Positions 1-26,722 of a stretch of DNA of 26,722 nt are shown here, in pieces. The first letter of the stretch is position 1, and every line of letters starts with the position of its first letter. A model generated the notes under the pieces. That model had not been told where the DNA came from. It worked only from the letters and a program-made list of their open reading frames with translations, and searched no databases. This DNA comes from a virus, in the IMG/VR virus record IMGVR_UViG_3300030116_005413, positions 1-26,722 of that record, one strand, 5' to 3'. The position numbers and the translations under genes were made by a program.

Positions 1-6
1 ACAAAG

Positions 7-393
7 ATGAATTATTACTATGGTATGGTATGGTTGCTTGGATTATTTTTATGGCAATCGCCCTTATACTCGCAGTCCGTTAGACTAGACAGCTTCCAAG
101 ATGTGCAGTTGCTTAATGTACAGAATTGTTCTGTAGTACAAGTAAATGCAAGTTGGAATCATCAAAACAGAGTAAAGATAGAAAAACTAGCAAACATTTG
201 CTATGTTGCAGAAATAGACATAGAGGACAAAGTTATTGGTGCTACCATAGCTAAAGAGTGGAATATCAAAATCGTTCCTACTATTATTGTTTTAGAAAAT
301 GGTAAAGAGGTAAAACGATTTGTTCCTGGAATTAGTATGAAATTCAATGAAGATACTATCATTGCAGATGTAAGAAAAGAAGTAAAACAATGA
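7..393 (+). CDS. Secreted thioredoxin-fold protein lacking the CxxC active site
   Basis: The first ~22 residues (MNYYYGMVWLLGLFLWQSPL then YSQS) look like a signal peptide, so the product probably acts in the periplasm or envelope. The rest fits a thioredoxin fold: a buried strand VVQVNASW, a later strand VAEIDIED, the cis-proline loop IVPTIIVLENGKEV (Pro91) and a C-terminal helix. Where thioredoxins have W-C-G-P-C-K, this protein has W50-N-H-Q-N-R, so both redox cysteines are gone. Two other cysteines (C41, C65) remain. A disulfide reductase role is therefore unlikely, and a binding or chaperone role is inferred. The reading frame is open to the window edge, so an upstream start cannot be excluded, but the signal peptide supports this ATG. 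Its TGA overlaps the next gene in ATGA. Confidence 0.7.
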   Translation: MNYYYGMVWLLGLFLWQSPLYSQSVRLDSFQDVQLLNVQNCSVVQVNASWNHQNRVKIEKLANICYVAEIDIEDKVIGATIAKEWNIKIVPTIIVLENGKEVKRFVPGISMKFNEDTIIADVRKEVKQ

Positions 394-575
394 GAAAAAA
401 GAAAAGAAAATCGAGAGTCAATCAAGCAGGAAATTATACTAAACCTACGCTTAGAAAGCGTTTATTCAATAAGATCCTAAGAGGTAATAAAGGTGGTAAT
501 CCTGGACAATGGAGTGCAAGAAAAGCTCAAATGTTAGCACTCGCCTACAAACGAGCAGGTGGTGGTTATAAATAA
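390..575 (+). CDS. Small basic protein with GQWSARKAQ motif
   Basis: This 61-residue, strongly basic protein has two recognisable segments: KPTLRKRLFNKI near residue 18 and PGQWSARKAQMLALAYKRA before a GGGYK end. I recall this pattern from small proteins of marine phages and large viruses (possibly the DUF5872 group). No function is established. In other phages this segment and the segment of the next gene can occur in one polypeptide, so the two neighbours may work as a pair. It overlaps the preceding gene by ATGA and the following gene by TAATG, so the three are translationally coupled. Nucleic-acid binding is an inference from charge only. Confidence 0.65.
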   Translation: MRKKKRKSRVNQAGNYTKPTLRKRLFNKILRGNKGGNPGQWSARKAQMLALAYKRAGGGYK

Positions 576-814
576 TGGCTCTCAAGAAATCACAGAAAAG
601 TCTGCGTAGGTGGACAAAGCAAAAATGGGGTACAAAGTCAGGTAAACCTTCTCGAAAAACTGGTGAAAGATACCTACCTCAAAGATTGCTAAAAGCAATG
701 ACTAAATCAGAATACGCATACGAAACTCGCAAGAAAAGAAAAGCAACTAAAGCAGGTAAGCAACGAGCTAAGTATTCTCGCAAAACAAGAAAAAGAATGC
801 GTAGATATTCATAA
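575..814 (+). CDS. Small basic protein with TKSGK..TGERYLP motif
   Basis: The product has 79 residues, more than a third of them Lys or Arg. The core KKSQKSLRRWTKQKWGTKSG followed by TGERYLP and then EYA.TRKKRKATKAGKQ is a pattern I recognise from many marine phage proteins, where it often sits beside or is fused to the GQWSARKAQ segment carried by the previous gene. Such composition suits binding to DNA or RNA, perhaps inside the capsid, but that is inference. It starts in TAATG overlap with the upstream stop and is followed by a 39-base gap before the next gene, the only real gap in this part of the operon. Confidence 0.65.
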   Translation: MALKKSQKSLRRWTKQKWGTKSGKPSRKTGERYLPQRLLKAMTKSEYAYETRKKRKATKAGKQRAKYSRKTRKRMRRYS

Positions 815-853
815 TTTGTTATATTCAGTATTATTAACCATACTGGAGGACAA

Positions 854-1081
854 ATGTCTAAAGAAACAAAACAAGATGAATTTAAAGTAGTGCTAGAAGA
901 TGGCAAAGAAGTAAAATTTGACGATCTAAAAGACGAGCAAAAAGTAATGGTAAATCAAATCAGAGATTTAGATATACAGCTCGGCAGAATGAGTTTTCAA
1001 GCACAACAACTTCAAGCTGCAAAAAATCACTTTTCTGCAGAACTTAATTCTTCTTTGAAAGAAGAGAAGGAAGATGCCTAA
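854..1081 (+). CDS. DUF6447-like coiled-coil protein
   Basis: The 75-residue product has a short N-terminal strand region (FKVVLEDGKEVKFDDL) followed by a long amphipathic helix from about residue 28 to 70 with the pattern Q.RDLDIQLGRM.FQAQQLQAAKNHF. This matches the DUF6447-type layout of phage proteins (short hairpin, then a heptad-like helix with a Q.A..A segment). Function is unknown; it is usually found near structural genes. A strong Shine-Dalgarno GGAGG (845-849) precedes the ATG. A 6-bp inverted repeat (826-831 with 840-845) ends at this site. The stop overlaps the holin start by 8 bases. Confidence 0.65.
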   Translation: MSKETKQDEFKVVLEDGKEVKFDDLKDEQKVMVNQIRDLDIQLGRMSFQAQQLQAAKNHFSAELNSSLKEEKEDA

Positions 1082-1445
1082 GTTAAATGTAGTCGCAGGT
1101 ATCATAGATAAAGTAGCAGACAAAATCGATGACTTTACTCTTGACAAAGCAGAAAAAGCACAACTTATACAAGAAATTAACAAAGCTCAAATTGAGGTTA
1201 ATAAAGTTGAAGCCAATAGCAGTAGTTTATTTGTTGCAGGTTGGCGTCCTTTTGTTGGTTGGACTTGTGGAGTAGCACTATGTTATCACTTCGTACTACA
1301 ACCCTTCTTACTTTTTCTGTTACATTCATTTGGCTATCAAGTGGATTTACCAGTATTCGATATGACAACTCTCACGACAATACTTCTGGGTATGCTCGGT
1401 CTTGGGGGAATGCGTTCATTCGAAAAAGTGAAGCGATCAGCATAA
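1074..1445 (+). CDS. Holin, GTA_holin_3TM type
   Basis: The 123-residue product fits the three-TM holin family first described in gene transfer agents. An amphipathic N-terminal region (residues 1-45, rich in KVADKIDDFTLDKAEKA) is followed by AGWRPFVGWTCGVALCYHF, a second hydrophobic stretch FVLQPFLLFLLHSFG, and a third TTLTTILLGMLGLGGMRSFEK. The GWRPFVGW and LGLGGMRSFEK signatures are characteristic. It would open the inner membrane to time lysis. It sits directly before the endolysin, with TAATG overlap, forming a two-gene lysis cassette inside the morphogenesis operon. Confidence 0.88.
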   Translation: MPKLNVVAGIIDKVADKIDDFTLDKAEKAQLIQEINKAQIEVNKVEANSSSLFVAGWRPFVGWTCGVALCYHFVLQPFLLFLLHSFGYQVDLPVFDMTTLTTILLGMLGLGGMRSFEKVKRSA

Positions 1446-1918
1446 TGGAGTTCAACGAAATCATTGAGAAAGTCCTTGAACACGAGGGAGGTTATGTCAA
1501 TGATAAAGATGATTTAGGTGGGGAAACAAAGTATGGTATAACCAAACGATTCTATCCTCACCTTGACATCAAGAACTTAACTAGAGAACAAGCAAAAGAA
1601 ATTTATTATCAAGACTATTGGATTCCTTCCAAAGCGTCTAAACTTCCTGAAGATTTACGATACGCTTACTTTGATTGCGTTGTAAATACTGGACAATATC
1701 GTGCAGTAAAAATATTACAACAAGCGTGTAATAATAAAAATACATTTGATATTAAAGAAGATGGTAAAATTGGTGCAGCAACTATATCTGCTTGTAAAAA
1801 ATTAGAAGCAGATAGATTTATTTCATATAGAATTTTATTCTATTCTTTGCTAATTTCTGATAACCCCACACAAGAAAAATTTTGGTATGGGTGGTACAAA
1901 AGAGCTAAAGGAGAATAG
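1445..1918 (+). CDS. Endolysin, GH108 family N-acetylmuramidase
   Basis: The product has 157 residues. The N-terminus carries the GH108 signature VLEHEGGYVNDKDDLGGETKYGIT, with E14 as the expected catalytic glutamate. The C-terminal half (DGKIGAATISACKK, then EKFWYGWYKRAKG) matches the helical peptidoglycan-binding domain usually linked to this family. It cleaves the glycan backbone of peptidoglycan. There is no signal peptide, which fits release by the adjacent holin. The reading frame is open upstream to 1241, but that segment is antisense-quality low-complexity sequence lying entirely in the holin gene. The ATG at 1445, overlapping the holin TAA, begins exactly at the conserved domain. Confidence 0.9.
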   Translation: MEFNEIIEKVLEHEGGYVNDKDDLGGETKYGITKRFYPHLDIKNLTREQAKEIYYQDYWIPSKASKLPEDLRYAYFDCVVNTGQYRAVKILQQACNNKNTFDIKEDGKIGAATISACKKLEADRFISYRILFYSLLISDNPTQEKFWYGWYKRAKGE

Positions 1919-2899
1919 ATGCCTACATACATTACAGCTAGAGATTTAAAAGATACCTTTCCAAACTTAGACGAGTTTGACACAAAAAAACCTGTGTATG
2001 GTTGGGTGGCAGAATCTACAAATAGATATGTGTCACACGATTCTGGATTGGTAACTATTCTTTTTGCAGACGGAAAAGATTTAGGTTCTGCACAATCAGC
2101 TTTGTCTGATGTAGATGCAAACGATGAATGGTTTTACGATTCAGCAGCAGACGCAGTATATTATTATAATAGTGCTAGTAGTCCAGAAGATTTATTGATG
2201 GAAGCAGGAGAAGATTTTGTTACATTAAAAACAAGAGTGATGCAAGACGCAAGTGATTATGTAGATTCTAAATTAGATTCTAACTTACCAAGAGAACAAT
2301 TTTTATTAAAAGATGGTACATACGACTATCTTATCAGACGACTAACTTCATTAGTCGCAGCATTCTTTTTAGTGAAAGGGAAAGATCCTACGAGTGAAAT
2401 AGCAGAAGCATTATTTGAAGAAGCACAAATGCACATTGCAGACTTAAATGCAGGGAAAGCAAAGCTAAGTTATCAGAACACAGGAGATGCTTCAAAAGGG
2501 ATTGTAAGAAAAATGTCTGTGTCTGGAAGTCTTAATATTGTTGACACTAGAGGAAATTACTTTGGTAGCTACGACAGATTAAAAGTTATTGTAACTACTG
2601 GTGGTGCTATTGGTACTGCTAAGTATTCTGTGTATGCAAAAGATGATGATACTTTAAAAAATAATCAAGTGGTGACAGATGAAGTTATCAATGGAGATTA
2701 TCAAGAATTAGCAGCAGGATTGCAGATAAGATTTCAAGGATCATCAGATAGTTCTACTGCAACACAAAATGATGAGTGGGAAGTAGAAGTAACAGGTATT
2801 TACGAAGAAACAGAAAATGCCTCTATGCGTTCAGTTAAAATGACTCGTAAAGATTCTAAACAATTCTATCGAGGTAAGAATGGCTCTCGCATCTACTAA
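1919..2899 (+). CDS. Putative head-tail connector protein with C-terminal beta domain
   Basis: I place this 326-residue protein as a head-tail connector (gp6/DUF1320-like). It starts with ITARDLKDTFPNLDEF and has a helical central region (TRVMQDASDYVDSKLDSNLP, then LIRRLTSLVAAFFLVKGKDP.SEIAEALFEEAQMHIADLNAGK) typical of such adaptors. Residues ~60-95 and ~200-305 are extra beta-rich segments, the latter with YSVYAKDDDTLK and DEWEVEVTGIYEE, resembling Ig-like additions. GGAG lies close before the ATG. The end overlaps the next gene by 20 bases. Position before the tail-completion genes supports the call, which is moderate because sequence similarity in this class is weak. Confidence 0.55.
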   Translation: MPTYITARDLKDTFPNLDEFDTKKPVYGWVAESTNRYVSHDSGLVTILFADGKDLGSAQSALSDVDANDEWFYDSAADAVYYYNSASSPEDLLMEAGEDFVTLKTRVMQDASDYVDSKLDSNLPREQFLLKDGTYDYLIRRLTSLVAAFFLVKGKDPTSEIAEALFEEAQMHIADLNAGKAKLSYQNTGDASKGIVRKMSVSGSLNIVDTRGNYFGSYDRLKVIVTTGGAIGTAKYSVYAKDDDTLKNNQVVTDEVINGDYQELAAGLQIRFQGSSDSSTATQNDEWEVEVTGIYEETENASMRSVKMTRKDSKQFYRGKNGSRIY

Positions 2900-3299
2900 T
2901 GCTTGGAAAGTTAATGTCGAAGAAACGATACAAACTGCAATTAGAAGTGAGTTCTCAAATGCTTTCCCTATTTATAGAAGCAAGAAAACAAATATAGCAG
3001 GTAATCAATTTGCTATTCTTAGAGGGGAAAATTCAGAACCTCAAAATACTATGTATGCTAAACTGGGGAGTAATTATAATCTTTCATTAGAAGTATATAT
3101 ATCAGATAGAAAAAGAAACGATATTACTGTGAAGCATTTTTTTAAACAAATATCAAGAGTAGAAGAACTATTTTATTCTTTGGTAGAATTAAATCCATTA
3201 TTTAATGTTAGTATAAATAGTATAAATTATAATGACGATGAAGATATTAATGGATATAGAAAAGCAACTTTTGATTTGACTGTAAGGAATATTAGATAA
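2880..3299 (+). CDS. Tail-completion/terminator-like protein (paralogue 1)
   Basis: The 139-residue protein has the layout of phage tail terminators or head-tail joining proteins: an N-terminal helix (VEETIQTAIRSEFSNAFPIY), central strands (FAILRGENSEP...LSLEVYIS), a second helix containing KQISRVEELFYSLVEL, and a final strand pair ending in RKATFDLTVRNIR. It aligns along its whole length with the next gene (IR.EF..A.P.Y and K..SR.E..F positions), suggesting a tandem duplication. It begins inside the end of the previous gene and shares TAATG with the next. The function is inferred from position and fold pattern, not from a specific family hit. Confidence 0.55.
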   Translation: MALASTNAWKVNVEETIQTAIRSEFSNAFPIYRSKKTNIAGNQFAILRGENSEPQNTMYAKLGSNYNLSLEVYISDRKRNDITVKHFFKQISRVEELFYSLVELNPLFNVSINSINYNDDEDINGYRKATFDLTVRNIR

Positions 3300-3808
3300 T
3301 GGCTATTAGTTTTAACAATGTTACATACGACAAAGTAATGACACCATTGCGAGATAAAATACGCACAGAGTTTAAAGGTGCATTGCCTGTTTATTTTGAC
3401 AATAACTATAGAGATGTAGGAACAAAGTCATTGAGAATATATCCTGAATCACAAACATTGGTAGAGAAAAAAACTCGTTCTTATTTGAATGTATATGAAA
3501 TGCAAATGGATTATGTTATTAAAACATATAATGATAATGAAAAAGCATTAGATGAAATGTATAAAGATGTTAGTAGAATAGAAACTGTGTTGTTTAACAA
3601 CTCACACGGAGGATCTACGCCATATTTCTTTGAAAGTATGCCTACTATTGAGCATAATATAGACACAGATTTAGAGAATGTATATGTATCAAGAATAAGT
3701 GTACCAGTATTGTATGAAGAAGTTTATCAGTCATTTGCGAGGTTTGTAACTTCCGATGATAAATTCTTTGTATTATCTAATGGTTCTTTTTATATTGTAA
3801 GGAGTTAA
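3299..3808 (+). CDS. Tail-completion/terminator-like protein (paralogue 2)
   Basis: This 169-residue protein resembles its upstream neighbour: helix with PLRDKIRTEFKGALPVYF, strands LRIYPESQ and YEMQMDYVIKTYNDN, helix EMYKDVSRIETVLFNN, then a strand with RISVPVLYEEVY. It carries about 30 extra C-terminal residues (VTSDDKFFVLSNGSFYIVRS). One of the pair is likely the tail terminator and the other a head-side or joining protein, but sequence alone does not say which. It is located directly before the tail tube gene, where terminators normally lie. Confidence 0.55.
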   Translation: MAISFNNVTYDKVMTPLRDKIRTEFKGALPVYFDNNYRDVGTKSLRIYPESQTLVEKKTRSYLNVYEMQMDYVIKTYNDNEKALDEMYKDVSRIETVLFNNSHGGSTPYFFESMPTIEHNIDTDLENVYVSRISVPVLYEEVYQSFARFVTSDDKFFVLSNGSFYIVRS

Positions 3809-3810
3809 TT

Positions 3811-3996
3811 ATGGCTAAAAAGTACAAAAAGAAAGAAGGCGTCTTACCTAAAGGTAAAAGTTACTTAGGGTTAGACTGGGCAGATTGGGCAAGATTAAAA
3901 AATGGTAAAGTGGTAGAGCTTGATTCTATGCCTAAAGAAGCCAAAGAATTTTTAGTAGAAATCAAAGATCAAAAAGTTAAAAAAGAGGTAAAGTGA
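3811..3996 (+). CDS. Small basic protein of unknown function in tail operon
   Basis: The 61-residue product has a Lys-rich start (AKKYKKKEGVLPKG) and end (IKDQKVKKEVK) around a short core YLGLDWADWARLKNGKVVELDSMP. It has a good ribosome site (AAGGAG, 8 bases before the ATG) and sits between tail-completion and tail tube genes with 1-2 base gaps, so it is very likely expressed with them. I do not recognise a family. The NGKVVELDSMP..AKEFL core, a short hairpin and helix, is similar in style to small tail-associated proteins. Confidence 0.6.
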   Translation: MAKKYKKKEGVLPKGKSYLGLDWADWARLKNGKVVELDSMPKEAKEFLVEIKDQKVKKEVK

Positions 3997-3997
3997 A

Positions 3998-5017
3998 ATG
4001 GCAGATTTAGCAGAAGGATTTAGTCCTAAACAGTTTCAGTTAGCAATCGCTGCTGAAGCAGATGGCATTGGTTCTGGAGAAGCAACAGACGCAGATTATA
4101 AATTTATTAATATAGATTCTATTGAGTTTCCATCTTTAAACCCACAACAGGTTTTAGATGTAAGACACGGAGTAGGTAGAACTCTTAAAGCTGTAGATAT
4201 GTTCTTATCAAACAAACTTACAGTAAAAGAAATTAGTTTTTCAGGTATTGCAGATGCTACTATTTTACCAATGCTTCTTTCAAATATTACAACTGATGCT
4301 TCAAGTGCTTATGAAATAGCAGGTAGCTATGCAGGTATTGATTTATCTTATGGAGATTCTGTAAGTGACAATACAAAAACATTTGCTTTAGTGGTAGTAA
4401 CACCAGAAGCAGCTCAACAAATGTATTTTAAGGGTTGTTTCTTAACTTCATTAACTATTAGTGGAGATGTAGGAGAAGAAGCAGGAAGATTAAAGATTTC
4501 AGGTACATTTAAATCTGGTTGTATTCCAGCATTAAATGATACTTCTATCGTTCCAACACACGACAGAGCAAGTTTTAATACAAATTACTTTATGACAGAC
4601 TATGGTGATTCTGGCTCAACAAATGCAGTGACAACTATTGCAGGTATTTCCGATCCAGTAATGAAATCATTTAGTTTAACCATTGAAAACGATGTTGTTA
4701 TGAGTGGTTATGATGTAAATGGTAATTTTCAACAAATGCACAGAGGTATTCCAGAAGTGGCAGTAACCTTTGACGCAGTTGTAAAGTATGATGGTGATAC
4801 AGATAATCTTATACAAACATTTGCAGAACAATCAACATCTACTGTTGCAAACACATTAACAGCAGCAGATAGTGTGACAAGAAATGTAGATATATCGTTA
4901 CCGACTTGTATTATTACCGATGTAAGTTTTTCAGAGGAAGATGCAATGTTCCTATCCGTAAGTAGTAAAGCAGTAGCTGGTACTTCAGGAAACATTGTTT
5001 CTATCACAATACAATAA
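3998..5017 (+). CDS. Major tail tube protein
   Basis: The 339-residue protein has the features of siphovirus tail tube subunits: an N-terminal strand region with a loop (PKQFQLAIAAEADGIGSGEA), conserved INIDSIEFPSLNPQQ near residue 37, and alternating beta segments (KEISFSGIAD, KGCFLTSLTISGDVGEEAGRLKISGTF, SFSLTIENDV) typical of the tube beta-sandwich. The repeated pattern 'L.ISG..GEEAGRLKISGTF' resembles the tube core. Position, immediately before the frameshifting chaperone pair and the tape measure, is the canonical place of the tail tube gene. A longer C-terminal part (PEVAVTFDAVVKYDGDTD onward) completes the sandwich. Confidence 0.72.
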   Translation: MADLAEGFSPKQFQLAIAAEADGIGSGEATDADYKFINIDSIEFPSLNPQQVLDVRHGVGRTLKAVDMFLSNKLTVKEISFSGIADATILPMLLSNITTDASSAYEIAGSYAGIDLSYGDSVSDNTKTFALVVVTPEAAQQMYFKGCFLTSLTISGDVGEEAGRLKISGTFKSGCIPALNDTSIVPTHDRASFNTNYFMTDYGDSGSTNAVTTIAGISDPVMKSFSLTIENDVVMSGYDVNGNFQQMHRGIPEVAVTFDAVVKYDGDTDNLIQTFAEQSTSTVANTLTAADSVTRNVDISLPTCIITDVSFSEEDAMFLSVSSKAVAGTSGNIVSITIQ

Positions 5018-5035
5018 TAAAAACGAGGAAAGTCA

Positions 5036-5299
5036 ATGTCTAAAAAGATAACGCTTAAGAGTGGTGTTAAAGCTACGCTTATAGAAATGTCAGTAGATGC
5101 TTTTGATAAATGTATGGATTCTGTACGCTTTGAAGAAGTAGATGGACAGTCAGTAATTAAAAATCAATTTGCATTAAGTACATTATGGATTAGAAATGGT
5201 GTAGATGGAGCAGATGATAAGTTTATTAAATCTTTATCAATTAACGATAGAGTAGAATTACAACTAGCTATTCAGGAATACAATAGCTTGGGGGAATAG
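5036..5299 (+). CDS. Tail assembly chaperone, short form (gpG-like)
   Basis: The 87-residue protein begins SKKITLKSGVKATLIEMSVDAFDKCMDSV, a typical start for phage tail assembly chaperones: short beta hairpin, then helices. It lies between the tail tube and tape measure genes, the canonical G position. Near its stop, the zero-frame codons TTG GGG GAA TAG contain a run of five G. The -1 frame is open from 5287 straight into the downstream coding region, so a minor fraction of ribosomes should produce a longer G-T fusion. It is preceded by GAGGAAAGTCA before the ATG, a good ribosome site. Confidence 0.82.
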   Translation: MSKKITLKSGVKATLIEMSVDAFDKCMDSVRFEEVDGQSVIKNQFALSTLWIRNGVDGADDKFIKSLSINDRVELQLAIQEYNSLGE

Positions 5300-5733
5300 A
5301 AACCCTCTCACTTGAATTAAACATATTAATAGATGATTGGTGTGAGGGTTGTAGATATTCTACCTTTCCATATAAAGCTAAGTTACCTCTTAAAAAGAAT
5401 AACAGCGTTCACACCTTTACATCTATGGACGATGTATGGTATGTAATCAAGCTATTAAAAGAAGAAGTTGAAGAACACAATGCTACCTCTGAAAGAAAGT
5501 TTGAAATACACGAAGCTATCAAATCACACCTACCCTTTTTTGCTTGTACTAATAACTTTATTAGCAAAGAATATCAAAGAGATATACAAAGATTTACTTA
5601 TTCAAAAAAGATGAATGTTGCTCCTTTTGAAGGATCATACGGAAATCACCCAAAAAAATGGATTGATAAGTGCAATGTTATAGAAAAAATGTTAAATTAT
5701 ATTCAATCACAACAATATAAAAAGAGTAATTAA
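5036..5733 (+). CDS. Tail assembly chaperone, frameshift product (gpGT-like)
   Basis: A -1 shift at the G run (5290-5294) joins the 87-codon upstream frame to a -1 frame open from 5287 to the TAA at 5731-5733, giving a fusion of about 232 residues. The T part reads GGIETLSLELNILIDDWCEG, then CRYSTFPYKAK and the 102-residue segment from Met at 5425. It contains a C-E-G-C pair and a helical C-terminus. In other siphoviruses the G and GT forms coat the tape measure and recruit tail tube subunits. An independent start at 5425 is possible, but it has no clear ribosome site and would discard conserved-looking upstream coding sequence. The tape measure starts in TAATG overlap with this stop. Confidence 0.75.
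5290..5350 (+). promoter_or_regulatory. Programmed -1 ribosomal frameshift site with downstream stem
   Basis: The slippery sequence is G GGG GAA in zero-frame codons (5290-5296), followed at once by TAG. P-site pairing is retained perfectly after a -1 slip (GGG to GGG). Four bases later begins a stem: AACCCTC (5301-5307) pairs with GAGGGTT (5344-5350), extended inward by CAC/GTG around a two-base bulge. A stem or pseudoknot at this distance is a usual stimulator. Confidence 0.7.
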
Positions 5734-7790
5734 TGGCAGATACAAACCTAAAAGTACAAATTAAGTTCCAGGCAACTGGTGATAAAGAGTTAGCAAGAGC
5801 ATTTAAAACTGCAGCTATTGCTTCAGAAAAATTAGAAAAAGCAAATAAAAAATTAAATAAAGAAACTAAAAAAACCAGAAAAGGTTTTTTCCAAATTACT
5901 AACGAGGGAAGATTACTTTCTAATACATTCGCTACTATTCGTAGTAAGCTATTGCTTATGTCTTTTGCTTTTACTTTGGTGACTGGTACTGTTGGTAAGT
6001 TTATACAAAAATCTGCACAATTTGAAAAAGTAAAAGTACGATTAAATGCTATGTTTGGTTCTGTAGAACGAGGAACAGAAGCATTTAACACATTTAATAA
6101 AATTGCAGCAACTACTCCATTTGAATTAGAAGATGTAGTAGAAGCAGGTGCAGCATTAAAAGCATTTGGTGCAGACGCAGAAAATTTAATAAAACCAGTT
6201 GCAGACTTAGCAGCGTTTATGGGTACAACAGCAGCAGAAGCAGCTTCTGCTTTAGGTAGAGCTTTTGCAGGTGGTGCAGGTGCAGCAGATATTCTTAGAG
6301 AAAGAGGTATTTTACAATTAGTAAGAGATAGTCAAGGTATAGAGGATTTATCTAAGATTACATTACCTGAATTTAGAAGAGCATTAGAAAAAACTATTAC
6401 AGATCCTTCTGTTGGTGTAGCAGGTGCTACTGACAAACTATCCAAAACAATGTCTGGTTTATTCTCTAACTTAGCTGACTCGTTCTCAAGACTTTCTGCA
6501 GCAGTTGGAGATGTTGCTACTGGAAGTATGTTTAGAGGTGGTGTTGAAGCACTTACAAGTTTATTTAGTCAAATGGCAGAAGCACTTCAAGAAATTAATA
6601 AATCTGATATTGATAAAATTGCTGAATTAAGAAAAGAATTAGGATTAGCAGCACCTCAAGCAGATAAAACAGGAGATGCTCTTGTAGATATGTTAGATGC
6701 ACAAGAAGCTATTGGAAAAGATAGAACAGCTGTTATGGCTGCAAATGATTTAAAAAAAGCACAAGAAGATTTATTAAACGCATTGTTAGAAAAACAAAGA
6801 ATTGATAAAGAAAACGAAACCACATTCAATAAACAAAGTACAGAAAGAGCAAGAAAAGATGCTATTGATGCAAGAGCTAGAATTAAAAGAGCTAATGAAG
6901 AAATAGCCTTATTTGACAAACTTGCAGAAGCACAAGATAACTTTAATAGAAGTGTTTTAGAAGATATAAGTCCTTTCAAAGATCCTATGACTGGTTTTAC
7001 GCCTGATTTAGATGTAGAACTAAAACCAAGATTATCAACTAATTTTGATGATGTACTTAATATATTTTCAGATGACTTAGCTGAACAAATAGCAGGTTTT
7101 GATAAGGAAAAGCTAAACAGAGCTTTTGAATCATTATTAGAGTTCGAGCAATTATTTCAAGATCAATTAGTTGGTGGATTTATGAACTCTTTCAATCAAA
7201 TAATATCTTTGCAAAAAGCTAATTTAGATCAGAGAGTAGATAATGAATTAAAAGCATTAAGAAAAACAGATAAGTTTAGAAATGCTTCTATGGAACAAAG
7301 ACAAACTATGGAAGATGATGTTCGTGCTAAATTTGCAGACGAACAAAAAAGAATATTTAAATTACAAAAAGCATCACAAATATCTAAAGTTGTTATTGAT
7401 ACTGCTGCTGCTATAAATCAACTTATGCAAACTGCTTTAGCTGCAAGTTTAATCGATCCTTCTGCACCAGCGAGAGCCAAAGCTATATCTATAGCAATGG
7501 GAGCATTATCTGCTGCACAAATAGCAACTATATCCAAACAACAAGCACCAGCATTTGCTCGTGGTGGTTCATTTATAACTGGTGGTAAACAAATGATTAT
7601 GGTTGGAGATAATCCTGGTGGTAGAGAACGAGTAGATATTACTCCATTATCAAGTCCAGATTTTGGTGACGCAGGTGGTAGTGGCTCTATCAATGTGAAC
7701 ATTATGGGTAATGTTATTGGCACACAAGAATTTGTAAGAGATAACTTATTACCAGAGATTGAAAACACAATCAAACGAAATCTTGCGTAA
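5733..7790 (+). CDS. Tail tape measure protein
   Basis: The 685-residue protein starts with NLKVQIKFQATGDKELARAF and a Lys-rich coiled coil (residues ~25-50). It has one strongly hydrophobic segment (SKLLLMSFAFTLVTGTVGKF, ~71-90), then the conserved tape-measure block KSAQFEKVKVRLNAMFGS...FNKIAATTPFELEDV..A...LKAFG (~90-150) and GRAFAGGAGAADILRERGI. The middle is helical coiled coil. The end carries the classic AFARGGSFITGGKQMIMVGDNPGGRER block. It sets tail length: at roughly 1.5 Å per residue, a tail near 100 nm is expected. No lysozyme or peptidase domain is seen. It is the longest coding sequence but one in the window. Confidence 0.92.
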   Translation: MADTNLKVQIKFQATGDKELARAFKTAAIASEKLEKANKKLNKETKKTRKGFFQITNEGRLLSNTFATIRSKLLLMSFAFTLVTGTVGKFIQKSAQFEKVKVRLNAMFGSVERGTEAFNTFNKIAATTPFELEDVVEAGAALKAFGADAENLIKPVADLAAFMGTTAAEAASALGRAFAGGAGAADILRERGILQLVRDSQGIEDLSKITLPEFRRALEKTITDPSVGVAGATDKLSKTMSGLFSNLADSFSRLSAAVGDVATGSMFRGGVEALTSLFSQMAEALQEINKSDIDKIAELRKELGLAAPQADKTGDALVDMLDAQEAIGKDRTAVMAANDLKKAQEDLLNALLEKQRIDKENETTFNKQSTERARKDAIDARARIKRANEEIALFDKLAEAQDNFNRSVLEDISPFKDPMTGFTPDLDVELKPRLSTNFDDVLNIFSDDLAEQIAGFDKEKLNRAFESLLEFEQLFQDQLVGGFMNSFNQIISLQKANLDQRVDNELKALRKTDKFRNASMEQRQTMEDDVRAKFADEQKRIFKLQKASQISKVVIDTAAAINQLMQTALAASLIDPSAPARAKAISIAMGALSAAQIATISKQQAPAFARGGSFITGGKQMIMVGDNPGGRERVDITPLSSPDFGDAGGSGSINVNIMGNVIGTQEFVRDNLLPEIENTIKRNLA

Positions 7791-10042
7791 TGGCTTTATC
7801 AGGTAATAGTGATTACAATGGTGCTTTAGGTGCAAGTATCAAAGAAGAATGGATTTTTGAATTACGAAATAATACTTATAGTTCAGGATCTGCTGCAACA
7901 GAATATATAAGACTAGGTACTGCAGAAGTTGGAAGTAGTTCAACTATATATCATTCATTTATAACTAATATTCCATCTATAAGAGAATCTATTGATTTGT
8001 CAAAATCTACTGCTTCAGTAGGAAATATTAGTTTGACTTGTGTTAATGGTGCTTTGGCAAATCACAGCAACGCTACATTAGCAGCAGAAATATATGGTGG
8101 CACAAGAAGATATATAAACCACGATGTTATAGTGCATTCCAGAGTTGGTGGATATACAGAACAAATATTTAAAGGAAGATTAAAAGATGTAAATATAAAT
8201 GGAGTTGATACTCTTTCTATGACAATAGCTGTTTACAATCCTATAGAAAATATTAGCATACTACAACATCAGTCTAAAATAGGTAATTTTTTTCCTGTAT
8301 TTTATGGTACAGGAACACCAGAAACATCAACAGTTTCTAGTCCTGACTTTGTAGATGCTGCAAGAGTATTCCCTGTGCAAGTAGATAGTTTAAATAATGA
8401 TGTTTACAACTGTTTATTACATAAATCCGTATCTGATGGTAGATTGCATTATCCAGTAAAAGATCAATTCGATGAAAATAATTTTCCTATTTTTGTACCA
8501 ATGGACGAAGCAAATAATAGCTCAACAACTACTTACGAGGGAGCTACAGATACCGATAAAAATATTATCACAACAGATTTAGATTTAGAAAGAAGTTATA
8601 AAATTCGTCCACAAACTGTGACTAATCCAAGTAGTGTTACTGGACTTACAATATCAAACGAAGGAAATGCTTACGATTCTACTGGTGCAGGAACAGTTGC
8701 TACTTTTGCTTTTAGTTCAGATGCTACTATTTCTCCTGGTGGTACTTATATAATGACTGATTTTCCAAAAGAAGATCACGAAATAACAGAATTAAATTTT
8801 CACTTTACACATCAAACAGCAAGTTTTTCTGACACTAATGGAAGTTTAACAGTTACCCTAAGAGTGTTAGCGTATTGGAATAATCCAGATTTAGACAACC
8901 CTAGTTTTGTAGATATTACAAGAACTGCTAATGCTAGTTCTACTACTACGATACACGATTTGTTAAATACAAGTACTTTTTCTACTTCTTTAAAAACAAT
9001 GCCAGATCAAATAAGATTGTTTGTGTCTTTCAATAATCAACCAGCAGATGCAGGAAATGGCACAGCGAATACTGCAACTGTAACTGTGAAAGATATGTTT
9101 TTAGAAGTAACTACTAAGATTACTCAACCAACAGCATCAGATGCTACTGCTGATAAATTATCAAAAAATAGTGCAGTTACAAGTGTAAAAAAATTATATA
9201 CAGGAGCAGATGGATTAGATAAATCTTTTAGCTCTGGAACAGTAACTAATATATTTGATATGCACAGAGATTTATTGTATAGATTTGCAGGAGTAACTGG
9301 TACGCCTGTTGTAAATAACGGAAAAAATTTATCAGACTTAGAAACAGACAGAACAAATTGGTTTTGCAAATATTATACAAACAAACAAATAGAATTAAAA
9401 AAACTGTTAGAACAAGTTCAATTTGAAGGTGCGTTTATACATCGTTTTCGTCCAGCAGATCAATCTTCTCAATATGTTTATATTGATGATACTATGAACA
9501 CTTTGCACACTATAAGCAAAGATGATATAAGGGGTATGAAAATATCAATTACTCCAATAGAATCTTTAATAACTAAAAGAGAAATAAAATATGAAGTTAA
9601 TCCTATTAATGATAAAACATTTTTGACGCAAACTTGCGAAGATACTACAAACGATCCACGAGGTGATTACAATATAGCTACAAAAGAAAATGTAGAAACA
9701 ACTGAATTGACTATTTTGAGAAATAAAATAGGCGATGCGAATATGGGAGCAACTACAACAATAAGTAGCGTTACAGTTCCACACAGAAGTAATGGCTTTG
9801 CTAATTATTATAATGCTATTCAAGGAAATCCAAAATTAATTGTTAATACAGAAATAATAAATCCTGGTAGCTCTGGTGGTAGTTCTTATTTTTATTTAAT
9901 GGAAGTTGGAGATGTGTGTGCTTTCGATCATACAAATCAAGTTATAGCTCCTTTTGGAGAAAGTTTCAATGGAAAGCAATTTATAGTAACATCGCTAACA
10001 AGAAGTCCAGGAAGTTTAAAAGTTGTTTTGAGAGAAATATAA
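7790..10042 (+). CDS. Distal/minor tail protein, putative baseplate hub component
   Basis: The 750-residue, beta-rich protein follows the tape measure with TAATG overlap, the usual place of distal tail and hub proteins. The N-terminal ~130 residues (EEWIFELRNN, EYIRLGTAEVGSS, IRESIDLSKSTASVGNISLTCVNG, EQIFKGRLKDVNI) resemble an adaptor domain that docks on a tail ring. A later part (PVFYGTG, residues ~165-180) and a Thr/Ser-rich middle (~270-410, with NLHF-like and jelly-roll-like strands) may be carbohydrate binding. The C-terminus (GDVCAFDH...GKQFIVTSLTRSPGSLKVVLREI) is typical of proteins closing a tail tip. The exact subunit identity is not certain. Confidence 0.6.
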   Translation: MALSGNSDYNGALGASIKEEWIFELRNNTYSSGSAATEYIRLGTAEVGSSSTIYHSFITNIPSIRESIDLSKSTASVGNISLTCVNGALANHSNATLAAEIYGGTRRYINHDVIVHSRVGGYTEQIFKGRLKDVNINGVDTLSMTIAVYNPIENISILQHQSKIGNFFPVFYGTGTPETSTVSSPDFVDAARVFPVQVDSLNNDVYNCLLHKSVSDGRLHYPVKDQFDENNFPIFVPMDEANNSSTTTYEGATDTDKNIITTDLDLERSYKIRPQTVTNPSSVTGLTISNEGNAYDSTGAGTVATFAFSSDATISPGGTYIMTDFPKEDHEITELNFHFTHQTASFSDTNGSLTVTLRVLAYWNNPDLDNPSFVDITRTANASSTTTIHDLLNTSTFSTSLKTMPDQIRLFVSFNNQPADAGNGTANTATVTVKDMFLEVTTKITQPTASDATADKLSKNSAVTSVKKLYTGADGLDKSFSSGTVTNIFDMHRDLLYRFAGVTGTPVVNNGKNLSDLETDRTNWFCKYYTNKQIELKKLLEQVQFEGAFIHRFRPADQSSQYVYIDDTMNTLHTISKDDIRGMKISITPIESLITKREIKYEVNPINDKTFLTQTCEDTTNDPRGDYNIATKENVETTELTILRNKIGDANMGATTTISSVTVPHRSNGFANYYNAIQGNPKLIVNTEIINPGSSGGSSYFYLMEVGDVCAFDHTNQVIAPFGESFNGKQFIVTSLTRSPGSLKVVLREI

Positions 10043-10060
10043 AAAGAGGTAAATTAAATT

Positions 10061-10672
10061 ATGGCATTAGCACGAGTTAGATTTAGAGTAGATACAACAC
10101 CAGATACAGATAGCACTTCTGATCTTGCTGCTGCTATATCATCTACATCTGCAACATCTATTAGCGTTGATGATGGAACAGACTTTGAGGTTAATCAGAA
10201 TATAAAAGTTGATAATGAAGAAATGACTGTTACTAATATTTCATCTAATACATTAACAGTTGTTAGAGGTGTCAATGGAACAACTGCTGCAACGCATAGT
10301 GATAATGCTAATGTTTTTGAAGATGATAGTCCAACTTATACTCCAACACAAAATCCAAACATAGGAACTGATGTATCTCAAACTTATGATGGCATAGTTG
10401 CTAAGAAATCAATCGGTGGTAAAACTTTTACTTTTGCAAATCACGAGTCATCAAGAATACAAAGAAAGTTGGTGTATGAAAATATAAGCGAGGCAAACAA
10501 AAATAGATTAGTAGCTTTGCATAATTATACAAAAGGTATGAAAAATACTTTTCAATATAGTGAAGATGGCGATACTTTTTACACAGTTCGCCTTACAAAT
10601 AACAAATTAGAAGTATCAGAAACGGCTTACAATGTTTTCAGAGTTGCGATCAACTTGGAACAACAATTATAA
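10061..10672 (+). CDS. Putative tail tip structural protein
   Basis: The 203-residue product has a central repeat-like motif seen in many marine phage structural proteins: a small beta domain (SATSISVDDGTDFEVNQNIKV..EEMTVTNIS.NTLTVVRGVNGT, residues ~28-80). The C-terminal part (FTFANHESSRIQRKLVYENI...FRVAINLEQQL) is probably another beta domain. It is the last plus-strand gene of the tail module, preceded by AAAGAGGT as ribosome site. A tail-tip or fibre-attachment role is inferred from position. It ends at a small hairpin, and the next genes are on the other strand. Confidence 0.55.
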   Translation: MALARVRFRVDTTPDTDSTSDLAAAISSTSATSISVDDGTDFEVNQNIKVDNEEMTVTNISSNTLTVVRGVNGTTAATHSDNANVFEDDSPTYTPTQNPNIGTDVSQTYDGIVAKKSIGGKTFTFANHESSRIQRKLVYENISEANKNRLVALHNYTKGMKNTFQYSEDGDTFYTVRLTNNKLEVSETAYNVFRVAINLEQQL

Positions 10673-10776
10673 GAAATTTTTCTTCTTAAAATACCCCTAC
10701 AAAGCCATAAAAACACTCTTAATAGCATATCGTAAGCGTGATAGATCAAAGTGGTATGAACACCGTAAATAGTGCG
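10673..10776. other. Convergent intergenic region
   Basis: This 104-base gap separates the plus-strand tail operon from the minus-strand HNH gene. The tail stop is followed by a short palindrome, AAGAAA-TT-TTTCTT (10671-10684), too AT-rich to be a convincing terminator but possibly a weak bidirectional one. No gene-sized frame, tRNA or repeat is seen. Confidence 0.4.
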
Positions 10777-11190
10777 TTATTTTGAATTTATAAAATTTTT
10801 TAGTCCATTGTTCATTATTTTTGTCCATTTTGCTTTGTATTCATAATTTTTCTTCATAGATACAACTCTTAGGTTGTAAATATTAGCACAAGCTATTGGT
10901 GGCATACCCATATCATAACAAAACCTTGCAGGTAATATATGATCTATTGATAAACAACTATCAGTTGATTTTTTATGTGGAGCATATATGTTATTTTTAT
11001 ATAGTTTATAAAGATCTGGATTTTCTTTCTTTAATATCTGTTTAGATAATATGTCCATTTTATTTCTCCATTGTTTGTATGATAAACTTTGTTTAGTATT
11101 TTTATACGATTTTAAAAGTTTAGGTCTGCCTTTTAAATTACCTGACACGCCTTTAACGAACTGACCTTTTTTGTTTCTTGCTTCTTTCAT
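10777..11190 (-). CDS. HNH endonuclease with N-terminal DUF5681-like motif
   Basis: The 137-residue product contains an HNH core: SIDHILPARFCYD (D83, H84), YNLRVVSMKKNYEYKAKW (N106, N115), with spacing as in homing and phage-packaging HNH nucleases. The N-terminus, GQFVKGVSGNLKGRPKLL (residues 9-26), matches the G.F..G.SGN..GRPK pattern of DUF5681, a short segment often at the start of phage and plasmid proteins and probably DNA binding. It lies alone at the point where the tail operon and the replication operon converge. That position fits a mobile free-standing nuclease, although a role in packaging cannot be excluded. No strong Shine-Dalgarno precedes its ATG. A 9-bp inverted repeat lies in its upstream region. 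Confidence 0.75.
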   Translation of the reverse strand: MKEARNKKGQFVKGVSGNLKGRPKLLKSYKNTKQSLSYKQWRNKMDILSKQILKKENPDLYKLYKNNIYAPHKKSTDSCLSIDHILPARFCYDMGMPPIACANIYNLRVVSMKKNYEYKAKWTKIMNNGLKNFINSK

Positions 11191-11199
11191 AATATTTTA

Positions 11200-11334
11200 T
11201 AGGGCAACCAGTAGCCAACCGTATTTACAAACAATAATCTATTTTAGAGCATTAACAAAAAGGTGAACAGGATTGATTACCTGCGACACTCCTTCAAATG
11301 CCATAATTTATTGTTGTTTTAAAATGTTGCCCTA
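11200..11334. repeat. 9-bp inverted repeat framing the gap upstream of the HNH gene
   Basis: TAGGGCAAC (11200-11208) and GTTGCCCTA (11326-11334) are perfect inverted copies 117 bases apart. Together they enclose almost all of the non-coding stretch between the HNH gene and its upstream neighbour. No promoter or gene longer than 21 codons is seen between them. Confidence 0.6.
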
Positions 11335-11339
11335 ATTTG

Positions 11340-11570
11340 TTAAAATGGCAAGTCGTCTTGATTTAATGGTTTATTATCTTCTTTTGGTTTAGGGATAGAT
11401 ACAGATAATCCAAAGTATTTCTTTCCACTTTTACTTTCATTAATCCAAGCAGATATGTTATATAATTTACCTGCTACATTAACTTGTCCAGTATAATCTG
11501 GGTGTGTTTCTTTTTCTTTCTTTTCATTCTTAAAAATAGATCCTTTATTTTCTTTGTGTTCGTAAGCCAT
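11340..11570 (-). CDS. Small protein with SSB-like acidic C-terminal tip
   Basis: The 76-residue product reads AYEHKENKGSIFKNEKKEKE, a core DYTGQVNVAGKLYNISAWIN with SGKKYFGLSVS, and ends in the acidic tail NQDDLPF. The layout recalls DUF736-like small phage proteins. The last residues imitate the DD-(I/L)-P-F tip by which bacterial SSB recruits replication and repair proteins. An ssDNA or replisome-related role is inferred. The ATG at 11570 is chosen because it overlaps the upstream TAA (TAATG) and has GGAG 10 bases before it; an in-frame ATG five codons earlier would swallow that ribosome site. Confidence 0.6.
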   Translation of the reverse strand: MAYEHKENKGSIFKNEKKEKETHPDYTGQVNVAGKLYNISAWINESKSGKKYFGLSVSIPKPKEDNKPLNQDDLPF

Positions 11571-11863
11571 TATTTTAATCTCCAAGTGTATGTTTTTCTT
11601 CCTGCTGATCCTAATACTTTTCTATTTGTTTTCACAATTTTACCTGCATTTGTTAAATCAGTAATTGCTCTGCGAATAGATGTTAATGGTGTTTGTTCAT
11701 TAATTGCTTCATTATCAATCAAAAAGTTCCATACTTCATCAGCAGAAAAAGTATAAGTAGGATATGTTTGAAAAACTGATAGTGTTAATGTTGTTTGATT
11801 TTCTGCTTGTTTTGTATTTACTTTTAGCAGACTTCCGTTTTCATTTGTTGTATTGTAGTACAT
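11570..11863 (-). CDS. Winged-helix DNA-binding protein
   Basis: The 97-residue product carries a winged-helix layout in its second half: FSADEVWNFLIDNEAINEQTP (helices 1-2), TSIRRAITDLTNAGKIVKTN (recognition helix) and a wing GSAGRKTYTWRL. Phages use such proteins as regulators or replication accessory factors. The start at 11863 is preceded by AAGGAAGG at ideal distance; the longer frame to 11944 has no ribosome site and would add an unrelated segment. A 15-bp palindrome lies 43 bases upstream of the start. It ends in TAATG overlap with the SSB-tailed gene. Confidence 0.65.
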   Translation of the reverse strand: MYYNTTNENGSLLKVNTKQAENQTTLTLSVFQTYPTYTFSADEVWNFLIDNEAINEQTPLTSIRRAITDLTNAGKIVKTNRKVLGSAGRKTYTWRLK

Positions 11864-11905
11864 TTTACCTTCCTTGTTTTTATATTTAAGACAAAGCGAT
11901 ACTAT

Positions 11906-11920
11906 TGCGTTGTAAACGCA
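11906..11920. promoter_or_regulatory. Palindrome upstream of winged-helix gene (operator or hairpin)
   Basis: TGCGTT-GTA-AACGCA is a perfect 6-bp inverted repeat with a 3-base centre, in the 86-base gap between two minus-strand genes. It could be an operator for the winged-helix or Cro-like protein, or a small mRNA hairpin. No second copy was found in the window. Confidence 0.4.
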
Positions 11921-11949
11921 TTGATGTAATCTTGCTATAATCATATTAA

Positions 11950-12150
11950 TTAATCGTCACAATTTTCGCAATGTTTCCAAGTTGGATTAAGTCCAATATA
12001 TTCTTGTTCAGTTACTTTGGTAGGATTTTCCATTGCTCTCTTAATGTCTAGTGCGACATTTTTGATAGCAGGTGGCAACTTTCTAACATAATGACTTTCA
12101 AAGATATGTTTTAGAACTTGTTTTTCCTCTGGATTTAACTTTAACATCAT
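11950..12150 (-). CDS. Small protein of unknown function, C-terminal CxxC
   Basis: The 66-residue product has a helical N-terminus (LNPEEKQVLKHIFESHYVRKLPPAIKNVALDIKRAM) and a short end with HCENCDD, a single CxxC that might bind metal when dimeric. I do not recognise a family. It starts in ATGA overlap with the metallophosphoesterase gene upstream and has GAGG before the start, so it is co-translated with it. A modest helix-turn-helix likeness in residues 5-40 is not strong enough to call. Confidence 0.6.
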   Translation of the reverse strand: MMLKLNPEEKQVLKHIFESHYVRKLPPAIKNVALDIKRAMENPTKVTEQEYIGLNPTWKHCENCDD

Positions 12151-13379
12151 ATCGTTACCTCAAATATGGTTTTCTTTGGTTTTAATTTTGTAGAAGATTT
12201 AGCATTATAGCTTTCTAATTCCTCATCAATATTATAACACTCCTCTCCTACATTTTGTAAATCTATCTTCATAGCGTCTATATTTTTATTCTCGTGGAAA
12301 ATATAAATATTCTGACTTGCTCGTCCTGATAGATTTAATCCTTTTTCGCTATATTCGTTTGCTCCAACAAGCGAACTACTTCTACTTGCAATATCTCCTA
12401 CTCTCGCAGAGTGTATGTGCCCAGATATAATATAATCTATTTGCACACCTCTACCTGAATATCTACCTTTGATTTGATTGACACTCTTTTCGTATTGCGT
12501 AGTAAAACTTCCGTTTCCGTGTAATAATAATAAGTTTTGTCCTGCAACATTGACTACTACTTCTGTAGGATCATCAACTACAAACTGCACATCAGTTGTT
12601 TTAAAGTAGTGTCTTAGTATTTCAAAGATAACAAAGTCGTAATTGTCTGATGCCATAAAATCACTCCAACCCCAGTCTTGTTTTAATCTACTCTCATTTC
12701 CAGTCACACAAGCAACTGAAACAGAATAATCTTGTCCAACATCAAATATAACTTGTTGTAATAAATCTACTGCAAGAAATACTGCTTTTGATCTATTGGT
12801 GGACATATTCAACATTTCATCTAATCGTCTGTCAGAATTTATTAAATCGCCAGTTATAGCGATTAATACATTGTCTATATCATAGACTTTAAATATTTCT
12901 TTTGCTCTGTTTACATAGTGTTTTAATCGCCTACTGGCAACTTTGAAATCATAATTGTTATGAGGTAAGGAAACAAGCTCGTTAAAATGTGTATCAGATA
13001 TTTGCAACACTCCCACACTATTACCCTGTTTGACTTTTTTAAATTTAAATTCTGAAAAATTTTTGTTTTGCAATAATGCTTGAATATCAAATAATAAATT
13101 ATGTACTGCGTTTTCATATCTTGCGTGTTCCCTAAATGCTTTTCGTTCTATTCTATTTACATCTTGTGCAGATTGTTTTTGTTTGGCAAGTTTTACATTT
13201 TCTCTAACAACCTCTAAATCGTTTTTTATTGGATATATTGTTTTAGTTCCACAACTATTACATAAATACCTTTGTCTGTAATTACCACCAGCACTTTTTT
13301 GCGTACCCTTTTTGATAAGATCCTTGCTACCACAAGTACCACAAGATAAAAAATATATTCCGTCCTCTGAAAGTTTCAT
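12147..13379 (-). CDS. Metallophosphoesterase with N-terminal zinc ribbon
   Basis: The 410-residue protein joins two parts. Residues 10-50 form a zinc ribbon, C13-GT-C16 and C40-NS-C43, with GSKDLIKKGT and YRQRYLCNSCG, close to the transposase (InsA-type) zinc ribbon. Residues ~120-345 form a calcineurin-like phosphoesterase: D129-T-H131, GD (167-168), GNE (217-219), H277-GNG and GHIH (320-323), so all metal-binding motifs are present. A DNA phosphodiesterase or nuclease is likely, comparable in fold to the nuclease part of SbcD/Mre11, but no partner ATPase is in the window. A helical linker (residues 55-110) connects the parts. It overlaps the PD-(D/E)XK gene by ATGA, linking it to DNA processing. 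Confidence 0.82.
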   Translation of the reverse strand: MKLSEDGIYFLSCGTCGSKDLIKKGTQKSAGGNYRQRYLCNSCGTKTIYPIKNDLEVVRENVKLAKQKQSAQDVNRIERKAFREHARYENAVHNLLFDIQALLQNKNFSEFKFKKVKQGNSVGVLQISDTHFNELVSLPHNNYDFKVASRRLKHYVNRAKEIFKVYDIDNVLIAITGDLINSDRRLDEMLNMSTNRSKAVFLAVDLLQQVIFDVGQDYSVSVACVTGNESRLKQDWGWSDFMASDNYDFVIFEILRHYFKTTDVQFVVDDPTEVVVNVAGQNLLLLHGNGSFTTQYEKSVNQIKGRYSGRGVQIDYIISGHIHSARVGDIASRSSSLVGANEYSEKGLNLSGRASQNIYIFHENKNIDAMKIDLQNVGEECYNIDEELESYNAKSSTKLKPKKTIFEVTI

Positions 13380-13735
13380 TTAGTCAATCTCTTAAATCCA
13401 TTGCTGTTGTTTATTAAATCTAATAAATCCTTAAATTCAAAGCAAACCATTACTTTTGAGTGGTTTTTTGAGAAAACCAATAGTGGTGTTAAGTCGTCTG
13501 AATTTTCACTTGCTTGATCAAAGCACTTCCAAATATTAATCTTTTCTACTTTTTTACACTCTACTGCATAAGGAAAAGTTTCTCTACCTGCCTTAGACAA
13601 TATAATATCCATACCACTCTCGCCCATTACTGCCGTTTTTATATCGTGTTCATTTATACCCAACTTATCCATTATCATTTCTCTAACTTTATTCTGAAAG
13701 TTTCTGCCTTTTGCTTTTGCACTACTTGGTTTCAT
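13376..13735 (-). CDS. PD-(D/E)XK nuclease, Holliday-junction-resolvase-like
   Basis: The 119-residue product starts AKAKGRNFQNKVREMI and has the nuclease core: GESGMDIILS (D43), AVECKKVEKINIWKCFDQA (E59, K61 and Q74), then PLLVFSKNHSKVMVCFEF. The order D...ExK..Q fits small phage resolvases and VRR-NUC-like proteins. It may cut branched replication intermediates before packaging. It is immediately upstream of the metallophosphoesterase (ATGA overlap), so both enzymes are made together. The start has AGAGG 5-9 bases before it. The family is clear; the exact substrate is inference. Confidence 0.78.
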   Translation of the reverse strand: MKPSSAKAKGRNFQNKVREMIMDKLGINEHDIKTAVMGESGMDIILSKAGRETFPYAVECKKVEKINIWKCFDQASENSDDLTPLLVFSKNHSKVMVCFEFKDLLDLINNSNGFKRLTK

Positions 13736-13883
13736 CTTGCCTCTTTCGTTTTTTTATAAAGTTATTATATTTTTCCATTTTTTGATAAAGTTTTTGATAT
13801 TTATTAGTATGGAATATAATATTATTACGATTGAGTTTTCCCTCAACTTCAATACTCCATTGAGTATTTATAACATCTTTCAT
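13722..13883 (-). CDS. 53-residue unknown protein bridging two genes
   Basis: The frame starts MKDVINTQWSIEVEGKLNRN and ends in a Lys-rich coil (KYQKLYQKMEKYNNFIKKRK). The ATG lies in a perfect ATGA overlap with the upstream gene and the stop lies 14 bases inside the nuclease gene, so it fills what would otherwise be an empty gap. That tight fit is the main evidence. The product is basic and helical. No family is recognised. Confidence 0.6.
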   Translation of the reverse strand: MKDVINTQWSIEVEGKLNRNNIIFHTNKYQKLYQKMEKYNNFIKKRKRQDETK

Positions 13884-14137
13884 AATACTTCGCTTTCATT
13901 AGGTTTATCCCACTCTCTCATATCAGATCTATCTATCTCTTTTGCCCAACTACTTTCATCTTCTTTTTTTTCTTCGCTAATAAACTCTCCTTTGACAATG
14001 TCGTCAATTATAAATCCAATCGTCTGATTGGTTTCATATTTCTTAAAGTTTATTTGTTTTATTTTTTCTACAACTTTATTCCATTTAGTAGTATTCTCGT
14101 GCAACTCTTGTTGCGTTTTTAATAATAAATTACTCAT
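13880..14137 (-). CDS. Small acidic protein of unknown function
   Basis: The 85-residue product has a helical N-terminus (LLLKTQQELHENTTKWNKVVEKIKQINF) and an acidic second half (ISEEKKEDESSWAKEIDRSDMREWDKP). No family is recognised. It begins from the repeated ribosome-site cassette AAAGGAATACAAATGAG, shared with the next gene upstream, and overlaps both neighbours. The mixed charge and short length are typical of host-interacting early phage proteins, but this is only inference. Confidence 0.6.
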   Translation of the reverse strand: MSNLLLKTQQELHENTTKWNKVVEKIKQINFKKYETNQTIGFIIDDIVKGEFISEEKKEDESSWAKEIDRSDMREWDKPNESEVL

Positions 14138-14363
14138 TTGTATTCCTTTCTTGCTTTTTTATACTCTTTATTTCTTTCTCAAATTGCTTATCTCTCTCTT
14201 TTTCACTTTTGTACCATACGCACTCATAATTATCTTGATCATCTTGAAACTCAATTCCAAAAATATATCCTTGATTATTATGTCCATAGTATTCTCCAAT
14301 ATCTTGTTCAACCCAATGTATTTTCAATACATCTACTATTGGATAAATTAAATGCTCACTCAT
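14130..14363 (-). CDS. Small protein of unknown function
   Basis: The 77-residue product has a beta-rich first part (HLIYPIVDVLKIHWVEQDIG, then GYIFGIEFQDDQDNYECVWYKS) and a charged C-terminal helix ending KKQERNTNE. The last six residues are encoded by the ribosome-site cassette of the following gene, so the reading frame runs through that cassette. It overlaps neighbours by 8 bases on each side. No family is recognised. Confidence 0.6.
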   Translation of the reverse strand: MSEHLIYPIVDVLKIHWVEQDIGEYYGHNNQGYIFGIEFQDDQDNYECVWYKSEKERDKQFEKEIKSIKKQERNTNE

Positions 14364-14529
14364 TTGTATTCCTTTCTTGGTTGTATTTATCTCTTAAATC
14401 TTCAATTATCTTAAAAGATAAATTTAAGTGTTCATTGTCATCAGAGATTTTAAACTCGTTTTGTATCTCTTGTAGTTCACAATGAATTACATTTAATAGT
14501 TCATCTATCTTAATCATTTGTATTCCTTT
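14133..14529 (-). repeat. Translation-start cassette AAAGGAATACAAATG, three copies
   Basis: On the minus strand CAAGAAAGGAATACAAATGA occurs at 14153-14134 and 14379-14360. A third copy, AAAGGAATACAAATGA, lies at 14529-14514. Each holds the Shine-Dalgarno and start codon of one gene, and the frame of the upstream gene runs through each one. Identity of spacer bases not needed for translation indicates duplication or recombination. Confidence 0.8.
14356..14517 (-). CDS. 53-residue helical protein of unknown function
   Basis: The frame reads MIKIDELLNVIHCELQEIQN, then SDDNEHLNLSFKIIEDLRDKYN and ends QERNTNE. The start is in ATGA overlap with the replication initiator gene and has AAAGGAATACAA as ribosome site. 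The stop is 8 bases inside the next gene. Its last seven residues are identical to the end of the next gene's product because both are read through copies of the same cassette. The product is helical and acidic. No family is recognised. Confidence 0.65.
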   Translation of the reverse strand: MIKIDELLNVIHCELQEIQNEFKISDDNEHLNLSFKIIEDLRDKYNQERNTNE

Positions 14530-15254
14530 GTAGGTTGTATTTGTTCATCACAACACGAAACATATAAATCTCTATATTCCGAAGTTGTCTTTGTTTGTTT
14601 GCATTTACGACATTGGTAAATATAAATCGGCTCGTCATCTGCAACTGATAATACTACCTCATCTGTCCACCTTTCTTGATTTAGATAAGTTTCAGGATTA
14701 GGTATATATTGTTGGTTTTGCCATTGATCCGATTTCTTTTGCAATTCTAAATTCTTTAATATTAAATCAATAGGATAATCATTTGAGTTAAATTTATCCT
14801 GTACTTTCTTCTTACCAACTTTCTTTGGATAATGCTCCCAAAATAAATCAAAATCTTTATTACTTTCTTTATTCTTACTTTCTTTCTTTCTTATAATAGG
14901 GTTAAGTCTGGGTTGGCTCTGGGTTGATTTAAAAGAATTGTAGGTATAGTATTCCACGATAATAATGTGGGTTATGTCTGGGTTGGATTTTACCTCAATC
15001 ATTTTAGCTTTTGCCAATTTATTTAAAAAAGTTCTTAATTGTTGCCTTGTCATATTATTTCTTTTAGCAAAGTTTCTCTGTGAGAATACGATTTCTCCTC
15101 TGTTAATCTCTACTATTTGATTGTTGATCAACATTGATGAGGACTTAATACTTGCCCTCATCAACATATCTATCCAACATTTTAAGTAAAGTGGATTATC
15201 CCATATCCAATTATCTTGGATTTTGCGATAGAGCTTTATGAATGAATTGTTCAA
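14514..15254 (-). CDS. Replication initiator, phage replisome-organizer-like (TTG start)
   Basis: The product has 246 residues. The N-terminus (SFIKLYRKIQDNWIWDNPLY.KCWIDMLMRA..., VEINRGEIVFSQRNFAKRNNMTRQQLRTFLNKLAKAKMIEV) is the winged-helix of phage replisome organizers that bind the origin. After a variable linker follows the helical block KDFDLFWEHYPKKVGKKKVQDKF...YIPNPETYLNQERW (~131-194), as in DnaD/helicase-loader-type proteins. The tail carries a short zinc-ribbon-like segment C-RK-C ... SCC (~214-237). TAA precedes the TTG immediately in frame and no ATG occurs before residue ~30, so TTG is the start. It overlaps the stop of a 22-codon frame as TTGA, suggesting translational coupling. 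Confidence 0.75.
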   Translation of the reverse strand: MNNSFIKLYRKIQDNWIWDNPLYLKCWIDMLMRASIKSSSMLINNQIVEINRGEIVFSQRNFAKRNNMTRQQLRTFLNKLAKAKMIEVKSNPDITHIIIVEYYTYNSFKSTQSQPRLNPIIRKKESKNKESNKDFDLFWEHYPKKVGKKKVQDKFNSNDYPIDLILKNLELQKKSDQWQNQQYIPNPETYLNQERWTDEVVLSVADDEPIYIYQCRKCKQTKTTSEYRDLYVSCCDEQIQPTKEYK

Positions 15255-15319
15255 TTAAATGTCGTATATGCTATAAGTGAACATAATACAAATACAAAAA
15301 GCCAAAACATTAATTCCAT
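15251..15319 (-). CDS. 22-residue membrane micropeptide
   Basis: The frame MELMFWLFVFVLCSLIAYTT-FN is almost one transmembrane helix. Its ATG overlaps the stop of the ERF-like gene (TAATG), its TGA overlaps the start of the initiator gene (TTGA), and a GAGG lies 9-12 bases before the ATG. It exactly fills the gap between two genes. It may be a real micropeptide, a coupling leader for the TTG-started gene, or both. Length gives no statistical support by itself. Confidence 0.5.
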   Translation of the reverse strand: MELMFWLFVFVLCSLIAYTTFN

Positions 15320-15921
15320 TATTTGCCCTCACTTTCTTTTAACATACTATCTAACCTTTTTTCCATTTCAAGTAAATCAATTAAAAGCATACCCTCACTT
15401 CTTTTTTTCAGAAATTCAATATTTTGTTGCTTAGTAATTAATCCTTTTTTCAAAGCCAATTCAGCTTTTTCAACAACTCGTTTAAAGTCTGTTGGTCTTC
15501 CCATAGCTTGTTCTTGTGCTTTTGTAGCTCGTAATACTTCTGTCGCAGACGCAACTCCATTATCTAATCCAATTCCCATAATGCCCAATGCTCTACCAAT
15601 AGCAGAAGTTTCGCAGTTTTCTAATGCACTTGTTTTATTAATAAATCCTTGCGTTGAAATTTCAGACGCACTACCACTATAAAATCTACTTCTAGTGTGT
15701 TCATCTGCTTCCATATCAAAGCTATATGGATACACTCTTGCAACAACTACATATCGTTCTGATTGTTTACCACTTAACTGATCTACACAAGTATCTCTTT
15801 CTAATACTTCTGTTTCAATATGTCCATCATAGTATTTATGAAAAGCTAATAACCTCTCATCAACAGGAACATACTCTTTATCCTTAATTAGTATAGTTTT
15901 TAATGCAAAATCCGTTTTCAT
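15319..15921 (-). CDS. ERF-like single-strand annealing protein
   Basis: The 200-residue product begins YVPVDERLLAFHKYY and carries a core FSG-like strand block (RYVVVARVYP, SGSASEIST) followed by GFINKTSALENCETSAIGR-ALGIMGIGLDNGVASATEV (residues ~93-129). The T.A...A.G.ALG..GIG...D.G.ASA.EV pattern is the conserved region I associate with ERF/Rad52-type phage annealing proteins. The C-terminal third is a Lys/Glu helix. It would promote annealing of single strands during replication or end joining. The ribosome site is GAGGAG. Neighbouring replication initiator and nuclease genes support the role. The family call is moderate, since ERF proteins are diverse. Confidence 0.6.
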   Translation of the reverse strand: MKTDFALKTILIKDKEYVPVDERLLAFHKYYDGHIETEVLERDTCVDQLSGKQSERYVVVARVYPYSFDMEADEHTRSRFYSGSASEISTQGFINKTSALENCETSAIGRALGIMGIGLDNGVASATEVLRATKAQEQAMGRPTDFKRVVEKAELALKKGLITKQQNIEFLKKRSEGMLLIDLLEMEKRLDSMLKESEGK

Positions 15922-16031
15922 TTTCTTTTCTCCTCTACTCTTAATAATAACTCTGCTATATCTTCTTCCGACATAACTTCGTAAGTTTGTAGTTGTTCAA
16001 TTAACCAATTCAATATTTTTGTATCACTCAT
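15918..16031 (-). CDS. 37-residue acidic helical protein
   Basis: The frame MSDTKILNWLIEQLQTYEVM followed by SEEDIAELLLRVEEKRK starts 8 bases after AAAGGA and ends in ATGA overlap with the ERF-like gene. The tight ATGA junction and good ribosome site are the evidence. It is probably one or two amphipathic helices. No family is recognised. Confidence 0.6.
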   Translation of the reverse strand: MSDTKILNWLIEQLQTYEVMSEEDIAELLLRVEEKRK

Positions 16032-16045
16032 TTTCGTTCCTTTCC

Positions 16046-16243
16046 TTAATTAAATAATTGTTCATAAGTTTGCCCTGTTATATAACAGATAGCCAATTTT
16101 GAATTTGTTGGTATCTTACCTGCTCGTTTCCAACGATTTATAGATACCTCGTGAACTTCTAGTCTGCGTGATAACCAAGCTTGACTGCGTTCATTGGTAT
16201 CTAACCAGATCTGTACCATATACCAATCATTATCTTTACTCAT
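16046..16243 (-). CDS. Cro-like helix-turn-helix regulator
   Basis: The 65-residue product is a compact helix-turn-helix: QIWLDTNERSQAWLSRRLEV (helices 1-2), VSINRWKRAGKIPTNSKLAI (recognition helix and turn), then ITGQTYEQLF. The pattern 'S.AWLSRRL.V....I.RW..G..P' matches XRE/Cro-type repressors that bind short operators as dimers. It may control the early operons. It overlaps the end of the upstream gene by 8 bases. No lysogeny genes (integrase, long CI-like repressor) are seen, so a lytic early-to-late switch is more likely than immunity. Confidence 0.75.
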   Translation of the reverse strand: MSKDNDWYMVQIWLDTNERSQAWLSRRLEVHEVSINRWKRAGKIPTNSKLAICYITGQTYEQLFN

Positions 16244-16469
16244 CTTTTTCTCCTAACTTATCAAGCAATTCGCTTACCATATCTGATCCTAACTCTGATA
16301 ATGTATCCATAAATGACTGGTCAACTCTCCACATTTTTAAAGATAATTCGTCGTCGCTTGTTTTTTCTAATAGTTTCATATATTTATCAAGTTCTTTTTT
16401 ATCGTAATCATATTGTCTTTGAATTTCTTCTTCAATATAACCCCTATCTATTTTTAACTGACTATCCAT
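16236..16469 (-). CDS. Acidic coiled-coil protein of unknown function
   Basis: The 77-residue product is nearly all charged helix (IDRGYIEEEIQRQYDYDKKELDKYMKLLEK) with a second helix DQSFMDTLSELGSDMVSELLDKLGEKDE. The start at 16469 overlaps the upstream stop as TAATG and has AAAGGAGAG before it. An in-frame ATG eight codons earlier is less likely because it would lie within the upstream gene without a ribosome site. It is coupled to the Cro-like gene. No family is recognised. Confidence 0.6.
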   Translation of the reverse strand: MDSQLKIDRGYIEEEIQRQYDYDKKELDKYMKLLEKTSDDELSLKMWRVDQSFMDTLSELGSDMVSELLDKLGEKDE

Positions 16470-16669
16470 TATTTCTCTCCTTTGTCTTTCCAACCTGTTT
16501 CAATCGCACTTGCAACTAATTGAGATAATGTCAAGTGCGAATTTGATTTATAATCATAGTAGGTTAAATCCCCACTATCGCAATTATCAACATATTGTAT
16601 TTCTGCAATATCTTTTACTTTTAAATGTCTTATCATTGAGTTTATTTGTTTGTCTGTATATTCTTTCAT
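16469..16669 (-). CDS. Small protein of unknown function
   Basis: The 66-residue product reads EYTDKQINSMIRHLKVKDIA, IQYVDNCDSGDLTYYDYKS and LSQLVASAIETGW. It has a strong ribosome site GGAGG ten bases upstream and TAATG coupling to the next gene. The mixed helix-strand-helix pattern suggests a folded domain. No family is recognised. Confidence 0.6.
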   Translation of the reverse strand: MKEYTDKQINSMIRHLKVKDIAEIQYVDNCDSGDLTYYDYKSNSHLTLSQLVASAIETGWKDKGEK

Positions 16670-16671
16670 TA

Positions 16672-16962
16672 TTAATCCTCCAATGGTTTGAAATCTGTAT
16701 GTTCTTTACATTTAGGATCGCCACATAAACCAAAATGCTCTCCGTCAAATTCGTGTATGTTCCCTAATGCACTAGCACCACAACAAGTAGATAATAACTC
16801 TTTATCATCATCTTCTTCTTCTTCTTCTTGTTGTTTAATTTTATCTTGCTCAATAAAGAAGTCTATGTTTTCTTCTATTTGATCTTTTGTATAACCCTCT
16901 GTGATTATATCTACTTTTTTACCAATCATATCTAACTGCTTAATTATCTTTTGCTTGTTCAT
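16672..16962 (-). CDS. Zinc-ribbon-like protein with acidic linker
   Basis: The 96-residue product has a helical N-terminus (KIIKQLDMIGKKVDIITEGY), an acidic stretch (QEEEEEDDDKE, ~45-55) and a Cys-rich C-terminus: STCCGASALGNIHEF, then GLCGDPKCKEHTDF. The C-C-G-A ... C-G-x-P-x-C-x-E-H layout is one I know from small marine phage proteins and should bind one zinc. Function is unknown; DNA or RNA contact is inferred from the ribbon. It overlaps the upstream gene by 23 bases. Confidence 0.65.
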   Translation of the reverse strand: MNKQKIIKQLDMIGKKVDIITEGYTKDQIEENIDFFIEQDKIKQQEEEEEDDDKELLSTCCGASALGNIHEFDGEHFGLCGDPKCKEHTDFKPLED

Positions 16963-17206
16963 CTTCTACCTCATCAAATATATGTGTTTCTAATTGTTCT
17001 ATTTGAAACATTTCAAGAGTTTCTTGATTTTGTTCTGATATATTTCCATCTTCATCAATTACATCATCATCTCTTTGAGAATTATTTTGTTCTAACCATT
17101 TGTCTAAATTATTAGTTATAGCGACAAAATGTTTTTCTCTTTGATGTTCCCAACTTATTATATATAAGTCGTCTTTACTTTTTCTTTTATATGTTTCTTC
17201 TATCAT
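16940..17206 (-). CDS. Small acidic protein of unknown function
   Basis: The 88-residue product has a beta-rich start (IEETYKRKSKDDLYIISWEHQREKHFVAITN) and a very acidic end (NQETLEMFQIEQLETHIFDEVEDEQAKDN). The start at 17206 overlaps the upstream TAA as TAATG with GAGGG before it; an ATG 19 codons earlier would sit inside the upstream gene. The acidic tail could imitate DNA, as many anti-restriction proteins do, but this is speculation. No family is recognised. Confidence 0.55.
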   Translation of the reverse strand: MIEETYKRKSKDDLYIISWEHQREKHFVAITNNLDKWLEQNNSQRDDDVIDEDGNISEQNQETLEMFQIEQLETHIFDEVEDEQAKDN

Positions 17207-17574
17207 TATTCTATGCCCTCGTTCATTTCGTTTAGTTTGTTTGCAATAGTAAGTTTTATCCATCTTTCAAAGCCGTAAACCATACTATTAGTAGAGCCAA
17301 TATTAAACTCTACTTCCTCGTCTAACTTCCAAAAATCTACTGGTTTGATACCATCGTGATCATATAAGGTAGTATGTTTCCAATCATATAAAGTAATAGG
17401 TGTTCCAGTTCCAGTATGTTCAAAAAAATATTCTCCTGATACTTTATAACCATCAGAAACCATAGGTTTACCAAATACTAATAATAACTCTATTGGTTTT
17501 AATTTTACTTCACTAAATTTACTTGTTCCCCCAGTTTCAATATTAGGGTTTATTCTGTATTCATTTACTTTCAT
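17206..17574 (-). CDS. Conserved-looking phage protein of unknown function
   Basis: The 122-residue product contains a strand-rich core with the pattern ELLLVFGKPMVSDGYKVSGEYFF, then TPITLYDWKHTTLYD and VEFNIGSTNS...FERWIKLTI. I recognise the combination FG.P...D.YKV.GEY.F ... TLYDWK.T.LYD ... F.IG....F..W from proteins of marine phages and large viruses, where it is uncharacterised. No nuclease or DNA-binding motif is evident. It starts from the AAGGAGAACAAATGAA cassette that is also used by the gene at 18259. Confidence 0.6.
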   Translation of the reverse strand: MKVNEYRINPNIETGGTSKFSEVKLKPIELLLVFGKPMVSDGYKVSGEYFFEHTGTGTPITLYDWKHTTLYDHDGIKPVDFWKLDEEVEFNIGSTNSMVYGFERWIKLTIANKLNEMNEGIE

Positions 17575-17597
17575 TTGTTCTCCTTGTTTGTAAAAAA

Positions 17598-17630
17598 ATC
17601 TGCTAATTCATATATTCATCTGCTAATTCA
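17598..17630. repeat. 13-bp direct repeat at gene end
   Basis: ATCTGCTAATTCA occurs at 17598-17610 and 17618-17630, a tandem period of 20 bases. One copy encodes ELAD at the end of the coiled-coil gene, and the other contains its stop codon in a shifted frame. A small local duplication created the present C-terminus. Confidence 0.6.
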
Positions 17631-17827
17631 AATATATCTAATCTCACTTGTTGATTTTTTAATTTTCTTCTTTTTACTTCTTTCTTTTTATGTAATTTTT
17701 CTAAACTTTTATCACTCCAAGCCCTATCAATTTTCATTTCAAGTTCTTTAATTTCATCTTTTAGTTCTAATTTTCTTTTTCTAAGATGTTTAATTGTTGT
17801 TTTAATGTTTTTAGATGTTTTGCTCAC
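17603..17827 (-). CDS. Basic coiled-coil protein (GTG start)
   Basis: The 74-residue product is one long helix rich in Lys and Glu: KTTIKHLRKRKLELKDEIKEL, EMKIDRAWSDKSLEKLHKKK. A coiled-coil dimer is likely. It starts with GTG and has AAAGGAAAA as ribosome site. The last residues come from a local 13-bp duplication. The first ~17 bases overlap a 19-codon frame read from the previous gene's end. No family is recognised. Confidence 0.6.
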   Translation of the reverse strand: MSKTSKNIKTTIKHLRKRKLELKDEIKELEMKIDRAWSDKSLEKLHKKKEVKRRKLKNQQVRLDIFELADEYMN

Positions 17828-17870
17828 TTGTTTTCCTTTCTAAATGCTGAATAATTTTTTCTTTACTCAT
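17811..17870 (-). CDS. 19-codon frame, possible leader peptide
   Basis: MSKEKIIQHLERKTSEQNI starts in ATGA overlap with the preceding gene and ends 17 bases inside the GTG-started gene. It may only keep ribosomes moving to the weak GTG start. Support is limited to the junction. Confidence 0.35.
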   Translation of the reverse strand: MSKEKIIQHLERKTSEQNI

Positions 17871-18259
17871 TTTATACCATTTTCCCTTTCATATTGTTCA
17901 ATTTCTAACATTTCCTCGTAATCTTCTTCTAGTTTTCTTCTCAACCTGTCATCACGATCCTTTTCTCCTTCTTCTATCTTTTTTCCATAATGTCCATTAC
18001 TTTCATCAAGAGTAATAATGATTTGTTCGTTATCAATCCACATTTCGTAAGAAAAAAATATTTCTTCTTTATTACCAACACAATCAACTCTTTGAAATTT
18101 TATTGGCTTATAACTATCTACAATTTCATCAGAACATTCTTTTTCAATATCTCTTAAAGTAAGATGTGCAGTTCCCCTTTCAAAATAATAATCGCCGACC
18201 TTTTTAAGTTCTTTGATTTTATTATCAATCCACTCTTTCATTTTTTTATCTTCGTTCAT
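17867..18259 (-). CDS. Acidic protein of unknown function, first long gene of left operon
   Basis: The 130-residue product has a helical start (EWIDNKIKELKKVGDYYFERG), a central strand region (VDCVGNKEEIFFSYEMWIDNEQIIITLDESNG) and a charged C-terminal helix (DRDDRLRRKLEEDYEEMLEIEQYE). It follows the AAGGAGAACAAATGAA cassette, and its start overlaps the stop of a 49-codon frame (ATGA). It lies next to the operon promoter, so it should be an early product. No family is recognised. Confidence 0.6.
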   Translation of the reverse strand: MNEDKKMKEWIDNKIKELKKVGDYYFERGTAHLTLRDIEKECSDEIVDSYKPIKFQRVDCVGNKEEIFFSYEMWIDNEQIIITLDESNGHYGKKIEEGEKDRDDRLRRKLEEDYEEMLEIEQYERENGIK

Positions 18260-18405
18260 TTGTTCTCCTTGTTTGTTATTCTAATATAATTATGGACATA
18301 GCTATAATGTGATTTAACTGATAGGGTATATATTAATGAGATATATGAAGATATAGCTATGCCCAATATAATATAATTCTTGATCCTGTTTGTTTTAATA
18401 TTCAT
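18256..18405 (-). CDS. 49-residue single-pass membrane protein
   Basis: The frame MNIKTNRIKNYIILGIAISS then YISLIYTLSVKSHYSYVHNYI has one clear transmembrane helix (~11-30) with positive residues before it. It starts 16 bases after the -10 box of the promoter at 18421-18448 and ends in ATGA overlap with the next gene. Its ribosome site is weak (ACAAG). A long inverted repeat lies inside it. It is the first gene of the left minus-strand operon, so it is expected to be among the earliest expressed. No family is recognised. Confidence 0.55.
   Translation of the reverse strand: MNIKTNRIKNYIILGIAISSYISLIYTLSVKSHYSYVHNYIRITNKENK
18293..18365. repeat. 14-bp inverted repeat within first gene of left operon
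   Basis: TGGACATAGCTATA (18293-18306) and TATAGCTATGCCCA (18352-18365) are inverted copies with one mismatch, which becomes a G-U pair in the minus-strand transcript. The loop is 45 bases. It begins about 50 bases after the expected transcription start. Confidence 0.65.
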
Positions 18406-18558
18406 CTTGTTTGTATAGACATTATAAGCATAATATTTGAAATATCAAAATATTAAATTTACCCTGTGAGATATAATATAAAACCCTTTGTATAATAATA
18501 TAAATATAAGTAATTTTAATTCCTTTCTATGTTCATTATAGAAACCTTGTTTGTTATG
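18406..18558. other. Inter-operon gap
   Basis: Apart from the promoter, this AT-rich stretch holds no gene. On the minus strand around 18550-18536 it contains AAGGTTTCTATAATG, a degenerate look-alike of the AAGGAAACTATAAAATG start cassette, followed by only six codons and a stop. It may be the remnant of a lost small gene. Confidence 0.4.
18421..18448 (-). promoter_or_regulatory. Sigma70-type promoter for left minus-strand operon
   Basis: On the minus strand TTGATA (18448-18443) is followed after 16 bases by TATAAT (18426-18421), a full -10 consensus and 5/6 -35. It lies in the gap between the terminator of the right operon and the first gene of the left operon, with transcription leftward. 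Confidence 0.65.
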
Positions 18559-18587
18559 AAAAAGGGATCTTAATTGATCCCTTTTTT
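18559..18587. terminator. Strong intrinsic terminator, bidirectional
   Basis: AAAAAGGGATC-TTAATT-GATCCCTTTTT forms an 11-bp perfect stem with a 6-base loop and T runs on both strands. On the minus strand it directly follows the stop at 18592 and should end the right-hand operon of tiny genes. Confidence 0.9.
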
Positions 18588-18591
18588 GTTT

Positions 18592-18786
18592 TTAATTAAT
18601 GTTTAAATCTTTTTCATCAATATAAGGATTTAAATCATTTAATACTTTTTCAACCCTGTTTTTTATTGTCTTTTTACATTGTATTAACTCATCATTTGTT
18701 AATTGTTCAAAGTTGCAATTTATTTCTTCTGTTTCGTTCCATATATCAACCAGTATTGATTTATTAATTATTATCTTTTCTTTCAT
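18592..18786 (-). CDS. Small protein of unknown function, last gene of right operon
   Basis: The 64-residue helical product reads KEKIIINKSILVDIWNETEE, then FEQLTNDELIQCKKTIKNRVEKVLNDL. The start at 18786 follows AGGAGAAAAA at good distance; a start six codons upstream would overlap the previous stop and remove this site. It is followed by the terminator at 18559-18587. No family is recognised. Confidence 0.6.
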   Translation of the reverse strand: MKEKIIINKSILVDIWNETEEINCNFEQLTNDELIQCKKTIKNRVEKVLNDLNPYIDEKDLNIN

Positions 18787-18794
18787 TTTTTCTC

Positions 18795-18998
18795 CTATAT
18801 GCACTCTATATCTTCTTGTTCCTTAAATTCTCTTATGCACATTTTAGCAATTTCATAAGATCCATTTGCAAATTTATCATTATAAGTTTTTACAAATTTA
18901 TCCCATTGTTTGTTAGTTAGTTCTTCGCCTATTTGTTCTTTACCAAAAAATTCAAATATAACATTTTCTTTTTTTAGCAATTTTATTATTTCGTTCAT
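18795..18998 (-). CDS. Small protein of unknown function with start cassette
   Basis: The 67-residue product reads NEIIKLLKKENVIFEFFGKE, LTNKQWDKFVKTYNDKFANG and IAKMCIREFKEQEDIECI, an alpha-beta mix. It starts from the perfect AAGGAAACTATAAAATG cassette (copy 1) and overlaps the upstream gene by ATGA. No family is recognised. Confidence 0.6.
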   Translation of the reverse strand: MNEIIKLLKKENVIFEFFGKEQIGEELTNKQWDKFVKTYNDKFANGSYEIAKMCIREFKEQEDIECI

Positions 18999-19168
18999 TT
19001 TATAGTTTCCTTATGTTGTTTTAATAATGACTTCCATATATAGTTTACCTTTGCTCTATCTTTTTTATTAGTATAAAAATTAAAAAAAGCAACGTGAAAT
19101 AAATCTTCTTGACAAATATAATACTCATAATCACTATCAATATTATCTGATCTTTTTTTATATTTCAT
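18995..19168 (-). CDS. 57-residue protein ending in the start cassette
   Basis: The frame MKYKKRSDNIDSDYEYYICQ, then EDLFHVAFFNFYTNKKDRAK and VNYIWKSLLKQHKETIK starts from cassette copy 2. It ends in ATGA overlap, its last residues KETIK being encoded by cassette copy 1. The aromatic-rich core (YEYYICQEDLFHVAFFNFY) suggests a compact fold. No family is recognised. Confidence 0.65.
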   Translation of the reverse strand: MKYKKRSDNIDSDYEYYICQEDLFHVAFFNFYTNKKDRAKVNYIWKSLLKQHKETIK

Positions 19169-19188
19169 TTTATAGTTTCCTTATGTCG

Positions 19189-19452
19189 TTAATCATCTAA
19201 TCTTATTAATGTATTTTCATTAATATCTTTAAAAGGTTTCCAAATATTATTTGTTTTCCTTAGTATTAAATTAAACTCTACATCACCAAATATAACAAAA
19301 GCAACATCACCAACCCAACTTGGACAATCAGAAATATAATTTCTTATTATTGCTATACGATCTGTGTCAATATATATATCATCTTTATTAAGATTATAAT
19401 GTTTATATATTGCTTTTGATATAGATGAAATTTCATCTTTTTTAGGTTTCAT
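19189..19452 (-). CDS. Small protein of unknown function
   Basis: The 87-residue product has a helix (EISSISKAIYKHYNL) followed by strands (DDIYIDTDRIAIIRNYI, WVGDVAFVIFGDVEFNLILRK). It resembles a small alpha/beta domain. It starts from cassette copy 3 and is followed by a 20-base gap. No family is recognised. Confidence 0.6.
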   Translation of the reverse strand: MKPKKDEISSISKAIYKHYNLNKDDIYIDTDRIAIIRNYISDCPSWVGDVAFVIFGDVEFNLILRKTNNIWKPFKDINENTLIRLDD

Positions 19453-19469
19453 TTTATAGTTTCCTTGTG

Positions 19470-19661
19470 TTAATTGTTATTTATAATTGGTTTTTTATTA
19501 TTGGTAAATATAGAATTTAATAAGATAGTTCTATCTTGTTTGTTTTTAAACTCTAATTTTATATAATATTGATTTGAATTATACCTGTCAAATTCTCGTG
19601 TTGAATAATCTACATTATAATTATCATCAAAATATATATATTCTGTTATTTTGTTTTCCAT
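19470..19661 (-). CDS. Small Asn/Tyr-rich protein
   Basis: The 63-residue product reads ENKITEYIYFDDNYNVDYST, REFDRYNSNQYYIKLEFKNK, RTILLNSIFTNNKKP. It is probably a short beta domain. It starts from cassette copy 4. No family is recognised; the AT-rich codons inflate Asn, Ile, Tyr and Lys. Confidence 0.55.
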   Translation of the reverse strand: MENKITEYIYFDDNYNVDYSTREFDRYNSNQYYIKLEFKNKQDRTILLNSIFTNNKKPIINNN

Positions 19662-19662
19662 T

Positions 19663-19815
19663 TTATAGTTTCCTTTGCTTGTTTTTAAATATTGTTTTTA
19701 TTTCTTGTTCTTGATCTTTGCTTGTTATTTTCTCAATATTATATATTGTTTCATTGTTATATGTTCCAATAGGTACATTAATATAATATGATGAGAACTT
19801 ATTATCTTTTTTCAT
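19663..19815 (-). CDS. 50-residue protein of unknown function
   Basis: The frame MKKDNKFSSYYINVPIGTYN, then ETIYNIEKITSKDQEQEIKTIFKNKQRKL starts from cassette copy 5. The frame is open back to 19869, but the upstream part overlaps a convincing 30-codon gene in another frame and lacks a ribosome site, so the shorter form is preferred. No family is recognised. Confidence 0.6.
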   Translation of the reverse strand: MKKDNKFSSYYINVPIGTYNNETIYNIEKITSKDQEQEIKTIFKNKQRKL

Positions 19816-19835
19816 TTTATAGTTTCCTTGTATTG

Positions 19836-19928
19836 TTATTTTAATTGTTCTTTTATAGTTAATAACCATAATAAAACAATTAATATTGTAAAATAAATTA
19901 TTGTAAAATCTAAAAGTTCTTGTATCAT
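19836..19928 (-). CDS. 30-residue membrane micropeptide
   Basis: MIQELLDFTIIYFTILIVLL followed by WLLTIKEQLK is one transmembrane helix flanked by charged ends. The start lies a few bases after AGGG in a variant cassette (AGGGTTTATAAAATG), and the upstream gene's stop is one base before. Function unknown; single-helix phage peptides often block superinfection or modulate holins, but nothing here shows that. Confidence 0.55.
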   Translation of the reverse strand: MIQELLDFTIIYFTILIVLLWLLTIKEQLK

Positions 19929-19929
19929 T

Positions 19930-20076
19930 TTATAAACCCTGTATTATAATAAGACAACATTTTTTAAATTTTTTCTTACTATTGCATAAGCAGGGATCAT
20001 TTCTTTTTATATCTTTTAATTTATTATAAAAGTTTTTATAACCCCCTAAAACCCTAATTAATTTGCCTTTTGTCAT
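19930..20076 (-). CDS. 48-residue SEC-C zinc-motif protein
   Basis: The frame MTKGKLIRVLGGYKNFYNKL then KDIKRNDPCLCNSKKKFKKC-CLIIIQGL contains a complete SEC-C motif: RNDPCLCNSKKKFKKCC (C29, C31, C40, C41; C-x-C-x8-C-C). In SecA this motif binds zinc and contacts SecB and ribosomes; it also occurs as a small module in many other proteins. Here it is almost the whole protein, with a basic helix before it. The start has no strong Shine-Dalgarno (AAGG 9-12 bases upstream) and follows a terminator hairpin. The motif leaves little doubt the frame is real. Confidence 0.75.
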   Translation of the reverse strand: MTKGKLIRVLGGYKNFYNKLKDIKRNDPCLCNSKKKFKKCCLIIIQGL

Positions 20077-20091
20077 TGTAAAACCTTATAT

Positions 20092-20125
20092 AAAAAAAGG
20101 CATATATATTTAAATATATGCCTTT
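20092..20125 (-). terminator. Intrinsic terminator within right minus-strand operon
   Basis: AAAGGCATATA (20096-20106) pairs with TATATGCCTTT (20115-20125), loop 8 bases. On the minus strand the hairpin is followed by seven T. It lies just after the stop at 20132 and before the SEC-C gene start at 20076, so it may attenuate transcription into the cassette-bearing genes. Confidence 0.8.
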
Positions 20126-20131
20126 AATTTA

Positions 20132-20272
20132 TTAGATCTGTTTTAATTCCTGTTTGAACATTTTAACGGCTTGTGCTTTGGTATAAAAATAATATACCTT
20201 TTTAAAAAGATAGCCGTCTTTAATATCTGTAATTATTAAAGAGCCGTTTATTTTATGTCTTTCAATTACCAT
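20132..20272 (-). CDS. 46-residue conserved-type marine phage protein
   Basis: The frame MVIERHKINGSLIITDIKDG, YLFKKVYYFYTKAQAVKMFK, QELKQI has the pattern G.L...D...GYL.KK.YY.YTK..A...FK.EL, which I recall from small proteins of marine phages, without known function. The fold is probably strand-strand-helix. A G-rich ribosome site (AAGGGGGG) precedes the ATG. A terminator follows the stop. Confidence 0.65.
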   Translation of the reverse strand: MVIERHKINGSLIITDIKDGYLFKKVYYFYTKAQAVKMFKQELKQI

Positions 20273-20285
20273 TATACCCCCCTTT

Positions 20286-20672
20286 TTAAATGTCTAAGAT
20301 ATTAGTTTTATCTTGTTTTATTTTCATATTTAAAACCATATAAGCCATAAAATTATAATAATTGCTTATAACTCTGTCGCTTTGTTGCTCTGTATGGTTT
20401 TTATGTAATGATCCCATTTTTACGGCTAATTCTATTATATCTTCATTATAAAAAGGTAGATTAATAACAGAAGGTAATCCTGACAACCAATTAGCGAAAG
20501 CCGTTTGAAAATTTTGCGTTTGATTATCATAATTACTTTCTTTTTTAAAGACATTAATTAAATAATCTAATTTCTTTTCGTCTTTAATTGGTTTGTGTTC
20601 TTCGTATGGTTGAATACTATCTAAAATGAATTTAGCATAGTTTTTTTTGTACTTTGTGTGATGTAGTTTCAT
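20286..20672 (-). CDS. Conserved-type phage protein of unknown function
   Basis: The 128-residue helical product contains the block TQNFQTAFANWLSGLPSVINLPFYNEDIIELAVKMG followed by TEQQSDRVISNYYNFMA. The pattern F..A..NWL.GLPS...PFYN.DI.ELA...G.L....TE.Q.D.....Y...MA is one I recognise from proteins of marine phages of several morphologies, always uncharacterised. The start follows AAGGGGTTTTAA, a cassette variant. It is the largest gene of this operon. Confidence 0.65.
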   Translation of the reverse strand: MKLHHTKYKKNYAKFILDSIQPYEEHKPIKDEKKLDYLINVFKKESNYDNQTQNFQTAFANWLSGLPSVINLPFYNEDIIELAVKMGSLHKNHTEQQSDRVISNYYNFMAYMVLNMKIKQDKTNILDI

Positions 20673-20706
20673 TTAAAACCCCTTGTTTATTTGTTAATAA
20701 ATCTTT

Positions 20707-20859
20707 TTAAATTCGTATAATGATCCAATAAGTAAAGAACAGGACAACAAGCAAACCAATAAAATTAATTAGATCTATAATAAATTGTTTTCTTTTTTGC
20801 TTTTTTATATGGTTTAAATTTTCAAAATATGTAATGTATGCTTTTGTTTTAATGTTCAT
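20707..20859 (-). CDS. 50-residue single-pass membrane protein
   Basis: The frame MNIKTKAYITYFENLNHIKK, QKRKQFIIDLINFIGLLVVL, FFTYWIIIRI has a basic N-terminal half and a C-terminal transmembrane helix (~27-48), predicting a cytoplasmic head. Its N-terminal MNIKT matches that of the other membrane protein at 18405. The ribosome site is AAAGGG. It fills the otherwise empty gap 20673-20876. No family is recognised. Confidence 0.55.
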   Translation of the reverse strand: MNIKTKAYITYFENLNHIKKQKRKQFIIDLINFIGLLVVLFFTYWIIIRI

Positions 20860-20876
20860 TGTTAGCCCTTTGTTTG

Positions 20877-21092
20877 TTAGTTATCTATTTCTTTTGCTTT
20901 TTGTAGTAAATCAATTAAAAAAGATTGTTCTCTTTCAATTAAAGTAATTGATTTTTGAATTAAATCTATTTCTTTTTTAGTTTTATTTTCTTTCATTAAT
21001 TGATCATTGTATTCTCTTATTAGCGATAAATTAAAATCAATTCTTTTATTTATCTCTTTACACATAAAGAATATTTTATTTTTATATTTCAT
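20877..21092 (-). CDS. Coiled-coil protein, first gene of right minus-strand operon
   Basis: The 71-residue product is nearly all helix: KNKIFFMCKEINKRIDFNLS, LIREYNDQLMKENKTKKEID, LIQKSITLIEREQSFLIDLL. A dimeric coiled coil is likely. The start follows GAAAGGGTTTTAAA, a cassette variant. Upstream lies the control region with repeated TGTTTACATAA on this strand. No family is recognised. Confidence 0.6.
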   Translation of the reverse strand: MKYKNKIFFMCKEINKRIDFNLSLIREYNDQLMKENKTKKEIDLIQKSITLIEREQSFLIDLLQKAKEIDN

Positions 21093-21113
21093 TTTAAAAC
21101 CCTTTCTTATTTG

Positions 21114-21176
21114 TTATGTAAACAAATTACAACGATTTTTTTTAATATCAAACATTTTATTTATTTTATGTAAACA
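21114..21176. repeat. Direct repeat TTATGTAAACA, two copies
   Basis: TTATGTAAACA lies at 21114-21124 and 21166-21176, 52 bases apart, just upstream of the first gene of the right minus-strand operon. On that strand each reads TGTTTACATAA, with TTTACA resembling a -35 box, though no good -10 follows. They may be operator sites. Confidence 0.55.
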
Positions 21177-21255
21177 TTTCTTTTTGTATGGTGTTGATCA
21201 ATTACCTTACCAACCTTACGCCCTTGATTTTTAAACGCCTAAAACCTTTTTTAAA

Positions 21256-21292
21256 TCTTGTTGTTTGCTTGTTTGTTGCTTGTTTGCTTGAT
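21256..21292. repeat. Short tandem-like repeat tract (GTTTGCTTG units)
   Basis: GTTTGCTTG occurs twice in TGTTTGCTTGTTTG and TTGCTTGTTTGCTTG, with intervening TTGTTTG/TTGCTTG variants. It is iteron-like but low in complexity. Confidence 0.45.
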
Positions 21293-21393
21293 TAGATTAA
21301 GGTTTTTTTTGTTTGTTTTGTTAGGTTTTTACCCCCCAGAGAGAGCATTTTGCTTTTGAGAGGTTGTGTACCAGTATTCCTTGCGAAGTATAA

Positions 21394-21413
21394 GTTAACG
21401 ACTAACTATAAAT
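21394..21413 (+). promoter_or_regulatory. T7-like promoter element, copy 1
   Basis: GTTAACGACTAACTATAAAT contains ACGACTAACTATA, identical at 12 of 13 positions to bases -13 to -1 of the T7 RNA polymerase promoter (ACGACTCACTATA). It points toward the FmdB-to-small-terminase operon. The initiating GGG of T7 promoters is replaced by AAT. Confidence 0.5.
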
Positions 21414-21464
21414 AGTAATAATTTAATACTATAATATTAAGAATCAATATTTTAGTTTATTCTC

Positions 21465-21484
21465 GTAAACGACTAATTATAATA
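21465..21484 (+). promoter_or_regulatory. T7-like promoter element, copy 2
   Basis: GTAAACGACTAATTATAATA repeats copy 1 at 16 of 20 positions, 71 bases downstream, and matches the T7 core at 11 of 13. It also contains TATAAT (21478-21483), so a host sigma70 -10 box is an alternative reading, though no good -35 lies 16-18 bases before it. Confidence 0.45.
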
Positions 21485-21589
21485 AAGATAGATATAACAG
21501 TTAAAGTAATGCTTTAAGGTTTAAAATATTAGATTATAAATCCTAAATTTTGGTGGTTTTTTATTGATTTTTACCCCTAAATTACTTCT

Positions 21590-21793
21590 ATGCCAAAATA
21601 TGATTATCAATGCTTAGAATGCGACAAGATATTTGAAGTGGAACAGAAAATGGCTGATGATCCACTTGAAGAATGTTTATGCGAAAATGAGAAATTTCTG
21701 GTAAAAAGGTTACCTTCTATACCAAAATTAGTCATTAATAGTAAAAGTTCTATGTCAGATCGTGCTTTACGCAAAGAATTAGACATCGATTAG
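21590..21793 (+). CDS. FmdB-like zinc-ribbon protein
   Basis: The 67-residue product starts MPKYDYQCLECDKIFEVEQK-MADDPLEECLCE, the FmdB-family pattern (MP.Y.Y.C..C...FE..Q...D.PL..C..C). The first pair is C8-x-x-C11, but the second is C29-x-C31, one residue shorter than usual. FmdB-type proteins are small zinc ribbons, sometimes regulators; phages often carry one near terminase genes. It is the first gene after the T7-like elements. No strong Shine-Dalgarno precedes the ATG. Confidence 0.8.
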   Translation: MPKYDYQCLECDKIFEVEQKMADDPLEECLCENEKFLVKRLPSIPKLVINSKSSMSDRALRKELDID

Positions 21794-21794
21794 C

Positions 21795-21947
21795 GTGTTT
21801 GACTACTGTTCTTTAATCAAAAAGAAATGTTCGTTTGCTGGGAAGGAAAAGGGCATAACTTATTGTGGGTTACACACAGGATTACAGATACAAAACAGAA
21901 TCGAATACATAAGATCTTGTCCAAAGAAAAATTTTAAAAGGAGATAG
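21795..21947 (+). CDS. 50-residue Cys-rich protein (GTG start)
   Basis: The frame MFDYCSLIKKKCSFAGKEKG, ITYCGLHTGLQIQNRIEYIR, SCPKKNFKRR (GTG read as Met) has the layout C-x6-C...Y-C-G-L-H...C-P, suggesting one bound metal. Similar small 'YCGL...CP' proteins occur in marine phages. It starts one base after the FmdB stop, without a Shine-Dalgarno, so coupling is likely. Its last codons supply the ribosome site of the next gene. Confidence 0.55.
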   Translation: MFDYCSLIKKKCSFAGKEKGITYCGLHTGLQIQNRIEYIRSCPKKNFKRR

Positions 21948-21949
21948 AT

Positions 21950-22000
21950 ATGCCTTATCATAAAGGAAAAAAGAAAAAGAAAAAAGGTAAAAAGAAATGA
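21950..22000 (+). CDS. 16-residue Lys-rich micropeptide
   Basis: MPYHKGKKKKKKGKKK is preceded by an excellent ribosome site (AAAAGGAGAT) and ends in ATGA overlap with the next gene. MPY...K-rich peptides of this sort recur in marine phages, so it is probably translated. Charge suggests nucleic-acid binding. Confidence 0.55.
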   Translation: MPYHKGKKKKKKGKKK

Positions 22001-22140
22001 AAGTGAAAGCACCAAGAGGGTATCACTTTATGAAGAAGAAAGGTAAATATAAGTTAATGAAAAATCCAAAAGGTGGATATAAAAAGCACAAAGGATCATC
22101 ATTAACAATGAGTGTGCCAGTAGTGAAAAGTCATAGATGA
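21997..22140 (+). CDS. 47-residue basic conserved-type phage protein
   Basis: The frame MKVKAPRGYHFMKKKGKYKL, MKNPKGGYKKHKGSSLTMSV, PVVKSHR follows the pattern P.GYH.MK..G.YKLMK.P.GG...HKG.SL...V....H, which I recall from many marine phage genomes, uncharacterised. It overlaps both neighbours by ATGA. It is basic and strand-rich. Confidence 0.65.
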   Translation: MKVKAPRGYHFMKKKGKYKLMKNPKGGYKKHKGSSLTMSVPVVKSHR

Positions 22141-22271
22141 GCAATGTAACTACAAGCACGGCAAGAAATTTTATACCTAAGCGTTTGTTTGGTATGCGAA
22201 AAAAAAGCATCAAACAAAAAATGAAAGGTAGTCCTATTAACAAAAAAAAGTTTAAATACTTGAAAGGATAA
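22137..22271 (+). CDS. 44-residue basic protein of unknown function
   Basis: MSNVTTSTARNFIPKRLFGM, RKKSIKQKMKGSPINKKKFK, YLKG starts in ATGA overlap with the previous gene and ends four bases before the next. About a third of residues are Lys or Arg. No family is recognised. Confidence 0.55.
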   Translation: MSNVTTSTARNFIPKRLFGMRKKSIKQKMKGSPINKKKFKYLKG

Positions 22272-22274
22272 GTT

Positions 22275-22490
22275 ATGTGGGAATTATTTAAAGATAAAAA
22301 CGAGTACAATGAAAAGAATATTATTGGATTTTTATCCTTTGCGTTGATGTGTGTATTTGGCATCGTGGATTTAGCAATGGGTATTATTGGAATAGAATTA
22401 ATGGTAAACGACTACATCTATAACTCGTTTGTTTGGGTTACACTAGGTTCATTTGGAATTGCAGGAGCAGAAAAAGTCTATAAAAAATGA
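22275..22490 (+). CDS. Two-helix membrane protein, possible second holin
   Basis: The 71-residue product has two transmembrane segments: IIGFLSFALMCVFGIVDLAM (~16-35) and IYNSFVWVTLGSFGIAGAEK (~48-67), with charged ends. The size and topology suit a class II holin or antiholin. The FGIAGAEKVYKK end resembles the LG..GG.R.FEK end of the first holin. Position in the terminase operon rather than the lysis cassette argues for caution. Ribosome site AAAGGAT. Confidence 0.6.
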   Translation: MWELFKDKNEYNEKNIIGFLSFALMCVFGIVDLAMGIIGIELMVNDYIYNSFVWVTLGSFGIAGAEKVYKK

Positions 22491-22630
22491 GGAAATCATT
22501 ATTCAAGGATCGCACTAGGAAGTCAAATGGTGCAAAAAAAACTCGACAAGGTATGAGCCACAATACAAAGTTTGGAAATAAAAAATCTAAAAAGTATTAT
22601 AAAAAGAAATACAGAGGACAAGGTAAATGA
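22487..22630 (+). CDS. 47-residue very basic protein
   Basis: MRKSLFKDRTRKSNGAKKTR, QGMSHNTKFGNKKSKKYYKK, KYRGQGK overlaps both neighbours by ATGA. Short 'R..QG.S.NT....KKKYRGQG' proteins are common before small terminases in marine phages. DNA binding near packaging is inferred. Confidence 0.6.
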   Translation: MRKSLFKDRTRKSNGAKKTRQGMSHNTKFGNKKSKKYYKKKYRGQGK

Positions 22631-23295
22631 GTAATATTGAACTAAAGAAAGCCAATCAAATGGCTGCTATTGATTTATTAATACACAATCCTGAAATAAC
22701 CAAAAAAGAATTAGCAGAGGAACTAAAAATGTCACCACAAACAATTCATAACTGGTTTGGAGATGATAGATTTGTTGATATGTATTATAAAAGGTATATG
22801 GTATCATTCAATGCAAAACTACCTATGGTATTAAATAGTATGATTCGTGAAGCAGTTGAAGGCAATGTCCAGGCAGGGCGTTTAGTATTAGAGCATTCAG
22901 GAAAACTTGTTAGAAACATTAATGTAACTGTAGATAGTCCATTTGAAAAGTTTTTAAAAGCTGAACAGATAGACGCAGAGGATATTATAGACGCTGAAAG
23001 TGAAGAGGTTGCAGAAATAATAGAAACGCTTCCAGAAAGAAATCCAGAAAACGACAAACCTAAAAAGCGTCAGATAAATGAAAAGAAAGCAGTAAATCAA
23101 ATAAAGAAAGGAAAAAAACCTTACAGACAAAAGCGTAGAGAAGATAGAGCTAATCGATACGCACTATTGCAACGAGCTAAAAAAGTTGGATTAGAACCAT
23201 TGCCATCAAGGCGTCCTACTGCGAGTGAAAAAAGAAAGTGGTTAGAAAAGTTAGCAGAATTAGAATCTAAGAAATCCCAAACTCATCAGGACTAA
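22627..23295 (+). CDS. terS: Terminase small subunit
   Basis: The 222-residue product has a helix-turn-helix at residues ~22-45 (EITKKELAEELKMSPQTIHNWFGDDRFVD) and then MVSFNAKLPMVLNSMIREAVEGNVQAGRLVLEHSGKL (~58-95), the oligomerisation block of phBC6A51-type small terminases. A charged linker and a basic C-terminal region (KKPYRQKRREDRANRY) follow. It recognises the packaging site and regulates the large subunit. It is the last plus-strand gene of its operon, and its end overlaps a minus-strand gene by 29 bases. Its orientation is opposite to that of the large subunit, an uncommon arrangement. Confidence 0.82.
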   Translation: MSNIELKKANQMAAIDLLIHNPEITKKELAEELKMSPQTIHNWFGDDRFVDMYYKRYMVSFNAKLPMVLNSMIREAVEGNVQAGRLVLEHSGKLVRNINVTVDSPFEKFLKAEQIDAEDIIDAESEEVAEIIETLPERNPENDKPKKRQINEKKAVNQIKKGKKPYRQKRREDRANRYALLQRAKKVGLEPLPSRRPTASEKRKWLEKLAELESKKSQTHQD

Positions 23296-23488
23296 TATTA
23301 TATTTTTCAAATATTTCTGACATTTCCATTGAAATATAAGCCATATCTAATAAATCTATATCTTGTGATGTAATTTTTTTCGACGGTGCTACTTTAGAAC
23401 ATACAAATCCGAGAAGATCGTTATTGGCTTCAGTTATTCTTTTAATCTGTGAAACCATTTTAAATATTTCTTTTATTAAATCTTCCAT
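23267..23488 (-). CDS. Small helical protein after head genes
   Basis: The 73-residue product reads EDLIKEIFKMVSQIKRITEA, NNDLLGFVCSKVAPSKKITS, QDIDLLDMAYISMEMSEIFE. It starts in TAATG overlap with the morphogenesis gene and ends inside the opposite-strand small terminase gene. It is mostly helical. No family is recognised. Confidence 0.6.
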   Translation of the reverse strand: MEDLIKEIFKMVSQIKRITEANNDLLGFVCSKVAPSKKITSQDIDLLDMAYISMEMSEIFEKYNISPDEFGIS

Positions 23489-24084
23489 TATATATCTACA
23501 TTTCTTGCAAAATTTGAAGATGCTGGCATCTTCTTACTACCTATAATACGCATTCTAGTTTTTAAAAGCGACTGTAATTTTTTTGCAAACTTATCTTTTA
23601 GTCGTGAAAATTCTTTTCCAAGCAATTTATCTTCTAAAAGAATTGCATTATTCACTAATTCATCTTTGGTAAAAAACCATTTTCTAATTTTAGGATTTTT
23701 TCTTCTTGAGTTTGCTTTGCCAGTTAAATGAAATGCACCATAGTTTAATCCTCTTTTAGATAACATTCGTGAATCTTCTGACTTTATAGTAACAGACATA
23801 TCAGATTTATTTGTCAATAGCTTTGAAATGCTTTTTTTCAAATCACCATCAAAAACCATAATTGGATTACCACCCTTTCCTAAAGCTTTTTTCTTTCTTC
23901 CGTATGTATATGATAAAGGTTCATAGGGTTCTCCATTAATATCTTTATTGTTTTTAAAAGAATTATCAACTTTCTTTTTTGCTTCTTTTCCTAATGGACG
24001 AATTAAATTATCAAAAACCATTTGTTCCAAATTGGCTTTTTTTAATTTTTTGAAAGTTACATTACTCTTGACTGTTACCTTCAT
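23488..24084 (-). CDS. Virion morphogenesis / tail-completion protein (gpG/gp10-like)
   Basis: The 198-residue product has the usual features of phage virion-morphogenesis proteins: an N-terminal helix (EQMVFDNLIRPLGKEAKKKVDNSF), a 'F.G' segment (GGNPIMVFDGDLKKSISKLL), the YGAFHLTGK block (~115-123) and a downstream RKWFFTKDEL (~134-143). Such proteins act in head-tail joining. It overlaps the portal gene by 23 bases, with GAGG before the ATG. It supplies a neck function separate from the tail-completion pair at 2880-3808. Confidence 0.65.
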   Translation of the reverse strand: MKVTVKSNVTFKKLKKANLEQMVFDNLIRPLGKEAKKKVDNSFKNNKDINGEPYEPLSYTYGRKKKALGKGGNPIMVFDGDLKKSISKLLTNKSDMSVTIKSEDSRMLSKRGLNYGAFHLTGKANSRRKNPKIRKWFFTKDELVNNAILLEDKLLGKEFSRLKDKFAKKLQSLLKTRMRIIGSKKMPASSNFARNVDI

Positions 24085-25357
24085 CGACTACCTCTACTTC
24101 ATTCATTGATTTATTATCTGCTATTACTTGTATAGCATCTTCAATAGTTAAATCTCTATTTTCTTCTGCTAACAATTCTGCTTGAGTAGTTAAGTTATGT
24201 TTTAACTTGTATTCATTCAACATAATCTTATCTTGAGTAGTCATAGGATATTCAACTTCAGAGAAATCAACTTTAAATTGTGAAGGTTCTGGTAATCCAA
24301 GATTATTACTTTGAGATAAAGCATATTCTACTTTATAGAAATCTTTTTCGTATTGACGATATAATTCTTTGTCATCAATAAAATCTTCGTGGCGTTCTAA
24401 GTCTTTAATCATTAAAGAAATACCACTTGGCACTTCACCACCAGATTGTGCGAAAGTAACAAATAGGTGATTGTTTAATGCGACTAATTCTATTTGCCAT
24501 TTAATGTTTTCAATAACATCTCTTACATTTCCTTCTGGAGATACAATATCGTAATTACTTCCCTCTGGTAATGTTAAGATTTCATCTGATCCTGCTCTTA
24601 CATTTGCATTATCAGAAATTAATCCAGTAACTACTGGCTGTCCAAACATTTGGAATCGTAACCCTAGTTGCATTTCCGTCATTGTGATATTGATATGCTC
24701 ATTCGCTGATACTAAATCAGAAGCACCTTCAACAAAGAAAGAATCTAATTGTTCTTCTCTGTGTGTAAATACAAAAGGCAGCACACCAAGATTGTGTTGT
24801 ATTTCTTCTATGATGTTTCCATTGTCGTCAAATTTAATATGTAATTCACTATCCCAGTAAGCATACATTAAATCATTTGTATCAGATAAATCTGCGTGTC
24901 CGTGCATCATAGGATATACAATAGCTTGTGGTCTGTATGGATTGTCACCAAAGTATGGCTCAAAATAATAAATAGGACGATATTCAAATCGTTCTTCCAT
25001 TTCATCATACATAACATAAGTTGCACAAGTACCAAGCAAACGAGTCATTCGTTCCATTTGTTTCATACGAGCATTCTTAACTGATGACAAATCAACATAC
25101 CTGTCATTTACATTTCTCTTAGCACCAATGGTATAAATTTTTGACATACGATTTACAAACTTCTTTACGATATTTGTATTGTAATGTGGAATTTCCTGGA
25201 AGGCGTCAGACTTAAAATATCCTTCTATGTATTGATCTGTTAGAGAACCAGAATAATAATCTAAAAACTTTCTTACTTCTTCTCTTCTAGCTTTCGCTTG
25301 TTCTTCTTTAAAATTAGTTAATGAATCTTTTATAATCTCTTGTGGAGTTAAAACCAT
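24062..25357 (-). CDS. Portal protein, SPP1 gp6-like
   Basis: The 431-residue protein follows the large terminase and shows portal features: an N-terminal helical part (EEVRKFLDYYSGSLTDQYIE), NTNIVKKFVNRMSKIYTIG (~60-78), a beta region (YVMYDEMEERFEYRPIYYFEPYFG), LGVLPFVFTHRE (~190), EGASDLVSANEHINITMTEMQLGLRFQMFGQPVVTG (~211-246, portal clip/stem region), and the C-terminal helices (NLTTQAELLAEENRDLT). Twelve copies would form the DNA channel. Ribosome site AAAAGGAACG. The length is slightly short for the family (about 450-500). Confidence 0.82.
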   Translation of the reverse strand: MVLTPQEIIKDSLTNFKEEQAKARREEVRKFLDYYSGSLTDQYIEGYFKSDAFQEIPHYNTNIVKKFVNRMSKIYTIGAKRNVNDRYVDLSSVKNARMKQMERMTRLLGTCATYVMYDEMEERFEYRPIYYFEPYFGDNPYRPQAIVYPMMHGHADLSDTNDLMYAYWDSELHIKFDDNGNIIEEIQHNLGVLPFVFTHREEQLDSFFVEGASDLVSANEHINITMTEMQLGLRFQMFGQPVVTGLISDNANVRAGSDEILTLPEGSNYDIVSPEGNVRDVIENIKWQIELVALNNHLFVTFAQSGGEVPSGISLMIKDLERHEDFIDDKELYRQYEKDFYKVEYALSQSNNLGLPEPSQFKVDFSEVEYPMTTQDKIMLNEYKLKHNLTTQAELLAEENRDLTIEDAIQVIADNKSMNEVEVVDEGNSQE

Positions 25358-25369
25358 TTAGCGTTCCTT

Positions 25370-26701
25370 TTATCTTGGTATTCTTCCAACGAAATTACTT
25401 CTAATTGGAAATCTATTCAAGATAAAATATCTGAAAGCATCGCAACCGTGTTCATAGAAGCCATCTTTGATAGGATTGTTAGAGATAGCTTTCCCTTCTA
25501 CTGCTTCAGGAAATCTATATCCTTCAAAATCTTCTGCGATACCTACACATTTTTTATCTATCTTTATTCTTCTCAAACCATCTGCATTTTCAAAAAATCC
25601 ACGACAATAACTGACACCAGATTGTATATCACGAGATAGTTTGTCCATTCTGTATTCTACATAAATTCCGTGTCTGCGTAAAATGTGAATATCTCCTAAT
25701 CCAGATTGTCCTTGTACAAAGCTACCAGCAGGATCACCATAGTAAGTAATTACTGGATAATTTTTTTTCTTAATCATCTCTGCTAATTTATCAGTTGGTA
25801 TATTTCGTTCGTGAATTATTTCATCAATAATATTGATATGCCAATTACCATCTTGTTTGAATGTTTGAAACCATAATACTGATGGCATTCTAAATCCAAA
25901 GTCCATTGAACAATAAGTAGGTAAGTTTTCTTGGTATGGAACATCGCCCATATCTTTTTCTCTGTCAAATGGATATACTCTTCCTTCCATTGATGTAAAC
26001 TTTGCTGCAAACTCTTGGTCGAATAGTTCTTTAGACATATTTCTTTTTCGTTCCTGGATAAAAGAATCTTTCTTTCCTTCTGGAAACGCATATTGATTTT
26101 CCCAACTTGGAGATTGTTGTGAATACCATTGAGGATCTGTTTGTCCTAAAAGAAATAAATCATATATCCAATTAAATCCTTCTGGCGTAGTAATAAATAT
26201 AGCTTTCCCTTTTCTATCTACAAGAGTAGGAGATAAATACATATCCCAAATTCTTCTCGGCATTTTTGCTGCTTCATCAATAATTAATAAATCTACACCT
26301 TCTCCAACTAGTGAGTCTGGATTTTCGCAAGACATACCTTCTACTGTTGTTCCCCATTTGAACTTAATATACTGTTCTTTTTCTGATGCTCTATCAATAT
26401 CGTTTGCTTTACCTGCAACCATATCTTTCCAGATTTCTCGGAACATTAATCGTGATTTTTTGTAAGATAATCCAACAAGCCATATTTTTTTATTAGGTTG
26501 TGCTGCGTAAAATTCAGCTTCACGAAATGCTGCAGTAGTCTTTCCATATCTTCTACCACAGATGTTTACGAAATAAGATGCGTCAGGTTTGTCAGGAAAA
26601 TGTAATTTCCTTTGCCCTTCGTGTGGTTGATATTGCATATAATCGAACCACTTTTGCTTGAACTCAAACTCTTTTATTTTCTTTGACATTCTAATTGTCA
26701 T
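25370..26701 (-). CDS. terL: Terminase large subunit
   Basis: The 443-residue packaging motor has an ATPase with Walker A GRRYGKTT (49-56), Walker B LLIIDEA (D142, E143) and coupling motif FITTP (~169-173). The RNase H-like nuclease shows SMDFGF (D267), YYGDPAG (D323) and HGCDAFRYF (D421). The product cuts concatemers and drives DNA into the prohead. Two starts are possible, at 26701 (MTIRMSKK) or 26689 (MSKK); neither has a clear Shine-Dalgarno. It lies near the window edge; upstream genes are not seen. Confidence 0.93.
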   Translation of the reverse strand: MTIRMSKKIKEFEFKQKWFDYMQYQPHEGQRKLHFPDKPDASYFVNICGRRYGKTTAAFREAEFYAAQPNKKIWLVGLSYKKSRLMFREIWKDMVAGKANDIDRASEKEQYIKFKWGTTVEGMSCENPDSLVGEGVDLLIIDEAAKMPRRIWDMYLSPTLVDRKGKAIFITTPEGFNWIYDLFLLGQTDPQWYSQQSPSWENQYAFPEGKKDSFIQERKRNMSKELFDQEFAAKFTSMEGRVYPFDREKDMGDVPYQENLPTYCSMDFGFRMPSVLWFQTFKQDGNWHINIIDEIIHERNIPTDKLAEMIKKKNYPVITYYGDPAGSFVQGQSGLGDIHILRRHGIYVEYRMDKLSRDIQSGVSYCRGFFENADGLRRIKIDKKCVGIAEDFEGYRFPEAVEGKAISNNPIKDGFYEHGCDAFRYFILNRFPIRSNFVGRIPR

Positions 26702-26722
26702 TAATTTAATTCATAATTAACT

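Follow-up and report, generated by a model that had tools for sequence, protein, structure and literature searches.

Repeated translation-start cassettes as probable joints for whole-gene exchange in the early tiny-gene array of an uncultured phage group

T4-type phages harbor promoter-early stem-loops (PeSLs), which are repeated intergenic cassettes that lie between small early genes and mediate their shuffling (Arbiol 2010, Comeau 2014; cited through PMC4503421). In Cluster K mycobacteriophages, many small non-structural genes that are unrelated to one another have a short conserved block, termed SAS/ESAS, at their ribosome-binding site; the SAS is a 13-bp sequence, GGGATAGGAGCCC, with at most two deviations (PMC3203893). 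In lambdoid phages, homologous recombination takes place at short boundary sequences that are shared at gene boundaries (cited through PMC3029335). The T4 RegA operators are A+U-rich, unstructured stretches over the AUG of many early mRNAs, and their sequences are not identical (PMC3014915).

The DNA analysed here, called the window below, comprises all 26,722 bases of an IMG/VR record from an uncultured phage. It encodes a large terminase, a portal protein, neck and tail proteins and a terminase small subunit, together with a DnaD-like loader, a RusA-like resolvase and an exonuclease. A DNA comparison with 50,697 isolate phages gave no match. The terminase reaches an identity of no more than about 31% with those of the best isolates, and a search of genome contigs with the terminase returned no relative. 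Close terminase relatives are encoded by 207 IMG/VR stretches (88–100% identity among the 80 that were kept). The tiny-gene array is found among the early genes of the minus strand, where the window is richest in A+T, and is bounded by two terminator-like hairpins, one upstream (20096–20125, minus strand) and one downstream (18556–18589, scored on the plus strand, with a symmetric stem). Arrays were gene-called in 34 contigs (the window and 33 relatives, designated by L numbers) and their proteins were grouped by blastp; the F-number family labels come from a second blastp clustering.

The 17-base block AAGGAAACTATAAAATG is present in exactly five copies in the window, all on the minus strand (copies 1 to 5 at 18996–19012, 19166–19182, 19450–19466, 19659–19675 and 19813–19829, each an exact match), and the ATG of each copy is the start of a tiny gene. 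The corresponding minus-strand genes are 18795–18998 (67 aa, family F66, function unknown), 18995–19168 (57 aa, F39), 19189–19452 (87 aa, F24), 19470–19661 (63 aa) and 19663–19815 (50 aa), the last two without a relative that could be found. A sequence-only reading had correctly reported identical blocks at these five starts, and its statement that the proteins share no similarity agrees with their separation into five blastp families. An exact copy arose in none of 100 dinucleotide shuffles, and no further copy with up to three mismatches exists on either strand of the window. The five genes are contiguous; an equal count of identical neighbours was reached in 0.045% of gene-order shuffles of the 16-gene window array. 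Copy 1 doubles as the C-terminus KETIK* of the gene at 18995–19168 (AAG GAA ACT ATA AAA TGA). The cassette consists of an A-rich leader, the Shine-Dalgarno sequence AAGGA, a fixed 9-nt spacer and the ATG. In-register similarity exceeds the 17 bp and forms imperfect repeats of 33–41 nt with the consensus TAATAACAACAT-AAGGAAACTATAAA-ATG-AAAAAA, in which AACAA is well conserved and the three to four bases preceding AAGG differ among a few forms. The block resembles the Cluster K SAS in its ribosome-binding position before many non-structural genes, in its single orientation and in being longer than 16S rRNA pairing explains. Unlike SAS/ESAS, it has no inverted repeats and a different sequence, and the SAS GGGATAGGAGCCC itself is absent from the window when up to two mismatches are allowed.

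At least 33 sites across the relatives (31 filtered sites, the window start at 19168 and one site in L141) have the exact block, and the genes behind them fall into about 22 unrelated families. The exact 17-mer is present in 55 contigs, and in many of these a single copy precedes unrelated long genes; such cases were ascribed to chance or other phages and excluded. Thirteen of the 14 families that have the block in one genome and are present in others use another start somewhere, which differs from the nearly family-faithful association of the ESAS. F24 carries the block in the window, L164, L165 and L166 and lacks it in L074, L076, L123 and L176. F39 starts with the block in the window, with AAAGGGTATAAA or AAAGAGGTATAAA in L184 and L120, and with GAGGTTAAACA in L076, and F40, F43, F191 and others are likewise found behind unrelated start regions. 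The same genes behind unrelated starts had been named by the sequence-only reading as the sign against its proposal. This finding excludes a cassette that is tied to its gene, but it is predicted by an exchange in which a gene plugs into a resident start.

The gene behind a given joint varies as well. F24 is followed, after identical joints, by F39 in the window, F43 in L164 and F191 in L165, and F54 is followed by F682 in the window, F181 in L078 and F43 in L185. A slot with the start TTTAGATTAAGCAAACAAACAAGGAAAAAATAAA-ATG or TTTAGATTAAGCAAACAAACAA(A)GGAAAAAATAAA-ATG harbors F28, F51 or F181 depending on the genome, and the preceding gene also changes. About 30–60 nt upstream of this slot, a hairpin-like AAAAAACTAYGCTTATRAGTTTTTAT is conserved in L037, L040, L164, L166 and others, where both flanking genes vary. 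Neighbouring genes share an identical −14 to −1 region 21 times, compared with 6.5 expected, a count that was reached in 0 of 10,000 permutations. This neighbour permutation replaced an all-pairs similarity test within versus between genomes, whose outcome mostly reflected conserved genes in the flanks and the general resemblance of Shine-Dalgarno regions. The comparison of relatives thereby shows that the cassette tracks the slot and the genome neighbourhood, not the gene.

These observations bear on a shared regulation of the genes, in which the block would be a translational operator composed of Shine-Dalgarno sequence, spacer and AUG, its identity kept by an RNA-binding repressor such as T4 RegA or by a small RNA. 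The block is indeed A+U-rich, unstructured and centred on the AUG like the RegA operators (PMC3014915), its 9-nt spacer is more uniform than 16S rRNA pairing demands, and genome-specific cassette types could reflect co-evolving recognisers. Unlike the sequence-variable RegA sites, however, the cassette copies are identical, and the same families lack the block in close relatives, so that the set of genes under it differs between genomes. Orthologous slots often carry variants with one or two changes or an indel, no conserved RNA structure was found, and the record contains no complementary (antisense) copy within three mismatches. The RegA family (PF01818) was not found in 10 records, which are fragments and were searched without a positive control. 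The joint recognition by a repressor or small RNA that the sequence-only reading had also considered thus gains no positive support, and we regard shared regulation as an unlikely main cause of the identity. Exchange and regulation are not mutually exclusive, and the block may have a trans-acting reader.

The extent of similarity around the starts differs between unrelated and orthologous genes. In unrelated genes with an identical −14 to −1 region, the shared DNA is confined to about −27 to +3, and the coding similarity is gone within about 15 nt past the ATG. In moved orthologs, the coding identity is retained and is then lost stepwise from −5 to −30. Both profiles agree with a model in which the cassette is a joint. 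A tandem duplication followed by fast divergence, which would leave old copies of one cassette-gene unit visible only in the cassette, accounts for the cassette common to neighbours and for the many genes that start with MKKD or MKKE. It conflicts with the early stop of coding similarity, with families that occur singly in other genomes behind other cassettes and with protein lengths that range from 50 to 87 aa, and is very unlikely.

The cassette type depends on the lineage. Starts in L123 are AAAAAGAGGTRTAAAATG-like and those in L076 are ACGAGGTTAAACAATG, and relatives with about 97% identical terminases use other cassettes on the same genes. The good Shine-Dalgarno sequence and the unstructured A-rich leader would also be expected of a plain ribosome-binding optimum, a best start for the host that has arisen many times. 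The different cassettes of such close relatives argue against it, as do the different starts on other early genes of the same genome and the neighbour permutation test, which leaves this optimum the least probable explanation that we weighed.

L081, whose terminase is 95% identical to that of the window, has seven consecutive boundaries that consist of a hairpin, then TTTTCTTTAAYAACCTAAYGGAGGA, then the ATG, and the hairpin stems change on both sides (GTCCCCCTA..TAGGGGGC, GTCCTAGCG..CGCTAGGC and others). L081 has 12 terminator-like sites where 1.5 are expected, and 23 sigma-70-like sites compared with 15.1 expected under a consensus that may not be the host's. At the boundaries of L081 (16190–18355), L198 and L196, stems can be fully different yet keep their pairing, with a constant start block behind them, and some stems, CCTAGCGTTTCACGTGGAACGCTAGG among them, are found again at different genes. 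These boundaries of the L081 lineage resemble PeSLs in combining a terminator hairpin with a conserved start block, and a stem-loop is present in them. The cassettes of the window share with PeSLs their position at gene-shuffling joints among relatives. Unlike PeSLs, they are unstructured when folded and have no hairpin common to the starts, the block is a translation start alone with the ATG included, and the phage group is unrelated. Sigma-70-like promoters in the window are at chance level, for a consensus that may not be the host's.

The sequence-only reading had proposed to compare related phages for gene gains and losses with breakpoints at the cassette. For insertions with both flanks homologous, the empty junction was compared with the two junctions, left and right, that border the insert in the occupied genome. 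L164 has the order F24-F43, whereas L165 has F24-[F191-F53]-F43. Upstream of the start, the empty L164 junction is 97% identical to the left L165 junction and 65% to the right one, and in the coding part these values are reversed (65% left, 97% right). Both L165 junctions match across about −14 to +21, and the homology switch lies inside the cassette. L198 and L081 differ by two reciprocal events, and one L198 joint is a hybrid of two L081 joints (left 97%, right coding 100%). In an automatic scoring of 13 distinct insertions, the crossover interval overlaps −20 to +13 in 10, and in the other three the switch falls farther upstream, between −23 and −41, beyond the start block and nearer the end of the preceding gene. 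The crossover position is weak evidence alone, because the choice of events by gene order forces the breakpoint between two genes. It was therefore rejected as proof, and the length of the flanking repeats was tested instead. The direct repeats that flank inserts have a mean exact run of 13.1 nt (16 events), compared with 7.4 nt for starts paired at random within the same genomes (0 of 2000). In the L081/L198 pair, which lies outside the 16, spacing differences limit the exact runs without gaps to 8 and 4 nt. The insertions F205/F592, F57/F12 and F13/F86 are flanked by repeats of only 4–6 nt, so long homology is not needed for every exchange. The argument for exchange is carried by the flanking-repeat length and the slot data.

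The shortest repeats, together with the breakpoints upstream of the start block, are what illegitimate recombination followed by selection would leave behind. Phage mosaicism is commonly explained in this way (PMC3029335): genes enter anywhere and only junctions with a working start survive, and the block would be a by-product. Neither the direct repeats of 12–27 bp on both sides of inserts nor the runs of identical neighbouring starts are predicted by it, and we consider it improbable as the general explanation. For exchange at the cassette, the comparison of relatives shows that whole genes have been gained, lost and replaced with a homology switch in or at the cassette and with its direct repeats on both sides of inserts, as the sequence-only reading had suggested; the direction of the events (gain versus loss) is unpolarised.

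The window contains further repeated starts. The left copy of a second cassette, AACAAACAAGGAGAACAA-ATG (18257–18277, minus strand), belongs to an occupied slot and also forms the 3′ end of a 49-aa ORF at 18256–18405; the right copy is ACAAACAAGGAGAACAA-ATG (17572–17591, minus strand). The two copies (starts 18259 and 17574) flank DNA that is absent from L037, L170, L171 and L175, which have the order F81-joint-F17 with an empty slot. The same F81/F17 slot harbors a 58-aa gene in L166 and a 130-aa gene of family F42 in the window (17867–18259, minus strand), between two joint copies, with 27 and 22 nt of direct repeat. A 122-aa gene of family F17 (17206–17574 in the window, minus strand) follows the slot in all these relatives, and hybrid junctions were found for L037 versus L166 and versus the window. 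The 49-aa F81 product is hydrophobic and occurs in several relatives, and its last codons are the second cassette (ATGA overlap). A third repeated start, AAGAAAGGAATACAAATGA, is present at 14125–14156, 14351–14382 and 14505–14536 before consecutive small genes (minus-strand starts 14137, 14363 and 14517). In two preceding genes it doubles as the coding sequence of the C-terminus ERNTNE*, and it recurs before other families in L141, L166, L167 and L175. A fourth pair of similar starts, AACAAATAA..AAGGGGTTTTAAATG, lies at 20667–20696 and 21087–21116 and belongs to the genes 20286–20672 and 20877–21092.

The exchange model is well supported by these genome comparisons, and the cassette is probably both a translation start and a joint for whole-gene exchange in the early tiny-gene array. 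The incoming gene comes to stand behind the start signal already in place, and the gene that it displaces acquires a further copy. We infer that short homology is the cause, and that the exchange proceeds mostly by short-homology recombination or single-strand annealing between non-allelic cassettes of about 12–27 bp. Repeats of this length are at the lower edge for general recombination and within reach of phage annealing proteins. The exchange is probably performed by phage functions. Candidates in the window are a RusA-like Holliday junction resolvase/PDDEXK protein (13376–13735, minus strand), next to which an exonuclease-like metallophosphoesterase is encoded (12147–13379, minus strand). 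L142 encodes a further candidate, a Sak single-strand annealing protein (PF06378, E 6.5e-41), in the position where the window has a 200-aa protein of unknown function (15319–15921, minus strand). Three protein families share this position before the DnaD-like loader, namely those of window 15319–15921, L142 9098–9676 (Sak) and L166 8075–8626. Since one of them is Sak, the other two may be unrecognised annealing proteins. Structure predictions gave a mean pLDDT of 47 for the window protein and 53 for the F18 family, which is too low for fold searches.

Repeated exchange and copying would spread one cassette type along consecutive slots, either because incoming blocks carry their own downstream cassette or because slots convert one another, and this spread would explain five unrelated neighbours with identical starts. 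Selection would need only to keep each cassette a good ribosome-binding site. The cassettes resemble the lambdoid boundary sequences in that the joints of mosaic modules share a short homologous sequence in at least two genomes. Unlike at these boundaries, a single sequence recurs here along successive joints within one genome, so that exchange can be non-allelic and single genes can be gained or lost. An exchange role is well supported for the window-type cassette and was not shown for the Cluster K SAS, and repeated start regions as exchange joints were not found in the open-licence papers searched. Exchange at short boundaries is already known; the same papers did not describe the combination of the start itself as the joint, its consecutive repeats, its lineage specificity and the occurrence of empty and occupied sites.

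A wider picture, which we hold tentatively and rate a little short of even, is that the early region is a rack of gene slots with resident start cassettes. The cassette type would be lineage-specific and spread by concerted exchange, and single tiny genes would enter and leave by non-allelic recombination. Such a rack would resemble an integron array, but in recombinase-general form and with the ribosome-binding site taking the part of the attachment site. The way in which phages acquire and arrange their many tiny, uncharacterised early genes is poorly understood, and in most mosaic junctions no sequence accounts for the joining. In this phage group the joints are visible, repeated and caught both empty and occupied. 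A joint that carries a ribosome-binding site and an ATG would allow each captured ORF to be expressed immediately, and the start cassette may serve as a simple search handle for exchangeable accessory genes, which are candidates for counter-defence and host takeover, in uncultured phages.
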